DNA from: Gammaproteobacteria bacterium
GTDB taxonomy: Bacteria; Pseudomonadota; Gammaproteobacteria; SURF-13
Direction of reading: 5' to 3'
Assembly (NCBI GenBank): GCA_030680605.1
Contig: JAUXUQ010000010.1
Location: forward strand, 62,001 to 126,000
DNA: 64,000 nucleotides
Both the position numbers and the translations under genes were made by a program. This document shows positions 1 to 64,000 of the stretch, one piece after another (within the stretch, counting starts at the first letter, position 1; every line of letters begins with the position of its first letter). Below the pieces are notes generated by a model, which saw nothing but the letters and a program-made list of their open reading frames with translations, was not told the origin of the DNA and did not search any database.

Positions 1-165
1 GCCTGGGCCTCCGCGCTGTTATGCCAGTCACCGGTGCTGCGTATCAAATTTGTGAAGAGCGGGGTGCTGGGGCTGAAGTTTGCGGGTGAAGTTGATGCGG
101 GCGGCGGCGTGCTGGGCTATTTTTACCGCCCGCGGGATTTGCTGGCGCTGCTCGACGGGAAATAA
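1..165 (+). CDS. C-terminal fragment of an unidentified protein
   Basis: The window opens inside an open frame that runs from base 1 to a TAA at 163-165 and encodes the last 54 residues of a protein, ending in LLALLDGK. I do not recognise the family. The fragment is hydrophobic at its start and contains a glycine-rich turn, GEVDAGGG. It is in the normal GC range of the region and is followed directly by a hairpin that serves the opposite-strand porin. No function can be assigned from the tail alone. Confidence 0.6.
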   Translation, partial: AWASALLCQSPVLRIKFVKSGVLGLKFAGEVDAGGGVLGYFYRPRDLLALLDGK

Positions 166-197
166 AAAAGCGCGGACAGCCGTCAAGCTGTCCGCGC
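164..197 (-). terminator. Rho-independent terminator of the porin gene
   Basis: A perfect 11-bp stem (170-180 with 187-197, arm GCGCGGACAGC) has a 6-nt loop. Read on the minus strand it is followed by six T residues (complement of 164-169), the classic intrinsic terminator layout. It lies 23 bp past the porin stop codon. There is no T-run on the plus strand, so it acts mainly for the porin. Confidence 0.85.
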
Positions 198-219
198 CAA
201 GCCAAGGCAACGTGAGAAC

Positions 220-1317
220 CTAGAAGTCGTGGTTGATGCCGACTGAAAACGTAGACAAATCCAGCCCGTTGGTGCTGTTCTTCACTGCGCCGCTGCTACC
301 GCCCGTGCCCAGGCCATACTTCGCACCGCTTTCGTTATCGGTGCGGGCATACAGGGCGTAGACGCTGGTGCGTTTGGAGAGCGCGTGATCCAGACCCAGC
401 ACATACCAGTCCGCGCCGGTATCTCCGCCGGTGTCGTTGTCGCCTGCCCTGGCGTAAGCAATCTTGAGGGTGTTGGCGGCCATCTTGTGTGCCAAGCCGA
501 GATACCAGGCGTTCCGATCCATCAAAGTCGCCGCGCCATCTTGAGATAAATCCTCGTATACGAAATTGATCTTGGTATTATCGTGATTGAAGGTGTAGCC
601 GAGGCTGAGCGTCCATGCGTGGGTGTCGTAAATATGGGCACCCGTGGGCGGCGTGGTGGACGAATAAATAGAGCCGCTCAAGGTAGCCTCTTTTCTGTGC
701 TGCTCATAGGCCAGACTGGCATACAAAGGGCCGTTTTCGTACACGCCGGCCAAACTGTAGCGGTCACGGTTGTTCGCGGCATCCTCGTCCACGCGGTAGG
801 CGGCCAAAAACTGGAAACCGTTCATCTTCGGGCTCCAGTAGTTGATGCTGCTCGGCTCGCGCTCATTGAACGGCGTGCTCGCGCCGCTCACGTTGCCGAT
901 GATGGCGTTAAAGTCACCCATGCTGTCGCTCCAGATGTCGAGCTTTCCGGTGGCGAGCTTGTAGGCATTGTCGGTTACACCCAAAACCAGTGTGCCGAAG
1001 CCGCCCGCGAGGCCTAGGTAGCTGTTGCGTGGGGTGCCCAATAGCAAGCTATCACTGCCATCCATCGTAACCAGGGTTTCCATCTGAAAGACCGCCTTCA
1101 ACCCATTGCCTAAATCTTCCACCCCCTTGAAACCCAGACGCGAACTGTTGCTGGAAACGTTGCTGGCGCTAGCCGTGCCGTTGTCTGTGATGTCCACGGA
1201 GGCGCGCGCCTTGCCGTAAACCTTGATGTTGTCCTCTGCCTGCGCCGCTGCGGCGGTGACTGCCAGTGCTGCGGCCAGTGAGATGGAAATAAATTTTCCG
1301 TATGTGTGCAGTTCCAT
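220..1317 (-). CDS. Outer-membrane porin (Gram-negative general porin family)
   Basis: This encodes a trimeric-type outer-membrane beta-barrel for passive diffusion of small solutes. The protein has a signal peptide (MELHTYGKF, then a hydrophobic core ending AAAAQA), then a mature start EDNIKVYGKARASVD typical of Porin_4/OmpC-like proteins. It has repeated amphipathic strands, PRNSYLGLAG and INYWSPKMNGF motifs, and a C-terminal phenylalanine (INHDF) that acts as the BAM recognition signal. Length is about 365 residues, normal for the family. The start at 1317 was chosen because GGGAGAGG lies about 6 nt upstream; an in-frame ATG at 1332 and a longer open frame to 1407 lack this. It is divergent from the EAL gene and has its own terminator. 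Confidence 0.93.
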   Translation of the reverse strand: MELHTYGKFISISLAAALAVTAAAAQAEDNIKVYGKARASVDITDNGTASASNVSSNSSRLGFKGVEDLGNGLKAVFQMETLVTMDGSDSLLLGTPRNSYLGLAGGFGTLVLGVTDNAYKLATGKLDIWSDSMGDFNAIIGNVSGASTPFNEREPSSINYWSPKMNGFQFLAAYRVDEDAANNRDRYSLAGVYENGPLYASLAYEQHRKEATLSGSIYSSTTPPTGAHIYDTHAWTLSLGYTFNHDNTKINFVYEDLSQDGAATLMDRNAWYLGLAHKMAANTLKIAYARAGDNDTGGDTGADWYVLGLDHALSKRTSVYALYARTDNESGAKYGLGTGGSSGAVKNSTNGLDLSTFSVGINHDF

Positions 1318-1543
1318 TACATCCTCTCCCATGATTTTGCCGGTTTTTAAAAGGTCATCTTGAACGCGCAGGGTGTTTGCAAGCCCTGCTTGAATTGCGT
1401 AGGGCACAGACTAGGGAGGATTTGTTACACCCAGAAGAAGGACATGTTAAGACTTGTGTGGCACCGCCGCTGCTTGTATGCTGGAAAGAGGAGTGGGCGG
1501 CTGTCGACAAGTCCTTCGAGACAAAAAGGGGTGTTAGGAGCGC
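1318..1543. other. Divergent intergenic region, porin / EAL-GGDEF gene
   Basis: These 226 bp separate two divergent genes and must carry both promoters. Each gene has a clear ribosome-binding site at its edge (GGGAGAGG for the porin, TTAGGAG for the EAL gene). I could not pick out a convincing -35/-10 pair for either direction. Confidence 0.5.
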
Positions 1544-3322
1544 ATGCGCGACGATCGGGCTCTTCATGACATTCTGGAGCACAGCCAGCTTACCCCCCTT
1601 TTTCAGCCTATCTGTTCACTGGTCGAGAACCGCATCTACGGTTATGAGGCATTAATCCGCGGTCCTGCGGAGAGTCCCCTGCACACCCCCACGGTACTGT
1701 TCGCAGACGCAACGAAATATGCGCGTCTGGCGGAAGCGGATCAGCGTTGCAGTCAGGTGTGTATTGAGGCCTGGCTCAGGCTCCAGCTCCAGGGCAAGCT
1801 GTTTCTCAACATCAATCCTGCAAGCCTGATGCAGCCCGGCTTCCGGGGCAGCGAAGCGTTGCACATGATGGGCCTCACAGGCGTGGTGCCGGATCAGGTT
1901 GTGCTGGAAATCACCGAGCACACACCCACGGGTGATTATGCCCTGTTGCGCGAGGCAGTTGTGCTTTACCGCTCCATGGGGTTTGAGATAGCCATCGACG
2001 ATATGGGTACCGGCTATTCCAGCCTGCGCCTGTGGTCTGAGCTGCGGCCCGACTATGTGAAGATTGACATGCACTTTACGCAGGGCATGTACCAGGATCG
2101 CAGCAAGCGCCAGTTCGTGCAGTCGATCATGGAGATTGCCAGCGATCTCAACTGCAAAGTCATCGCCGAGGGCGTGGAAACCAGGGAAGATCATCAGGCG
2201 CTGTATGATGTAGGTGTGACGATGGCGCAAGGCTACTATTTCGCCCCCCCTGATGCCCTGCCCTCCATCGCGCTGGACACGCCAAGTCTTGCGCCGGAGC
2301 CGCCTGCTCACAGCGGTTATGTTCCCGGCCTGGCGCGTTCAGCGGTCGCCGCCACCCTCATCAGTCCGCGACCCACACTGGATCCGGATACGCCGGTGGA
2401 AGTGGCCGGTGAGCTGTTTCACGGCACACCGAATCTGAATGCATTGCCGGTCGTCAGGGGCGACATACCGCTGGGCCTGGTGCGTCGCACCCAGCTGATG
2501 AATGTTCTGGCAAGCCGGTATGGACGCGATCTGCACGGTAAAAAACCCGTGTCATATTTCATGGAACGCAGGCCGCTTATTGTCGATAAAAGCCTGCCGC
2601 TGGAAAAGCTGAGCAAGCTGGTTACCAGTGAAGATGATGTGTATCTCAGTGATGAATTCATCATTACCTCCAGGGGGCGCTATCTCGGCATGAGCACGAT
2701 AGTGCAGTTGCTGAAGAAAATTACCGATCTACAGGTGCGCAATGCACGATACTCCAACCCGCTCACGTTGCTGCCGGGCAGCGTGCCCATCAACGAACGC
2801 CTTGACAGCCTGCTCAAAAGGCGCTGGGGCTTTGTCATGTGCTACTGCGACCTCGATAACTTCAAGCCATTCAACGATGCCTGTGGCTACAGCCAGGGTG
2901 ACGAGGCAATCAAGCTGCTGGCACGCATCCTTGTGGATGCGGCGCACAGTCGCCATGACTTTGTCGGTCACGTCGGCGGCGATGACTTTGTCATAATCTT
3001 CCTGAGCCAGAACTGGCAGCAACGTTGTCAGGCAATCATCGACAGTTTCGCGGTCAAGGTGGTGGAGCTTTATGCGGAAGAGGAACGCACTGCAGGCGGG
3101 GTCTGGTCGAAGGATCGGCGTGGTAACAAGGTGTTCTTTCCGGTCATGACGCTGTCGCTCGCTGCAGTGGAGGCACCGCAGGGGCGCTTTGTGTCACATC
3201 ACGAGATTGCCGCGCGGGTGAGTGAGATCAAGACGCAGGCGAAAAATATCGCCGGTAACAGCCTGTTTGTCGATCGGCGCCGCACCGACGGCGATGCCGG
3301 ACAGTTATCGCTGATTGATTAG
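1544..3322 (+). CDS. EAL - CBS-like - GGDEF cyclic-di-GMP protein
   Basis: Predicted cytosolic c-di-GMP turnover protein with an N-terminal EAL phosphodiesterase domain (residues ~10-245). The catalytic set looks intact: YEALIRG, NINPASL, EITEHTP, IDDMGTGYSSL, VKIDMHF, AEGVET and QGYYF. A CBS-like regulatory stretch follows (~265-395), then a C-terminal GGDEF domain (~405-575) with GGDDF at the active loop. The inhibitory RxxD site reads SRHD, so it is probably lost. EAL before GGDEF is the reverse of the usual order; such proteins are often phosphodiesterases with a regulatory cyclase domain. There is no membrane segment. TTAGGAG lies 5 nt upstream of the ATG. phoB follows 69 bp downstream. 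Confidence 0.9.
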   Translation: MRDDRALHDILEHSQLTPLFQPICSLVENRIYGYEALIRGPAESPLHTPTVLFADATKYARLAEADQRCSQVCIEAWLRLQLQGKLFLNINPASLMQPGFRGSEALHMMGLTGVVPDQVVLEITEHTPTGDYALLREAVVLYRSMGFEIAIDDMGTGYSSLRLWSELRPDYVKIDMHFTQGMYQDRSKRQFVQSIMEIASDLNCKVIAEGVETREDHQALYDVGVTMAQGYYFAPPDALPSIALDTPSLAPEPPAHSGYVPGLARSAVAATLISPRPTLDPDTPVEVAGELFHGTPNLNALPVVRGDIPLGLVRRTQLMNVLASRYGRDLHGKKPVSYFMERRPLIVDKSLPLEKLSKLVTSEDDVYLSDEFIITSRGRYLGMSTIVQLLKKITDLQVRNARYSNPLTLLPGSVPINERLDSLLKRRWGFVMCYCDLDNFKPFNDACGYSQGDEAIKLLARILVDAAHSRHDFVGHVGGDDFVIIFLSQNWQQRCQAIIDSFAVKVVELYAEEERTAGGVWSKDRRGNKVFFPVMTLSLAAVEAPQGRFVSHHEIAARVSEIKTQAKNIAGNSLFVDRRRTDGDAGQLSLID

Positions 3323-3326
3323 CACG

Positions 3327-3344
3327 CTGTAACACAACCGTCAT
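3327..3344 (+). promoter_or_regulatory. Putative Pho box upstream of phoB
   Basis: CTGTAAC-ACAA-CCGTCAT fits the PhoB-binding layout of two 7-bp direct repeats (consensus CTGTCAT) separated by 4 bp. It lies about 48 bp before the phoB start in a 69-bp gap. phoB genes are commonly autoregulated through such a site, so this match is more meaningful than its imperfect second position suggests. Confidence 0.6.
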
Positions 3345-3391
3345 CATTCCGCAGTGTAATGGCGCGTGCTTAAAGCCGGAGTAAACAGGGA

Positions 3392-4096
3392 ATGACCAAC
3401 CGCATACTGATAGTGGAAGATGAAGCAGCGATCAGCGAGATGATTGCGCTGTCACTTGCGCGCGCGGGCTACGCCTATGACATTGCGCAGGATGCAGAGC
3501 AGGCGCTCGTCGGCATCACCCGGCAGCCGCCGATGCTGATTCTGCTCGACTGGATGCTGCCCGGCATGAGCGGCATGGATCTGGCGCGCCGCCTGAAGCG
3601 GGAGGAAGCCACGCGCGCAATACCGATTATCATGCTTACCGCGCGCGGCGAAGAGGCGGACAAGGTCAGGGGGCTCGAGATCGGCGCCGACGACTATCTT
3701 ACCAAGCCGTTTTCGCTGAGTGAGTTGCTGGCACGGATCAAGGCCGTGCTGCGCCGTACCGCGCCCCAAGCGACCGATGATGTGGTCGAAGCAGACGGTT
3801 TGCGCCTCGACCCTGCCAGCCATGTCGTGGCCAGTCATGGGCATGAGCTGGCGATGGGCCCCACCGAGTTTCGCCTGCTGCATTTCTTCATGAGCCACGC
3901 CGGACGGGTGTACAGCCGCAGCCAGCTGCTCGATCTGGTGTGGGGCAGCAATGTGTATGTCGGCGAGCGCACGGTGGACGTGCACATCCGGCGCCTGCGC
4001 AAGGTGCTGGAGCAGCATGGGCATGACACCCTGATCCAGACCGTGCGCGGTTCGGGCTATCGCTTCTCGCAGCCGATGAAGGCTACGGCGGTTTAA
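3392..4096 (+). CDS. phoB: Phosphate-regulon response regulator PhoB
   Basis: OmpR/PhoB-family transcription factor of 234 residues. The receiver domain (1-120) shows the acidic pair VEDE, the phospho-acceptor Asp in LLDWMLPG, the switch residue in IIMLTARG and the Lys in YLTKPFS. The C-terminal winged helix (~130-230) contains [24 protein letters not shown] and a closing GSGYRFS. Overall spacing and wording match PhoB better than other OmpR-family members. The sensor PhoR, normally next to it, is absent; downstream is the convergent typA. The putative Pho box suggests autoregulation. The stop codon lies inside an inverted repeat. Confidence 0.9.
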
Positions 4097-4162
4097 CAAA
4101 TCCCCCGGCCTACGGCCACCCCCTTTTCAAAGGGGGTCGAGCGGCAGCGAGGGGGATTTGTT
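4095..4162. repeat. Palindromic element between phoB and typA
   Basis: A perfect 12-bp inverted repeat (AACAAATCCCCC at 4095-4106, mirrored at 4151-4162) encloses an inner hairpin CCCCCTTT/AAAGGGGG (4119-4126 with 4129-4136). The outer arms contain or overlap the TAA stop codons of both convergent genes. It can act as a bidirectional transcription stop and resembles small C-rich palindromic repeats scattered in proteobacterial genomes. A related C-run hairpin is at 31169-31201. Confidence 0.75.
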
Positions 4163-5975
4163 ATCCCGCGCGCGAGGTCTTTTTGCGTTCGTGCTCCAGC
4201 AGTTGGCGTTTGCGCAGACGGATGTGGTGCGGGGTGACTTCCACCAGCTCGTCGTCGTCGATAAACTCCATCGCCTGTTCCAGCGACATGCGCACCGGCG
4301 GCACCAGAATCACATTTTCATCCGAACCCGAGGCGCGCATGTTGGTGAGCTGCTTGCCCTTCAGCGGGTTGACCACCAGATCGTTGTCACGCGAATGCAG
4401 CCCGATCACCATGCCTTCATAGAGTTCCTCACCCGGGCCGATAAACATGCGCCCGCGCTCCTGCAGGCTGAACAGTGCAAAGGCCACGCTTTTACCGGCG
4501 CCGTTGGCGATCAGCACCCCATTGGTGCGGTTGCCGATCGTGCCTTTTTTCACCGGCGCGTGATGGTCATAGACGCTGTGCAGCAGGCCGGTGCCTGAGG
4601 TGAGCGTCAGAAATTCGGTGCGGAAGCCGATCAGCCCGCGGGTCGGGATCATGTACTCCAGACGTACCCGCCCCTTGCTGTCGGACTCCATGTTGGTGAG
4701 GTCGCCTTTACGCAGGCCCATCTGCTCCATGATGCTGCCCTGATGGCGTTCTTCGATATCGACCACCACGGACTCGTATGGCTCACAGGTTTCGCCGTCG
4801 ATTTCGCGCGTGATGACCTGAGGCCGCCCCAGTGCCAGTTCGTAGCCCTCGCGGCGCATGTTTTCGACCAGGATGCCAAGGTGCAACTCACCGCGCCCGG
4901 AGACGCGGAACTTGTCAGGGTCTGCGGTATCTTCCACGCGCAGGGCGACGTTATGGATGAGCTCGCGTTGCAGGCGCTCGCGGATCTGGCGGCTGGTGAT
5001 GTACTTGCCATCCTTGCCGGCCAGCGGCGAGGTGTTGACCTGAAACATCATGCTCACCGTGGGCTGGTCGACCACGAGGGCGGGCAGGGCCTCCACCGCA
5101 GTGGGGTCGCACAGGGTGTCGGAGATGCCGAGATTTTCGATGCCGGTAAAGGCGATGATGTCGCCCGCCTCGGCCTCCGGTATCTCGATGCGCTCGAGGC
5201 CGAGCATGTTGAACAGTTGCAGTATGCGCGCGTTGCGCTTCGCGCCCTGCGGGTTTACCACCACCACAGCCGAGTTGGCCTTGATGCGTCCGCGCGCGAT
5301 GCGGCCGATGCCGATCACGCCGACGTAGCTGGAATAATCAAGCGAACTCACCTGCATCTGGAACGGCCCGGCAGGATCTACCTGCGGCGGCCTCACGTGT
5401 TGCACGATGGTCTCGAACAGCGGCGTCATGTCGCCCGCGCGGGTCTCGGCATCAAGACTGGCATAGCCGTTCAGCGCCGAGGTGTACACCACCGGAAAGT
5501 CGAGCTGCTCTTCGGTCGCGCCCAGGCGATCGAACAGGTCAAAGGTCTGGTCCAGCACCCAGTGCGCCCGCGCGCCCGGACGGTCGATCTTGTTGATGAC
5601 GACGATGGGCTTGAGTCCCAGCGCAAAGGCCTTCTGCGCCACGAAGCGGGTCTGCGGCATGGGCCCGTCTACCGCGTCGACCAGCAGCAGCACGGCGTCC
5701 ACCATGGAGAGCACGCGCTCCACCTCGCCGCCGAAGTCGGCGTGGCCGGGTGTATCGACGATGTTGATGCGGTAGTCGCGCCAGCGCAGCGCGGTGTTTT
5801 TGGCCAGGATGGTGATGCCGCGCTCGCGCTCGATGTCGTTGGAGTCCATCACGCGCTCGGTACTGGCCGCGCGTGCGGCAAAGGTACCGGACTGCTGTAG
5901 CAGTTTGTCGACCAACGTGGTTTTGCCGTGATCGACATGGGCGATGATGGCGATGTTGCGTAAATTGTCTAGCAC
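4161..5975 (-). CDS. typA: Ribosome-associated GTPase TypA/BipA
   Basis: Translation-factor-family GTPase that binds ribosomes and helps 50S assembly and stress adaptation. The G-domain is at the N-terminus: [14 protein letters not shown] (P-loop), [15 protein letters not shown] and [11 protein letters not shown]-like domains II, III and V follow, then the BipA-specific C-terminal region. Length is about 604 residues, as expected. I place the start at a GTG at 5975 ([13 protein letters not shown]) because the family begins [13 protein letters not shown]; an upstream ATG at 6011 adds 12 unrelated residues and has no ribosome-binding site. It is convergent with phoB. Confidence 0.95.
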
Positions 5976-6138
5976 AAATAAAAGCCCTGCGGGGAAAGGG
6001 AAACTGTCCATTTTACAATAAAATGGGCTCGACTGGGCGTAAAAAATCAGAAAGCGTGCCCCGTCCCTGGCCGGGGTCAGCTGCGCTATGGCGGATGTGG
6101 CATCGGGCGCGTAAAAAAGACGTTGCCGGGATCTATTT

Positions 6139-7176
6139 TCAGCCCAGCCCGGTCCCCAGCAGGGTGCCTATCATATAGGCGATCACCCCCGCCCCGCCGC
6201 CGATCAGGGTCAGACGCAGGCCGCCCCACACGGCCTGTTTGCCGGTAAACAGGCTGAGCACCGCGCCGATCAGAAACAGGCTGACAACGGCTGCTCCGGC
6301 GCTGGTGTAAATCGCGTTAGCCCCGGCGAAGACCAGCGGCAGCAGCGGCACCAGCGCCCCCAGGGTAAAGGCGAGAAACGAGGCGCCAGCCGCGCCCCAC
6401 GGCGAGCCCAGTGCGTCCGGATTGAGGCCGAGTTCCTCGCGCGCCAGCGCGTCGAGCGCATGTTCAGGGTTTTGCAACAGGCTGTGGGCGGTGCTGCGGG
6501 CCTGTTCGAGGGGTACACCGCGCGCCTCATAGATGAGCGCCAGCTCCTCGGCTTCCTCTTCCGGATACTCCTCCAGTTCCGCACGCTCCAGCCCGATCTG
6601 GTATTCATACATTTCGCGCTGTGAACGCATGGAGACATATTCGCCAGCGGCCATGGAGAGTGCGCCCGCCAGCAGGCCCGCGGTGCCGGTGAGCAGCAGT
6701 ACCTTGAGGTCTTGCATGGCGCCAGCCATGCCCATGATGAGGCTGGTGTTGGAGACCAGCCCGTCGCTGACGCCGAACACGGCGGCGCGCAGGTTGCCGC
6801 CGCTCTCGGTGGTGTGGTGACGGTGGCCGAAGTCCTCGACCGAGGTCGGCATGGCATGGCCGCTGCTGTCCGCGGGTGCGCTGTACACCGACAGGCCGCG
6901 CACCTTGATCGCCGCCAGCACCGGCCGCAGACGGCGCGGCCCGAGGGCGCGGATCAGTGCCGCCACCAGACGCGCCCGCCAGCTGGGGTAGAATGTCGCG
7001 GGCAGCGCCACGCCACGCGTGCGGGCCTGCTGCGCCCAGATCTGTGCTTGGGCCTCGGCGGCTTGGCCCAGACGCAGAAACAGCTTGTTTTTAACCGGGT
7101 CGGGCTCGGTAGCGACCAGCACCTGGTACAGGTAGGCTGACTGCATCTCCTCCATCCAGTTTTCGCGCGCTGACAT
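6139..7176 (-). CDS. VIT1/CCC1-family transporter with N-terminal ferritin-like region
   Basis: Predicted inner-membrane iron/manganese transporter of the VIT1/CCC1 (DUF125) family, 345 residues. The first ~50 residues ([19 protein letters not shown]...) look like a helical ferritin/rubrerythrin-type domain that could bind metal. The membrane domain begins at [27 protein letters not shown] and carries the hallmark [20 protein letters not shown]. An acidic cytosolic helix ([16 protein letters not shown]) precedes three further C-terminal membrane segments. The start at 7176 has GGGAGGAC just upstream; the open frame to 7368 runs antisense to xseB and is rejected. It is divergent from xseB. Confidence 0.9.
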
Positions 7177-7246
7177 TGCTGTCCTCCCAACTTCACTGGG
7201 CCAGTTCAATAGGCTAACATGTCTCAAGTTTGCCGGACGCCCTGCC

Positions 7247-7483
7247 ATGCCTAAAAAACCCGCTCCTGATTTCGAACGTACCCTCACCGAGCTGGAAACG
7301 CTGGTCGAGCGCATGGAAAAAGGCGAGCTGTCGCTGGAGGCCTCGCTCAAGGATTTCGAGCACGGCATCCAGTTGATCCGCCACTGTCAGAAGGCGCTTG
7401 CCGAGGCCGAGCAGAAGGTACAGATACTGATGGAAAAAAACGGCGCGGTGCAGATCGAGCCGTTTGAGACCGATGATGCCTGA
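7247..7483 (+). CDS. xseB: Exodeoxyribonuclease VII small subunit
   Basis: Small subunit of ExoVII, which degrades single-stranded DNA together with the XseA large subunit. The 78-residue protein has the family signature: [33 protein letters not shown] followed by an alpha-helical tail with [15 protein letters not shown]. It lies 40 bp upstream of ispA, the standard xseB-ispA-dxs order. xseA is not in the window. Confidence 0.95.
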
Positions 7484-7523
7484 GCGGGGCATGCAAACCC
7501 TGACGGACCACCCCTGACCCGCC

Positions 7524-8411
7524 ATGACGCCGGACTGGATGGAGGCCTACCGCGCCCGTGCCGATGCGGCGCTCGCACAGCGCTTGCCGCCTGCGGCGGC
7601 GGTACCGGAGCAACTGCATCAGGCCATGCGTTATGCCGTGCTCAACGGTGGCAAGCGCATCCGCCCGGTGCTGGTCTATGCCACGGGCGCGGCCCTCGGC
7701 ACACCGCTCGCGCAACTCGACACCCCGGCCTGTGCAGTAGAATTGATTCATGCCTATTCACTGGTGCATGACGATCTGCCGGCGATGGACAACGATGACC
7801 TGCGCCGCGGTCAGCCCGCCTGTCACAAGGCCTGGGGCGAGGCGACCGCCATCCTCGCCGGTGATGCCTTGCAGGCATTGGCGTTTCAGTTGCTGGCGCA
7901 GGACGCTGCGCTGGGGGCGCAGCCGGCGCAGCGGCTGCGCAGGGTAGAGATTCTGGCTGAGGCCAGCGGTTCGCGCGGCATGGCAGGCGGGCAGGCGCTG
8001 GATCTGGCGGCGGTCGGTGCGCAGCTGACGTTCGCCGAGCTCGAATACATGCACATTCACAAGACCGGCGCGCTGATTCGCGCCGCTGTCCGGTTGGGCG
8101 CGCTCGCCGCGCTCAGTGAGCAAGACGAAACGTTTGGGCGGCTCGATCATTACGCCAAATGCATCGGGCTGGCCTTCCAGATTCATGACGACGTCATCGA
8201 TGAGGCAGGCAGTACCGCTGCGCTGGGCAAGACCCAAGGCGCCGACCGGTTACGTGACAAGCCCACCTATCCTGCGCTGCTGGGTCTGGCGCAATCACGC
8301 CAGATGGCGCAGGATCTGTGCGACGAGGCAGAGACCAGCCTGGGCGGGCTTGATCAGCGTGCTGATCCGCTTCGGGCGCTGGCGCGCTACATCGTGGAGC
8401 GGCAGAGTTAA
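7524..8411 (+). CDS. ispA: Farnesyl diphosphate synthase (geranyltranstransferase)
   Basis: Condenses dimethylallyl diphosphate with two isopentenyl diphosphates to give farnesyl diphosphate, the precursor of undecaprenyl carriers and quinone side chains. At 295 residues it has the two Asp-rich motifs of trans-prenyltransferases: DDLPAMDNDD (with the FPP-synthase two-residue insertion) and the second, IHDDVIDE. GGKRIRPVLVYATG binds diphosphate. The second motif is DDVID rather than the common DDILD, a conservative change. It sits between xseB and dxs, so supply and use of IPP are co-encoded. Confidence 0.95.
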   Translation: MTPDWMEAYRARADAALAQRLPPAAAVPEQLHQAMRYAVLNGGKRIRPVLVYATGAALGTPLAQLDTPACAVELIHAYSLVHDDLPAMDNDDLRRGQPACHKAWGEATAILAGDALQALAFQLLAQDAALGAQPAQRLRRVEILAEASGSRGMAGGQALDLAAVGAQLTFAELEYMHIHKTGALIRAAVRLGALAALSEQDETFGRLDHYAKCIGLAFQIHDDVIDEAGSTAALGKTQGADRLRDKPTYPALLGLAQSRQMAQDLCDEAETSLGGLDQRADPLRALARYIVERQS

Positions 8412-8492
8412 ATAAGCGGTATCTGCGCCAGCGGCTGGCCTTGTCCGGTGGCTTGCGAGTACCATATACATCCCCCAGCTTCACACCAGCCT

Positions 8493-10424
8493 ATGTCGTA
8501 CCCGTTGCTAGAGAGACTCCGCACGCCCGCGCAATTGCGTACGTTCGATGAAGCCGAGCTTGCGCCGCTGGCCGCCGAGTTACGGGCGTTTCTGATTGAA
8601 TCGGTCAGCCGCACCGGCGGCCATCTTTCCGCCGGGCTGGGCACGGTCGAGCTGGCGATTGCGCTGCACTATGTATTCAACACCCCTGAGGATCGTCTGG
8701 TATGGGACACCGGCCACCAGAGCTATCCGCACAAAATACTCACCGGACGCCGCGCGGCGATGGACAGCCTGCGGCAGAAAGGCGGCCTCGCCGGTTTCCC
8801 CAAGCGTGACGAAAGCCCTTACGATACTTTTGGTGTCGGCCATGCGGGTACCGCAGTGAGCGCAGCGCTTGGCATGGCCCTCGCCCATTCATTAAAAACA
8901 CTCTCTCCCTCAGGGGAGAGCGAAGCGAGGGGGGCGAAGCCGGAGGGTGAGGGTGCGCGCAAGACGGTGGCCGTGCTGGGCGACGGTGCGCTCACCGCCG
9001 GCATGGCCTTTGAGGCACTGAACCATGCGGGTGATCTGGGCGCTGACATGCTGGTGATACTGAACGACAATGACATGTCGATCTCACCCAACGTCGGCGG
9101 CATGTCGAATTATCTCGCGCGCGTGCTGTCGGGCAAGGTGTACTCCACCATGCGCGAGCGCAGCAAAAAGGTGCTGGGTGTGGTGCCACCGATGTGGGAG
9201 CTGGCGCGGCGCGCGGAAGAGCACATGAAGGGCATGGTGATCCCCGGCACGCTGTTTGAGGAGCTGGGCTTTAACTACATCGGCCCCATCGACGGCCATG
9301 ATCTGCCCACGCTGGTGAAAACCCTGCGCAACCTGCACGCGCTCAAGGGGGCGCAGTTCCTGCACGTGGTCACGCAGAAGGGCAAGGGCTACACGCCGGC
9401 CGAGGACGACCCGTGCAGCTACCACGGCGTGGCGGCGTTTGACCCCGACAGTGGCGAGCCGCGCAGCAAGAGTGGTGGTGCCCCCAGCTACACACAGATT
9501 TTCGGGGACTGGCTGTGTGACATGGCGGCGCGCGACGAGCGTCTGGTTGCCATTACGCCCGCCATGCGTGAGGGCTCAGGCCTCACGCAATTTTCCGAGC
9601 GGTATCCGGCACGTTATTTCGATGTCGGCATCGCCGAACAGCACGCCGTCACGCTGGCTGCTGGTCTCGCCTGTGAAGGGCTGAAGCCGGTAGTGGCGAT
9701 CTACTCCACGTTTTTACAGCGCGCCTATGACCAGCTGGTGCATGACGTTGCCTTGCAGAATCTGCCGGTGCTGTTTGCCATCGACCGCGCCGGTATCGTC
9801 GGCCCCGACGGCCCCACCCACGCGGGCAGTTTTGACCTCGGCTTCATGCGCAGCATACCGAACATGGTCATCATGGCGCCGACCGACGCCAATGAATGCC
9901 GCGAGATGCTGACCACGGGCTTTCTGTATAACGGCCCGGCGGCAGTGCGTTACCCGCGCGGTCCTGCGCCGTGCAGCGTACTGCAATCCGGCACCAACAG
10001 TCTGCCCTTGGGCAAGGCAAAGCTGTGCCGCGAAGGCAAAGACATCGCCTTGCTGGTGTTCGGCGCCCTGCTGGAACCCGCCATGGAGGCCGCGCAGGCG
10101 CTCAATGCCACCGTAGCCAACATGCGCTTCATCAAGCCGCTCGATGAGGCGTTGGTGATGCAGCTGGCTGCACGGCATACGCTGCTGGTCACGCTGGAAG
10201 ACAATGCCGTACAGGGCGGCGCCGGCAGCGCGGTGAACGAATGCCTCGCCGCGCAAGGTCTGGGCAATACCATCATCAATCTGGGCCTGCCGGATGCTTT
10301 TCTCGATCAGGGCACGCGCGCCGAACTGCTCGCGGCCTGCGGTCTGGATGCCGACGGCATACTGCGCACGGTACACAAACATTTTGAAACACAGTGCCAG
10401 GTCGCGCCGGTTAAAGTAAAATAG
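8493..10424 (+). CDS. dxs: 1-deoxy-D-xylulose-5-phosphate synthase with an in-frame repeat insertion
   Basis: First enzyme of the MEP isoprenoid pathway; thiamine-diphosphate-dependent condensation of pyruvate and glyceraldehyde 3-phosphate. It has conserved [34 protein letters not shown] and [12 protein letters not shown] (TPP binding), then the transketolase central domain ([15 protein letters not shown]) and C-terminal domain. The ATG at 8493 begins the conserved MSYPLLERL; an upstream in-frame codon at 8448 adds unrelated residues. About 17 extra residues ([18 protein letters not shown] and following) precede the VAVLGDGA motif. Their DNA is a palindromic repeat read in frame (8898-8956). 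The enzyme is otherwise full length (643 residues). Confidence 0.95.
8898..8956 (+). repeat. Small palindromic repeat inserted in the dxs coding frame
   Basis: The stretch contains CTCTCCCTCAGGGGAGAG (a self-complementary hairpin) followed by G-rich GCGAAGCGAGGGGGGCGAAG and GGAGGGTGAGGG. This is the composition of short dispersed CCCTCACCC-type intergenic palindromes found in many proteobacteria. It stays in frame and encodes residues that relatives such as E. coli Dxs lack at this place. Confidence 0.7.
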
Positions 10425-10428
10425 CTCC

Positions 10429-10812
10429 GTGTCTGCTCACTACACCCTCAAGATACTCACCGACTTCGCCTCGGCGCACACCCTGCGAGACTATCCCGGC
10501 GACTGCCGCCGCATGCACGGTCACAACTGGAAGCTGGAAGTGGAGGTAACAGCCAACCGGCTGGACGATACCGGCATGGGTGTGGACTTTCGCGTCATTA
10601 AAAACGCCGCGCGTGATCTCGCCAAGACGCTGGATCACTATTACCTCAATGACATTCCACCGTTCGACAAGATCAATCCGACGGCGGAAAACATCGCCGC
10701 CTATTTTTATAGCGGCCTGTCGCAGACACTTAACAAACCCGATCTGCGCGTGAGCGCCGTCACCCTGTGGGAAACGGACCGCGCTTGCGTGCGTTATGCC
10801 GAGCAGGCGTAA
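10429..10812 (+). CDS. queD: 6-carboxytetrahydropterin synthase (QueD family)
   Basis: Second step of queuosine/7-deazaguanine synthesis: converts dihydroneopterin triphosphate to 6-carboxytetrahydropterin. The 127-residue protein shows FASAHTL with the first zinc histidine, GDCRRMHGHNWKLEV with the catalytic Cys and the two other zinc histidines, GMGVDFRVIK, the LDHYYLND loop and an NPTAENIA motif. Start is a GTG at 10429, four bases after the dxs stop, so it is probably translated from the dxs transcript. A strict pyruvoyl-tetrahydropterin synthase role is less likely in this setting. Confidence 0.9.
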   Translation: MSAHYTLKILTDFASAHTLRDYPGDCRRMHGHNWKLEVEVTANRLDDTGMGVDFRVIKNAARDLAKTLDHYYLNDIPPFDKINPTAENIAAYFYSGLSQTLNKPDLRVSAVTLWETDRACVRYAEQA

Positions 10813-10826
10813 TTTTTCGCAGCAGG

Positions 10827-11483
10827 CTAATGCTTCTGCTTGAGCAGCATCGTCTGCCCGCTGTTCTGCATTTCGAGGCGGGTCAGAAACGACATCCCGA
10901 GCAATACCTCTGTCGGTGAGAGACCTTCGATCACCATACCGTCCACCTCGCGCAGTTCGATGTTGCCGACCTTGACCTTGGTAAGTTTGACCTGATAAGC
11001 GGGCGCGAGGCCTGAGGCGGTGGCGGCTGTGGTGGGTTTACCGTCCAGCCGGTAGTTGATGCCGAGTCGTTTGGCCTCGGCGGAGTTCATCGCCACCAGC
11101 GAGGAGCCGGTGTCGACCAGAAAATTCACGGTCAGGCCGTTGATGGTGCCGACCGTCGCAAACATACCCTGCGGACTGCGGAAGAGGGTGACGCTGGTGT
11201 GCGGGGGTGCGCCAAGGCGCGTATGCACCTCGCTGCCGAGGGGGTAGGTTTTTTGCTGGCCGTCAATTTCCAGTACGGCCTCGTTGCTGCTGGCGCTGAT
11301 CAGCCTGACGCCTTCCGGGCTGGTTTCACCCACACTGAGCGCCTGCTGCTTGCCGTCGATGACCACGATGGCCTTGTGTTTGAACAGGCCAAGCACCACC
11401 ACGCTGTTGACGGCGAACAGCGTCGGGCTGGCGAGCAGCAACGCCAGACTGACCAGGTATTTGCCGGTAGCAGAGCAAGCCAT
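10827..11483 (-). CDS. Secreted retropepsin-like aspartic protease
   Basis: Predicted periplasmic protein of 218 residues. It has a signal peptide at 1-24 (KYLVSLALLLASPTLFA) and a C-terminal clan AA aspartic protease domain of the TIGR02281 type (~100-215). The active-site motif is FLVDTGSSLVAMN, with a later hydrophobic glycine motif (EVLLGMSFLTRLEM) that completes the retropepsin fold. Such proteins have one DTG and act as dimers. The true start at 11483 gives the signal peptide; the longer frame up to 12131 is antisense to the next gene. It is convergent with queD and divergent from the amidotransferase with only 12 bp between start codons. Confidence 0.85.
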   Translation of the reverse strand: MACSATGKYLVSLALLLASPTLFAVNSVVVLGLFKHKAIVVIDGKQQALSVGETSPEGVRLISASSNEAVLEIDGQQKTYPLGSEVHTRLGAPPHTSVTLFRSPQGMFATVGTINGLTVNFLVDTGSSLVAMNSAEAKRLGINYRLDGKPTTAATASGLAPAYQVKLTKVKVGNIELREVDGMVIEGLSPTEVLLGMSFLTRLEMQNSGQTMLLKQKH

Positions 11484-11495
11484 AAGCTGTTTATT

Positions 11496-12209
11496 ATGCG
11501 CTGTATGAAGCCGGTGCGCATCTTCCGCCATATCGCCAACGAAGGGCCGGGCTATTTCGCCACGGTGCTGGAGCGGCGCGCCATCCCTTTTCAACTCGTA
11601 TGTATCGATGCCGGTGATGCCATCCCGCCGCAGGTGGACGACTGCGCCGGATTGGTGTTCATGGGCGGCACCATGAGCGTGAACGATGACCTGCCGTGGA
11701 TAGCCGGGGAAATGGCGTTGATACGCCGTGCCGCGCAGGTCGGTGTGCCGGTACTCGGCCATTGCCTCGGTGGCCAGCTGATCAGCAAGGCCCTGGGTGG
11801 AGAGGTGTGCGCCAATACAGTGAAGGAATTCGGCTGGCATGCCGTGCAGCGCGCGGACAATTCTATGACGCACGACTGGTTGGGGCCGTTGCCGCCCGCG
11901 TTCGACGTGTTTCATTGGCATGGCGAGACCTTCAGCCTGCCGCAGGATGCAACACTGCTGTTGACCGGCGCCCATTGTGCGCATCAGGCATTCGTGTGGC
12001 GCAACATGCTGGCCCTGCAATGCCACGTGGAGATGACGGCGGACATGGTGCGCGACTGGGCAGAACAGGGTGCCGATGAGCTGGCTGCACCCGGCATATG
12101 TGTGCAGAGCGCACAAGAGATGCAACAGCATCTCACGCCCAGAGTGGCCGCCCTCCAGCAGATAGCGGACGTGCTGTATGAGCGCTGGTTGCGTTGTCTG
12201 GTGACATGA
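11496..12209 (+). CDS. Class I glutamine amidotransferase-like protein (GuaA-like)
   Basis: 237-residue member of the type 1 glutamine amidotransferase family (GMP synthase N-domain-like). The oxyanion strand GLVFMGGTMSVNDD precedes the nucleophile elbow VLGHCLGGQLISKALGG (catalytic Cys in GHCLGGQ). The catalytic His is in ALQCHVEMT, with Glu two residues later, so the full Cys-His-Glu triad is present. Free-standing proteins of this kind hydrolyse gamma-glutamyl compounds or have unknown substrates. The start could be 11496 or 11505; neither has a clear ribosome-binding site. It has no operon partner on this strand. Confidence 0.85.
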   Translation: MRCMKPVRIFRHIANEGPGYFATVLERRAIPFQLVCIDAGDAIPPQVDDCAGLVFMGGTMSVNDDLPWIAGEMALIRRAAQVGVPVLGHCLGGQLISKALGGEVCANTVKEFGWHAVQRADNSMTHDWLGPLPPAFDVFHWHGETFSLPQDATLLLTGAHCAHQAFVWRNMLALQCHVEMTADMVRDWAEQGADELAAPGICVQSAQEMQQHLTPRVAALQQIADVLYERWLRCLVT

Positions 12210-12246
12210 GTGTGCAGACAGTCGCGCAAAAACACCTGCCCGGCTA

Positions 12247-12275
12247 TTGACACGGTAGCAGAATGCCCAAATAAT
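12247..12275 (+). promoter_or_regulatory. Sigma-70 promoter of the cold-shock gene
   Basis: TTGACA (12247-12252), a 17-bp spacer and AATAAT (12270-12275) form a near-consensus promoter. Transcription would start near 12282 and give an untranslated leader of about 158 nt, the size typical of cold-induced csp mRNAs whose leaders refold at low temperature. Confidence 0.7.
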
Positions 12276-12439
12276 CAGGACGTTGTGCGTTTATATGGCT
12301 GGGCCTGGAAGGTCTTGTGTGCGTTGTTTTCAGGCGTGACAGGAGGCGACAGACCATGCGAACCTCGTAGCATGACATGCGGTTGTATGTCGGGCGTACG
12401 GGCAAGAGACAGTGCAGTTATAACTAAGGGGTTGTCTGT

Positions 12440-12643
12440 ATGAGTCTTGGTACGGTGAAGTGGTTTAATGACGGCAAGGGTTTTGGCTTTATTACACCGA
12501 ATGATGGCAGCGAGGATGTATTTGTACACTACTCCGCCATCGAGGCTGAAGGCTTCAAGTCCCTGACCCAGGGTCAGACGGTCGAGTTTGAAACGACCAC
12601 CGGGCCGAAGGGGCTGCAGGCGGCACACGTCAAGCCCGCCTGA
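12440..12643 (+). CDS. Cold-shock protein, CspA family
   Basis: 67-residue single cold-shock domain that binds single-stranded RNA/DNA and melts RNA structure. It has both RNA-binding motifs: KGFGFITP (RNP1) and VFVHYSAI (RNP2), after the standard [11 protein letters not shown] opening and before the VEFET...[10 protein letters not shown] end. AAGGGG lies 9 nt before the ATG. The long leader downstream of a strong promoter suggests temperature regulation. Monocistronic; the stop overlaps a small GC hairpin (GCCCGC CTGA GCGGGC) without a T-run. Confidence 0.95.
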
Positions 12644-12903
12644 GCGGGCGGGTGGGGTGTGCGGCTCCGCCTGCCACAGGCAGGGTGGGCGCACCGGCGA
12701 AGCGACGGCAACTGCTTTGTCTGTGTCTGCAACAGGCCGACCGGATCGCAAGGCTGTTTTGCAACAGCCTGCCGGGGCTCGTCTTGCATTTTACGGTAAT
12801 ATTTTCTCCCAATGCGCTGCTCGCCCCGCTCTGGCGGTGGCATAGTGGTAAAGTGTGCGAGTGCTGCTGGACTCAGGCACACAGTGATTTTCAGGACTGA
12901 GAC
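12644..12903. other. Intergenic region between csp and lptM
   Basis: 260 bp with no supported gene. Open frames here (plus 12652-12900, minus 12574-12981) have no family resemblance, no good ribosome-binding site and arginine/cysteine-rich composition typical of shadow frames. In many relatives cyaY sits here on the opposite strand, but no frataxin-like sequence was recognised. Confidence 0.6.
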
Positions 12904-13044
12904 ATGACCAAGGCAAAGATCACTATTCTGTTGCTCGCAGTCACGCTGTTTGCGGCCGCTGGCTTGAGCGGCTGCGGACAAAAGGGCGATTTATATCTGC
13001 CGGATCGCTGGCAAGATCAGTCCGTGACCGCCTCCGGCCACTAA
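12904..13044 (+). CDS. lptM: LptM (YifL) small lipoprotein
   Basis: 46-residue lipoprotein below the usual ORF cut-off. It has a basic N-terminus, a hydrophobic core (ITILLLAVTLFAAAG) and the lipobox LSGC with lipidation Cys at 24, followed at once by the signature GQKGDLYLPD. The CGQKGxLYLP block is diagnostic of LptM, which stabilises oxidative maturation of the LptD/LptE outer-membrane LPS translocon. It lies 37 bp upstream of lysA, the conserved lptM-lysA order in gammaproteobacteria. Confidence 0.92.
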   Translation: MTKAKITILLLAVTLFAAAGLSGCGQKGDLYLPDRWQDQSVTASGH

Positions 13045-13081
13045 ACAAGGCCACGCGCGGCCAGCGCGCCACACCTTATTT

Positions 13082-14332
13082 ATGAATTACTTTCACCATC
13101 GCGATGGGCGCCTGTTCGCCGAGGACGTCGATCTCGCTACAGTCGCTGCGACGCACGGCACGCCTTGCTACGTCTATTCACGTGCTGCCGTGGAGGCAGG
13201 CTTTCGCGCCTTTGACGCAGCGCTGGCGGCGTATCCGCACGGTCATCTGGTGTGTTATGCGGTCAAGGCCAACCCCAATCTTGCCGTGCTCAACTGCCTG
13301 GCGCGACTGGGCGCTGGCTTCGATGTCGTCTCCGGTGGCGAACTGGCGCGTGTACTGGCGGCAGGGGGCGAGGCGGGCAAGGTAGTATTTTCCGGTGTCG
13401 GCAAGCGTCCGGATGAGATGCGTGAGGCGCTTACGGCCGGTATCCGCTGCTTTAATGTTGAATCTGCGCCGGAGCTGGAGCGGCTGAATGAGGTGGCGGG
13501 CGCGCTCGGCAAGCGTGCGCCGGTCGCACTGCGCGTCAACCCCGATGTCGACGCGCGCACCCACCCCTATATTGCCACCGGGCTTGCAGACAGCAAGTTC
13601 GGCATTCCCATCGCGCAGGCGCCGGCGATCTACGCCCGTGCTGCGGCCCTGCCGCATATCGAAGTCGTCGGGGTGGATTGTCACATCGGTTCGCAACTGA
13701 CCGACACCACGCCCTTCGTGGCGGCGGCCGAGCGCGTGCTGGCGCTGGTAGATGCGCTGGCACAGCAGGGCATCGTCCTCCGTGAGCTGGATCTGGGCGG
13801 CGGGCTGGGCATTTCCTATCAGGGTGAAACGCCGCCTGCGCCACAGGCCTATGTGGCAGCCCTGCTGGGCGCCGTCGGTGATCGTGCCTGCACCCTGCTC
13901 ATTGAGCCGGGGCGCGCCATCATCGGCAATGCAGGTGTGCTGCTCACGCGGGTCGAGTATCTCAAGCTCAATGACGCGAAGAATTTCGCCGTGGTCGATG
14001 CCGCCATGAATGATCTGATGCGCCCGGCGCTGTACGACGCGTACCACGCGATAGAGCCGGTGCAGCCGCGCACCGTGCCAGAGCGTGTGTATGACGTGGT
14101 TGGCCCGGTGTGCGAGAGCGGGGACTTCCTCGGCACGGCGCGCAGCCTGGCGCTGGAACCGGGCGATCTGCTCGCCATTCGCTCGGCGGGCGCCTACGGC
14201 ATGAGCATGAGCTCCAATTACAACACCCGCCCGCGTGCCGCTGAGGTGATGGTGGATGGTACGCAGGCCCACCTGGTGCGTGCCCGTGAAACAGTGCCGG
14301 CACTATTCGCCGCTGAACGACTACTGCCTTGA
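13082..14332 (+). CDS. lysA: Diaminopimelate decarboxylase
   Basis: Last step of lysine synthesis: PLP-dependent decarboxylation of meso-diaminopimelate. The 416-residue fold-III enzyme has the Schiff-base lysine in [10 protein letters not shown], the glycine loop [20 protein letters not shown], a phosphate-binding [19 protein letters not shown], and the active-site Cys of [30 protein letters not shown] closes the C-terminal barrel. dapF, often next, is not present; hslV follows. Confidence 0.97.
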
Positions 14333-14378
14333 GTTACAATACAGCATCAGTCTGACGCATCAACGCAGGAATTCAACA

Positions 14379-14924
14379 GTGGAACAATTGCACGGAACGA
14401 CGATAGTGTCAGTGCGCCGCAACGGCAAGGTCGTCGTCGGCGGCGACGGCCAGGTATCGATGGGTAATACCGTGATGAAAGGCAATGCCCGCAAGGTGCG
14501 GCGTCTGTATCACGATCAGGTCATCGCCGGGTTTGCCGGCGGCACCGCCGATGCCTTCACGCTGTTTGAGCGCTTCGAGGGCAAGCTGGAAAAACATCAG
14601 GGCAATCTCACCCGCGCGGCGGTAGAGCTGGCCAAGGACTGGCGCACCGATCGCATGCTGCGGCGGCTGGAGGCCTTGCTGCTGGTGGCCGACAAAGGCG
14701 TCTCGCTTATCATCTCCGGCAATGGCGACGTCATCGAGCCGGAAAATGGCCTCATGGCGATCGGTTCAGGCGGTCCCTACGCACAGGCGGCGGCGCGTGC
14801 CCTGCTGGAGAATACAGAACTTGATGCGCTCGCCATCGTCGAGCGCAGCCTCATGATTGCCGCCGACATCTGTGTATTTACCAATCGCAATATCACCGTA
14901 GAAGAACTGGGTGCAACCGCTTGA
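14379..14924 (+). CDS. hslV: ATP-dependent protease subunit HslV
   Basis: Proteolytic subunit of the HslVU (ClpQY) protease, 181 residues. The active-site threonine follows a short leader, MEQLHG, giving [20 protein letters not shown] after processing. [24 protein letters not shown] and a C-terminal [21 protein letters not shown] are family hallmarks. The start is a GTG at 14379 (AGGA 9 nt upstream); a longer frame from 14256 overlaps lysA and lacks family similarity. It is directly upstream of hslU and likely co-translated. Confidence 0.97.
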
Positions 14925-14932
14925 GTCCTGAC

Positions 14933-16252
14933 ATGTCCCTGACCCCGCAGCAAATCGTCCACGAACTGGACAAGCACATCATTGGCCAGGCCGCTGCCAA
15001 GCGCGCCGTCGCCATTGCCCTGCGCAACCGCTGGCGCCGCAATCAGGTGGAAGAATCGCTGCGCAACGAAATCACGCCCAAGAATATTCTGATGATCGGT
15101 CCGACCGGCGTCGGCAAGACCGAGATTGCGCGGCGGTTGGCAAAGCTCGCCCACGCGCCGTTCCTCAAGATCGAGGCCACCAAGTTTACCGAGGTGGGCT
15201 ATGTCGGGCGCGACGTCGAATCCATTATTCGTGATCTGGTCGACACCGCGATCAAGATGACGCGTGAGGAAGAAATAAAAAAGGTGCGCCCGCGTGCCGA
15301 GGAGAGCGCCGAGGAACGCATACTCGATATTCTGTTGCGTCCGGCGCGAGTGGATTCCTCGGTAGCGCAGGACGAGCCTGCCACACGCCAGATATTCCGC
15401 AAGAAGTTGCGCGAGGGCGTGCTCGACGAGCGCGAAATCGAGGTCGACCTGAATGTGGCACCGATGGGTGTCGAGATCATGGCCCCACCGGGCATGGAGG
15501 AGATGAGCAACCAGTTGCAGAGCATGTTTCAGAATCTCGCGGGCGCGCGCACCCGCACCCGCAAGCTGCGGGTGAAGGAGGCCTTCAAGCTGCTCACCGA
15601 CGAGGCCGCGGCCAAGCTCATAGACGAGGACGCGCTGAAGGCGCGCGCCCTGAGCAATGCGGAACAGAACGGCATCGTCTTTATCGACGAGATCGACAAG
15701 ATCGCCAAGCGCTCGGAGTATGCCGGGGCAGACGTATCGCGCGAGGGTGTGCAGCGCGACCTGTTGCCGCTGGTTGAGGGCAGCACCGTGTCCACCAAGC
15801 ACGGCATGGTGAAGACCGACCATATCCTGTTCATTGCCTCCGGCGCGTTTCATGTCGCCAAGCCCTCGGACCTGATTCCTGAATTACAGGGCCGCTTGCC
15901 GATCCGGGTGGAGATGGACGCGCTCGGCGCGGAGGATTTTGTGCGCATCCTGACCGAGCCCGATGCCTCGCTCACGCGTCAGTACATCGCCCTGCTTGCA
16001 ACCGAAGGTGTGGCGCTGAGCTTCACCAAGGATGGCATCGCGCGCTTGGCTGAAGTGGCGTGGAAGGTGAACGAGCGCACGGAAAACATCGGCGCGCGCC
16101 GCCTGCATACGGTGATGGAACGCCTGCTGGAGACGATCTCGTTCGAGGCATCGGACAAGGGTGGTACCCATCTCGAGGTCAATGCCGCCTATGTGGATGA
16201 ACATCTCGGCAAGCTGGTTGAGGATGAAGACCTCACGCGCTATATATTGTAG
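14933..16252 (+). CDS. hslU: ATP-dependent protease ATPase subunit HslU
   Basis: AAA+ unfoldase that feeds substrates to HslV, 439 residues. Begins [19 protein letters not shown]; Walker [25 protein letters not shown] pore loop, I-domain with acidic/charged segments, Walker [13 protein letters not shown], sensor region [20 protein letters not shown] and the C-terminal tail EDLTRYIL that docks into HslV. The ATG at 14933 matches family starts; a TTG at 14921 overlaps the hslV stop. No strong ribosome-binding site, consistent with coupling to hslV. Confidence 0.97.
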
Positions 16253-16263
16253 TACCACGCACC

Positions 16264-16641
16264 ATGGCAGACGAACACAGCAAGCCCCACCCCATAGAAA
16301 TCAACCTGCGTCAGAAATCGCGCGTGCTCGAAGTGAGCTTCGACGACGGTGCGCATTTCAAGCTGCCGTGTGAATACCTGCGCGTCCATTCGCCGTCTGC
16401 CGAGGTGCGCGGCCACGGGCCGGGGCAGGAGGTGTTGCAGGTCGGCAAGGAACAGGTCAACATTAGTGCGATTGACCCGGTGGGCAGCTATGCTGTGCGC
16501 CTGCACTTTGATGACGGCCATAACACCGGGCTGTATTCCTGGAGCTATTTGTACGAACTCGGCGCCCGGTATGAAGACAACTGGCGTGATTATCTGGCGC
16601 GCCTGCAACAGGCGGGTGTGACCCGTTCGGCTGACTCATGA
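16264..16641 (+). CDS. DUF971 family protein
   Basis: 125-residue protein of the DUF971 family (fold related to the N-terminal domain of gamma-butyrobetaine hydroxylase). It has the conserved IEINLRQKSRVLEVSFDDG, LPCEYLRVHSPSAEVRGHG and a C-terminal HNTGLYSWSYLYELG with DNWRDYLARL. Function is unknown. The position between hslU and ubiE is widely conserved in gammaproteobacteria, which suggests co-expression rather than a proven role in either system. Confidence 0.9.
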   Translation: MADEHSKPHPIEINLRQKSRVLEVSFDDGAHFKLPCEYLRVHSPSAEVRGHGPGQEVLQVGKEQVNISAIDPVGSYAVRLHFDDGHNTGLYSWSYLYELGARYEDNWRDYLARLQQAGVTRSADS

Positions 16642-16696
16642 GGCACCTTGTCAGCAGTGTGCCCTTGCTGGGTGTCTCCTGAGCTGAAGCAGCGCT

Positions 16697-17440
16697 ATGG
16701 AAAAGAAGACCCACTTCGGTTTTGAGGACGTCGCCGAGTCCGAGAAGGCACGCCGCGTAGGTGCGGTGTTCGACTCGGTGGCGACGCGCTATGACGTGAT
16801 GAACGATGCCATGTCGTTCGGCGTGCACCGCTTGTGGAAACGGTTTGCAGTTGCGCGTGCGGGTTTGCGTGGCGGCGAGTCGGTGCTGGATGTCGCAGGC
16901 GGCACGGGAGACATCGCACGTCTGCTGGCGGAAAAAGTAGGCGCCAAGGGCAGGCTGGTGGTCACCGATATCAATGCCGCCATGCTGGGTGTGGGGCGCG
17001 CAAGACTGGTGGATGCAGGCGTGGTTGGCAATGTCGAATACGTGCAGGCCGATGCCGAGCACCTGCCATTTCCCGATGACAGCTTTGACTGCATCACCAT
17101 CGCCTTCGGCCTGCGCAACGTTACCCACAAGGAGGCGGCACTGGCTTCCATGCAGCGCATACTGAAACCGGGCGGGCGCTTGCTGGTGTTGGAGTTTTCC
17201 AAACCGCGCCTGCAGGCCATAGCGCCTGCCTATGATTTTTATTCCTTCAAGATATTACCGGTGCTCGGCAAACTGATTGCCGGTGATGAGGCGAGTTACC
17301 GCTATCTGGCCGAATCGATACGCATGCACCCGGATCAGGACACGCTTAAGCTGATGATGGAGCATGCGGGTCTGGAGCGATGCGAATATTTCAATCTGAG
17401 TGGGGGTATCGTCGCGCTGCACCGCGGCTATAAACTGTAA
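16697..17440 (+). CDS. ubiE: Ubiquinone/menaquinone methyltransferase UbiE
   Basis: C-methyltransferase that adds the methyl group to the ubiquinone (and, where present, menaquinone) ring using SAM. 247 residues with [25 protein letters not shown], the SAM-binding [41 protein letters not shown] and [11 protein letters not shown], all UbiE signatures. It heads ubiE-ubiJ-ubiB; a MITE-like repeat separates it from ubiJ. Confidence 0.97.
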
Positions 17441-17450
17441 TTAAGCCAAT

Positions 17451-17593
17451 AAGGTGCCTCTAAAAATGATGAATTTTTATTCAAGACAAGGCGCAGCGCA
17501 GGTGAGTAGCGGAGCATACAAGTTAGTATGTGAGCAGCGGAGACAAGCTGTAACGCAGTATTGGAGAAAAGGGCGCGTTTTTAGAGGTGCCTT
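17451..17593. repeat. MITE-like element (143 bp) between ubiE and ubiJ
   Basis: The ends form 16-bp terminal inverted repeats: AAGGTGCCTCTAAAAA (17451-17466) and TTTTTAGAGGTGCCTT (17578-17593), 14 of 16 paired. Inside are two similar units (GTGAGTAGCGGAGCATACAAG and GTGAGCAGCGGAGACAAGCTG). It has no coding capacity. The right end provides the AGAGG ribosome-binding site of ubiJ. No clear target duplication was seen. A short GGCGCCTCTAAAAAT match occurs at the trmL/pyrD gap (about 31156-31170). Confidence 0.75.
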
Positions 17594-18223
17594 TTGAGTC
17601 GCCCATTACCTGCACCGCTGGCGGTAATTTTTGAGGCCGCGCTCAATCGCTATCTGGCGATGGACGCAGGTACTCAGCGCCAACTCGCGGCGTTGTCCGG
17701 CAAGGCGGTGGCGGTAGAGCTTACCGATTTTGACTGGGAGTGGGTGATGCAGGTGGAGGCCGACAGCCTGCGGGTGTTCAGCAGCTACGACGGCCCGGTG
17801 GCCGCGCGTCTGCGCGGCAGCAGCGGCGCCTTGCTGCGCATGGGCGCGGGTGACAAATCGCGTGCGGCATTTTCCTCCGGCACCGTGGAGTTCAACGGCG
17901 ACGTGGAACTGGGGCAGCGCTTCAAGACCGTGTTTGACAGCATCGACATCGACTGGGAAGAGCAGCTCTCCAAAGTAACGGGTGATGTGGCGGCACACAG
18001 TATCGGCCACGCCGTGCGCAGCACGCGCGTCTGGGGCAAGCAAACGCTGGCTACGCTGATGCAGGACTTTGCCGAGTATCAGCAGGAAGAGGCGCGCAAC
18101 CTGCCGACGCAGGAAGAGGCCGAGGCATTCAACGCAGCAGTGGATACGTTGCGCGATGACGTCGCGCGGCTGGAGCAGCGTATACGCCGTCTGGCAGACA
18201 CGAAAAAAGGCCCGCCACCATGA
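17594..18223 (+). CDS. ubiJ: Ubiquinone biosynthesis accessory factor UbiJ
   Basis: 209-residue protein with an N-terminal SCP2-like lipid-binding domain and a C-terminal coiled-coil (AAVDTLRDDVARLEQRIRRLAD). UbiJ, with UbiK, organises the soluble Ubi metabolon and binds ubiquinone precursors. The start is a TTG at 17594, 6 nt after AGAGG, which belongs to the right end of the repeat upstream. The stop overlaps the ubiB ATG by 4 bases (ATGA), so translation is coupled. Sequence similarity within the family is low; position between ubiE and ubiB supports the call. Confidence 0.9.
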   Translation: MSRPLPAPLAVIFEAALNRYLAMDAGTQRQLAALSGKAVAVELTDFDWEWVMQVEADSLRVFSSYDGPVAARLRGSSGALLRMGAGDKSRAAFSSGTVEFNGDVELGQRFKTVFDSIDIDWEEQLSKVTGDVAAHSIGHAVRSTRVWGKQTLATLMQDFAEYQQEEARNLPTQEEAEAFNAAVDTLRDDVARLEQRIRRLADTKKGPPP

Positions 18224-19875
18224 TCTCGCCGCGCCAGATGCTGCGCCTGCTGTACATCAACATCGTGCTGGTTCGGCACGGTCTGGATGAAATCATACTT
18301 GCCACCCATTTGTTCCGTCCGGTGCGCTATGTGCTCTATCTGTTTCCCTGGTACTGGCTGCGGGGCAAGCAGGCGCCGCGTGCCGTGCGTATCCGGCGTG
18401 CGCTGGAAGACCTCGGCCCGATCTTCGTCAAGTTCGGCCAACTGCTGTCCACCCGCCCCGACCTGCTGCCGGAAGACATCGCCCACGAACTGGCCTTGCT
18501 GCAAGACCAGGTGCAGCCGTTTCCCGGCGCACAGGCGCGTGCGTTTATCGAGCAGGCGTATGAAAAACCCGTGCTTGAGGTCTTCAAGGAATTCGACGAA
18601 ACGCCGCTGGCCTCCGCTTCGGTCGCCCAGGTGCATGCCGCGCAGTTGTTCGATGGCCGTCAGGTCATCATCAAGGTGCTGCGGCCCAATGTTGAGCGGG
18701 CCATCCGCCGTGACGTAAGCCTGCTCTACACCGTGGCAGGGCTGGCCGAGCGCTACTGGGCCGACGGCAAGCGCCTGCGCCCGACGGCCGTGGTGGCCGA
18801 GTTTGAAAAGACTTTGCTGGGCGAGCTCGACCTGTTGCGCGAGGCAGCCAATGCAAGCCAGTTACGGCGCAACTTTGAAGGTTCCGACCTGCTCTACGTG
18901 CCGGAGATCGTGTGGCCGCTCACGCGCCGTAACGTGATGGTGATGGAGCGCATTTTCGGCACGCCGATCAGCCATGTCAAAAGTCTGGTACAGCAGGGGG
19001 TCGATCTCAAGCGCTTGTCCGAGAACGGGGTCGAGATATTTTTCACCCAGGTATTCCGCCACAACTTTTTTCACGCCGACATGCACCCCGGCAACATCTT
19101 CGTTGCCAAGGACGGCCGCTACATGGCGGTAGACTTCGGCATCATGGGGACGCTCAGCACGCGCGACCAGCGCTATCTGGCGGAAAACCTGCTCGCCTTC
19201 TTCCACCGTGACTACCGGCGCGTGGCCGAGGCTCATGTCGATGCCGGCTGGGTGCCGCCGGGCACGCGGGTGGACGAATTCGAGGCGGCCATCCGCAGCG
19301 TGTGCGAGCCCATCTTCGAGCGCCCCTTAAGCGAGATATCCTTCGGCCAGTTGTTGCTGCGTCTGTTCCAGACCGCGCGCCAGTTCAACATGGAAGTGCA
19401 GCCGCAACTGGTGCTGCTGCAAAAAACCCTGCTCGCCATTGAAGGCCTGGGCCGTGAGCTGTATCCGGAACTGGATTTATGGCAGACCGCCAAGCCGTTT
19501 CTGGAGCGCTGGATGAGCGAACAGGTCGGCGTGCGCGGCCTGCTCAAGGCGCTGAAGGAAAACGCGCCGGTGTGGGCGGAAAAACTGCCCGACCTGCCGC
19601 TGCTGGTGCACGACTTTTTGCAACAGGCGCACGAAGGCAAATCAAAGGTGGAGTGGAAGTCGGACGAAATCGCCAAGCTGCGGCGTGAAATCCGCCGCGC
19701 GCAGCGGCGCAACTACAGCGTCATTGTCGGCAGCGCGCTCATCATCAGCGCCGCCATCGTCAAGGGCCTCGACGGCTTTGCGCCCACCATGCTGGGTGAT
19801 GCGCCACTGTTGACCTGGGTGCTGGCTGGCTTGGGTGGGCTGCTGGTGATCGCCGCGTGGCCGGATGATAAATAG
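18220..19875 (+). CDS. ubiB: UbiB ubiquinone biosynthesis ATPase/kinase-like protein
   Basis: ABC1/COQ8/ADCK-family protein of 551 residues needed for ubiquinone synthesis; acts as an ATPase at the inner membrane. It shows the family KxGQ motif in FVKFGQLLSTRPDLLP, an Ala-rich loop (SASVAQVHAA), the lysine strand VIIKVLRP, HADMHPGNIFV and the DFG-type VDFGIMG. Two hydrophobic C-terminal segments (VIVGSALIISAAIV and TWVLAGLGGLLVIAAW) anchor it. It ends the ubiEJB unit; the AT-rich island begins right after. Confidence 0.97.
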   Translation: MISPRQMLRLLYINIVLVRHGLDEIILATHLFRPVRYVLYLFPWYWLRGKQAPRAVRIRRALEDLGPIFVKFGQLLSTRPDLLPEDIAHELALLQDQVQPFPGAQARAFIEQAYEKPVLEVFKEFDETPLASASVAQVHAAQLFDGRQVIIKVLRPNVERAIRRDVSLLYTVAGLAERYWADGKRLRPTAVVAEFEKTLLGELDLLREAANASQLRRNFEGSDLLYVPEIVWPLTRRNVMVMERIFGTPISHVKSLVQQGVDLKRLSENGVEIFFTQVFRHNFFHADMHPGNIFVAKDGRYMAVDFGIMGTLSTRDQRYLAENLLAFFHRDYRRVAEAHVDAGWVPPGTRVDEFEAAIRSVCEPIFERPLSEISFGQLLLRLFQTARQFNMEVQPQLVLLQKTLLAIEGLGRELYPELDLWQTAKPFLERWMSEQVGVRGLLKALKENAPVWAEKLPDLPLLVHDFLQQAHEGKSKVEWKSDEIAKLRREIRRAQRRNYSVIVGSALIISAAIVKGLDGFAPTMLGDAPLLTWVLAGLGGLLVIAAWPDDK

Positions 19876-19936
19876 CAGGCTCATTAAAGGGTAGGCTCTA
19901 ACCACTTTAGTGTTGATGTGATTAATAGGGGCCGGA

Positions 19937-19966
19937 TTGACCGTCAGTTATGTAGTGCTGTACCCT
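19937..19966 (+). promoter_or_regulatory. Candidate promoter of the AT-rich island
   Basis: TTGACC (19937-19942), an 18-bp spacer and TACCCT (19961-19966) lie about 30 bp upstream of the first gene's ATG. The -10 element is weak, so this is only a candidate. Confidence 0.35.
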
Positions 19967-19995
19967 GTGTGAACTTACGATCCCTGTTATATGCT

Positions 19996-20742
19996 ATGCA
20001 AACTCTTCCAAAAAAACTTAAGAAAGAACCGCTGATAGATGCCGTGTTTGAGGTGCGTTTCACTAGCGCATTTCCGGCCGGAGGTGTATTGCCAGGCTTG
20101 TTATTTGGAAATCTTGATGGCGACAAGAAGATTGAGCAGCTTCCACTGTCGCAGTTACCCCAAGTTATGCGGGATGAAGATCCGAACTTGCGGTTTGCGC
20201 CATTGAGCCGACTCGACTGGGGGCAATTTTATATCAACATTGGCGACCGTAGTGTTTCAGTTGGTTTTAAATATCCGTACCCTGGCTGGAATAGTTTCAA
20301 GCCAGCAATTATTAAGGTAATGGACGCTCTGAAAGGTGCAAATGTTATAAAGTCTGTAGATCGGTACTCGCTCAAGTATATTGACTTGCTTCCCGCAACT
20401 GACCTTCGAGAACAGGTGTCACTCGTAAATTTTGACGTAACTCTTGCTGGGCATAAATTAAAAGATGAGGCATTTCAAATTCGGTTAGACATTCCGAGAG
20501 GTGACTTCATTCATGTGGTTCAGATGGTGTCATCTGCAACAGCCACCCTGCATACTGGCGAGTCCAAGCAAGGGCTGATTGTTGATGTTGACACTATTGC
20601 CAACCAACAAGGCGAGACATTAGAAGGTTTGCTTAGCGAATTTTCTGACAAGTTGGAGACAATACATACAGCAAATAAGAAAGTATTTTTTGATTGCCTA
20701 AAGCCAGAAACCATCAAGGCACTAGAGCCAGAATATGTATGA
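19996..20742 (+). CDS. TIGR04255-like sporadically distributed protein
   Basis: About 248 residues, beginning MQTLPKKLKKEPLIDAVFEV. The opening KxPLxxAxxEVRF, the central RYSLKYIDLL and a C-terminal DTIANQQGETLEGLLSEFSDKLETIH with FFDCLKPETI match my recollection of the TIGR04255 family, whose function is unknown and whose distribution is patchy. The longer frame from 19918 is less likely; the family start is near 19996. No signal peptide or membrane segment. GC is about 40-42 % in sampled lines, against 60-68 % in ubiB, a sign of transfer. Its 3' end overlaps the next gene by 8 bp. Confidence 0.7.
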   Translation: MQTLPKKLKKEPLIDAVFEVRFTSAFPAGGVLPGLLFGNLDGDKKIEQLPLSQLPQVMRDEDPNLRFAPLSRLDWGQFYINIGDRSVSVGFKYPYPGWNSFKPAIIKVMDALKGANVIKSVDRYSLKYIDLLPATDLREQVSLVNFDVTLAGHKLKDEAFQIRLDIPRGDFIHVVQMVSSATATLHTGESKQGLIVDVDTIANQQGETLEGLLSEFSDKLETIHTANKKVFFDCLKPETIKALEPEYV

Positions 20743-21256
20743 TATTTACTACAACCAAGCATTAAGTAAATTTAATCCAGTATTGATGGCGGGAATGCTT
20801 GCTATGCACTCTTTGCCAGTGATTGCACAGCCAGACATGGAAGAACAGTGCAGCAAAAGCATATTGGATGCTGCTTACCGCGCATCAACAAATTCTGCGA
20901 CATATTCACACTTAAGCAGCATCTTCACAGGTAAGTACAGCTACGCTACCGCGAAATTTTCGCAGCCATGGATGACATCCGAGTTGGCGGATTTTCTCCT
21001 TCGTTCCTCACAAGTTTCTTTGGAGGGGTTGGATTATTTGCTAGTGGCAATACATGATACTTATGGCGACGTGCAAATAGATACCGTCATGCATACTGAT
21101 CCTGAAGAGGGGTGGATCAAACCAGTTTTTATTGTTCATTCTGGGATAGAAGATTTTGATAATCTTATGGATATTGAGGATAGTTTTTTTGTTAAAGCAA
21201 CTAGTGACCCGACCCTTCGTGCAATACTGCCTTTTGTCGTAGTGTCGCAGGCCTAA
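20735..21256 (+). CDS. Hypothetical protein, middle gene of the AT-rich island
   Basis: 173-residue protein I do not recognise. It starts inside the end of the TIGR04255-like gene and its TAA directly abuts the ATG of the HEPN gene, so the three are translationally linked. It is acidic, with DIEDSFFVKATSDPTLRAILPFVVV at the end and a predicted mixed alpha/beta character. The first 30 residues have a weak hydrophobic stretch (VLMAGMLAMHSLPVIA), not a clear signal peptide. A later in-frame Met at codon 18 or 21 could be the true start. Local GC falls to about 30 % near 21121-21180. Confidence 0.65.
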   Translation: MYDIYYNQALSKFNPVLMAGMLAMHSLPVIAQPDMEEQCSKSILDAAYRASTNSATYSHLSSIFTGKYSYATAKFSQPWMTSELADFLLRSSQVSLEGLDYLLVAIHDTYGDVQIDTVMHTDPEEGWIKPVFIVHSGIEDFDNLMDIEDSFFVKATSDPTLRAILPFVVVSQA

Positions 21257-21610
21257 ATGGCTTTCAACCCTGTCGATTTCTATCACCTCGCTGGCTGGTT
21301 GTTTGCGCAGCAAAATCCGCACGACGAAGCCCGTGCTCGGGCCGTCATCTCCAAAGCGTATTATGGCGCTTTTCTTGAGGCAAGAAATAAGGCTGGTATC
21401 ACCGACAAGTCACCCGGCGTACACAAAAAAGTCCGTGCCCATTATTACTGTAAGGGCCATTTGGCACTTGCAAATCGGCTCGATGATTCTAGGATTAAGC
21501 GCAATGGCGCTGACTATGATACGGCTCTAACCATAACATCAAGGGATTCCGGAAAGGCTCTTAAACTGGCAAAGAGAATACTGCAAGACCTTGGGGTTGC
21601 TCTAGTGTAA
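21257..21610 (+). CDS. HEPN-domain protein
   Basis: 117-residue alpha-helical protein with the features of HEPN domains: an N-terminal helix RARAVISKAYYGAFLEARN (the AYYGAF motif) and a later RIKRNGADYD (residues 79-88), equivalent to the RNxADY motif of this fold. HEPN proteins are often RNases in toxin-antitoxin or phage-defence systems, or nucleotidyltransferase partners. A canonical RxxxxH is not obvious, so catalytic activity is uncertain. The ATG immediately follows the stop of the previous gene. No nucleotidyltransferase (MNT) gene is adjacent. Confidence 0.75.
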   Translation: MAFNPVDFYHLAGWLFAQQNPHDEARARAVISKAYYGAFLEARNKAGITDKSPGVHKKVRAHYYCKGHLALANRLDDSRIKRNGADYDTALTITSRDSGKALKLAKRILQDLGVALV

Positions 21611-21727
21611 CTGGCTTGTGCAAGGCGCATTCAAGGGGGCAGTGAGTAGCATGGGTGGAATGAAATGAAACCTAGGGAATACTCCCCTGCTTGTGTATTC
21701 AGGTATCGCTTGATGCTGTGAACGTTG

Positions 21728-22285
21728 CTATTGATGTGGCCGCTGCAAATCAGCCTCCACCGCATCCCGCTTTTCCTTCCCCGACAATAACTCAATCAGT
21801 TCCAGCGCAAAATCCATCGCCGTGCCGGGGCCGCGCGAGGTGATGACCTTTCCGTCTTTGACCACAGGATTATTTTCAATCGTGATGTTGGGTGCGGCGA
21901 GTTTTTCCAGCGTGCCGGGAAAGCCGGTGGCGCGTTTGCCGTCGAGCAGGCCCGCGTGCGCGAGCACGGTGGGTGCGGCGCAGATGGCGGCGGTGAATTT
22001 TCCGCCGTGCGCCATTTTTTCCAGCAGGGAATGGATGCGGGCGTCGTTGTTGAGGTTGTCGCTACCGGGCTGGCCGCCGGGCAGGACTACCATGTCGTAG
22101 TCGAGCTTCAGCGCTTCATCGAGCGTGGTGTCGGCCAGCAGCCGGGTGCCACGGCTGGCCACTACCGGCTCGGCGTCGAGGCCGGCGGTAACAACGCTGA
22201 TGCCCGCGCGGCGCAGCAGGTCGATGAGGGTGACGGCCTCGAGTTCTTCACAGCCCTGGGCGAGAGGAACCAGTACGCGAGGCAT
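21728..22285 (-). CDS. DJ-1/PfpI family protein (YajL-like)
   Basis: 185-residue DJ-1 superfamily protein. MPRVLVPLAQGCEELEAVTLIDLLRRAGI opens with the conserved Glu; the nucleophile elbow is FTAAICAAPTVLAHAG with the reactive Cys; VVLPGGQPGSDNL and ATGFPGTLEKL are family blocks. YajL-type proteins protect proteins and nucleotides from glyoxals and oxidation and have chaperone activity, though the deglycase activity is disputed. It lies 48 bp downstream of ctpA on the same strand and may be its last operon member. Confidence 0.9.
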   Translation of the reverse strand: MPRVLVPLAQGCEELEAVTLIDLLRRAGISVVTAGLDAEPVVASRGTRLLADTTLDEALKLDYDMVVLPGGQPGSDNLNNDARIHSLLEKMAHGGKFTAAICAAPTVLAHAGLLDGKRATGFPGTLEKLAAPNITIENNPVVKDGKVITSRGPGTAMDFALELIELLSGKEKRDAVEADLQRPHQ

Positions 22286-22333
22286 GCCGCGGGCTCCGGC
22301 TAGTGGTGGGCCCGCCGCAGGCAGTGCGCAGCG

Positions 22334-23668
22334 CTATTCATTGCTGCTGCGCGATTGCAGTATCGCCATGCCCTTGAGCAGGGTGAGGGCCTCGTGCAGC
22401 GGGTAGTCGCTGCTGATGAGCGGCTCCTTGCTGTCGCCCTGTGCCGCGCCTGCATCACTGGTGCTCTTGGCCTTGTCGCCATTGCCGTTGGTGAGGTGGC
22501 GGGTCAAGTCGGCTTCCTTGAGCGGCTCCATCACGGAGCCTTCGCCCACAGTCACCTTGACGTTGTCGATGATGATGTCGGGCATGATGCCCTCGGCCTG
22601 TATCGAGCGCCCGTTGGGCGTGTAGTAGAGCGCCGTGGTGAGCTTCAACGCCGTGTCGTTGGTGACAGGCAATATGGTCTGTACCGAGCCCTTGCCGAAG
22701 GTCTTGCTGCCCATGATGACGGCACGCTTGTGGTCTTGCAGTGCACCGGCCACGATTTCCGAGGCCGAGGCCGAGCCGCCATTGACCAGCACAATCATCG
22801 GCGCGCCCTTGAGTACGTCACCGGGAGTAGCGGTAAAGCGCATCTTGGAATCCTTGACCCGGCCCTCGGTGTAAACGAGCAGACCCTTTTCGATAAAGGC
22901 GTCGCTGACGGTCACCGCCGCGCTCAGCACACCGCCCGGATCATTGCGCAGGTCGAGCACCATGCCCTTGAGGCTGCCGCCGTTGTCTTTCTTGAGCTGG
23001 CTGACGGCCTCAATCAAATTGGTGCCGGTCTGGGCCTGGAACTGCGAGACGCGCACATAGCCATAGCCCGGTGTCAGCGTGCGGAACTTGACGCTTTTCA
23101 CCTTGATTACGGCGCGCGTGAGGATGATGTTGAGCGGTTTTTCTTCGCCCTTGCGCAACACGGTGAGGGTGATTTTGGTGCCGACGTCGCCGCGCATCAT
23201 CTTGACGGCATCGTTCAGACTCATGCCCTGCAACGGTACGTCATCAAGACGGACAATCAGGTCGCCGGCCTGCATGCCGCCGCGGCTGGCGGGCGTGTCA
23301 TCGATGGGCGAGATTACCTTGACGAGGCCGTTTTCCATGCTGACTTCAAGGCCGAGGCCGCCGAATTCGCCGCTGGTGCCGATCTGCAGTTCCTTGTAGG
23401 CGTCGGCATCGAGGTAGGCGGAGTGCGGGTCCAGCCCCGCCAGCATGCCTTGTATGGCATGGTTGAGCAGGGTTTTGTCGTCCACGGCTTCGACGTAGTC
23501 GCTTTTGACGCGACCAAAGACCTCGGTGAAGGTGCGCAACTCGGCGAGTGGCAGGCTGCTGTCTGCCATGTTTTCGCGGTCGGCAAAGACGCTGTGCCCG
23601 ATGGTGAGCGATGCGCCGAGTACCAGCCCGAGTGCCAGCATGAGGAAGGTGCGTAGTGTGGGCTTCAT
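22334..23668 (-). CDS. ctpA: S41-family C-terminal processing peptidase
   Basis: Periplasmic PDZ-protease of 444 residues. The N-terminal signal sequence/anchor is LMLALGLVLGASLTIG. A PDZ domain (~95-170) contains GLGLEVSMENGLVKVISPIDDTPASRGGMQAGDLI. The S41 catalytic domain has VLDLRNDPGGVL, the serine in NGGSASASEIVAGAL and the lysine in GSKTFGKGSVQTILP, the Ser-Lys dyad. A low-complexity tail follows (NGNGDKAKSTSDAGAAQGD). These enzymes trim periplasmic proteins, in several species murein hydrolases. It is in the common order gpmI-envC-ctpA. Confidence 0.95.
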   Translation of the reverse strand: MKPTLRTFLMLALGLVLGASLTIGHSVFADRENMADSSLPLAELRTFTEVFGRVKSDYVEAVDDKTLLNHAIQGMLAGLDPHSAYLDADAYKELQIGTSGEFGGLGLEVSMENGLVKVISPIDDTPASRGGMQAGDLIVRLDDVPLQGMSLNDAVKMMRGDVGTKITLTVLRKGEEKPLNIILTRAVIKVKSVKFRTLTPGYGYVRVSQFQAQTGTNLIEAVSQLKKDNGGSLKGMVLDLRNDPGGVLSAAVTVSDAFIEKGLLVYTEGRVKDSKMRFTATPGDVLKGAPMIVLVNGGSASASEIVAGALQDHKRAVIMGSKTFGKGSVQTILPVTNDTALKLTTALYYTPNGRSIQAEGIMPDIIIDNVKVTVGEGSVMEPLKEADLTRHLTNGNGDKAKSTSDAGAAQGDSKEPLISSDYPLHEALTLLKGMAILQSRSSNE

Positions 23669-23706
23669 TTATAACTCCGTGACGCCGTTTAGGGTGCGCC
23701 TGCTCT

Positions 23707-24882
23707 TTAGTTGTTGCTGCCGCGTTTTGGTTCCTGTGGCAGGCACCAGGCGAGCGGGTCGCGCGGCAGGCCTTGCTCACGTATTTCAAAATATACTCCG
23801 GGGCGTTTGTGGCTGCCACTGACCCCCATTGCAGCGATGCTCTCGCCTGCTTCCACCCAATCGCCCACCCCCTTATACAGGGCCTGATTGTGTCCGTACA
23901 GGGTCATGTAGCCGTCGCCGTGGTCTATGATGGTCAATAAACCGAAGCCACGCAGCCATTCGGCAAACACCACCCGGCCGGGCGATACCGCCTGCACCGT
24001 GTCGCCGGCGTGGCCTTCAATCAACACGCCCTGTGCGCGTGACCGCTCGCTGCTCGGTGCAGTAACTGTGCCAGGGGCGGGCCAGGGGAGTGCGCCCTTG
24101 AGCGCCGCAAACGCGGTGTGGCTCGGGCTGTCCGGCGGGCGCGGCGCCGATGTAAGGCGTTGCAGCAGTGCATCGAGTGCGCGCTCATCTTCCAGCAGCC
24201 GCGCAAGATCGGTATCTTTGCGCTGAATGTCGGTGTTGAGGCGGGCGAGGATCAGGGTGCGCGCCTGCTGACCCTCGTCCAGTATCTCCTTCTCCTGCTG
24301 TTGCGCGCGGTGCAGTTTGGCCAGCTGCATGCGCTGCTGGCCGATGGCGTGCTCCGCCGCTGCCATGCGTGCAAGGTCTGTCTCCGCACGCACGATGTGC
24401 CCGGTGCGGACACGGTTCAGATAATCGTAGTATATCAGGCTGCGCCCCACCCGGGCAGGGTCTTGCTGGTTGAGCAGCAGCTTAAGACGGTCCTGGCGCC
24501 CCATCAGGTAGGCCGCGCGGATTTGCGCGGCGAGGGTGTTGCGTTGGGCGCTCATTGCGTCGGCCAGTCGCCCCCGATCCTGTTGCAGACGGGCAAGCTG
24601 GGCGTTGTGCGCCTCCACGTCGGCGTCAAGCCGGCGCAGGCGCTGGTTGATGCGACCGATGGCCTGTTCGCTGGTCTTGAGCGAATTCACCAGCTCATTC
24701 TGGGCGGCGTGTTCGTTGGCGAGCGTGGCACGCAAGGCCTGTATGCGCGTCCGCAGTTGTTCGAGTTCCTGGCGCGTGTGGGTGATGTCGTCGTCGGCAG
24801 CGACGGCGGGGCCCGCGTTGTGTATGAGCAGCGCGGTGGCCAACAGCAGCCAGCGACAGGCTGTCAGAGGGCCTCTGGTCAA
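23707..24882 (-). CDS. envC: Murein hydrolase activator EnvC
   Basis: 391-residue periplasmic protein with a signal peptide (LLLATALLIHNAGPAVA), a long coiled-coil (~30-245, many QL/RL heptads) and a C-terminal LytM/M23 domain (~280-385). The LytM zinc ligands are degenerate (GHAGDTVQAV and LYGHN in place of HxxxD and HxH), as in EnvC, which activates cell-division amidases and does not cut itself. Start is a TTG at 24882 with AAGGTG upstream; no internal Met would keep the signal peptide. It starts 11 bp after the gpmI stop. Confidence 0.92.
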   Translation of the reverse strand: MTRGPLTACRWLLLATALLIHNAGPAVAADDDITHTRQELEQLRTRIQALRATLANEHAAQNELVNSLKTSEQAIGRINQRLRRLDADVEAHNAQLARLQQDRGRLADAMSAQRNTLAAQIRAAYLMGRQDRLKLLLNQQDPARVGRSLIYYDYLNRVRTGHIVRAETDLARMAAAEHAIGQQRMQLAKLHRAQQQEKEILDEGQQARTLILARLNTDIQRKDTDLARLLEDERALDALLQRLTSAPRPPDSPSHTAFAALKGALPWPAPGTVTAPSSERSRAQGVLIEGHAGDTVQAVSPGRVVFAEWLRGFGLLTIIDHGDGYMTLYGHNQALYKGVGDWVEAGESIAAMGVSGSHKRPGVYFEIREQGLPRDPLAWCLPQEPKRGSNN

Positions 24883-24893
24883 GTCAGGGCACC

Positions 24894-26441
24894 TTAGGGG
24901 GCAAGCTCCACCAGCGGGATGCCGCTCATCTCCGCTGGCACCGGCAGCCCCATGAGCACCAGCATCGTGGGGGCGACATCCGCCAGCACGCCGTCATTGC
25001 TAAGGTGCGCAGGACGGCCCACGTAAATCAGCGGCACCGGGTTGGTGGTGTGCGCGGTGTGGGCCTGGCCGGTACCATCGCCAATCAACTGCTCGGCATT
25101 GCCGTGGTCGGCGGTGATGAGCATCTCGCCGCCCGCTTTCTGCAGCGCCTCGTGTACCCGGCCCAGGCAGGTGTCCAGTGCCTCTATGGCCTTGATCGTG
25201 GCGGCGTAATTGCCGGTGTGGCCGACCATGTCGGGATTGGCAAAATTGCAGATGATGACATCGTATTTGCCGCCTGCAATCGCGGCAACCAGCTTGTCGG
25301 TCACCTCACTGGCGCTCATCTCCGGTTGCAGGTCGTAGGTGGCGACATTGGGCGAAGGGATGAGGATACGGTCTTCACCCTCAAATGGTTGCTCCTCGCC
25401 GCCGTTGAAAAAGAAGGTGACATGCGCGTACTTCTCGGTCTCGGCGATGCGCAACTGGCGCAGGCCGTGGCGCGCGATGTAGGCGCCGAACACGTTGTGC
25501 AGGCGCTCGGACGGAAAGGCCACCGGCACGTCGAATTTGTCGTTGTATTCGGTCAGGCTCACAAAGGCGCCGAGTCTGGGCTTGAGGGCGCGCTCAAATC
25601 CCTCGAAGTCAGGCTCGATGAAGGGCCGCGTGATCTGGCGTGCGCGATCGGAGCGGAAGTTCATGAACACCACCACGTCGCCGTCTGTCATGCCCACCGG
25701 CTGCGCGCCGGTGGGCACAATGGCGGTGGCCCTGACGAATTCGTCGGATTCATCGCGTGCATAGGCCTGCTCCAGCGCCGCAGTTGCCGTCGGCGCCTGG
25801 AACGCTGCCTGACCCTGGGTGATGAGGTCGTAGGCGGCCTGGATGCGCGGCCAGCGGTGATCGCGATCCATGGCATAGTAGCGGCCGATGATGGAGGCGA
25901 CGCGCCCGTGGCCGAGTGCCGTGCATTTGTCTTCCAATGCCTTGATGGAGGCCGCTGCGCTGCGTGGCGGGGTGTCGCGGCCGTCGAGGAAGACATGTAC
26001 ATACACCTGCCTGGCACCACGTTTTACCGCCAGATCCAGCATGGCAAGAATGTGCTCCTCGTGGCTGTGCACGCCGCCCGGCGAGAGCAGGCCCATGATA
26101 TGCACAGCTTTGCCACTGCCAACAGCCTTGTCTACGGCCCGCGTCAGCGTCTGGTTGGTGAAAAATGCGCCGCTCTTGATGGCGCGGCTGATGCGCGAAA
26201 ATTCCTGATATACGACGCGGCCGGCGCCGAGGTTCAGGTGGCCGACTTCAGAGTTGCCCATCTGGTCGGCAGGCAGGCCCACATCGGTGCCCGAGGTGCG
26301 CAACAGCATGTGCGGGTAGGTGTTCCAGAGCCGCTCCCATACAGGCTTGCGCGCGTTGCGCACGGCGTTGCCTGCAGGCTTCTCACTGTAGCCCCAGCCG
26401 TCGAGAATGATCAGGGCCAAAGGCTTGTGTGCGGATGGCAT
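24894..26441 (-). CDS. gpmI: 2,3-bisphosphoglycerate-independent phosphoglycerate mutase
   Basis: Interconverts 3- and 2-phosphoglycerate using two Mn ions, with no need for the bisphospho cofactor. 515 residues, alkaline phosphatase superfamily. [11 protein letters not shown] with the first metal Asp, the phosphoserine nucleophile in [38 protein letters not shown], and the later metal ligands in [13 protein letters not shown] and [10 protein letters not shown] are all present. First gene of the gpmI-envC-ctpA unit, divergent from the rhodanese gene. Confidence 0.97.
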
Positions 26442-26540
26442 AGGCGGTGTATTTTAAATTACTGATGCAGATGGGTTCAAAGGCCGTTATTATATAGCGT
26501 TTACGCGCTTAGCGCAGCCCCGCAGCTAGCGACCGGAACC

Positions 26541-26966
26541 ATGCAACAGTTTTTTACCTTCGTCATTAATCATTGGGTGCTCTTTCTGGCGCTGCTGACC
26601 GTCAGCGTGCTGCTGGCGGCAAACCTGCTGTCGGAAACACTGCTTGGGTTCAAGTCAGTCGTGCCCCAGGCCGCTACCCAGCTGATTAACCGCGAAGGCG
26701 CAGTCGTGCTCGATGTGCGCGAGGAGACCGACTTCAGCGCTGGGCATATCGTCAATGCCATCCATATCCCGTTGGCCGGGCTTGAGGCACGGCTCAAGGA
26801 GCTCGACAGCATGCGGGAGAGCCCCTTCGTCGTGACCTGTCAGGCAGGCCAGCTTTCGGCGCGCGCAGGCGACATTCTGCGCAAGCACGGTTTCACCAAG
26901 GTGTATAAACTGGCCGGTGGTCTCATGGCCTGGAAGGATGCCAAACTGCCGCTGGTAACGAAATGA
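26541..26966 (+). CDS. yibN: Membrane-anchored rhodanese-like protein (YibN)
   Basis: 141 residues: an N-terminal membrane helix (HWVLFLALLTVSVLLAANLL) followed by a rhodanese domain (~45-140) with VVLDVREETDFSAGHIVNAIHIPL and the active-site loop VTCQAGQLSARAG, Cys present. Probably moves sulfane sulfur; in E. coli the same gene order (yibN-grxC-secB-gpsA) is kept and YibN has been linked to membrane-protein insertion. Overlaps grxC by 4 bp (ATGA). Confidence 0.92.
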   Translation: MQQFFTFVINHWVLFLALLTVSVLLAANLLSETLLGFKSVVPQAATQLINREGAVVLDVREETDFSAGHIVNAIHIPLAGLEARLKELDSMRESPFVVTCQAGQLSARAGDILRKHGFTKVYKLAGGLMAWKDAKLPLVTK

Positions 26967-27253
26967 ACATGACCAATGTCGTCATCTACAGTTCCGGTAT
27001 GTGCTCTTATTGTGCGCGCGCCCGCCAGTTGCTGGAGCGCAAGGGGGTGCGCTACACGGAGCATCGTGTCGACGAGCAGGCGGATTTGCGTCATGAAATG
27101 GAGCTGAAGAGCAGGCGGCGCAGTGTGCCGCAAATTTTCATTAACGACGCGCATATCGGCGGCTTCGAGGAACTCGCGCAGCTAGAGCGAAACGGCAGGC
27201 TGGAAGCGTTGCTGCTACAGCCATGCCTGGCGCGCCAGATGGGAGCCGGTTAA
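26963..27253 (+). CDS. grxC: Glutaredoxin 3
   Basis: 96-residue glutathione-dependent disulfide oxidoreductase. The active site reads GMCSYCARA, a CSYC version of the usual CPYC; the cis-proline loop RRSVPQIFIND and GGFEELAQLE are standard. The first ATG (26963) overlaps the yibN stop; ATG at 26969 (MTNVVIYSSG) is equally possible. Part of the yibN-grxC-secB-gpsA operon. Confidence 0.94.
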   Translation: MNMTNVVIYSSGMCSYCARARQLLERKGVRYTEHRVDEQADLRHEMELKSRRRSVPQIFINDAHIGGFEELAQLERNGRLEALLLQPCLARQMGAG

Positions 27254-27277
27254 CACCATACTTCTCAGGAAAGGATC

Positions 27278-27763
27278 ATGGCCGAAAAAACAAACCCGCA
27301 AAAACCCGCCGCTGCAGATACCGCGCAGTTTACCATCCAGAAAGTGTTCGTTAAGGACCTCTCGTTCGAGGCGCCGAATACACCGCAGATATTCAATGAA
27401 CAGTGGGCGCCCCACATTGACCTCCATCTGCAGAGCAAGGCGATCAAGCACGAGGAAGCGGTGCACGAGGTCGTGCTGACTGTAACCGTGACCGCCAAGT
27501 TGGACGATACGACTGCGTTCCTGGCCGAGGTACAGCAGGCCGGTATTTTCACCATCCAGGGCTTTGCGCCGGATGACCTGGCGCGCATGCTGGGTAGCTT
27601 CTGCCCCAACCTCCTGTTTCCATTCGCGCGCGAAGCCGTCGCCGACATCGTCGCCAAGGGTGGCTTCCCGCAGCTGCTGCTCTCGCCGGTCAACTTCGAT
27701 GCCGTTTACGCGCATATGCAGCAGCAGAAGCAGCAGGGCACGGACAAGGAAGTTGAGCACTAG
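27278..27763 (+). CDS. secB: Protein-export chaperone SecB
   Basis: Tetrameric cytosolic chaperone that keeps preproteins unfolded and passes them to SecA. 161 residues; FTIQKVFVKDLSFEAPNTPQIF, DLHLQSKAI, EVVLTVTVTAK and LLFPFAREAVADIVAKGGFPQLLLSPVNFDAVY are the SecB core. Acidic tail suited to SecA binding. AGGAAAGG lies upstream of the ATG. Confidence 0.97.
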   Translation: MAEKTNPQKPAAADTAQFTIQKVFVKDLSFEAPNTPQIFNEQWAPHIDLHLQSKAIKHEEAVHEVVLTVTVTAKLDDTTAFLAEVQQAGIFTIQGFAPDDLARMLGSFCPNLLFPFAREAVADIVAKGGFPQLLLSPVNFDAVYAHMQQQKQQGTDKEVEH

Positions 27764-27805
27764 TAGCCTGCATCCGTTGCCGCTACCAGTGATGACGCCA
27801 CGGCG

Positions 27806-28816
27806 GTGACAGCCGCCTGTCCGTCCATCGCCGTCCTTGGTGCCGGGTCATGGGGTACGGCGCTGGCCATTCGGCTGGCGCGCAATGGCCGGCCGACCGT
27901 GTTGTGGGGCCGCAATGCGGAGCTCATGGCGCAACTGGTGCAAACACGCTGCAACACACGTTTCTTGCCCGAAGCCGTATTGCCTGAAAATCTGACGACG
28001 ACCTCTGATCTGGCGCATGCGCTCGGCACGGCAAGTGTCAGTCTCATTGCTGTGCCGAGCCACGCATTTCGCGAAACACTGAAACTGCTTGCTGCCCACC
28101 TGTCACCATCGTTACGCATCGCCTGCGCCACTAAAGGTATGGAGCCCGGTAGCGGAAGTCTGCCACATCAGATTGCTCGCGAGGTCATGGGTGACGCACG
28201 CCCGTTTGCTGTTATCTCCGGCCCCACCTTCGCCCGCGAAGTCGCTGCGGGATTGCCAGCCGCCGTCACCGTCGCCACGCAAAATGCAGCGTTTGCTGCC
28301 GAACTTGCCGCCGCCTTGCACGGCGATAGTTTTCGCGCCTATACCTCGGACGATGTGACTGGCGTGGAGCTGGGGGGTGCGGTCAAGAATGTCCTTGCCA
28401 TTGCCGCCGGCATCGCCGATGGCCTGGGCTTTGGCGCCAATACCCGCGCCGCGCTCATTACCCGCGGCCTTGCCGAGATGATGCGCCTGGGCGTAGCCCT
28501 TGGCGGCCAGCGCGAAACCTTTATGGGGCTGGCGGGGCTGGGTGATCTGGTGCTCACCTGCACTGACGATCAATCACGCAACCGCCGCCTGGGGCTCGCG
28601 CTCGCGCGCGGCACAGCGCTCACGGATGCACTGTGCGATATCGGTCAAAGCGTGGAAGGTGTAGCCACTGCGCGCGAAGTCGTGCGCCTGGCCAAGGTGC
28701 ACAACATCGAAATGCCTATCAGCGAGCAGGTATGCAGCGTGTTGCACGAAGGCAAGAGCCCCCGCGCCGCCGTCCAGACATTACTCCAGCGCGAACAAAA
28801 AGCAGAAACGCCTTAA
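27806..28816 (+). CDS. gpsA: Glycerol-3-phosphate dehydrogenase [NAD(P)+]
   Basis: Makes sn-glycerol 3-phosphate for phospholipids from dihydroxyacetone phosphate. 336 residues; N-terminal Rossmann motif VLGAGSWGTALA, ISGPTFAREVAAGLP, the catalytic lysine region ELGGAVKNVLAIAAGI, NTRAALITRGLAEM and GLAGLGDLVLTCT. Start is a GTG at 27806. Last member of the secB operon; trmL, often next, is 1.9 kb downstream on the other strand here. Confidence 0.97.
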   Translation: MTAACPSIAVLGAGSWGTALAIRLARNGRPTVLWGRNAELMAQLVQTRCNTRFLPEAVLPENLTTTSDLAHALGTASVSLIAVPSHAFRETLKLLAAHLSPSLRIACATKGMEPGSGSLPHQIAREVMGDARPFAVISGPTFAREVAAGLPAAVTVATQNAAFAAELAAALHGDSFRAYTSDDVTGVELGGAVKNVLAIAAGIADGLGFGANTRAALITRGLAEMMRLGVALGGQRETFMGLAGLGDLVLTCTDDQSRNRRLGLALARGTALTDALCDIGQSVEGVATAREVVRLAKVHNIEMPISEQVCSVLHEGKSPRAAVQTLLQREQKAETP

Positions 28817-29025
28817 TCTCCCGTCCAGATAAGTTTCCGAGTTCTGCTGCACCTCATCCGAACAAAGCCTGCCCAGCCAGTGCTTTACCCCTCGTTATCT
28901 GTTGGGCTGATTGGCTTGTAGGGCGAACGCTGCAAGCGCAAAATAGCGCCTTGTCGGCAGAACGATTTATCAACCAATGCGTCTTAGATAATGGTGGGAT
29001 AAGCCTGGGTGAGTTGGGAGGACGT

Positions 29026-29769
29026 ATGAGCAGCAGTTCGGTTGAGAGTAGTGCTGCCACCTCGGTGCGTACCGTTGGGTTCCTCCTTGTGCTCCTGACG
29101 GCGGGTTGCGCCGGATTGGACCGCGCGCCGCCTCCGCAGAGCGTGACACAGGCGGAAGTCGTCGCAGACGAACAGACCGTTGCAGATGACCCGGTGGTTC
29201 ATTCAGTGACGCCGGCTGTTACTGCCGAGCCGGAGGTCTACCCACCTGTCGTATCCACCGTGGCCGAGCCGGTGGCTGATTCAGCCCCGCCGCCCGTGGT
29301 GGCAGAGCCGCTAACTCGCCCGGCCACGCCATCTGCCCCCCGCGCCACGGATACCAGCATTGCCAAGACCCAGGCGGCGAGCGCCAAGCCCCCCGCACAG
29401 CCACCCGCAGCACCCGTGCTCGCGGAGCCGCCCCAGAAGAAAGAGAGTACTCCACGTACGGGACAGCAGCAGGCGGCGCTGGATATGGCGGCGCTGGAGA
29501 AGCGACTGCGAGAGACCAAGGCCATCGGTGTGTTCACCAAAATTACGCTCAAGAATCAGGTGGACGATCTGCTGAATCAATTCCGGGCGTTCTACCAGGG
29601 GCGTGCCAAGGCCACCCTCGCCGAACTCCGGCAAGCATATGATCGGCTGCTCCTCAAGGTGCTCTCGCTGCTGCAGGACGGAGATCGATCGCTGGCCAGT
29701 GAAATCGTTGCGTCGCGTGATGCGATCTGGGGCATTCTGTCGGATCCGGTCAAGTTTGCAAGCCTCTAA
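29026..29769 (+). CDS. Predicted lipoprotein with Pro/Ala-rich linker
   Basis: 247 residues, not assigned to a known family. It has a type II signal (TVGFLLVLLTAGC, lipidation Cys at 28), then about 110 residues rich in Pro, Ala and Val that look like a disordered periplasmic linker. A folded helical C-terminal domain (~150-247) follows, with AALEKRLRETKAIGVFTKITLKNQVDDLLNQFRAFY and a leucine-rich YDRLLLKVLSLLQDGD. The start at 29026 has GGGAGGAC just upstream; the longer frame from 28633 overlaps gpsA. The layout suggests a tether from outer membrane toward the wall. Probably transcribed with the next small gene. Confidence 0.8.
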   Translation: MSSSSVESSAATSVRTVGFLLVLLTAGCAGLDRAPPPQSVTQAEVVADEQTVADDPVVHSVTPAVTAEPEVYPPVVSTVAEPVADSAPPPVVAEPLTRPATPSAPRATDTSIAKTQAASAKPPAQPPAAPVLAEPPQKKESTPRTGQQQAALDMAALEKRLRETKAIGVFTKITLKNQVDDLLNQFRAFYQGRAKATLAELRQAYDRLLLKVLSLLQDGDRSLASEIVASRDAIWGILSDPVKFASL

Positions 29770-29790
29770 TTTGAGGGCAGGAGAGATACC

Positions 29791-30045
29791 ATGAATAAAT
29801 ATGTAAAGGCTCGGGCGCTGACCGTTGTGATGGCGGTATTGTTTACTGCACCGTCGTTCGCCGCAGATGACCCGGCGCTGCTCAAGGACATGACGAGCGT
29901 GATTGCGTTGCTGGGCCTGTCCTGTGGCCAGGTCGTCAGTGCCACACAGCAAGGGGACAACGACCACATTGTGTCGTGCACGGATGGTAATCGCTACCGG
30001 GTATTTGTAAACGCCGAGGGCCGTGTCGTTGCAGAGAAACAATAA
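29791..30045 (+). CDS. Small secreted protein of unknown function
   Basis: 84 residues with a signal peptide (ALTVVMAVLFTAPSFA, cleavage before ADDP). The mature part of about 60 residues has two cysteines (LSCGQVV and IVSCTDG), likely a disulfide, and a short beta-rich end NRYRVFVNAEGRVVAEKQ. AGGAGA precedes the ATG. It begins 21 bp after the lipoprotein gene, so the pair is probably one transcript. I do not recognise the family. Confidence 0.75.
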   Translation: MNKYVKARALTVVMAVLFTAPSFAADDPALLKDMTSVIALLGLSCGQVVSATQQGDNDHIVSCTDGNRYRVFVNAEGRVVAEKQ

Positions 30046-30152
30046 GCCAGCCAAGAGTCACTCTTGCAAGACGTAGCCGGGCTGTTCTGTTACCGTAACA
30101 GCTGTTGAGCCTGGAGTTTTTAATGTCGGCTTGAATCGAGGGAGGCAGCGCC

Positions 30153-30374
30153 ATGAAATCAGCAACGATAACCGGTATTGCCCTGATCCTGCTTGGCGTG
30201 GTCGCCCTTTCCTATCAGGGCATCACCTATACCAGTGAGGAAAAGATCATTGATATGGGCCCGTTACAGGCCACGGCCCAGACTGAAAAGACCATCCCGT
30301 TGCCGCCCGTGCTGGGAGTGCTGGCACTGGTTGGCGGGATTGTGCTGGTGGTGGTAGGGGCGCGCAAACCGTAA
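30153..30374 (+). CDS. Small two-helix membrane protein (DUF3185-like)
   Basis: 73 residues: a membrane helix at ~6-25 (ITGIALILLGVVALSYQG), a ~25-residue loop with EEKIIDMGPLQATAQTEKTIPLPP, and a second helix (VLGVLALVGGIVLVVVGARKP). The loop wording EKxIDxGPxQATAxTxKTIPLPP recurs in small proteobacterial membrane proteins of unknown role. GGGAGG lies before the ATG and an intrinsic hairpin follows the stop. Confidence 0.8.
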   Translation: MKSATITGIALILLGVVALSYQGITYTSEEKIIDMGPLQATAQTEKTIPLPPVLGVLALVGGIVLVVVGARKP

Positions 30375-30377
30375 CTA

Positions 30378-30409
30378 TTAAAACTGGCCGCAGGGTGCGG
30401 CAGTTTTAA
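30378..30409 (+). terminator. Hairpin terminator after the small membrane-protein gene
   Basis: TTAAAACTG-G-CCGCA (30378-30392) pairs with TGCGG-CAGTTTTAA (30396-30409) with a 3-nt loop and one bulged G. The arm itself ends in TTTTAA, and the structure is symmetrical enough to work on both strands. Confidence 0.75.
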
Positions 30410-30466
30410 TGCGGGTGTAGTACTGCCTGGCGACTATCGGCCGGGGTTAGCCCGGGATAATGCTTT

Positions 30467-30574
30467 TTAAACGTGCCGGGTCTGCACCTTGGCCTTCTTC
30501 GCTTCCCGTTTTTCCTTCATGGTCTTGGCTGGCTTTTTCTTGGCTTGCTTCTTGCTGTCCATGCCTTTGCTCAT
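30467..30574 (-). CDS. Lysine-rich miniprotein (35 residues)
   Basis: A 35-residue frame, too short for usual gene callers: MSKGMDSKKQAKKKPAKTMK, then EKREAKKAKVQTRHV. AAGGAG lies 10 nt upstream of the ATG. About 40 % of residues are Lys or Arg with almost no hydrophobics, so it is probably disordered and nucleic-acid- or ribosome-associated. Similar short MSKGMDSKK... proteins are, to my recollection, found in other proteobacteria. It stands alone between a terminator and trmL. Confidence 0.7.
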   Translation of the reverse strand: MSKGMDSKKQAKKKPAKTMKEKREAKKAKVQTRHV

Positions 30575-30687
30575 GGTGCTGTCTCCTTAATTGTCCGATG
30601 TAGGCAGCGTAACAGGTCGGCTGCGTTTTAACGTTGCTGTGCTGTAATGTACCTCAACTTACCCACCACGCAAAGCAGTAAACCAGC

Positions 30688-31152
30688 TCACCCCGCTCCG
30701 GAAAAACTCTGTTGCCGCCAGGCTTCGTACAACACTACCGCGACGGCATTGGAGAGATTGAGGCTGCGGTTGTGGGGTTGCATGGGGATGCGCAGAATGT
30801 GGTTCCTGGGCAGTGCATCAAGCACAGGCTGGGGCAGGCCACGGGTTTCGGGGCCGAATAAAAGCGCATCCTCCGGCCGATAGGTAGCTTCCGCATAATT
30901 GTGCGTGCCGCGCGTGGAGATGGCGAACAGGCGCGGGGGCCGCACGGTTGATTTGAAGACATCGAGGTTGTCGTGCTGATGCACGCTGGCCCAGTCGTGG
31001 TAATCCAGCCCGGCGCGCTTGAGCTTGCTGTCGGTGGGGCTGAAGCCGAGTGGCTTGATTAAATGCAATTGCGCCCCGCTGTTCGCGCACAGGCGTATAA
31101 TGTTGCCGGTGTTGGGTGGAATCTCCGGCTCGAACAGGACGACATGGAGCAT
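30688..31152 (-). CDS. trmL: tRNA (cytidine/uridine-34 2'-O)-methyltransferase TrmL
   Basis: SPOUT-fold enzyme that methylates the ribose of the wobble base in tRNA-Leu isoacceptors. 154 residues; the opening MLHVVLFEPEIPPNTGNIIRL, the trefoil-knot SAM site LLFGPETRGLP, and IPMQPHNRSLNLSNAVAVVLYEAWRQ are the family signature. Divergent from pyrD across a C-rich hairpin. Confidence 0.96.
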   Translation of the reverse strand: MLHVVLFEPEIPPNTGNIIRLCANSGAQLHLIKPLGFSPTDSKLKRAGLDYHDWASVHQHDNLDVFKSTVRPPRLFAISTRGTHNYAEATYRPEDALLFGPETRGLPQPVLDALPRNHILRIPMQPHNRSLNLSNAVAVVLYEAWRQQSFSGAG

Positions 31153-31168
31153 ATGGGCGCCTCTAAAA

Positions 31169-31201
31169 ATCCCCCCTTGCCCCCCTTTATTAAGGGGGGA
31201 T
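31169..31201. repeat. C-rich palindrome overlapping the pyrD ribosome-binding site
   Basis: ATCCCCCCTT (31169-31178) and AAGGGGGGAT (31192-31201) form a perfect 10-bp stem with a 13-nt loop. The right arm contains AAGGGG, the pyrD ribosome-binding site. It resembles the C-rich palindrome at 4095-4162. To its left lies GGCGCCTCTAAAAAT, like the end of the ubiE/ubiJ element. Confidence 0.7.
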
Positions 31202-31205
31202 GTTA

Positions 31206-32171
31206 ATGGACGAGTTGCAGCAGAAAATGCTGGGCATGGAGTTCTGCGGCATGCGCTTCAATACGCCGCTCGTGCTGCTCTCCGGTTGTGTGGGGTTCGG
31301 TGAAGAATACACGCGCGTGAATGGTTTTTCCAATCGCGACGCGGGCGCGGTGTGCCTTAAGGGGACTACTCTCGCCCCGCGCCTCGGCAATGCGCCGCAC
31401 CGGGTGTGGGAAACGCCGATGGGGATGTTGAATGCCATCGGCCTGCAAAACCCCGGTACCGAACATGTAATCAAGTCTATTCTGCCGACGCTCGATTTCA
31501 GTGAGACACGTTTCATTGCCAATTTGTCCGGTTCCACCATCGAGGAGTATGTCGAGGTCACGCGCCTGTTTGACGATTCACCCATCGACGCGATGGAGAT
31601 CAATATTTCCTGCCCCAATGTGAAAGAGGGCGGTGTGGCCTTCGGCAACGACCCCGACATGTCGGCGCGCGTGGTAGCGGCTTGCCGCGCGCAGACCAGG
31701 AAGCCGCTCATCACCAAGCTCTCGCCAAATCAGACTGACATAGCCGAGAACGCGCGCCGCTGTATCGAGGCGGGCACCGATGCGTTTGCGGTCATCAACA
31801 CCCTAATGGGCATGGCGATAGACATCGAAAGGCGTACACCGGTCTTGGGTAACGGCCAGGGCGGGCTGTCTGGCCCGGCGATCAAGCCCATCGCACTGCT
31901 CAAGGTGCGTCAGGTGTATCAGGTGGCGAAGCGGCACAAGATACCCATTATCGGCCAGGGGGGCATCCTGACGGCAGAGGATGCGCTGGAGTTTCTCATT
32001 GCCGGGGCTTCCGCCATAGGCGTCGGTACGGCGCTGTTCTATGACCCGCTGGTGTGCCCAAAAATAAACACCGGCATCGCAGAGTATTTGCAACGCCACC
32101 AGTTAACTCACGTCTCGCAACTGGTGGGGTCGCTCAAGTCCTTTCCCGGCATAGACGACTGCTGCAGATAA
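31206..32171 (+). CDS. pyrD: Dihydroorotate dehydrogenase, class 1 (catalytic subunit type)
   Basis: Oxidises dihydroorotate to orotate in pyrimidine synthesis, FMN-dependent. 321 residues. The active-site base is Cys in INISCPNVKEGG, as in class 1 enzymes (class 2 uses Ser). GLQNPGTEHV, ITKLSPNQTDI, NTLMGMAIDIERR and GQGGILTAEDALEFLIAGASAIGVGT (FMN phosphate) resemble class 1B. Class 1B normally needs a PyrK partner for NAD; none is nearby. Most gammaproteobacteria carry the membrane class 2 form. The start at 31206 has AAGGGG 8 nt upstream; ATG 31200 is nearer and less favourable. Confidence 0.92.
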   Translation: MDELQQKMLGMEFCGMRFNTPLVLLSGCVGFGEEYTRVNGFSNRDAGAVCLKGTTLAPRLGNAPHRVWETPMGMLNAIGLQNPGTEHVIKSILPTLDFSETRFIANLSGSTIEEYVEVTRLFDDSPIDAMEINISCPNVKEGGVAFGNDPDMSARVVAACRAQTRKPLITKLSPNQTDIAENARRCIEAGTDAFAVINTLMGMAIDIERRTPVLGNGQGGLSGPAIKPIALLKVRQVYQVAKRHKIPIIGQGGILTAEDALEFLIAGASAIGVGTALFYDPLVCPKINTGIAEYLQRHQLTHVSQLVGSLKSFPGIDDCCR

Positions 32172-32186
32172 GGCGGCGGCTTCCGT

Positions 32187-32713
32187 TCAGCGTGGTACCA
32201 GCAACTTCCGCTCCGGAAAATCAAAATCGCGCGGGTCACCAGCAGGATAGACCTGGGCAATCACTTTCTCGTCATCACCAAACAACACGACGATGCTTTT
32301 CCACGGCAGAGGGCGCGGCCCTTCGGTGGGAAAGTAGAAGATGCGCGGTTTTCCTGCCTCATACATGATGGGTATTTGGGCCGGTTTTTCATGACCCACA
32401 AAACCGCAGGGCGCCGTCGGCGGCCGGTAATGTGACTGGATCAGATTTTTGTCCGCATCATAAAAAAAGCGCTCACATGAACCTCGGCGAGAGATACCGC
32501 TTTGACGGAGGTTACCTCCACCTTGATCGAGGTGACGTCGTGCGTGCAATGGGTGCCGATCAGTATCGATGTGTCGCCAGCATCGGCATGTGTGATGCTG
32601 TTTATGGTGTAGCCATGGGTGTTGTCGGCCCGGCCTTCGGTGGTGATGCCCAAGAGGGCTATTAACAGGAACGGTAGAATTGTTGCGCGGTGTCTGAGTG
32701 ATGGCATTAGCAT
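32187..32713 (-). pseudogene. Secreted hypothetical protein interrupted by a frame change at a T7 run
   Basis: Two overlapping frames together make one plausible 174-residue exported protein. The first frame, from ATG 32713 (GGGAG upstream), gives a signal peptide (TILPFLLIALLGITTEGRA) and reads to AEVHVSAFF before a stop near 32441. The second continues FFYDADKNLIQSHYRPPTAP to KLLVPR and stops at 32187. The switch is at seven T's (minus strand; A7 at 32462-32468), and one extra T or a -1 slip restores the frame. Either an indel (true or sequencing), or programmed slippage at a U UUU UUU heptamer. Product family unknown; two-frame coding is inferred. Confidence 0.65.
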
Positions 32714-32756
32714 ACATACTCCCTCGGGGCTTGGATAACCAGTTCTGCAGTTCAGC

Positions 32757-33617
32757 TTATTTAAATACCACGGTGCGGGCGCCATGTACCAGCACCCGGT
32801 CTTCTACATGATAGCGCACGCCGCGCGAGAGCACGTTTTTTTCCACGTCGCGCCCCAGACGAACCAGATCCTCTGCTGCCTCACTGTGATCGACGCGGAT
32901 CACGTCCTGGTCGATGATGGGGCCTGCGTCGAGCTCGTGGGTGACATAGTGACAGGTGGCGCCGATCTGCTTTACCCCGCGCTCAAAGGCCTGATGGTAG
33001 GGCCGCGCGCCGACAAAGGCGGGCAGCAGGCCATGATGGATATTGATGATGCGGTTGGGGTAGGCGTTACAGAAATCATCCGGCAGGATTTGCATGTAGC
33101 GGGCGAGGACGATGGCATCCGCCGCGTGTTGTTCGCACAGGTCCAGAATTCTGGCGTGGGCAAGTTTTTTGTCGTGCGCGGTTACCGGTACATGGATATA
33201 CGGGATGTCATGCCATTCCACCAGTTTCCGCAGGCTGTCGTGATTGGAAATGACGCAAGGGATGTCGAAGTCAAATTCCTTGCTGCGCCAGCGGTAGAGC
33301 AGGTCGGCGAGGCAGTGATCCTGCGTGCTCGCCAGCAGCACGATGCGTTTTTGGACAGCCGTATCGCTGACACGCCACTGCATGTTGAATGCATCGGCAA
33401 TGGGGGTAAAGCGTGTGCGGAGTTCCTGGGTGTCGAACGGGAGCGATTCGGCAACGATCTCCTGGCGCAGGAAGAAATGGCCGGTGGCGGGCTCGCTGTG
33501 GCTGGCGCTTTCGCTGATGGTACCGGCATGACCGGCGATAAACGCACTCACGGCAGCGATGATGCCCGGGCGGTCGGGACAGGTGAGTGTCAGCAGGTAA
33601 CGTCGCGCGGCAGTCAT
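32757..33617 (-). CDS. purU: Formyltetrahydrofolate deformylase
   Basis: Hydrolyses 10-formyl-THF to formate and THF, balancing one-carbon pools. 286 residues: an N-terminal ACT domain (~7-80, LLTLTCPDRPGIIAAVSAFIAGH) and a C-terminal formyltransferase domain with PCVISNHDSLRKLVEWHDIPY, ARYMQILPDDFCNAYPNRIINIHHGLLPAF (catalytic Asn/His region) and GATCHYVTHELDAGPIIDQD. I start at ATG 33617 (MTAARRYLLTLTC); an ATG at 33671 adds 18 residues of no clear family match. Neighbours on the strand are ntrC upstream and the frame-disrupted gene downstream. Confidence 0.95.
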   Translation of the reverse strand: MTAARRYLLTLTCPDRPGIIAAVSAFIAGHAGTISESASHSEPATGHFFLRQEIVAESLPFDTQELRTRFTPIADAFNMQWRVSDTAVQKRIVLLASTQDHCLADLLYRWRSKEFDFDIPCVISNHDSLRKLVEWHDIPYIHVPVTAHDKKLAHARILDLCEQHAADAIVLARYMQILPDDFCNAYPNRIINIHHGLLPAFVGARPYHQAFERGVKQIGATCHYVTHELDAGPIIDQDVIRVDHSEAAEDLVRLGRDVEKNVLSRGVRYHVEDRVLVHGARTVVFK

Positions 33618-33722
33618 CAGGGCTAAGGTTTCTTGATATCCATAATGTTGCATCCTGAAGGCAGGGGGCAACAGCGGCTCTATGTTACCAAGGAGTCGCC
33701 GAGATCCATAATGCCGCGCGGG

Positions 33723-35129
33723 CTATTCAGCCGCCGTCATGCCCAGCTCCTTGATTTTGCGCGTCAGGGTGTTGCGGCCCCAACCCAGCAGGCGTGCGGC
33801 CTCGAGCCGGCGGCCACCGGTATGTTTGAGCGCGCACTCGATCATGATGCGTTCAAAGGTCGGTGTGGTATTGGCGAGCAGGTCACTGTCGCCACGCGTG
33901 AGGCGCTGGTCTGCCCAGCGCCGCAAGGCGGACTCCCAATTTTCGCTGCCCGAGGCCTGGGCTGCGGCGGTACTCAGCTCGGGCGGCAGGTCATCCGGAT
34001 GCACCACTTCGCCGACCGTCATCACGGTAAGCCAGCGGCAGATGTTTTCCATTTGACGTACATTGCCCGGCCAATCCAGTTTGGTGAGGAAGATTTCTGT
34101 GTCAGCGCGCAGGCGTTTCGGCTTCACACCCAGCTCCTGTGCGGCCTGCACCAGAAAATGCCGCAGCAGTAGCGGGATGTCCTCCCGTCGCTGCCGTAGC
34201 GGCGGGATGTGAATGCGGATGACGTTGAGGCGATGGAACAAATCTTCGCGGAAGCCGCCTTGCTGTACGCGTTGTTCCAGATCCTGATGGGTGGCGGCAA
34301 TAATGCGCACGTTGACCTTGATCGGCTGGTGGCCGCCCACACGGTAGAATTCGCCATCGGAGAGCACGCGCAACAGCCGCGTCTGCAGCTCGGCAGGCAT
34401 GTCGCCTATTTCGTCCAGAAACAGGGTACCGCCATCCGCCTGTTTAAAGCGTCCTTCGCGCTGGGTCTGTGCGCCGGTGAACGCCCCGCGCTCATGGCCG
34501 AACAGCTCCGATTCCAGCAGGTCACGCGGGATGGCCGCCATGTTAAGGGCAATAAACGGCTTGTCCGCGCGCGGGCTGTGGCGATGCAGCGCGTGTGCGA
34601 CCAGCTCCTTGCCGGTGCCGGATTCGCCGTTGATGAGCACCGTGATGTGCGAGCGTGACAGCCGCCCGATGGCGCGGAACACTTCCTGCATTGATGCAGC
34701 CTCGCCGATAATTTCCGCGCTGGCGGGTGTTTCCGTGACCGGGCGGGGCGCGCGTTGGCGCTGATGGGCAATGGCGCGCCGCACTACTTCAACGGCTTCA
34801 TCGGTGTCAAAGGGCTTGGGTAGATACTCAAAGGCCCCGCCCTGGTAGGCCGCCACCGTGCTGTCCAGATCGGAATGGGCGGTGATGATGATGACCGGGA
34901 GTTCGGGGTAGCGCGTGTTCACTTCGGCCAGCAGTGCCAGGCCATCGGTGCCCGGCATGCGGATGTCGCTGATGAGTGCGTCGGGCTGCTCCCGCGCGAG
35001 CGCAGCGCCCACACGGGTCGCGCTGTCGAAGCAGGTGACCTCCATATTGGCCTGTTGCAGCGCCTTTTCCAGCACCCAGCGGATGGAGCGGTCATCATCG
35101 ATGACCCAGACGCGATCTTTGTCAGTCAT
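33723..35129 (-). CDS. glnG: Nitrogen regulator NtrC (NRI)
   Basis: Sigma-54 activator of nitrogen-assimilation genes, 468 residues. Receiver domain (1-120) with phospho-acceptor Asp in ALISDIRMPGTDG; AAA+ central domain (~140-380) with Walker A GESGTGKELVAHAL, the sigma-54-contact loop GAFTGAQ and Walker B GTLFLDEIGDMP; and a Fis-type helix-turn-helix at the end (GGRRLEAARLLGWGRNTLTRKIKELG). Overlaps ntrB by 4 bp. Probable targets in this window are glnA and its own operon, which have NtrC boxes and sigma-54-like promoters. Confidence 0.97.
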   Translation of the reverse strand: MTDKDRVWVIDDDRSIRWVLEKALQQANMEVTCFDSATRVGAALAREQPDALISDIRMPGTDGLALLAEVNTRYPELPVIIITAHSDLDSTVAAYQGGAFEYLPKPFDTDEAVEVVRRAIAHQRQRAPRPVTETPASAEIIGEAASMQEVFRAIGRLSRSHITVLINGESGTGKELVAHALHRHSPRADKPFIALNMAAIPRDLLESELFGHERGAFTGAQTQREGRFKQADGGTLFLDEIGDMPAELQTRLLRVLSDGEFYRVGGHQPIKVNVRIIAATHQDLEQRVQQGGFREDLFHRLNVIRIHIPPLRQRREDIPLLLRHFLVQAAQELGVKPKRLRADTEIFLTKLDWPGNVRQMENICRWLTVMTVGEVVHPDDLPPELSTAAAQASGSENWESALRRWADQRLTRGDSDLLANTTPTFERIMIECALKHTGGRRLEAARLLGWGRNTLTRKIKELGMTAAE

Positions 35130-36181
35130 GGTTGTGCTCCGTTATCTGTCGGTAACAGCAGGGTAAAAATAGTTTCACCGGGGCGGCTGCTGCATTCAAT
35201 CAGTCCGCCATGCTGATTGATGAGCCCCTGCGCGATGGAGAGGCCGAGCCCCGTGCCCTCGGCCCGTCCAGTGACCATCGGGTAAAAAATGTTATCGATC
35301 AGGTGCTCGGGAATGCCGGGACCGTTGTCGATGATGTCGATACGCGCCACCAGGCGGTGATGCTTCTGGCCGATGGTGGACTGGCGCTGAATGCGCGTGC
35401 GCAAGCGGATGACACCCTGCTCGCCGAGCATCTGCCCGGCGTTGCGCACGATATTGAGCAGGGCCTGAATGAGTTGCTCGGGGTCGGCGTCCAGCTCGGG
35501 AATGCTTACGTCATAATCGCGCTGTACGTGTACGCCGTCCGGCACCTCTGCCAGTACCAGGCTGCGCACCCGCTCCAGCACCTCATGGATGTTGGTGGCG
35601 CGGCGCTGAGGCAGGCCTTGGGGCCCGAGCATGCGCTTGAGCAGATTTTGCAGCCGGTCAGCTTCGCCGATAATGATGCGCGTATATTCCCGCAGGCCTT
35701 CCGAGGATAGCTCGCGCTCCAGCAATTGTGCCGCGCCGCGCAAGCCGCCGAGCGGGTTGTTGATTTCATGCGCCAGCCCGCGCAGCACGGCGCGGTGTGC
35801 ATGGTGTTGCGCCAGCAGATGTTCCTCGCGCGTGATACGCAGGTGCTGATCGACGCGGCTGAGTTCCAGCAGCAGCTCCTGCTCGCTGAGGGGTGTGGCA
35901 ACGGCATCGAGCGTCGACAGCGTGCCATCGGCGAGGCGTAGCTGTAACTCTCGCTCGGTGAACGGATGTAGTGTGGCGAGCGCACGCTGCATGGAGTTGG
36001 TGAAGGTGGTGGCATCCGGCATGAGGTCACGTGCCGCCACACCACGCATCTGGCGGGCGCTGCTGGCGAACAACATTTCACCCGCCGGATTGGTATAACG
36101 CAGGCGTAACGTACGGTCGAACAGCAATACCGCAGTATTGAGGTTTTCGATGATGCTTGAATAGAGTGCTGTGCGTGTCAT
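35126..36181 (-). CDS. glnL: Nitrogen sensor kinase NtrB (NRII)
   Basis: Histidine kinase/phosphatase for NtrC, controlled by PII. 351 residues: N-terminal PAS domain (~5-115, ENLNTAVLLFDRTLRLRYTNPAGEMLF), the phospho-His box RGLAHEINNPLGGLRGAAQLLE, and a HATPase domain with LLNIVRNAGQ (N box), IDIIDNGPGIP (G1) and TGLGLSIAQGLINQHGG (G2). No membrane segments, as expected for NtrB. The ATG lacks a clear ribosome-binding site and sits about 15 nt from the predicted sigma-54 start. Confidence 0.97.
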   Translation of the reverse strand: MTRTALYSSIIENLNTAVLLFDRTLRLRYTNPAGEMLFASSARQMRGVAARDLMPDATTFTNSMQRALATLHPFTERELQLRLADGTLSTLDAVATPLSEQELLLELSRVDQHLRITREEHLLAQHHAHRAVLRGLAHEINNPLGGLRGAAQLLERELSSEGLREYTRIIIGEADRLQNLLKRMLGPQGLPQRRATNIHEVLERVRSLVLAEVPDGVHVQRDYDVSIPELDADPEQLIQALLNIVRNAGQMLGEQGVIRLRTRIQRQSTIGQKHHRLVARIDIIDNGPGIPEHLIDNIFYPMVTGRAEGTGLGLSIAQGLINQHGGLIECSSRPGETIFTLLLPTDNGAQP

Positions 36182-36207
36182 GGGTATTGCAGCCGTTACC
36201 CGGCCAG

Positions 36208-36223
36208 TGCAAGAATTAAACCA
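36208..36223 (-). promoter_or_regulatory. Candidate sigma-54 promoter of ntrBC
   Basis: On the minus strand the sequence reads TGGTTT-AATTC-TTGCA. The GG and GC pairs have the required 10-bp separation and the -12 element TTGCA is perfect; the -24 element is weak (TGGTTT instead of TGGCAC). Transcription would begin near 36196, 15 nt from the ntrB start. An NtrC box lies about 145 bp upstream. Confidence 0.5.
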
Positions 36224-36333
36224 GCGCCCGAGCTGGGACAGTAATACTTATAATAAACAGTATATTAAGTGAACCGACCACATACCGGTTCAAGCCTTGC
36301 GAGGTTACAGGATAGACTAAAGCGGGGCGTATT

Positions 36334-36348
36334 GCACCATTATGGTGC
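36334..36348 (-). promoter_or_regulatory. NtrC-binding box upstream of ntrBC
   Basis: GCACCATTATGGTGC fits the NtrC site GCAC-N5-TGGTGC exactly and is a perfect dyad. It overlaps the last codons of the DUF4124 gene and stands about 145 bp upstream of the predicted ntrB start, a normal enhancer distance. Confidence 0.7.
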
Positions 36349-36969
36349 GTCTGGGGCGGGGTAGGCAGGTGGGTTGAAGTTAGGCGCCATCAGTGGGCCA
36401 GCCTTGATGAATTGTGCCGAGTGTCGCTTCATGTGGAAGGTGACAGTGGACGAGGTGATCAGTTCGCCTTGTTTGGCATCGAGTACGACGGCTTGCAGTG
36501 TGTGCGTGCCACGGTCGGCATTTTTTAATTGAAATGTTGGCGAGGTGTAGCGGTCCGGCAAGGGTTGGCCGTCAAGCAAGACCTTGATGCTGTGTCCCCA
36601 CTGCGAATCCCACTCAGGCACCGTCACCACCATCACTTCGACGTTGCCGGTGTTTTCGCGTACGGTAGCGTCGTTTGCGGGGGTCACGATCGAAAGTGAA
36701 GTGTAGCCTTTGAAGGAGGGCGCGGCATTCTGTGCCCCGTCCTCCGGCACGCTGGCGGCAGGCGCGGTGGTGGAGGTGGTCGCAGGTGCTGGCAGTGGTG
36801 TCGCGGGGGGGAATTTTGGCAGATCGACTTCAGTTGCGCCCGGCTGTGGCTGATCAGAGTAAGTCACCCTGCCATCGGGACCGACCGACTTGTACACAGC
36901 GCCAAACACTGTCAGCGGCACGGTCATGCCAACAAGGATCAGCACTAGACGCGATGCGTAGACGTGCAT
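36340..36969 (-). CDS. DUF4124-domain periplasmic protein
   Basis: 209 residues with a signal peptide (SRLVLILVGMTVPLTVFG) followed at once by the DUF4124 motif AVYKSVGPDGRVTYSDQPQPGATEVDLP. A Pro/Thr/Ala linker then leads to an Ig-like domain (~95-190, SIVTPANDATVRENTGNVEVMV ... YTSPTFQLKNADRGTHTLQAVVLD). DUF4124 proteins often accompany nitrogen-regulation or envelope genes, role unknown. It is 8 bp downstream of bactofilin and upstream of ntrBC, all on the same strand. Confidence 0.88.
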   Translation of the reverse strand: MHVYASRLVLILVGMTVPLTVFGAVYKSVGPDGRVTYSDQPQPGATEVDLPKFPPATPLPAPATTSTTAPAASVPEDGAQNAAPSFKGYTSLSIVTPANDATVRENTGNVEVMVVTVPEWDSQWGHSIKVLLDGQPLPDRYTSPTFQLKNADRGTHTLQAVVLDAKQGELITSSTVTFHMKRHSAQFIKAGPLMAPNFNPPAYPAPDAP

Positions 36970-36977
36970 GGTGTCAG

Positions 36978-37406
36978 TCAGGCGTGCTGAGCGAAGCGAT
37001 CCGGGGTCTCAAGCGTGGTGATGGGAGATCCGGTATCAGTCTGTGTATCAGCATGTTTGCACTGGCCATCGAAATGAGCCCCGGTTTCAATCCCCAGCGT
37101 GTTGTGCCACACGATGTTGCCCCTGACCTTGGCGGTTTGGGAAAGCTGCACGATGTCGGAGTTAATCAGACCCCGCACTTCGCCCTGAATGATGATCTCG
37201 CGAGTGCGTATATCGCCCACGACATGGGCGTGTTCCCCGACTGTCAGCTTGTCGGCGCTGATGTTGCCGTTCACAGTGCCGTCAATATGTATTTCACCTT
37301 CGGTAGTGAGATCGCCGGTGATGGTGAGGTCTGCGCCCAAAATGGAGGGGGCGTTACTATGCTTGTGCTTGTTCAAGGGCGTACCCTCGTTATTCCTGAA
37401 AAACAT
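36978..37406 (-). CDS. Bactofilin (polymer-forming cytoskeletal protein)
   Basis: 142-residue bactofilin: disordered charged N-terminus, then a right-handed beta-helix core (~25-115) with short hydrophobic repeats (SILGADLTITGDLTTEGEIHIDGTVNGNISADKLTVGEHAHVVGDI). Bactofilins form filaments without nucleotide and recruit peptidoglycan enzymes to set cell shape or appendage sites. The gene overlaps the end of the M23 peptidase gene by 17 bp, a pairing seen repeatedly in bacteria. Confidence 0.93.
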   Translation of the reverse strand: MFFRNNEGTPLNKHKHSNAPSILGADLTITGDLTTEGEIHIDGTVNGNISADKLTVGEHAHVVGDIRTREIIIQGEVRGLINSDIVQLSQTAKVRGNIVWHNTLGIETGAHFDGQCKHADTQTDTGSPITTLETPDRFAQHA

Positions 37407-38514
37407 ACTTGCCAGCTTTCAGAAACGAGGCCGGATCCTGCTGTTCACCCTGGAACATCACTTCATAGTGCAAGTGCGGGCCGGTGCTGCGGCCGGACGA
37501 GCCTACCAACCCGATTTTTTGGTGCAGGGCAACCTTGTCGCCGGGCTTGACCAGCAATTTGTTCATATGACCGTGACGTGTGGTCAGGCCGAGGCCATGA
37601 TCGATTTCCACCATGTAACCATAGGCATCATGGTGGTCAGCGAAGGTGATCTCACCTGGCGCGGTAGAATAAACAGGTGTGTTGCGTGGGGCGGAGAGAT
37701 CAAGGCCGCTATGCATGGCCCATCGACCGGTAAAGGGATCGCGGCGTTTGCCGAATTGGCTCGACAGGTAGCCAGTGTTGAGCGGGGCAGCGACCGGTAG
37801 CCGCTCAAACAACCCTTCGAGGTTTGCCCACCTGTTCATCTGGGTTTCGAGTTCGAGCACGCTATCTTCGAACACATCCTGCATGTTAGTAAAGAGGCTG
37901 CTGGTCTTTTTGGGGTCTGGGCTGGTTTTAAGATAGGGACCACCCACCCCGGAATCTTTCTTTTTGCTCAGTGCGCCAATATCCAGGCCTGTGAGCTTGA
38001 TCGCCTTTTCCAGCCGGTCGGCGTTTGCCTTGGTGCGTTCCTGGAGCTGTGCCATCAGGCTGACCTGAGCGTCCTTGATCTGGGCCGTCTGGTTAAGGGC
38101 GGCTGAGAGTTGTGCATGCAGCGCAGTGACATCGTTGCTCAGGCTGTGAGCTTGGGCCTGGGCGCTATCGCGCTCGGCAGCGAGGCGGGCAATCAAGGCT
38201 TCCTTTGAGGACAGGGCCTTGCGGTAGGATGCGACCATGTCCGAGTAGGGCAGTGACTTGATCCAGGCTGCGCTTGCCAACATGACCGCTATCAGTACCA
38301 GCAAACTGAGCGCCAGCTGGAGGTTGCGTGACACGGAAATATAACGCACCCGCCCGTGACAGCGATACAGGAATTGTCGCTCCGGGAAAAGCCTGTTTAC
38401 ATGAAAAGTAATAATTTGTTGAAGGAGTTGCACAGCCCGCTCCTTGGCGGCTTTCGAGTTTGTTGTTTCAATCGGACGATTAAAGTACATCCCCCTCTGG
38501 ATTGCAAGTCTCAT
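37390..38514 (-). CDS. Membrane-anchored M23 peptidoglycan endopeptidase
   Basis: 374 residues: cytosolic N-terminus, one membrane helix (~65-85, LQLALSLLVLIAVMLASAAWI), a periplasmic coiled-coil (~95-190) and a C-terminal LytM/M23 domain (~245-360). Zinc-site motifs are intact: HSGLDLSAP (HxxxD), RHGHMNKLL and HLHYEVMFQG (HxH), so it should be active, unlike EnvC here. Start 38514 has AAGG 8 nt upstream; ATG 38490 is possible but its AGAGGGGG abuts the codon. Adjacent bactofilin suggests a cell-shape module. Confidence 0.92.
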   Translation of the reverse strand: MRLAIQRGMYFNRPIETTNSKAAKERAVQLLQQIITFHVNRLFPERQFLYRCHGRVRYISVSRNLQLALSLLVLIAVMLASAAWIKSLPYSDMVASYRKALSSKEALIARLAAERDSAQAQAHSLSNDVTALHAQLSAALNQTAQIKDAQVSLMAQLQERTKANADRLEKAIKLTGLDIGALSKKKDSGVGGPYLKTSPDPKKTSSLFTNMQDVFEDSVLELETQMNRWANLEGLFERLPVAAPLNTGYLSSQFGKRRDPFTGRWAMHSGLDLSAPRNTPVYSTAPGEITFADHHDAYGYMVEIDHGLGLTTRHGHMNKLLVKPGDKVALHQKIGLVGSSGRSTGPHLHYEVMFQGEQQDPASFLKAGKYVFQE

Positions 38515-38593
38515 GAGGGCGCCTTTAAGACAGAGTATAAGCTGTCTGCCCTGTGCTTAACTGTGCTGGAGCCGCTATGGCCCCGCAAACTGG

Positions 38594-38627
38594 AATCCAA
38601 CGCCCCCCAGGGGGGCGTTGGATTTTT
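38594..38627. terminator. Terminator hairpin downstream of glnA
   Basis: AATCCAACGCCCCC (from 38594) pairs with GGGGGCGTTGGATT (to 38624), with a tight loop and a following T5 on the plus strand. Only minus-strand transcription (glnA) arrives here from 38644; on that strand the T-run is short (TTCC), so termination would rely on the very stable stem. Confidence 0.65.
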
Positions 38628-38643
38628 CAGCCGTGCTGTTGTC

Positions 38644-40050
38644 TTAGAGGCTGTAGTACAGATCGTATTCGATCGGGTGGGTGGTCATGCGCAGACGCGT
38701 GACTTCCTGCATCTTGAGGTCGATGTAGGAATCAATCATGTCGTTGCTGAACACGCCACCGGCGGTGAGGAACTTGCGATCCTTGTCCAGTTGCTCGAGC
38801 GCCATGTCGAGCGAGTGGCATACCTTCGGAATCTTCTTGTCTTCTTCCGGCGGCAGGTCGTACAAATCCTTGTCCATGGCCTCGCCCGGGTGAATCTTGT
38901 TCTGGATGCCGTCCAGGCCCGCCATCACCATCGCGCTGAAGGCGAGGTAGGGGTTGGCGCTCGGGTCAGGGAAGCGTACTTCGATACGGCGTGCCTTGGG
39001 GTTGGAGACATAGGGGATGCGGATCGAGGCAGAGCGGTTGCGTGCGGAGTAGGCCAGCATCACCGGGGCCTCAAAGCCCGGTACCAGACGCTTGTAGCTG
39101 TTGGTGCCCGGATTGCAGAAGGCATTCAGTGCGCGCGCGTGCTTGATGATGCCACCAATGTAATACAGGGCCAGGTCAGACAACCCGCCGTACTTGCTGC
39201 CGGTGAACAGGTTCTTGCCACCCTTGGCGAGCGACTGATGGCAGTGCATGCCGGAACCGTTATCACCTACCAGTGGCTTGGGCATGAAGGTGGCCGTCTT
39301 GCCAAATTGATGGGCGACGTTCATCACCACATATTTCAGAATCAGGATTTCATCGGCCTTGCGGGTCAGTGTGCTGAACTGGGTGGCGATTTCATTCTGG
39401 TTGGCGGTGGCCACTTCGTGGTGATGGGCCTCCACGATCAGACCCATGTCTTCCAGCGCGAGCGACATTGCAGAGCGGATGTCCTGTGAGGAGTCGACCG
39501 GGGGCACGGGGAAGTAGCCGCCCTTGACGCCGGGGCGGTGGCCGATGTTGCCGCCTTCGAAGACCTTTTCCGAGTTCCATGAGGCCTCTTCGGAGTCTAC
39601 CTTGACGAAGGAGCCGCTCATGTCGGAGCCCCAGCGCACATCGTCGAAAATGAAGAACTCGGGCTCGGGACCGAAGTAGGCGGTGTCGGCAATGCCGGTG
39701 GATTTCAGGTAGGTCTCGCAGCGCTGTGCGAGCGAGCGCGGATCACGCTCATAGCCCTTCATCGTCGAAGGCTCGACAATGTTGCAGCGCAGCAGCAGCG
39801 TGGACTCGTCCATGAAAGGGTCCATCACGGCGCTGTTGGGGTCGGGCATCAGAATCATGTCGGATTCGTTGATGTGCTTCCAGCCGGCGATGGACGAGCC
39901 GTCAAACATCTTGCCGTCCTTGAACAGCGAGGCATCAACAGTGTGTGCGGGGCAGGAGACGTGCTGCTCTTTGCCCTTGGTGTCACAAAAACGGAAATCA
40001 ACAAACTTGACGTTGTTGTCCTTCATCATCTTTAAAACTTTTGCAGACAT
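38644..40050 (-). CDS. glnA: Glutamine synthetase, type I
   Basis: ATP-dependent ammonia assimilation into glutamine; dodecamer. 468 residues starting [97 protein letters not shown] and NRSASIRIP are the catalytic blocks. [10 protein letters not shown] carries the adenylylation tyrosine of the I-beta class. ATG 40050 has GGGAGG upstream; the ATG at 40062 is less suitable. Controlled by two NtrC boxes and a sigma-54-type promoter. Confidence 0.98.
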
Positions 40051-40120
40051 GATGCCTCCCAAGTGATGTACACAGCGCCGCGTGGCTAAAATCGGCGCAA
40101 TCGAATAATACCGCCCATTT

Positions 40121-40137
40121 TTGCACGAAATATGCCA
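40121..40137 (-). promoter_or_regulatory. Sigma-54 promoter of glnA
   Basis: Minus strand: TGGCAT-ATTTC-GTGCA (about 40137 to 40122), with GG and GC exactly 10 bp apart and only one mismatch in each of the -24 and -12 elements. Start of transcription near 40110, giving a leader of about 60 nt before the ATG at 40050. Confidence 0.65.
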
Positions 40138-40191
40138 TAGGGGGAATCCCTTAATTTAACGGGAGTTTTTGAAACGCGCGGCGCAGAAAGA

Positions 40192-40206
40192 GCACCTTTA
40201 CGGTGC
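40192..40206 (-). promoter_or_regulatory. NtrC enhancer box 1 of glnA
   Basis: GCACCTTTACGGTGC: GCAC-N5-CGGTGC, one mismatch to GCAC-N5-TGGTGC. Centre is about 89 bp upstream of the predicted start and 30 bp from box 2. Confidence 0.7.
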
Positions 40207-40221
40207 GTCAGTGTATTGGAT

Positions 40222-40236
40222 GCACTTTTTTGGTGC
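40222..40236 (-). promoter_or_regulatory. NtrC enhancer box 2 of glnA
   Basis: GCACTTTTTTGGTGC: exact match to GCAC-N5-TGGTGC. Spaced 30 bp (three helical turns) from box 1, which favours cooperative binding as at enterobacterial glnA. Confidence 0.75.
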
Positions 40237-40253
40237 TATGCGCCAGGAGGGTT

Positions 40254-40829
40254 TTAATGGGTGTTTGACGTGCCGGTATCGCGCATGGGCAAACTGCCTG
40301 CTGTGCCTTGGCGTACTGTTTCATAGGCCAGACGGCTGCCGGTGTCGAGCCACAGATCGCAGGCAGGCAGCAACTCCAGAGTGGTATTGCCGTTGCCCCG
40401 GCCTATGACCTGTAGCACATCCATCAGCGGCACGAAGTCATGCGAGAGATGGGCGTACAGCGGCGCGGCGGAGTTGCGCAGCAGGCCGGAGAGCTGCTGA
40501 TAGGCGACGCGGCCGAGATCGACGAAATAGCTGATCTTCACGCGCTTGCGTTCAGCCAGGCGCGGGAACAGCCCGGACAACAGCAGGCACTGGTCGCCGA
40601 CATCTTTGAGTTGCTCCTGCTGCAGGCGGCCTGTTTCGTGGACGCCGTGCAGGTATTCCAGCGCCAGCGTGGTGCCGGTAATATCCGGTCGATTGGCAAA
40701 GCGCATCAACAGAAATACCAGATAGCTTTCCAGCTCTTCCACCAGCGCGCAGTGCGCTGTGGCCTCAGCCTCGCTCACCAATTCATACCACTGTGCCGTC
40801 GCCGTCGGGTGCATCACCAGGGTCGCCAT
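40254..40829 (-). CDS. Conserved hypothetical protein near glnA
   Basis: 191 residues, mostly helical and soluble, family not recognised. MHPTATAQWYELVSEAEATAHCALVEELESYLVFLLMRF and DITGTTLALEYLHGVH are the most distinctive parts; PLYAHLSHDFVPLMDVLQVIG suggests a conserved charged face. No signal peptide. It ends just before the NtrC boxes of glnA and is transcribed toward them. Codon use is like the neighbours, so probably an established chromosomal gene. Confidence 0.7.
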   Translation of the reverse strand: MATLVMHPTATAQWYELVSEAEATAHCALVEELESYLVFLLMRFANRPDITGTTLALEYLHGVHETGRLQQEQLKDVGDQCLLLSGLFPRLAERKRVKISYFVDLGRVAYQQLSGLLRNSAAPLYAHLSHDFVPLMDVLQVIGRGNGNTTLELLPACDLWLDTGSRLAYETVRQGTAGSLPMRDTGTSNTH

Positions 40830-40856
40830 GCGAATTCTCCTGTGTCGCCACTGTTA

Positions 40857-41009
40857 AGGAAGCTCTGAATAAGTCCGTCCTGGATTTCTCAGAGCACGAA
40901 AAGTGAAAACGTGGTTTTTACTTTGCGCCCTGTTTCAAACACTTGCGTGTTTGAAACAGGGCGGTGCATCCCTGCACCGCAGGAACCTCTGACTTAATCA
41001 GAGGTTCCT
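40857..41009. repeat. MITE-like element (153 bp) upstream of glyQ
   Basis: Terminal inverted repeats AGGAAGCTCTGAATAA (40857-40872) and its near-complement at 40994-41009 (14 of 16 paired), flanked on both sides by TA. Inside are three strong palindromes: arm GCCCTGTTTCAAACAC (40927-40942 with 40947-40962), GCGGTGCA (40961-40968 with 40973-40980) and AGGAACCTCTGA (40981-40992 with 40998-41009). No coding capacity. TA duplication suggests mobilisation by an IS630/Tc1-mariner-type transposase in trans. Confidence 0.75.
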
Positions 41010-41144
41010 TAATAAAAGCGGCACGCAGTGCCTGAAACTTGAACGAGCAGGATTCATGCCGGGCGCCTGCACGTGCCGGAAGGGCGCGCTATCGGCTATA
41101 CTGGCCGCTCCAGATCAGAGACATTACTGTCGAAAGAGTTCACC

Positions 41145-42044
41145 GTGGAGTCAAACAGCCGACGCCCTCCCGCCACCTTCCAGGAGCTGATCCTCACGTT
41201 ACAGACGTATTGGGCGGCGCAAGGCTGTGTGTTGTTGCAGCCGTACGATCTGGAGGTCGGCGCCGGCACGTTTCACCCCGCTACCTTTCTGCGCGCCATC
41301 GGCCCGGAGCCGTGGCAGGCCGCCTATGTGCAGCCGTCGCGCCGGCCCAAGGACGGCCGCTACGGCGAAAACCCCAACCGCCTGCAGCACTATTACCAGT
41401 ATCAGGTGGTGCTGAAGCCCTCGCCCGACAACATTCAGGAGTTGTACCTCGACTCATTGCGCGCGCTTGGCCTTAACATGAGCGAGCACGACGTGCGCTT
41501 CGTCGAGGACGACTGGGAATCGCCGACGCTCGGGGCCTGGGGCCTGGGTTGGGAGGTGTGGCTCGATGGCATGGAGGTGACCCAGTTCACCTACTTTCAG
41601 GAGGTGGGCGGCCTCAAGTGCGCGCCGGTGCTGGGTGAGATCACCTACGGGTTGGAGCGTCTGGCCATGTACCTGCAGGGCGTGGAAAGCGTGTTCGATC
41701 TGAAATGGACGGAGAGTGTGAGTTACGGCGACGTCTACCATCAAAACGAAGTCGAGCAATCGAAATATAATTTTGAACACAGCAATGCCGAGTGGTTATT
41801 CAGATTATTTGGCGAGTTTGAGTCCGAGGCCAGGCGCCTGCTGGAAAACCAGCTCACATTGCCTGCCTTTGAAATGGTGATGAAGTGCTCGCACACGTTT
41901 AATCTGCTCGACGCGCGCGGCGCAATCTCCACCACCGAGCGCGCTGCCTATATCGGCCGCGTGCGTAATCTGAGCCGCGCGGTGGCGCAGAGCTATTACG
42001 ACTCAAGAGAGGCTCTGGGCTTTCCCATCCTGAATAAAAAATAA
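41145..42044 (+). CDS. glyQ: Glycyl-tRNA synthetase alpha subunit
   Basis: Catalytic subunit of the bacterial alpha2-beta2 GlyRS; activates glycine. 299 residues: [96 protein letters not shown] and [18 protein letters not shown] are diagnostic. Start is a GTG at 41145; a longer frame to 41073 enters the upstream gap. Followed 4 bp later by glyS. Confidence 0.97.
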
Positions 42045-42048
42045 CGCC

Positions 42049-44148
42049 ATGCAAGACAGTTTACTCATCGAGCTGCTGACCGAAGAGCTGCCACCCAAGT
42101 CGCTGCCAAAACTTTCTCAGGCCTTCTGCGAACGAATATTTGAAGGGCTGAGGGAGCAGGGTTTTGTTGCGGCGGATGCAAATTACGCCGTACTCGTCAG
42201 CGAGTTCGCCACGCCACGCCGCCTTGGCGTGCTGGTGAAAGACGTGGCCCACACGCAATCGGAACGCATCATCGAGCGCAAAGGCCCCGCGCTCGCCAGC
42301 GCCTTCTATGAAAATGAAAAGCCTACGCCCGCGCTCATCGGTTTTGCCAAGTCCTGCGGTGTTGCAATTGAAAAGCTCGAGAAACAAAGCGACAAGAAAG
42401 GCGAACACTTTGTGTTCCGCGCCACGCAACCCGGCGAGCCATTGGAGAATCACTTGGCGACAATCGTTGCAGGCGTCATCAAAAAGCTCCCCGTCGCCAA
42501 GCTGATGCGTTGGGGCGACAGCGATGTGCAGTTCGTGCGCCCGGTGCATGGTTTAATCATGCTGCATGGCAAAAAGATTGTGGCGGGTGAGGTGCTGGGG
42601 CTGCAAAGTGGCAACAAGACGCAGGGTCACCGCTTTTTAAGTGCAGGCGAGGTGGAGATAAAGAGTTCTGCAGACTACACGCAACTCATGCTGGCGAAGG
42701 GCCGGGTGGTTGTTAATCATGAGGTACGTTGTGGCTCAATATCTGATCAGCTTGATAGGGTTGCAAAGGACTTGGGGGATTCGGTTACCTGGACAGTAGG
42801 AGAAAATATCGCGCTGCTGGAGGAGGTGGCGAGCCTTGTCGAATTCCCAGTGGTCTACGCCGGTCGTTTTGATGCCGCGTATCTGGAGGTGCCGGAGGAG
42901 TGTCTGGTTGTCAGTATGCAGCAGAATCAGCGTTATTTTCCCTTGAAAAAGGAAGGCAAGCTCCTCCCTTATTTTTTATTCGCTAGTAATAATGAGGCTG
43001 AGGATTCGGCTCATATCATTCACGGTAATGAGCGTGTACTGCGAGCACGTTTATCTGACGCCAAGTTCTTTTTTGAACAGGACAAGAAGTCTAAGCTTGC
43101 AGATCGGGTGCCGAAGCTCGCCAATGTGGTCTACCACAACAAGCTGGGTAGCCAGTTGCAGCGGGTGGAGCGCATTCAGAAGCTGGCCGTGGCCATCGCC
43201 GAGCGATTCAAGGAAATAAATCGCGTGGCGGATATGCAGCAGGTCGAGCGCGCGGCGTATCTGTGCAAGGCCGATTTGCTGACCGATATGGTGGGTGAAT
43301 TCCCGGAATTGCAGGGCATCATGGGCAGCTACTACGCACTGCATGATGGCGAGGAATTGGGTGTGGCCAATGCGATACGCGATCACTATGAGCGCGTGCC
43401 ACGCAAAGCCGTGGGTATTTGTGTAGGGCTGGCGGACAAGCTGGACACGCTGGTCGGAATCTATGGCATCGGTCTTATCCCCACGGGCGATAAGGATCCA
43501 TTCGCGCTGCGGCGTGCCGCTCTAAGCGTGCTGCGCACATTGATGGAAAACAAGTTGTCGCTCAATCTTATGCAGTTGCTGGAAATCGCCGAGGCGCAGT
43601 TTCCGGCAGGTACGATCGCTCAAGACGCCGTGACCAAGCTGTACGAGTTCATGCTGGAGCGCTTGAAGCCCTATCTGCGCGAGCAGGAGTTTGGCGCGGA
43701 TGAAGTGGATGCCGTGCTGAGCCTCAAGCTCACACGCATGGACTGGATTATTCCCCGCCTCAAGGCGATACAGGCATTTCGCAAGCTGCCAGAGGCGGAG
43801 AGCCTGGCGGCAGCGAACAAGCGCATCCGCAATATTCTGAAGCAGGGCAAGGGCGAGGCGCGCGAGGTAATCGACCACGAACTGTTGCAGGAAGATGCCG
43901 AGAAAATGCTTGCACATCAGGTGGAGCAACTGGAGGCAGCGGTGATGCCCCTGCTGCACCGTGAAGAATACGAGCAGGCCCTCAAGCTGCTCGCATCATT
44001 GCGACCCGCCGTGGATACCTTTTTCGACAAGGTGATGGTGATGGCGGAAGATGCAGGTCTGAGGGATAACCGGCTCGCACTGCTCACCAAGCTGGAGGGT
44101 TTGTTCATGCGTGTGGCGGATATTTCCAGGCTGCACTATGGTGCATAG
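42049..44148 (+). CDS. glyS: Glycyl-tRNA synthetase beta subunit
   Basis: tRNA-binding subunit of GlyRS, 699 residues. DSLLIELLTEELPPKSLPKLSQAF, FATPRRLGVLVKDV, MRWGDSDVQFVRPVHGLIMLHG, VSMQQNQRYFPLKKEGKLLPYFLFASN, KTDLLTDMVGEFPELQG-type core (here KADLLTDMVGEFPELQG), and a C-terminal anticodon-binding DALR-like domain. The stretch 42700-43100 is less GC-rich (about 40 % in a sampled line) than the rest, possibly from recombination. Confidence 0.97.
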   Translation: MQDSLLIELLTEELPPKSLPKLSQAFCERIFEGLREQGFVAADANYAVLVSEFATPRRLGVLVKDVAHTQSERIIERKGPALASAFYENEKPTPALIGFAKSCGVAIEKLEKQSDKKGEHFVFRATQPGEPLENHLATIVAGVIKKLPVAKLMRWGDSDVQFVRPVHGLIMLHGKKIVAGEVLGLQSGNKTQGHRFLSAGEVEIKSSADYTQLMLAKGRVVVNHEVRCGSISDQLDRVAKDLGDSVTWTVGENIALLEEVASLVEFPVVYAGRFDAAYLEVPEECLVVSMQQNQRYFPLKKEGKLLPYFLFASNNEAEDSAHIIHGNERVLRARLSDAKFFFEQDKKSKLADRVPKLANVVYHNKLGSQLQRVERIQKLAVAIAERFKEINRVADMQQVERAAYLCKADLLTDMVGEFPELQGIMGSYYALHDGEELGVANAIRDHYERVPRKAVGICVGLADKLDTLVGIYGIGLIPTGDKDPFALRRAALSVLRTLMENKLSLNLMQLLEIAEAQFPAGTIAQDAVTKLYEFMLERLKPYLREQEFGADEVDAVLSLKLTRMDWIIPRLKAIQAFRKLPEAESLAAANKRIRNILKQGKGEAREVIDHELLQEDAEKMLAHQVEQLEAAVMPLLHREEYEQALKLLASLRPAVDTFFDKVMVMAEDAGLRDNRLALLTKLEGLFMRVADISRLHYGA

Positions 44149-44151
44149 CCC

Positions 44152-44368
44152 CGAGCCACCTGGAGCTTGTCATTCTCGATGGTGACGGTGTCGGCTGCGG
44201 CGAATCTATAACATCACCCGATGAGTAAATTTATGTCCTGGGTGCTCTGGAACCCATCGCGCGCGTGAGTCGTGTGGCATACCGTCGTGGTAGCGACGCG
44301 CGGCAGGTTTCCCGCTGGGGTTGCACAATGGTTTGGCGACCTTTGTAAGTTCGGCGTCGGGGGTATTG
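44152..44368 (+). pseudogene. gmhB: Relic of gmhB (heptose 1,7-bisphosphate phosphatase)
   Basis: Between glyS and plsC, where relatives carry gmhB, the DNA still encodes pieces of its N-terminal half. In one frame LVILDGDGV at 44166-44192 matches LVILDRDGV, including the HAD nucleophile Asp, and SPDE then hits TAA at 44226-44228. A second frame gives ALEPIARVSRVAY, like SLEAIARLxxAGY; a third gives TVVVAT at 44281-44298, like RVVVATNQSG. Several frame changes and stops and loss of the C-terminal half show it is dead. LPS heptose synthesis would need another phosphatase. Confidence 0.7.
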
Positions 44369-45082
44369 ATGCTATTTTTGCGCTCACTGTTGTTTGCCTG
44401 CTGTCAGGTGATTACAACGCTGATATTTGCCCCGCTCAGCGTTCTGGCGGGCCTGCTGCCATTTTGCCACCGTTATCGTTTTATCAGCCTCTGGAGTTAC
44501 CTCAATCTCTGGTGTGTGGAAAAGATTTGTGGTCTGCGTTATGAAGTAATCGGGAGTGGGCATGTTCCGCCCGGCCCCTGTGTGATTTTGTGCAAGCACC
44601 AGTCGGCCTGGGAGACGTATGCGCTGCCCTGCATTTTTCCGCAACCGCTGTCGTGGGTGTGCAAGCGTGAACTGCTGTGGATACCATTCTTCGGCTGGGG
44701 ACTCGCCATGATGCAGCCAATTGCCATCGACCGTGGCGCGGGCCGCAAGGCGCTGGAGCAACTGGTTGGCCAAGGGATAGACCGGCTCAGCCGCGGGCGC
44801 TCGGTGGTAATTTTCCCCGAAGGTACACGCGTCGCGCCCGGTGAAAAGCGCCGTTATGCGATCGGCGGCGCGATGCTGGCCGAACGTTCCGGTTATCCGG
44901 TGCTGCCTATCGCGCATAACGCGGGAGAATTTTGGCCCAAGCGTGGATTTATCAAACGCCCCGGCACGATACATTTGGTGATCGGCCCGGTAATCGAGAG
45001 CAAGGGCAAAAGTGCGAGCGAGATCAATGCACAGGCAGAGTACTGGATTGAGGCGACTATGGCGCAGTTGCCGCGTGCGTGA
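44369..45082 (+). CDS. plsC: 1-acyl-sn-glycerol-3-phosphate acyltransferase
   Basis: Makes phosphatidic acid from lysophosphatidate at the inner membrane. About 237 residues: N-terminal membrane segment (SLLFACCQVITTLIFAPLSVLAGLLPF), then the acyltransferase motifs CKHQSAWETYAL (HX4D-like, here HQSAWE), PFFGWGLAMMQPIAIDRG, VVIFPEGTRVAPG and VLPIAHNAGEFWP. ATG 44369 with GGGG upstream was preferred to 44321, which lies in the gmhB relic. Catalytic motif is HxxxxE, as in this PlsC subgroup. Confidence 0.92.
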   Translation: MLFLRSLLFACCQVITTLIFAPLSVLAGLLPFCHRYRFISLWSYLNLWCVEKICGLRYEVIGSGHVPPGPCVILCKHQSAWETYALPCIFPQPLSWVCKRELLWIPFFGWGLAMMQPIAIDRGAGRKALEQLVGQGIDRLSRGRSVVIFPEGTRVAPGEKRRYAIGGAMLAERSGYPVLPIAHNAGEFWPKRGFIKRPGTIHLVIGPVIESKGKSASEINAQAEYWIEATMAQLPRA

Positions 45083-45120
45083 TGAGGCGTACGCCGTTGT
45101 CTCAGGATTTTAGATTCAGC

Positions 45121-45263
45121 GGCCAGCGGGCGCACCCCTGCGGCGAGATTACGGTACCCGGCGTAGGCGATCATGGCGGCGTTGTCGGTACAGAATTCCA
45201 GTCTTTGGTAAAATACCTCCGTGCTGTCGAGTTCGGCAAAGCGTTCGTGCAGTGTCGCAGGGT
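45121..45263 (-). pseudogene. Duplicated 3' fragment of tsaD
   Basis: A minus-strand stretch repeats the end of the adjacent tsaD gene: [29 protein letters not shown] and GVRP. Nucleotides 45142-45252 align with 45357-45467 in tsaD, an offset of 215 bp, with high but not complete identity (I estimate around 85 %). It lacks the N-terminal 80 % of the gene and runs into unrelated sequence. This is a partial tandem duplication or recombination scar, not a working gene. Confidence 0.8.
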
Positions 45264-45287
45264 GCATTCCATACACCCTACCTTGCT

Positions 45288-46286
45288 TCATGTATTCAAG
45301 CCCAGCGGCCAGCGCGCGTGCACGTCGAAGGCCAGCCGGTCCGGGCGCAGGCCTGTGGCGAGATTGCGGTAACCTGCGTAGGCGATCATGGCGGCATTAT
45401 CGGTACAGAATTCCAGCCGGGGGTAGGATACCTCCGCGTCCAGCTCGGCGAAACGTTCACGTAGCCGCAAGTTCGCGCTCACGCCACCTGAGACCACCAA
45501 CCGCTGCAGGCCGGTCGCTTGCAGGGCGCGCTCGCATTTGATGGCCAGCGTATCCACCACCGCGTCCTGAAAGGCGCAGGCGATGTCGGCGTAGGCCTGG
45601 GCGTCTTGCCCGGCGCTGCGGAGGGTGGTGAGTGCGTGGGTCTTGAGCCCGCTGAAGCTGAAGTCGAGGCCGGGGCGGTCGGTCATCGGGCGCGGGAAGT
45701 CGAAGCGGGCTGGATTGCCTTGACGCGCCAGTTGCTCCAGCGCCGGGCCGCCGGGGTAGGCGAGGCCGAGCAGCTTGGCGGTCTTGTCGAACGCCTCGCC
45801 TGCCGCGTCGTCGAGCGACTCCCCCAGCAGACGGTAGTGTCCCACATCTGTCACCTCTACCAGCAGCGTGTGCCCACCTGACACCAGCAGTGCGACGAAG
45901 GGAAATGCGGGTGGGTCGGGCTCGAGCAGGGGGGCGAGCAGGTGGGCCTCCATGTGGTGCACCGGCAGGGCCGGTACGCCCCAGGCCCAGGCGAGGCTGT
46001 GGCCAACAGCGGCCCCGACCAGCAGGGCGCCCACCAGGCCGGGGCCGGCGGTGTAGGCCACGGCGTCGATGTCCTGCGGATGACAGCCGGCCTCAGCCAG
46101 TACGGCGCGTATCAGTGGCAGGGTCTTCTGGATGTGGTCGCGTGAGGCCAGCTCCGGCACTACGCCACCGTACTCTGCGTGCAATGCGGCCTGGCTGTGC
46201 AGGGCATGCGCCAGCAGCCCTCGCTCGCCGTCATAGAGGGCGGCAGCGGTTTCGTCACAGGAGGTTTCAATGCCCAGGATGCGCAT
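45288..46286 (-). CDS. tsaD: tRNA N6-threonylcarbamoyladenosine transferase TsaD
   Basis: Transfers the threonylcarbamoyl group to A37 of ANN-decoding tRNAs, with TsaB and TsaE. 332 residues, ASKHA fold: [24 protein letters not shown], the Fe-binding [37 protein letters not shown] and [15 protein letters not shown], with the closing Asp in [13 protein letters not shown]. Complete; its tail sequence is duplicated just downstream. Divergent from rpsU, the usual arrangement. Confidence 0.97.
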
Positions 46287-46306
46287 GCGGCGGCTCGGAA
46301 CAGGTT

Positions 46307-46336
46307 TTGCAATTATGCGGGTAAGTGCAGTATCAT
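46307..46336 (+). promoter_or_regulatory. Candidate promoter of rpsU
   Basis: TTGCAA (46307-46312), 18-bp spacer, TATCAT (46331-46336), about 45 bp before the rpsU ATG, in the 95-bp gap to the divergent tsaD. Confidence 0.45.
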
Positions 46337-46381
46337 TGCATGTTCTCGATTCTAAGTAACCGATAATTGACAGGATATTCG

Positions 46382-46657
46382 ATGCCGTCCGTACGAATTA
46401 AAGAAAATGAGCCGTTTGAAATTGCCCTGCGCCGTTTCAAACGCACCTGCGAAAAGGCTGGCGTGTTGACGGAGTCGCGTCGCCGCGAGTTTTATGAAAA
46501 ACCCACCTCTATCCGCAAACGCAAGGCGGCTGCAGCCGTGAAGCGCCAGCAGAAAAAGACCCTGCGCGGCAGTCTGGCAGCGCGGGCGATGATGATGCGT
46601 CCCGGCGCAGCAGCAGCGGAGAAAGAGCGTCGTCCACGCCGTTCTGGCGGCTATTGA
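46382..46657 (+). CDS. rpsU: 30S ribosomal protein S21 with C-terminal extension
   Basis: Small 30S protein that helps translation initiation. [56 protein letters not shown] is standard, but the protein is 91 residues against about 70 in most relatives. The usual short RLY end is replaced by about 30 residues, [20 protein letters not shown] then [17 protein letters not shown] lies 7 nt upstream of the ATG at 46382. First gene of the rpsU-dnaG-rpoD macromolecular-synthesis group. Confidence 0.93.
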
Positions 46658-46684
46658 TCCACACTCCGGTGCCAATGCCTGCTC

Positions 46685-47137
46685 ATGGCTGATGCCCCGC
46701 TGAAGCTGCGGGTTAGCGAGGACATGAAGTCCGCGCTACGTGCGGGCGAGAAGCAGCGGCTGGGCATCATTCGCCTGATTCTGGCGGCCATCAAGCAGCG
46801 CGAAGTGGACGAGCGCATCATGCTCGATGACAGTCAGGTGCTCGCGGTGCTGGAGAAGATGGTCAAGCAGCGGCGCGAGTCGATCAGCCAGTACGAAGCA
46901 GCTGCACGGCAGGATCTGGCCGACCAGGAGAAATATGAGTTGGGTGTGTTGCAGGCGTATATGCCCGCCGCGCTGAGTGAAGCAGAGGTGGATGCCCTGA
47001 TCACCGCTGCCATCGCCGAAACCGGTGCAACAACCGGGAAAGACATGGGCAAGGTCATCGCCGCGCTCAGACCCAAGGTGCAAGGCCGGGTCGACATGGG
47101 CCAGGTCAGTGCCAGGATAAAGGCAAAATTGGCGTAG
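46685..47137 (+). CDS. yqeY: GatB/YqeY domain protein
   Basis: 150-residue protein of the YqeY family, similar to the tail domain of GatB (tRNA-dependent amidotransferase). SEDMKSALRAGEKQRLGIIRLILAAIKQREVDER, QRRESISQYEAAARQDLADQEKYELGVLQAYMP and KDMGKVIAALRPKVQGRVDMGQVS are conserved. Free-standing YqeY may bind tRNA; role unproven. Commonly sits between rpsU and dnaG. Confidence 0.94.
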   Translation: MADAPLKLRVSEDMKSALRAGEKQRLGIIRLILAAIKQREVDERIMLDDSQVLAVLEKMVKQRRESISQYEAAARQDLADQEKYELGVLQAYMPAALSEAEVDALITAAIAETGATTGKDMGKVIAALRPKVQGRVDMGQVSARIKAKLA

Positions 47138-47193
47138 AGCCCGAGCGTCTTCTGGACTATGATGGTCCAGTCCCCCGTTCTGAATTTCTGGTC

Positions 47194-49002
47194 ATGGCAG
47201 GCCGTATCCCCCAGCAGTTTATTGATGAGTTGTTGACCCGCGTGGATGTCGTCGAGGTGATCGACGCACGCGTGCCGCTACGCAAGGCGGGGCGCGAATA
47301 CACGGCCTGCTGCCCTTTCCACGACGAAAAAACCCCCTCCTTCACGGTGAGCCCGGACAAGCAGTTCTACTACTGCTTTGGCTGCGGCGCCCATGGCACC
47401 GCACTCGGCTTTCTGATTGATTACGAGCATCTTGATTTCATCGAGGCGGTGCAGGAGTTGGCCGCACGCGTGGGTATGGAGGTGCCGCGTACCTCACAGG
47501 AAGCTGTCGCCACACCCGCAGGGGCACCACTCTACGGTGTGCTGGAGCAGGCAGCGGCCTGGTACCGACGCCAGTTGCGTGAACATCCCGAGGCCGGGCG
47601 TGCAGTGGAGTATCTCAAGGGCCGGGGGCTTACGGGTACGACGGCGGCGGACTATGGCATCGGATTTGCGCCAGCGGGTTGGGACAATCTCAAGCGTGCA
47701 ACGGGCGCAGAAGAAGGGGCACTGGTTCAGCTTGGGCTGCTGATTAAAAAGGACGAGGGTGGTACCCATGACCGCTTTCGCAACCGCATCATGTTTCCGA
47801 TCCATGATGCACGTGGCCGCGTCATCGGCTTTGGCGGGCGGGTGATCGATGCAGCGGACGACGCACAGGGACGTGCTAGTGTCGCGGGAAGCAGGACGCC
47901 GGAAGCGACGAACCCCAAGTATCTCAATTCACCGGAGTCTGTGTTATTCCACAAGGGGCGCGAGCTGTATGGCCTGTACCAGGCGCGCAAGGCGGTGCGT
48001 GCGCTTACGCGTCTGCTGGTGGTGGAGGGTTATATGGATGTGGTGATGCTGGCCCAGCACGGCATACACAACGCCGTCGCCACGCTCGGTACAGCCACTA
48101 CGCATGAGCATATGGAGCGGTTGTTCCGGGTGGTGCCGGAAGTAGTATTTTGCTTTGACGGCGACCGTGCCGGGCGTGAAGCGGCGTGGCGCGCCCTGAT
48201 CAACAGCCTGCCGCTGATGCGCGACGGACGCCAGATCGGCTTTCTGTTTTTGCCCGAGGGCGAAGACCCGGACAGCTTGGTACAGCAGGAGGGGAGTGAG
48301 GCCTTTCTGGCGCGCGCAACGCGGCCCGTACCGCTATCAGAATTCTTTTATGAAGGTTTAATGGCCGAGGCCGATATAAGCAGCATGGACGGCCGGGCCC
48401 GGCTGGTGGAACTTGCGCGCCCGTTACTGGCCAAACTGGCACCAGGTGCTTTTCAGCACATGATGGTGGCGCGACTGGCTGAACTGGTGCGGATCGATGC
48501 GCAGCAGCTGGCGCGCATGCTGGCTGCAGGTAAGCCGCCAGCTACTGCGCCGGACGGCAGGCAGGAGCGCTACAAACGGGTGTCGGCGCCCCCGACCGCC
48601 ATGTCCCAGGCCCGGCTGGTGATTGCCTTATTGTTGAGCCGACCGAGCTTGGCAGCGCAGGCCGGCGATCCACAGCGGTTTGCTGGCCTGGAGGTGGCGG
48701 GTGCGGCGTTATTGCAGGAGATGCTGGAATTATTGCACCAGCATCCGCATCTAAGCCCGGCGGCCCTGCTCGAGCACTGGCGCGACACCGAGCAGGGTCG
48801 ACAGTTGATGAAGCTGGCCCAGTGGCGGCACCCGGTACCTGAAGAGGGGGTGGAGGCCGAATTCCGCATCGCCCTTGAGCGGCTGTATACGCAGGGGCTG
48901 GAGCAGCGCAAGGAGCGCTTGATCGATAAGGCGCACCAAGGCCAGCTGAGCGCTGAGGAGAAGCAGGAGATGGCTGCTTGGACGGTTCCCGGTTCTCGCT
49001 GA
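47194..49002 (+). CDS. dnaG: DNA primase
   Basis: Makes RNA primers at the replication fork with DnaB. 602 residues: N-terminal zinc finger CPFHDEKTPSFTVSPDKQFYYCFGCG (CHC2 type), the RNA-polymerase core with GRVIGFGGRVI and the TOPRIM motifs VVEGYMDVVML and CFDGDRAGREAAWRA, and a C-terminal helicase-binding domain (~450-600). Complete. A short dyad CTGGAC/GTCCAG lies just before it (47155-47172), without a T-run. Confidence 0.97.
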   Translation: MAGRIPQQFIDELLTRVDVVEVIDARVPLRKAGREYTACCPFHDEKTPSFTVSPDKQFYYCFGCGAHGTALGFLIDYEHLDFIEAVQELAARVGMEVPRTSQEAVATPAGAPLYGVLEQAAAWYRRQLREHPEAGRAVEYLKGRGLTGTTAADYGIGFAPAGWDNLKRATGAEEGALVQLGLLIKKDEGGTHDRFRNRIMFPIHDARGRVIGFGGRVIDAADDAQGRASVAGSRTPEATNPKYLNSPESVLFHKGRELYGLYQARKAVRALTRLLVVEGYMDVVMLAQHGIHNAVATLGTATTHEHMERLFRVVPEVVFCFDGDRAGREAAWRALINSLPLMRDGRQIGFLFLPEGEDPDSLVQQEGSEAFLARATRPVPLSEFFYEGLMAEADISSMDGRARLVELARPLLAKLAPGAFQHMMVARLAELVRIDAQQLARMLAAGKPPATAPDGRQERYKRVSAPPTAMSQARLVIALLLSRPSLAAQAGDPQRFAGLEVAGAALLQEMLELLHQHPHLSPAALLEHWRDTEQGRQLMKLAQWRHPVPEEGVEAEFRIALERLYTQGLEQRKERLIDKAHQGQLSAEEKQEMAAWTVPGSR

Positions 49003-49059
49003 CGCAGGCAGTCTGATGTTGTACAATAACAGGTTACTTAACAGGGTTACGGCTACGGC

Positions 49060-50901
49060 ATGAAACAGGAACAGCAAGAGTCCCAACTCAAGCTCCTTAT
49101 CGCACACGGCAAGGAGCAGGGCTACCTCACCTACCGTGAGGTCAACGATCATCTGCCGGATGAGATCGTCGATCCTGAACAGATCGAAGATATCATCAGC
49201 ATGATCAATGATATGGGTATTCCAGTGCACGAAGTGGCACCGGATACCGACACCCTGCTCATGGCGGATACCGCCGTCAGCACGGACGATGATGCCGCTG
49301 AAGAGGCCGCTGCGGCACTGGCGGCAGTGGACAGTGATTTTGGCCGCACCACGGACCCGGTGCGCATGTATATGCGCGAAATGGGCGCGGTCGAGTTGCT
49401 GACGCGCGAGGGCGAAATCGTGATCGCCAAGCGTATCGAAGACGGCTTGTCCCAGGTGCTTTCAGCGCTGGCTACCTATCCCGGCACCATCAGTGACCTC
49501 TTGCGTGAGTATGATCGCGCCGAAGGCGGTGAGCAGCGCCTGGCCGATGTGATCAGCGGTTATATCGATCCGCTTGCGCTAGAGGGCGCGCCGGCTGCGG
49601 AAGAGGCTGCCAAGAAGTCGGATGACGATGATTCCGGCGACGATGACGATGACAGCGACAGCAGCGATTCAGAAGAGACGCTGGAGACTGGACCTGACCC
49701 GGAGGAGGCGCGCACCCGGTTCGCAGCATTGAGAAGCCTGCAGCAGAAACATGCGATGGCGCTGGCCAAACATGGCAAGCCGCACTCGAAAGCCATGAAA
49801 CTGCGGCAGGAGCTCACCGACTGTTTCATGGAGTTCAAGATGGTACCGCGCCTGATCGACCGGCTGGTCGGCAGCCTGCGCCAAGTGGTGGATCGCATTC
49901 GCGCCCAGGAGCGCGTGATCATGGACATCTGTGTCAACAAGGCGCACATGCCGCGCAAGGAATTCATCACCACCTTTCCCGACAACGAGGTAGATCTGAC
50001 CTGGCTGGATCGCCACATCAAGGCGAAGCGCGACTACTCGTCCACGCTGTCCCAGTACCGTGACGAAATACTGCGTGCGCAGAGTCGGCTGGTGGGTATG
50101 CAGGATGAATATGGCATGACCATCGGCGAGATCAAGGACATCAATCGCCGCATGTCCATCGGCGAAGCCAAGGCGCGTCGTGCCAAGAAGGAAATGGTCG
50201 AGGCCAACCTGCGTCTGGTGATCTCGATTGCCAAGAAATATACCAATCGCGGCCTGCAATTTCTCGATCTGATTCAGGAGGGCAACATCGGCCTGATGAA
50301 GGCAGTGGACAAGTTCGAGTACCGTCGCGGTTACAAGTTTTCAACCTACGCCACCTGGTGGATACGCCAGGCCATTACCCGTTCGATTGCCGATCAGGCG
50401 CGCACCATCCGTATTCCGGTGCACATGATCGAGACCATCAACAAGCTCAACCGCATTTCGCGCCAGATGCTGCAAGAGGTGGGGCGCGAGCCGACGCCGG
50501 ATGAAATCTCCAAGCGGATGGACATGCCGGAAGACAAGGTGCGCAAGATACTCAAGATTGCCAAGGAGCCGATCTCGATGGAGACGCCCATAGGCGATGA
50601 CGAGGATTCGCATCTGGGCGATTTTATCGAGGACATCAACGTGCTGTCGCCCGGTGACGCGGCTACCTTCGAGGGTCTGCGCGAGGCGACGCTGGATGTG
50701 CTGGAAGGGCTGACGCCGCGTGAGGCCAAGGTATTGCGCATGCGCTTCGGCATCGACATGAACACCGACCACACGCTGGAGGAGGTGGGCAAGCAATTTG
50801 ATGTCACGCGTGAACGCATCCGCCAGATCGAGGCCAAGGCGTTGCGCAAGTTGCGCCACCCGAGTCGTTCCGAGCAATTGCGGAGCTTCCTGGATCTCTA
50901 G
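49060..50901 (+). CDS. rpoD: RNA polymerase primary sigma factor RpoD
   Basis: Housekeeping sigma-70, 613 residues. Region 1.1 ([25 protein letters not shown]), region 1.2 ([21 protein letters not shown]), an acidic non-conserved region rich in Asp/Ser (~185-215), region 2 ([66 protein letters not shown]), region 3 and region 4 ([29 protein letters not shown]). Promoters within the window should follow TTGACA-N17-TATAAT. Confidence 0.98.
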
Positions 50902-50998
50902 ACGGCAGGGAAAAGAAATAAAGATATAAGAGAAAAGTAAAAACAAGATAACAACCCGCTCGTCTCTTTTCCCTTTGTTCTTTTCGCTGTATTTAACC

Positions 50999-51075
<77 letters not shown>

Positions 51076-51086
51076 CTTCTGCAACT

Positions 51087-52406
51087 ATGTCGCATACCCC
51101 TCCTAAAGTCGGTTTCGTGAGCCTCGGCTGCCCCAAGGCGCTGGTGGATTCCGAGCAGATACTCACCCAGTTGCGGGCCGAGGGCTACGCGGTTGCACCG
51201 ACGTACCAGGATGCCGACCTCGTGATCGTCAACACCTGTGGTTTCATTGACGCGGCCGTGGAAGAGTCGCTCGATGCCATTGGCGAGGCGCTGGCGGAAA
51301 ACGGCAAGGTGATTGTGACCGGTTGCCTCGGCGCCAGGGGCGAGGTGGTCAAGCAGGCCCATCCGCAGGTGCTCGCTGTCACTGGCCCGCACGCACTGCA
51401 GGAGGTGATGGCCGCAGTGCACACCCATTTGCCCGCACTGCACGACCCGTTTGTCAGTCTGGTGCCGCCACAAGGCGTCAAGCTCACACCCAAGCACTAC
51501 GCCTATCTCAAAATCTCCGAGGGTTGCAACCACCGCTGCACGTTTTGCATCATCCCTGCAATGCGTGGCGATCTGGTAAGTCGGCCGGTCAACGACGTGC
51601 TGCAGGAGGCCGAGAATCTGGTGAATGCGGGCGTCAGGGAGCTGCTGGTGATCTCGCAGGACACCAGCGCCTACGGTGTCGATGTCAAATACCGTACCGG
51701 ATTCTGGCGCGGGCGGCCGACGAAGACACACATTACACCGCTGGCGCAGGCGCTGGGCGAGCTGGGGGTGTGGGTGCGGCTGCATTATGTGTACCCCTAT
51801 CCGCACGTGGATGACCTGATTCCGCTGATGGCGGAAGGCAAGATTCTGCCCTATCTTGATGTGCCGCTGCAGCATGCGAGTCCTGCCATCCTCAAGGCCA
51901 TGAGGCGGCCGGCCAACAGCGAAAACACGCTGGCACGGATCCAGCGCTGGCGCAGTATCTGCCCGGATATCAGCTTGCGCAGCACCTTCATCGTGGGCTT
52001 CCCCGGCGAGACGGCGGACGACTTTGAGCGCTTGCTGGATTTCTTGCGGGAGGCAGAACTCGACCGTGTCGGAGCCTTCCCCTACTCGGCAGTGGAAGGC
52101 GCGCGCGCCAACGCCCTGGCCCAGCCGGTGGCGGAGGAGGTGAAGCTGGAGCGGCTGGAGCGCTTTATGGCGGTACAGGCGGGTATCTCGGCGACCCGGC
52201 TGCAGCGCCGCATAGGGCGCACTTACCCAGTGCTGATAGACGCGGTGGACGCCGGCGGGGCGCGTGCCCGTTCGGCCTGTGAGGCACCCGAGATTGACGG
52301 TGTGATCAGGGTTTCAGGCGCAGCGGGGTTGACCGTCGGGGCCCAAATAAAGGTGCGGATTACGGGCGCCGGCCAGCACGATCTGCTGGCCGAGAAAGTG
52401 AGCTGA
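51087..52406 (+). CDS. rimO: Ribosomal protein S12 methylthiotransferase RimO
   Basis: Radical-SAM enzyme that methylthiolates Asp88 of ribosomal protein S12. 439 residues: N-terminal UPF0004 domain with [16 protein letters not shown] and [22 protein letters not shown]; radical-SAM triad [15 protein letters not shown]; and a C-terminal TRAM domain. Start at ATG 51087 has no ribosome-binding site and is only 11 nt after the tRNA 3' end, so the mRNA is probably released by tRNA processing. The frame extends into the tRNA but that part is not coding. Confidence 0.96.
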
Positions 52407-52506
52407 TCCAATGTTTGTCATAGCGGGAAAATCTGTGCTAATCTCAGATGGGTTCTATTGCAGTATTGTCCGCTGACGGAGGTTTAAATTTATTCCAGCA
52501 AGATGC

Positions 52507-52536
52507 TTGACAAGGCAAACGCCCTCGTCATACCAT
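52507..52536 (+). promoter_or_regulatory. Candidate promoter of the phosphoesterase-cytochrome operon
   Basis: TTGACA (52507-52512), 18-bp spacer, TACCAT (52531-52536), about 94 bp upstream of the phosphoesterase ATG, in a 223-bp gap after rimO. Confidence 0.5.
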
Positions 52537-52629
52537 CTAACGCGGTTAATATAAAACCTTAGGAAGCAGGCATTTCTTTGATTAACCTCATAAAATCAAA
52601 AAATCCACAAGCCAAATAGGAGAGTAACG

Positions 52630-53757
52630 ATGATGAATATCAGTCGCCGTAATTTCCTCAAGGGCGCTGCTGCTGCCAGTGTTGGCAGTATCATCCCCCT
52701 GAGCATGGTCACGGTCGAGGCCGAAGCAGGCGTAGCTGGAGGTGAGTCATTCACCTTCGCCTGGGTCACCGACCAGCACATACAACTAATCACTGGTGGC
52801 AAGTTCGTAAAGAGCTGGGACGACGGTTTCAAGCTGGCGATCAGCGAAGTGATGAACGCCAACCCGAAGCCCGACTTCTGCTACTTCGGTGGTGACATAG
52901 CCCAGGCCGGCCTCAAGGCCGAGATGGATCACGGTTTGGAGATGTGGTCCAAGACCGGTCTCAAGGTCAAAGCCATCCAAGGTGAGCACGACTACTTCCT
53001 CGACATGGGCAAGTCGACCAGAGCCGCTTATGGCAAAGATGCCATGCCCGCCGACAACTACACCTTCGAGCACAAGGGCGTGCAGTTCATCATGCTGACC
53101 ACCATCCGTGGCGACGCAGCCTGGGAAGCGAAACACGCCAAGAATCCCCAGGTACGCATGAACGAGATGATGCGCATTGACAACTATGTTGATGGTTCTC
53201 CCTTCCAGCTGGGCAAAGAAGGCCAGGCCTGGTTGAAGAAGACCGTCGCCGGTCTGGACAAGAACAAGCACACCATCGTGTGCTCGCACTCCCCGCTTCA
53301 GAAGATCTACAACGGCTGGAACTTCTGGACCGAGGACGCGGAAGAGATCCAGGCTATTCTGGCACCGTTCAGGCGCGTGACCGTGCTGTACAACCACGTG
53401 CACCAGCCTATGGCCAGCCAGAAGGGCAACATCGCCTTCTTCTCCAACTTCTCCACCTCTTGGCCGTGGCCGCATGTGAGCACCGTGGCCGATGCCACCA
53501 TGTGCGGAGACGGCGCTTACAAGGGCTGCGCAAAGGGAGCGGACTACTACCCGAACCTGATCCTGCCTTATCACCGCGCCGATGTCGCAAACTTCCGCGA
53601 TGCGACCGGCTGGACCTTCGTCAACACGGATACCGGCGGCAAGTTCGAGGCCGAAGTTACCCAGTGGGGCGACAATCCCAAGCGTAAGGTCGTCTGGGAT
53701 GGCAAGCTCAAGGAAGTGGGCGCCGGGCCTGCCGCCAAGTCCCAGATGAATTACTAA
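52630..53757 (+). CDS. Tat-exported metallophosphoesterase-like protein
   Basis: 375 residues with a twin-arginine signal (MNISRRNFLKGAAAASVGS) and a calcineurin-like phosphoesterase fold. Metal motifs: DQH (48-50), GGD (87-89), GEHD (118-121) in place of the usual GNHD, HSP (220) and NHVH (255-258) in place of GHxH. The Asn-to-Glu change removes the residue that normally binds metal and phosphate. Export through Tat suggests it folds with its metals in the cytoplasm. AGGAG precedes the start (52630 or 52633). It is 19 bp upstream of a c-type cytochrome gene and shares its transcript. Substrate unknown. Confidence 0.85.
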   Translation: MMNISRRNFLKGAAAASVGSIIPLSMVTVEAEAGVAGGESFTFAWVTDQHIQLITGGKFVKSWDDGFKLAISEVMNANPKPDFCYFGGDIAQAGLKAEMDHGLEMWSKTGLKVKAIQGEHDYFLDMGKSTRAAYGKDAMPADNYTFEHKGVQFIMLTTIRGDAAWEAKHAKNPQVRMNEMMRIDNYVDGSPFQLGKEGQAWLKKTVAGLDKNKHTIVCSHSPLQKIYNGWNFWTEDAEEIQAILAPFRRVTVLYNHVHQPMASQKGNIAFFSNFSTSWPWPHVSTVADATMCGDGAYKGCAKGADYYPNLILPYHRADVANFRDATGWTFVNTDTGGKFEAEVTQWGDNPKRKVVWDGKLKEVGAGPAAKSQMNY

Positions 53758-53776
53758 GAGAATAAGGAGAAAACTT

Positions 53777-54187
53777 ATGATGATTCGTAAAAGTACATTG
53801 GCCGCGCTGGGCGCGTCCTTTATTCTGGGCCTTGGCGTAACGGTGTCAGCGCATGCCGAAGTCGTGAAAGACACGGCCAAGTGGGACAGTGAGTACAAGG
53901 CCTCCGTAGATCGCGGTGACGCTCTGTTCCATGGCGGAATCAAGAGCGACAACGAGGTGGCCTGCGTTCAGTGCCATCCGGAAGCCTCCAACACCCACGC
54001 GGAGACCTATCCCAAGTACCAGAAGCAGCTCGGCAAGGTGTCGCAGCTGTGGGAGATGACCAACTGGTGCATCGAGAACCCGCTGGAAAGCAAGGCTATC
54101 GCTGCGGACAGTCAGGACATGGTCGATTTGGTTGCCTACATGACCAACATCCGTAAGGGCCTCAAGCTGGCACCAGGAACGTACTAA
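53777..54187 (+). CDS. Periplasmic monohaem cytochrome c, SoxX/SoxA-like
   Basis: 136 residues: signal peptide ending VSAHA (cleavage after residue 27), haem-binding CVQCH at 63-67, an extra Cys at 98 (NWCIENPLESKA) and DSQDMVDLVAYMTNIRKGLKL, where Met115 or Met122 could be the sixth ligand. The end CIxxPL...DSxxMxxLxAY resembles SoxX/SoxA and related cytochromes. AAGGAG lies before the ATG. The pairing with the Tat phosphoesterase recalls soxAX-soxB (SoxB is also a Tat-exported member of the phosphoesterase superfamily), but other sox genes are not here. A perfect terminator ends the operon. Confidence 0.85.
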   Translation: MMIRKSTLAALGASFILGLGVTVSAHAEVVKDTAKWDSEYKASVDRGDALFHGGIKSDNEVACVQCHPEASNTHAETYPKYQKQLGKVSQLWEMTNWCIENPLESKAIAADSQDMVDLVAYMTNIRKGLKLAPGTY

Positions 54188-54221
54188 TAATCAGCACCTG
54201 AGTTAAATTGCAGTAGTTGCG

Positions 54222-54254
54222 ACGGCACTGTGGTGACACAGTGCCGTTTTTTTT
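54222..54254 (+). terminator. Rho-independent terminator of the cytochrome operon
   Basis: ACGGCACTGTG (54222-54232), GTGA loop, CACAGTGCCGT (54237-54247), then T8. An 11-bp perfect stem, 35 bp after the cytochrome stop; bioA ends just beyond it on the other strand. Confidence 0.92.
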
Positions 54255-54264
54255 GCCTGGCGAT

Positions 54265-55614
54265 TTAGTCCGCCGTCGCGTGGCTGATGCCAGCCCAGGC
54301 CGCTGCCGCCATTTTCTGTATCTCCCCGGGCGTGATTACATAGGGCGGCATGAAGTAAACCACATCTCCCAGCGGGCGTAACAGCACGCCGCTGGCGAGC
54401 GCATGCTGACAGGCTTGTCGGCCGCGCCGCTGCTGCCACGGATAAGGCTGCCGTGCGGCCTTGTCCTGCACCATCTCGACCGCCAGTATCATGCCCGTCT
54501 GCCGCACTTCTGCTATGTGGGGATGGGCGGCAAAGTGCGCGGTGGCGTCATGCATCGCCCCGGCCAGTGCCTGATTACTCTCGAGCACCTTGTCCTGTGC
54601 AAAAATATCCAGTGTCGCCAGTGCCGCACGGCAGGCAAGCGCGTTGCCGGTGTAGCTGTGTGAGTGCAGAAAGGCCTTGAGCGCAGCGTAATCGTCGTAG
54701 AAGGCCTGATAGATCGTATCTGTGGTGAGAACAACAGACAGCGGCAGATAGCCGCCGGTCAGCCCTTTGCCGAGGCAGAGAAAATCAGGCGTGATGGCGG
54801 ACTGCTCGCAGGCGAACAGGGTGCCGGTGCGCCCAAAGCCAACAGCGACCTCATCGGCGATCAGATGCACGCTGTGGCGATCGCAAGCCTCGCGCAGCAG
54901 CGTTAAATATACCGGGTCATACATGCGCATGCCGCCCGCACACTGCACCAGCGGCTCGACAATGACTGCGCACACCTCATCGGCATGCGTCTCCAGTGCA
55001 GATTCCATATAGCTGAACATGCGCATGGAGTAAGCGGCACAGGATTCGTCGGGCTCACGGTGAAAACAATCGGGTGAGGGCACGTGGATGACGTCCATCA
55101 GCAGTGGTGCGTAGGTTTCCTTGTAGAGCGCGACGTTGCCAACAGCCAGCGCACCGAGGGTTTCACCGTGATAGCTGTTGCTTAGGCTGATGAATCGGGT
55201 TTTGCGCGACTGACCCAGATTGCGCCAGTAGTGATAGCTGGCCTTGAGTGCGATCTCAACGGCGGCCGAGCCATTATCAGCATAAAAACAGCGTGTGAGC
55301 CCCGCTGGAGCAAGCTCAATCAGTCGTTCGGAGAGCTCAATGACCGGCGCGTGCGTGAAACCCGCGAGCAGAACGTGCTCGAGTTGCCCAAGCTGGTCTT
55401 GCAGTGCCGTATTGATGCGCGGATTGCAATGGCCGAACAGATTGACCCACCACGAGCTGATGGCATCCAGGTAACGGTTGCCGTCATAGTCCTCCAGCCA
55501 CACGCCTGTGCCGCGCCTGATGGGGATGGGCGGAAGTTGCTCGTGGTCCTTCATCTGTGTGCAGGGATGCCACAGCCGTGCAAGGTCGCGGCGGGACAGG
55601 CTAGTGTTGTTCAT
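54265..55614 (-). CDS. bioA: Adenosylmethionine-8-amino-7-oxononanoate aminotransferase
   Basis: Biotin pathway: PLP enzyme that aminates KAPA to DAPA using SAM as amino donor. 449 residues; LARLWHPCTQMKDHEQLPPIPI with the substrate-gating Trp, GVWLEDYDGNRYLDAISSWWVNLFGH, DNGSAAVEIALKASYHYW, SNSYHGETLGAL, IADEVAVGFGRTG and LCLGKGLTGGYLPLS with the Schiff-base Lys. Other bio genes are not adjacent. Convergent with the cytochrome operon. Confidence 0.97.
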   Translation of the reverse strand: MNNTSLSRRDLARLWHPCTQMKDHEQLPPIPIRRGTGVWLEDYDGNRYLDAISSWWVNLFGHCNPRINTALQDQLGQLEHVLLAGFTHAPVIELSERLIELAPAGLTRCFYADNGSAAVEIALKASYHYWRNLGQSRKTRFISLSNSYHGETLGALAVGNVALYKETYAPLLMDVIHVPSPDCFHREPDESCAAYSMRMFSYMESALETHADEVCAVIVEPLVQCAGGMRMYDPVYLTLLREACDRHSVHLIADEVAVGFGRTGTLFACEQSAITPDFLCLGKGLTGGYLPLSVVLTTDTIYQAFYDDYAALKAFLHSHSYTGNALACRAALATLDIFAQDKVLESNQALAGAMHDATAHFAAHPHIAEVRQTGMILAVEMVQDKAARQPYPWQQRRGRQACQHALASGVLLRPLGDVVYFMPPYVITPGEIQKMAAAAWAGISHATAD

Positions 55615-55666
55615 GGCGGAGTAACAATGTTATTTAGGCATCGCCATGATAAACAAATTAACGAGT

Positions 55667-57388
55667 TTAATCGGGCTTTTTCGAGGCAGTTTGCAGCGTG
55701 CGCGCCTGCAGCCAGGGCGGCATGTCTTCTGCGGGCATCGGCTGTGCAATAAAGTAGCCCTGTGCCTCGTCGCAGTCGAATTCGATAAGACGCTCCAGCG
55801 TTTCTTTGTTCTCCACGCCTTCGGCCACCACCTTGAGACCGAGATTGTGGGCGAGATCAATTATGGAGCGCACAATCGTCGCCGAGTCAGCATTCAAAAT
55901 CATGTCGAGCACAAGCGACTCGTCAATTTTGATGGCCGTGACTGGTAGCTTCTTCAGGTAGGCGAGCGAGGAGTAACCGCTGCCGAAGTCATCAATGTGG
56001 AGGCGTATGCCCATATCACGTAGCTTGCTCAGGATGCCGAGCGCACGTACAGGATCCTCCATGAGCGCGCTCTCGGTGATCTCGAGCTCGATCATGTTGG
56101 TTTCCATGGTGCGGCCGATGAGTAATGCCTCGATCTTGTACACAATTGCTGAATCGAGCATGTTGCGTACCGACAGGTTAACGGCGATCGGCACGCGCCA
56201 GCCCTGCTCACGCCAGATCCAGGCTTGTTGCACGGCCGTCTCCAGCACGTTCAACGTGAGCGGGTGGATGAGTCCGCTCTTTTCAGCCAGCAGGATGAAT
56301 TCGTCCGGCGGTACGTATCCCAGTTCAGGATGGTTCCATCGCGCCAGCGCCTCCGCTCCGCATACCGTACCATTACGCAGGTTCACCTTGGGCTGGAAAT
56401 GCAGGACGATCTGGCGGTTGTCGATGGCAGTGCGCAACTCGCCCATGAGCAGCAGGCGTTTAGGGCTCGATGGATCGAGCAGCGGGTCGTACATGGAGAG
56501 CGACCCGCTGTCGCGTTGCGCGAGTGAAAGCGCAACGTCTGCATGCTGCAGGAGTTGGCGAGGGTTGGCCCCGTGCGCGGGAGCCAAGGCAGCACCGAGA
56601 CGCACATTCAGCTCGAGCGGGAAGCCCGCGACCTCGAAGGGCTGCTGAAAGGCTGCAAGCACCGTCTGCGCGTGCGCCATGACATCTGTGTGGTCGCAGG
56701 GGTAGAACAGCAATGCAAATTCGTCGGCGCCAAAGTGCGCCGCCATGTCGGCACGACGTAGCTGTTTGATTAATTGTGACGCTGCCTGCTGCAGGAGCGC
56801 GTCGCCGTAGTCGTGTCCGAGGGCCTCGTTCACATCGCGGAAGCGGTTGATGTTCAGCATAAACAGGGCGAAGGGCTGGTGATCCCGTTGCGCGTCGACA
56901 AAGGCCTGTTCCAGCCGCTCCTGGAGTTGTAGACGGTTCGGCAGCTCAGTGAGAGGGTCGAAGTAGGCAAGATGATGGATACGTTCCTCGGCATGTCGGC
57001 GCACCCTCAGCACCTCAGCCTCATCGAGCACGTGTCTGACTGCTGATGCCAGATGCTCCATGCGGTTCTTTGTGATGTAGTCCTGTGCCCCCGCTTTGAT
57101 GGCCGCCACGGCCGCACCTTCGTCGACTGCGTCCGAGAGAAGGAGGAACGGAATGTCCAAATTCACCTCTCGCACGATCCGCAGAGCGTCAAGACCGTTG
57201 AACTGCGGCACCGAGTAGTCGGAGATCACGATGTCCCATGACTGGCTGCGGAGTGCGTAGTGTAGGGCCTCGGGGGTAATTACCCGCTCGACCTGTGGGT
57301 CGTAGCCGCCGTGCCGAAGTTCATGGAGCATGAGTTCGGCATCATCCGCAGAATCCTCCACGATCAAGACACGCAACATCTTTGCCAT
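55667..57388 (-). CDS. Receiver-GGDEF-EAL response regulator
   Basis: 573-residue c-di-GMP regulator without membrane segments. Receiver (~1-125): VLIVEDSADDAELML, phospho-Asp in IVISDYSVPQ, Lys in YITKNRM. Degenerate GGDEF (~145-300) with GADEF in place of GGDEF, so it is probably not a cyclase. EAL (~315-560) with GAEALARW, NLSVRNML, EITESALM, HIDDFGSGYSSLAYLKKLP, IKIDESLV and VAEGVEN intact, so phosphodiesterase activity is expected. Start at ATG 57388 (MAKMLRVLIVED); the longer open frame to 57715 has no domain. No histidine kinase gene is adjacent. Confidence 0.92.
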   Translation of the reverse strand: MAKMLRVLIVEDSADDAELMLHELRHGGYDPQVERVITPEALHYALRSQSWDIVISDYSVPQFNGLDALRIVREVNLDIPFLLLSDAVDEGAAVAAIKAGAQDYITKNRMEHLASAVRHVLDEAEVLRVRRHAEERIHHLAYFDPLTELPNRLQLQERLEQAFVDAQRDHQPFALFMLNINRFRDVNEALGHDYGDALLQQAASQLIKQLRRADMAAHFGADEFALLFYPCDHTDVMAHAQTVLAAFQQPFEVAGFPLELNVRLGAALAPAHGANPRQLLQHADVALSLAQRDSGSLSMYDPLLDPSSPKRLLLMGELRTAIDNRQIVLHFQPKVNLRNGTVCGAEALARWNHPELGYVPPDEFILLAEKSGLIHPLTLNVLETAVQQAWIWREQGWRVPIAVNLSVRNMLDSAIVYKIEALLIGRTMETNMIELEITESALMEDPVRALGILSKLRDMGIRLHIDDFGSGYSSLAYLKKLPVTAIKIDESLVLDMILNADSATIVRSIIDLAHNLGLKVVAEGVENKETLERLIEFDCDEAQGYFIAQPMPAEDMPPWLQARTLQTASKKPD

Positions 57389-57770
57389 GGTCTGTATGCC
57401 TTTAGTAGGAGTGGTTAATACGGCCCAGGGGTGGGGCTTATCCTTGGACTCAGCCGATAGCGCCAACCGTCGTGTCGCTCCCGTGAGCGGGGGAAGGCTG
57501 CCGATATGCTGCTGCGCACAGTCGGCACAGGTGACAAGCATAGCCCAGGCTCTGTTGTGGCGCGGCAAAGATGATGAGTTCGAAGGCCGGGGCGATTGCG
57601 AACAGCACTGACAAACGTCCCGATAGTCCGCGAAAGGAGAGCTTGGGTGACACGCCTTACACCCCCTTTGACCAGGTATGTGACAGCGTTGGTTGCGATA
57701 TTCCGGTGCCGGCACATCGGTAACACGAAGATACGTGGGCCTGCACAGGATAGAGTATATATCAATATAC
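57389..57770. other. 382-bp gap upstream of the receiver-GGDEF-EAL gene
   Basis: No supported gene. Several small open frames on both strands have no family likeness or ribosome-binding site. The region must hold the promoter of the 57388 gene. At its edge with metF an AT-rich dyad GAGTATAT-ATCA-ATATACTC (57753-57772) could be an operator or end structure. Confidence 0.5.
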
Positions 57771-57772
57771 TC
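57753..57772. promoter_or_regulatory. AT-rich dyad at the metF 3' end
   Basis: GAGTATAT (57753-57760) and ATATACTC (57765-57772) form a perfect 8-bp dyad around ATCA, the only such AT-rich palindrome in this GC-rich part. It overlaps the metF stop. Could be a regulator site for the downstream gene or a weak end hairpin; it has no T-run. Confidence 0.35.
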
Positions 57773-58661
57773 AGGCGGGAAGCGTCAGCGATGACCCTCC
57801 TGGTGGGATCTTTGTGCCAAGATTCAGATTTTTCCAAATTGCTGTTACTGGCGTAGCCTGGTTCATGGTGTAGAAGTGCAGGCCGGGGGCGCCTGCCTCC
57901 AGCAGTCTGTGGCACAGCTCTGTGACTACATCGAGGCCAAAGGCGCGCAGTGACTCAGCATCATCGCTAAACGCCTCCAGGCGCTTGCGTATCCAGCGCG
58001 GAATTTCTGCTCCGCAGCGGTCTGAGAAGCGTGCGAGCTGCGTGTAGTTGGTAATCGGCATGATGCCGGGCACGATGGGTAGTGTGATGCCCAGTTTCTC
58101 ACAGCTGTCCACAAAGCGGTAATAGGCGTCAGGGTTGTAAAAATATTGGGTCATGGCGCTGTCGGCGCCAGCCTCGACCTTGCACTGGAAGTGCTGCAGA
58201 TCTACGGAGGCATTGCTGGCCTCGGGATGGAATTCCGGGTAAGCAGCGACTTCGATATGGAAATGGTTTCCTGTTTCGGCCCGGATGAACGCCACCAGAT
58301 CACTGGCATGGGGCAGATCACCCGGGGTACCCCCCTCCTCCGGGAGGTCACCGCGCAACGCCACGATGTGACGGATTCCATGCTGCCGGTAAGCGTCGAG
58401 CAGCGTACGCAACTCCTCGCGCGACGAGGCGATGCAGGAAAGATGCGGTGCGGCCTGCAGGCCGGCGTGCTGTATCTCTAAGACAGTTTCAAGCGTGCGG
58501 TCACGTGTACTGCCGCCCGCGCCGAAGGTGACTGAAAAAAAGCGCGGGTTTAGCTGCGCCAGTGTGTTGCGTACTTCGCGCAGTTTTAGTGCGGCGTCTT
58601 TGGTTTTGGGTGGGAAGAACTCGAAACTGAAGACGCGTTCATGTTTTTTTTGGGAAATCAT
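57771..58661 (-). CDS. metF: 5,10-methylenetetrahydrofolate reductase
   Basis: FAD enzyme that makes 5-methyl-THF, the methyl donor for methionine. 296 residues: FSFEFFPPKTKDAALKL with catalytic Glu, SVTFGAGGSTRDRTLETV, HLSCIASSREELRTLL, IVALRGDLPEEGG, HPEASNASVDLQHFQCKVEAGADSAMTQYFYN and VPGIMPITNYTQLARF. The order metK-ahcY-metF gives a complete activated-methyl cycle unit. Confidence 0.97.
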   Translation of the reverse strand: MISQKKHERVFSFEFFPPKTKDAALKLREVRNTLAQLNPRFFSVTFGAGGSTRDRTLETVLEIQHAGLQAAPHLSCIASSREELRTLLDAYRQHGIRHIVALRGDLPEEGGTPGDLPHASDLVAFIRAETGNHFHIEVAAYPEFHPEASNASVDLQHFQCKVEAGADSAMTQYFYNPDAYYRFVDSCEKLGITLPIVPGIMPITNYTQLARFSDRCGAEIPRWIRKRLEAFSDDAESLRAFGLDVVTELCHRLLEAGAPGLHFYTMNQATPVTAIWKNLNLGTKIPPGGSSLTLPA

Positions 58662-58674
58662 ATAAATGCAGTAA

Positions 58675-58714
58675 CGAGTCGCTTAGGGGGCGGAGTATTT
58701 TTGCTAGCGACTCG
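58675..58714 (-). promoter_or_regulatory. Inverted repeat between ahcY and metF
   Basis: CGAGTCGCT (58675-58683) and AGCGACTCG (58706-58714) form a perfect 9-bp stem with a 22-nt loop in the 63-bp gap. It lacks a T-run, so it is more likely an mRNA processing or stability hairpin than a terminator. Confidence 0.35.
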
Positions 58715-58724
58715 CCACTCGCTG

Positions 58725-60038
58725 CTAGTATCTGTAGTGTTCAGGTTTGTACGGGCCGCCGGCAGAAATGCCCAGATATTCCGCTTGTTCAGGTGTCAGC
58801 GCGGTCAGTTTGGCGCCCACTTTAGTCAGGTGCAGGCGCGCGACCTTTTCGTCCAGGGCCTTGGGCAGTACATATACCTTGCGCTCGTATTTGGTATGGT
58901 TTTGCCACAACTCGATCTGCGCCATGACCTGATTGGTGAAGGAGTTGGACATGACAAAGCTGGGGTGGCCGGTGCCGCAGCCCAGGTTGACCAGCCTGCC
59001 CTCGGCCAGCACGATCAGGCGTTTGCCGTCGGGAAAGATGACATGATCGACCTGCGGCTTGATGTTTTCCCAGCTGTATTTGCGCAGGCCCGCGATGTCT
59101 ATTTCAGAATCGAAGTGGCCGATATTGCACACAATGGCCTGGTGCTTCATGCGCACCATGTGGTCGTGGGTGATGACATTGACATTGCCGGTGGCAGTGA
59201 CGAAGATGTCGGCCTGATCGGCGACATCGTCCATACGCACCACACGGTAACCTTCCATGGCGGCCTGCAGGGCGCAGATAGGGTCGATTTCGGTGACCCA
59301 CACCGTGGCACCCAGGCCGCGCAAGGATTGTGCACAGCCCTTGCCCACGTCTCCGTAGCCCAGCACGATACAGACCTTGCCTGCGATCATGACATCAGTA
59401 GCGCGCTTGATGCCGTCTACCAGCGACTCACGGCAACCGTACAGGTTGTCGAATTTGGACTTGGTGACCGAGTCGTTGATGTTGATGGCCGGGACCTTGA
59501 GTGTGTCAGCAGTCATCATTTCGTACAGGCGGTGCACGCCGGTAGTGGTCTCTTCGGAGAGGCCGCGCACATCATTCAGAAGGTCAGTATATTTTTCATG
59601 CATGACCTGGGTGAGGTCACCACCATCATCGAGGATCATGTTGGGGCGCCAGCCGTTTGGCCCAAAAATGGTCTGGTCAATGCACCACCAGAATTCGTCC
59701 TCGCTCTCGCCTTTCCATGCAAAGGTCGGAATACCGTTCGCTGCCATGGCAGCGGCTGCGTGATCCTGGGTGGAGAAGATGTTGCACGATGACCAGCGGA
59801 TCTCAGCCCCGAGTTGTACCAGCGTTTCCATCAGTACTGCGGTCTGAATAGTCATGTGCAGGCAGCCGGCGATGCGTGCACCTTTGAGCGGCTTCTGTCC
59901 CGTATACTCCTCGCGCAACGCCATCAGGCCGGGCATTTCAGTCTCGGCGATAGCGATTTCCTTGTGCCCCCAACCGGCCAGCTTGACGTCAGCGACCTTG
60001 TAGTCCGGGTTCAGATTTTGTACCGATTGACTGCTCAC
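58725..60038 (-). CDS. ahcY: S-adenosylhomocysteine hydrolase
   Basis: Splits SAH to adenosine and homocysteine, relieving product inhibition of methyltransferases. 437 residues, NAD-bound: [68 protein letters not shown], Rossmann [12 protein letters not shown], and the closing DQGxKPxHYRY-type end (here [11 protein letters not shown]). Start is a GTG at 60038, about 10 nt after AAGGAAG. It lies 21 bp after metK. Confidence 0.97.
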
Positions 60039-60059
60039 TATAGATGGCTTCCTTAAATT

Positions 60060-61229
60060 TTAGGCAGCTTTAAGTCCGGCGGCGTCACGCAATGTCGCTG
60101 CCTTGTCTGTATGCTCCCAGGTGAACTCCGGTTCTTCACGACCAAAGTGGCCGTAGGCGGCGGTGGGCTGGTAGATGGGGCGCAACAGATTCAGCATCTG
60201 GATCAGTCCGCGTGGACGCAGGTCAAAGTGCTCACGCACCAGTTGTACGATGCGCGCGTCGCTGACCTTGCCGGTGCCGAAGGTATCGACGCCGATCGAA
60301 GTGGGCTCGGCTACGCCGATGGCGTAGGAGATCTGTATCTCACAGCGGTCGGCGAGCCCCGCAGCAACGATATTCTTGGCCACATAGCGGCCAGCGTAGG
60401 CCGCTGAGCGGTCTACCTTGGACGGGTCCTTGCCCGAAAAGGCGCCGCCGCCGTGACGGGCCATGCCGCCATAGGTGTCTACAATGATCTTGCGCCCAGT
60501 GAGGCCACAGTCGCCCATCGGGCCGCCGACCACAAAGCGCCCGGTCGGGTTGATGAAAAAGCGCGTGTCCTTGTTGACCCACTCCGCAGGCAGTACCGGC
60601 AGGATGATTTCATCCATCACCGCTTCCTTGAGCACCTTGTGTGAGATGTCCGGGCTGTGCTGTGTGGACAGCACCACGGCGTCGACCCCGACCGGTTTGT
60701 AATTTTCGTAGCGGAAGGTGACCTGGCTTTTCGCGTCCGGGCGCAGCCAGGGCAGGGTGCCATTCTTGCGCACCTCGGCCTGACGCTTGACCAGGCGGTG
60801 TGCATAGGTGATGGGTGCAGGCATCAGCACGTCCGTTTCGTTGCTGGCGTAGCCAAACATCAGGCCCTGGTCGCCAGCCCCCTGTTCGCGCTCCTGGGTT
60901 TCATCCACGCCCAGCGCGATATCCGATGATTGCTTGTCAATCGATACCATTACCGCGCAGGACTCCCAGTCAAAGCCCATCTCGGAACTGTCATAGCCTA
61001 TGTTTTTTACCGTTTCCCGCACCACGGCAGTCATGTCAACCCATGCAGTGGTGGTAATCTCACCAGCCACCATCACCATGCCGGTGGTGACCAGGGTTTC
61101 GCACGCCACGCGCGCGCGCGCATCCTGGGCCAGAATGGCGTCAAGAATACCGTCCGATATCTGGTCGGCAACCTTGTCGGGATGGCCTTCAGAGACGGAT
61201 TCGGAGGTGAATAAACTCATGGTTGCCAT
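60060..61229 (-). CDS. metK: S-adenosylmethionine synthetase
   Basis: Makes SAM from methionine and ATP. 389 residues: [23 protein letters not shown] with metal/phosphate ligands, [11 protein letters not shown], the flexible loop [27 protein letters not shown] and [58 protein letters not shown] is upstream of ATG 61229. First gene of metK-ahcY-metF. An inverted repeat spans its upstream region. Confidence 0.97.
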
Positions 61230-61245
61230 GCGGTTCCTCGTTGTG

Positions 61246-61338
61246 TGTGAGATCTATGACGTTGGCGGCACAGTAATCATACTAGTTTAGCGTGGCCGGC
61301 CCATTTTTTCATGCCAAATGTGTAAAATAGATCTCACA
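61246..61338. promoter_or_regulatory. Spaced inverted repeat in the metK / thioredoxin-like divergent region
   Basis: TGTGAGATCTAT (61246-61257) and ATAGATCTCACA (61327-61338) are perfect 12-bp complements, 69 bp apart, each containing the palindrome AGATCT. One copy is in the metK leader, the other just after a TAAAAT (61323-61328) that could be a -10 element for the plus-strand gene. Two identical operator half-sites for one regulator, or a long hairpin, are both possible. Confidence 0.5.
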
Positions 61339-61363
61339 ACGGTAGCTCGGCGGGGATGTTCTT

Positions 61364-61933
61364 ATGGTCAGCACAGAGACACCAGTCTGCGAATTCGGCC
61401 GACCTGCGCCCGATTTCTCGCTGATGGGCGTAGACGGCAAGCGCTGGACGCTGGCGGAATGCAGGGGTGAGAAAGGGTTGCTGGTGATGTTTATCTGTAA
61501 TCACTGCCCCTACGTGCAGGCGGTGCGGGAGCGCATGGTGCGCGATACCAAAGAGCTGTTGAGCTATGGTGTCAAGAGTGTGGCGATCATGTCCAATGAT
61601 CCTGCGGACTATCCGGAGGACTCGTTTGAGAGCATGCAGCGCGTGGCGCAGGAATTTGAATTCCCGTTTCCCTACTTATGGGATCAGACTCAGGAGGTCG
61701 CCAAGGCCTATGGCGCTGTGTGTACCCCCGATTTCTTTGGCTATAACGGTCTGCTGGAGTTGCAGTACCGCGGACGTCTGGATGCCAGCCGGAAGGAGGC
61801 TGCCCCGCCAGACGCCCGCCGTGACCTGTTCGAGGCCATGCGGCAGGTTGCCCTAACCGGTCAGGGCCCGCGTGAGCAGATTCCGGCAATGGGTTGTTCC
61901 ATCAAATGGGCCAATCAGGGCGCTATGGCCTAG
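61364..61933 (+). CDS. Thioredoxin-like/AhpC-TSA family protein
   Basis: 189-residue single-domain redoxin. PAPDFSLMGVDGKRWTLAE, LLVMFICNHCPYVQAVRERM with a CNHC active site, MSNDPADYPEDSFESMQ, FPYLWDQTQEVAKAYGAVCTPDFF (cis-Pro region) and MGCSIKWAN form the conserved set of this widespread thiol-peroxidase-like family. No signal peptide, so cytoplasmic. Exact substrate unknown. Divergent from metK with a shared regulatory gap. Confidence 0.88.
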   Translation: MVSTETPVCEFGRPAPDFSLMGVDGKRWTLAECRGEKGLLVMFICNHCPYVQAVRERMVRDTKELLSYGVKSVAIMSNDPADYPEDSFESMQRVAQEFEFPFPYLWDQTQEVAKAYGAVCTPDFFGYNGLLELQYRGRLDASRKEAAPPDARRDLFEAMRQVALTGQGPREQIPAMGCSIKWANQGAMA

Positions 61934-62471
61934 GCTGCTATTGCTGAAAAGCAGCAGGTAAGCCAAAATAGCCGTTTGGGTTCGAAATCGCCCATGCTTA
62001 GTAGCGGGCACCCGAAACGCCTCCGCAAACAGGCCAACGCCCCCGGGCCGGGTTACCTAAGGAACCAGGTGCCGGGGAATTTTTTGCCACGCAGCAGTCT
62101 CCGTAGCGCGGGTGTATACCGCCACAGATGCGTGTGTGCAGGGGCGCAGACCCCGAACAGATTCAGTATTGAGAGTTGTGAGGTGAGTGCCATGAGCAAG
62201 CCAGTCGTGTCGGGCGGTATCTCGGCAAGATCATGATTATAAAGGGTATTACACAGCACCCAGGCAAGACCTGCGTGACCACGACAGGTGCGGGCCACTG
62301 CCTTGGGTACTACACCCGCAGGGATTACCTCCGCTTGCGCTCACTCAGTTGTTGAGGGTCTGCCATCTGTTGCCGTCTGCCTCCGGCGTTATTCAAGTAG
62401 CCCGAGTCGATGTGGCCGCTGCATATTCCGCAGACCATTAAGGAATTTTATTTTAATTTTAGGAGACAACA
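61934..62471. other. 538-bp gap before tkt
   Basis: No supported gene. Open frames on the plus strand (61976-62236) and minus strand (62053-62298) have no recognisable domain. The distance suggests a long tkt leader or a lost gene. A two-part hairpin is at 62259-62307. Searches by eye for 6S RNA, SRP RNA and known riboswitch cores were negative. The last 70 bp are AT-rich and hold AGGAG for tkt. Confidence 0.55.
62259..62307 (+). promoter_or_regulatory. Candidate structured RNA in the tkt upstream region
   Basis: CCCAGGCA (62259-62266) pairs with TGCCTTGGG (62299-62307, one bulge) and encloses ACCTGCGT (62269-62276) paired with ACG-A-CAGGT (62281-62289) around GACC. About 165 nt before the tkt ATG. 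No known riboswitch class recognised. Confidence 0.25.
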
Positions 62472-64000
62472 ATGCCCTCTCGTAGAGAGTTAGCAAACGC
62501 AATTCGCGTGCTGTCGATGGATGCCGTGGAAAAGGCAAAGTCCGGTCACCCGGGCATGCCGATGGGCATGGCCGATATTGCCGAGGTGCTGTGGAACGAT
62601 TTTCTGCAGCATAATCCCGCCAATCCCAAGTGGGCGGACCGGGACCGCTTTGTGCTGTCAAACGGCCACGGCTCAATGCTGCTGTATTCGATGCTGCATC
62701 TGACGGGTTATGACCTCCCCATGGAGGAGATTCAGCGTTTCCGTCAACTCCATTCCAAGACGCCGGGCCATCCGGAATATGGTTATGCCCCAGGCATAGA
62801 GACCACCACCGGCCCACTCGGCCAGGGTATTACCAACGCTGTGGGTATGGCGATCGCCGAAAAGTTGCTTGCCGGGCAATTTAATCGCGATGGTCACCAC
62901 GTCATTGATCACTATACCTACGTGTTCCTCGGTGACGGCTGTTTGATGGAAGGTATTTCGCATGAGGCCTGCTCGCTCGCGGGCACACTGGGTCTTGGCA
63001 AGCTCATCGCGTTTTACGACGACAACGGCATTTCCATCGACGGCCATGTCGAAGGCTGGTTTACCGACGATACCCCGAAGCGTTTCGAGGCCTATGGCTG
63101 GCACGTGGTGCCGGGCGTGGACGGGCACAATGCCGATGCGGTGAAGAAGGCGATACTTGAGGCGCGCTCGGTAAATGACAAGCCGTCGATGATCTGTTGC
63201 AAGACCGTGATCGGCTTCGGTGCACCGAACCTGTGTGGTAGTCACGATTGCCACGGCGCTGCACTGGGTGAAAAAGAGATTGCTGCCACGCGCGAAAATC
63301 TGGGCTGGAAGCACGAGCCGTTTGTAATGCCGGACGAGTATTATCAGGGTTTTGATGCGCGCGCCAGGGGCGCCAGGGCGGAAGCCGACTGGGACCAGCG
63401 GTTTGCTGCCTATCAGAAGGCCCATCCGGAGCTGGCCGGCGAACTGGAGCGGCGTCTGCGCGGCGAACTGCCCGCCGACTGGGCGGAAAAATCTGCGGCC
63501 TTTGTCAATGCCGTTGCGGAGAAGGGCGAAACCATCGCCTCGCGCAAGGCCTCGCAGAATACGCTGAACGGGTTTGGTCCGCTGCTGCCAGAGCTGCTCG
63601 GCGGCTCGGCAGATCTGGCGGGCTCCAATCTCACGCTCTGGAAGGACTCCAAGGGCATCAGCAGCACCGTCTCCGATGGTAACTACATCTACTACGGCGT
63701 GCGCGAATTTGGCATGTCGGCGATCATGAACGGTATCACGCTGCATGGCGGATTTATCCCCTACGGTGCGACCTTCCTCATGTTCTCCGAATACGCCCGC
63801 AACGCACTGCGGATGGCGGCACTGATGAAGCAGCGTTCGATTTTTGTCTATACGCACGACTCCATCGGCCTCGGCGAAGACGGCCCCACCCATCAGCCGG
63901 TGGAACAGACCGCGACCTTGCGCCTGATTCCGAACATGCAGGTGTGGCGTCCGTGCGACGCGGTGGAGTCCGCCGTCGCCTGGAAGGCTGCCATCGAACA
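62472..64000 (+). CDS. tkt: Transketolase (partial, runs off the window)
   Basis: TPP enzyme that moves two-carbon units in the pentose phosphate and Calvin cycles. 509 residues are visible, beginning [110 protein letters not shown] (TPP/Mg) and the second domain [29 protein letters not shown] and [19 protein letters not shown] are present; the C-terminal domain lies beyond 64000. AGGAG is 6 nt upstream of the ATG. Confidence 0.97.

What the first reader, a model, noticed from the sequence alone, without database searches (positions are those of the whole stretch)
19996..21610. AT-rich three-gene operon: TIGR04255-like protein, unknown protein, HEPN protein
Seen: three genes overlap or abut (8-bp overlap, then TAA directly followed by ATG), in a block of about 30-42 % GC lines inside 55-68 % GC housekeeping DNA, wedged between ubiB and a yajL-like gene. 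The last gene has AYYGAF and RNGADYD, marks of HEPN domains; the first resembles the patchily distributed TIGR04255 family. Known: HEPN proteins are frequently RNases or inhibitors in toxin-antitoxin and phage-defence systems, and tight coupling plus foreign composition is typical of such modules. Inference: the unit may be an undescribed defence or stress module in which the first two proteins sense or restrain the HEPN effector. It is not a HEPN-MNT pair.
Basis: partly seen in the sequence, partly recalled or inferred. Interest (0 to 1): 0.72.

Follow-up and report, generated by a model that had tools for sequence, protein, structure and literature searches.

The report
Three-gene toxin–antitoxin module with guardian protein
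A small foreign gene cassette that looks like a poison-antidote system with a third "guardian" gene; the same guardian family is found in bacteria and phages next to at least five different known kinds of poison gene, which suggests an unreported, swappable toxin platform that may protect cells or prophages against phages.

Summary
Three coupled genes lie at 19996-21610 in an AT-rich insert (44.6 % GC against 59.5 %) between ubiB and a yajL-like gene; in a related genus those two genes are 5 bp apart. P1 is TIGR04255 (97.5 bits, cut-off 30). P2 is an orphan. P3 belongs to the HEPN-T (PF05168) group, shown through relatives. The trio TIGR04255 + middle + HEPN recurs in a Chloroflexota MAG, a Thermus plasmid, a viral contig and a Sulfurimonas phage. 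Elsewhere TIGR04255 plus a small middle gene precedes other toxin families: PIN (2 loci), YhaV, PemK/MazF, Fic, and an unnamed family ("SNSCDI") present in 92 of 5,426 complete E. coli genomes. The YhaV-linked middle protein ends in a PrlF-like (YhaV antitoxin) segment. P2's N-terminus tracks the TIGR04255 type; its C-terminus does not match SNSCDI-type middles and weakly resembles HEPN partners. Best reading: a tripartite toxin-antitoxin module in which P3 is the toxin, P2 the antitoxin, and P1 a dedicated antitoxin guardian. It works like a toxin-antitoxin-chaperone (TAC) system, but P1 is not SecB-related by any test here. Defence is suggested by context and untested. No paper in the held library names TIGR04255.

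The parts
19996..20742 (+). P1, TIGR04255-family protein, 248 aa: proposed antitoxin guardian / sensor
   Evidence: NCBIfam TIGR04255 97.5 bits, cut-off 30; AlphaFold2 pLDDT 91; no Pfam hit, not SecB by hhalign; closest relative 57 % identical
20735..20742 (+). 8-nt stop/start overlap ATGNNTRR coupling P1 and P2 translation
   Evidence: sequence; same overlap in 22 of the 24 loci listed
20735..21256 (+). P2, orphan 173-aa protein: proposed antitoxin
   Evidence: no Pfam, NCBIfam or PADLOC hit; position and N-/C-terminal behaviour; AF2 model unreliable, pLDDT 47
20780..20824 (+). P2 residues 16-30, hydrophobic N-terminal segment (VLMAGMLAMHSLPVI): proposed P1-recognised segment
   Evidence: similarly placed hydrophobic segment in most middle proteins; P2 N-terminus matches middle proteins of the nearest TIGR04255 relatives, 0 of 2521 shuffles as good, pairwise E 9e-5
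21038..21187 (+). P2 residues 102-151, proposed toxin-binding region resembling partner proteins of other HEPN genes
   Evidence: profile of nine HEPN partners: 7 of 4000 shuffles as good; no match to SNSCDI-type middle C-termini
21257..21610 (+). P3, HEPN-T (PF05168-type) protein, 117 aa: proposed toxin
   Evidence: 38 % identity to annotated HEPN proteins; relatives pass PF05168; profile matches solved HEPN 9xbd at 3e-8
21422..21424 (+). P3 His56 codon, invariant in 10 HEPN relatives, candidate alternative active-site His
   Evidence: alignment; alternative active site described for AbiV and HEPN-T (PMC3710099)
21500..21517 (+). P3 R82-N-G-A-D86-Y87 motif in place of Rx4-6H
   Evidence: R, D and Y invariant in 10 relatives

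Best explanation
The operon is a horizontally acquired tripartite toxin-antitoxin module. P3 (HEPN-T) is the toxin, probably acting on RNA or translation. P2 is the antitoxin: its C-terminal part binds P3 and its N-terminal hydrophobic segment makes it depend on P1. P1 (TIGR04255) is a dedicated guardian that takes P2 up as it is made, helped by the 8-nt translational coupling, and keeps it stable. If P1 is drawn away, for instance by a phage protein, or if the module is lost, P2 fails and P3 arrests the cell. The P1 + P2 N-terminus unit is reusable: relatives attach it to PIN, YhaV, MazF, Fic or SNSCDI toxins. Shown here: gene set, recurrence, toxin exchange, foreign origin, and the bipartite trend of P2. 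Inferred: toxicity, neutralisation, guardian role, trigger.
For: TIGR04255 + middle + HEPN in five unrelated contexts: window; L078 Chloroflexota; Thermus pTB1; viral contig L100; Sulfurimonas phage SNW-1. Third genes with TIGR04255 that are established toxin families: YhaV 6.8e-46, PIN 1.4e-8 and 3.2e-6, Fic 1.1e-5, PemK 1.1e-18. Middle protein of the YhaV locus matches PrlF, YhaV's antitoxin, at its C-terminal end (Pfam E 0.0058; BLASTP 6e-5 to a PrlF). HEPN relatives also occur as two-gene pairs with an upstream partner. P2 N-terminus goes with the TIGR04255 type, its C-terminus does not go with the SNSCDI type. Tree: HEPN joined TIGR04255 at least three times, 14 label changes in all. Empty site and foreign GC. 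Phage, prophage and plasmid carriage.
Against: No experiment. P2's likeness to HEPN partners is marginal (about 0.2 % by shuffles) and its fold could not be predicted. The HEPN-linked middles of L078 and L038 and the MazF-linked middle lack a strong hydrophobic segment, so the segment is not universal. P1 resembles no known chaperone. P3 lacks Rx4-6H, and class II HEPN proteins have not been shown to be toxins (PMC7641770). The most common third gene (SNSCDI) has no known activity.
Confidence: 0.66

Rival explanations
1. P1 is not a guardian of P2 but a sensor or inhibitor that acts on the P2-P3 complex or on P3 directly, and releases the toxin when it binds a phage product.
For: P1 is always first and large relative to P2; Foldseek gives only weak pseudo-repeat TBP/AdoMetDC-like matches rather than a chaperone.
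Against: P2's N-terminus co-varies with P1 while P3 is exchanged; the coupled overlap is P1-P2.
Confidence: 0.2
2. The hydrophobic N-terminus is a membrane or export signal: P2 is a membrane-tethered antitoxin, and the system senses envelope damage or phage entry.
For: Several middle proteins look like signal peptides at the N-terminus, e.g. GPALALALCSISAIADTP.
Against: Segments are short, many lack a basic n-region, and some middles lack the segment.
Confidence: 0.15
3. A pure addiction (stabilisation) module carried by phages and plasmids, with no defence role.
For: Plasmid and prophage carriage; toxin-antitoxin design.
Against: In prophages it sits at moron-type sites such as between Q and holin on the opposite strand; one locus lies by weak PglZ-like and methylase genes. 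Neither excludes addiction.
Confidence: 0.35
4. P3 is a catalytically inactive HEPN (nucleotide-binding) protein and the set is a regulatory or metabolic operon.
For: No Rx4-6H; PMC7641770 notes class II HEPN lack it.
Against: Invariant His56, R82, D86, Y87 across phyla, matching the alternative site described in PMC3710099; same operon slot is filled by true toxins elsewhere.
Confidence: 0.12

Closest known systems
Toxin-antitoxin-chaperone (TAC) systems, e.g. M. tuberculosis HigBA-SecB(TA), CmdTAC
   Same: Three coupled genes; a third protein apparently tied to an extension of the antitoxin; toxins from several families exchanged while the chaperone module is kept (PMC5105189, PMC11618068)
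   Different: P1 is TIGR04255, with no detectable relation to SecB; gene order is guardian-antitoxin-toxin; the proposed addictive part is at the antitoxin's N-terminus, not C-terminus
HEPN-MNT (HepT-MntA) toxin-antitoxin; PADLOC candidate PDC-M05
   Same: Small HEPN protein last in a coupled operon; P3's only PADLOC hit is PDC-M05B
   Different: No nucleotidyltransferase gene; two other proteins instead; no RX4HXY motif
AbiV / HEPN-T (PF05168)
   Same: Arg of the motif kept, His replaced, second conserved His upstream (PMC3710099)
   Different: AbiV is listed there with no partner genes; P3 comes with P1 and P2
YhaV-PrlF toxin-antitoxin
   Same: One TIGR04255 locus (L019) encodes YhaV and a middle protein with a PrlF-like C-terminus
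   Different: PrlF's N-terminal domain is replaced by a hydrophobic segment, and TIGR04255 is added; the window carries HEPN instead
TIGR04255 (sporadTIGR04255)
   Same: P1 is a full-length member
   Different: The family had no assigned function; here it gets a genomic role

Membership tests
TIGR04255 (NCBIfam) | full-length profile match over the curated cut-off | tested here: met
   97.5 bits against 30, profile 1-251 of 252
HEPN (PF05168 / HEPN-T) | profile match of P3 itself | tested here: inconclusive
   no Pfam hit at E <= 1; PADLOC HEPN model 1e-4; relatives of P3 pass the cut-off
HEPN (PF05168 / HEPN-T) | R..DY motif with alternative conserved His upstream | tested here: met
   H56, R82, D86, Y87 invariant in 10 sequences, as described in PMC3710099
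HEPN RNases (classical) | Rx4-6H catalytic motif | tested here: not met
   R82-NGAD-Y87, no His after the Arg
HEPN-MNT toxin-antitoxin (HepT-MntA) | adjacent nucleotidyltransferase with GSx10DxD | tested here: not met
   P1 is TIGR04255 and P2 has no family hit
TAC (toxin-antitoxin-chaperone) | SecB-family chaperone | tested here: not met
   no PF02556 hit; hhalign against SecB of the same bacterial family: probability 0.1 %; no SecB among the top 50 PDB matches
TAC (toxin-antitoxin-chaperone) | toxin families exchanged while the chaperone unit is kept | tested here: met
   HEPN, PIN, YhaV, PemK, Fic with TIGR04255; 14 changes on the tree
TAC (toxin-antitoxin-chaperone) | antitoxin extension that requires the third protein | tested here: inconclusive
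   N-terminal extension tracks P1 type; need for P1 is an experiment
Type II toxin-antitoxin module | toxin arrests growth and antitoxin neutralises it by binding | not testable with these tools
   inferred from toxin families in the third slot and the PrlF-like middle protein
Anti-phage defence system | protects against phage | not tested
   only context: phages, prophages, plasmids, candidate defence neighbours

The most novel reading that the evidence does not exclude
TIGR04255 defines a second, SecB-unrelated class of antitoxin-guarding proteins: a universal sensor unit that is paired with whichever toxin is at hand (HEPN, PIN, YhaV, MazF, Fic, SNSCDI) and that triggers abortive infection when phage proteins compete for it. 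The SNSCDI proteins would be a new toxin family, present in about 1.7 % of complete E. coli genomes.
Probability: 0.35. Interest if true: 0.86.

Novelty: new variant of a known kind. Interest (0 to 1): 0.68.

Why it matters
TIGR04255 is a sporadic family with no function in any paper of the held library. Showing that it sits beside at least five established toxin families, in phages, plasmids and many phyla, would turn an unknown family into the marker of a modular three-part toxin-antitoxin platform. It would show that SecB is not the only solution for guarding an antitoxin, and it makes testable predictions on how toxins are exchanged and how phages might be sensed. A natural example in E. 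coli prophages makes tests easy.

Tried and rejected
SecB kinship of P1: suggested by the model's two beta-beta-beta-beta-helix halves, rejected by hhalign and Foldseek. Internal duplication of P1 by profile: not detected. SNSCDI as a MazF relative (similar GD...SN look): hhalign 1.7 % probability, not supported. Fold of P2: pLDDT 47, not used. Direct searches for P2 relatives in genomes, plasmids, phages and viral contigs: none. Single-protein viral scans with P1 and P3: none. The 118-aa fragment in the sibling genome's junction looked TIR-like by eye; no Pfam or convincing PADLOC hit, so the label was dropped. PADLOC PDC-M32A: its C-terminal part matches some middle proteins of another TIGR04255 class (2.4e-9), but TIGR04255 proteins do not match it. 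Conserved host operon: rejected by the empty site.

Full report
OBSERVATION. Three genes on the + strand fill the space between ubiB (stop at 19875) and a yajL-like gene (minus strand, stop end at 21728). P1 is 19996-20742, P2 20735-21256 and P3 21257-21610. P1 and P2 overlap by 8 bp and P3 starts directly after P2's stop. The module has 44.6 % GC and GC3 about 0.40, against 59.5 % for the window and GC3 0.81 for ubiB. It is the most AT-rich stretch of its length in the window, z -4.6.

FOREIGN ORIGIN. P2 and P3 are each found once in the host genome and not in the relatives searched; P1's family also occurs once. In G004, another genus of the family, the ubiB and yajL stops are 5 bp apart, which is the empty site. 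In G001, same genus, the ubiB end is followed by a different AT-rich ORF fragment and an IS3-type transposase. G003 carries other genes there. The junction therefore takes up foreign DNA repeatedly. A conserved host operon is excluded.

WHAT THE PROTEINS ARE. P1 is a full-length TIGR04255 member. Its AlphaFold2 model is confident (pLDDT 91) and consists of two beta-rich halves that each end in a long helix. No solved structure matches well: the best PDB hits are AdoMetDC and TBP with TM 0.26-0.31, and no SecB appears in the top 50. P2 has no hit in any library and no homologue by direct search. P3 has no Pfam hit itself, but it is 38 % identical to plasmid proteins annotated as HEPN. One of these passes the PF05168 cut-off, and a profile of P3 and six relatives matches a solved HEPN protein at 3e-8. 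P3 lacks Rx4-6H. Instead it has R82-N-G-A-D86-Y87 and His56, all of H56, R82, D86 and Y87 being invariant in ten relatives from several phyla. This is the HEPN-T pattern for which an alternative active site was proposed, shared with the abortive-infection protein AbiV (PMC3710099). PMC7641770 notes that such class II HEPN lack the RNase motif and were not shown to be toxins.

RECURRENCE. TIGR04255 + middle gene + HEPN, in this order and tightly spaced, occurs in a Chloroflexota MAG (L078), plasmid pTB1 of Thermus brockianus, where the HEPN gene is not annotated (L124), a viral contig (L100; its HEPN gene has no Pfam hit) and Sulfurimonas phage SNW-1 (L038). TIGR04255 occurs in only 34 of 369 genomes of the class, so this pairing is not chance. 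The three loci found through HEPN searches are a biased draw for counting, but not for co-occurrence.

TOXIN EXCHANGE. Reading downstream of about 50 TIGR04255 genes shows a small middle gene, usually overlapping, and then a variable third gene. Pfam identifies YhaV (6.8e-46), PIN twice, Fic and PemK/MazF. Two unnamed families are the most common: one with an SNSCDI motif, and one of about 150 aa. On a TIGR04255 tree (quick method, several long branches) the third-gene label changes at least 14 times, and HEPN was joined to TIGR04255 at least three times. The window's P1 lies among SNSCDI-linked proteins; its nearest relative (57 %) has an SNSCDI gene broken by foreign DNA.

WHY P2 IS READ AS THE ANTITOXIN. 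(a) In the YhaV locus the middle protein ends in a segment that matches PrlF, the antitoxin of YhaV: Pfam E 0.0058 over profile 46-90 of 99, below the curated cut-off but the cognate family among 24,736. BLASTP with a PrlF gives 6e-5; a small home-made profile was weaker, 31 of 4000 shuffles as good. (b) HEPN relatives of cyanobacteria and one viral contig form two-gene pairs with an upstream partner and no TIGR04255. P2's residues 102-151 align with the partners' conserved part, 7 of 4000 shuffles as good: suggestive only. (c) P2's first 70 residues match those of the middle proteins of its nearest TIGR04255 relatives (0 of 2521 shuffles as good; E 9e-5), while its C-terminus does not match theirs (374 of 1772). 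The N-terminus thus goes with P1 and the C-terminus appears to go with the toxin.

MECHANISM. The N-terminus of most middle proteins carries a hydrophobic stretch, in P2 VLMAGMLAMHSLPVI. Together with the 8-nt ATGNNTRR coupling in 22 of the 24 loci listed, this suggests that P1 receives P2 as it is made and keeps it usable. TAC systems do this with SecB-like chaperones and a C-terminal antitoxin extension that can be grafted between toxin families, and also works at an N-terminus (PMC5105189). In CmdTAC a phage capsid protein draws the chaperone away and frees the toxin (PMC11618068). The window's module works like that by analogy. It is not a TAC member, because P1 is not SecB-related by any test here. 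Toxicity, neutralisation, P1 dependence and the trigger are inferred.

CONTEXT. The P1 group is common in temperate phages and prophages. In E. coli a TIGR04255 + middle + SNSCDI trio is present in 92 of 5,426 complete genomes; in the one read it lies between antiterminator Q and holin of a lambdoid prophage, on the opposite strand, a typical accessory-gene place. Such places often hold superinfection or defence genes (general knowledge), which is a hint and not proof. Two further loci lie near candidate defence genes: weak PglZ-like and methylase genes at L090, and cas6 and VapC at L124.

LITERATURE AND LIMITS. No paper in the held library contains TIGR04255; subscription papers and preprints are not held, so prior description elsewhere cannot be excluded. 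No multimer prediction and no experiment were possible. The most frequent partner family has no known activity. Verdict: a new variant of the tripartite toxin-antitoxin kind, with a fair chance of being a new class of antitoxin guardian.

Noticed in passing
L036 2187-2786, L167 10108-10722 and many viral loci: The SNSCDI protein (about 200 aa, no Pfam or NCBIfam hit) is the commonest third gene after TIGR04255 and sits in the trio found in 92 of 5,426 complete E. coli genomes; candidate new toxin family.
   Followed up: partly
L015, L016, L018, L031, L032, L044, L068: Another class: TIGR04255 + 165-200 aa middle protein (WDGYGA-type motif) + about 150 aa protein; some of the middles match the C-terminal part of PADLOC candidate PDC-M32A (best 2.4e-9).
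   Followed up: partly
L133 (G001:C44), ubiB junction: The same junction in a sibling species holds a short AT-rich ORF fragment and an IS3-type transposase, so this site seems to be an insertion hot spot in the genus.
   Followed up: partly
L027 700-1150 (minus strand): The nearest relative of the window module has an intact first and middle gene but its third gene is broken off after about 70 codons by foreign DNA.
   Followed up: partly
L124 4001-4393: The HEPN gene downstream of TIGR04255 on Thermus plasmid pTB1 is not listed in the plasmid collection's gene table, although it passes the PF05168 cut-off.
   Followed up: yes
L036 1108-1854: In phage Dobby the TIGR04255 gene is annotated only from 1483, missing its first half; a related phage record (OQ658368) lists no gene there.
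   Followed up: no
27314-27727: The host's own secB lies about 6 kb downstream of the module; it is the ordinary SecB found in all family members searched, probably a coincidence.
   Followed up: partly
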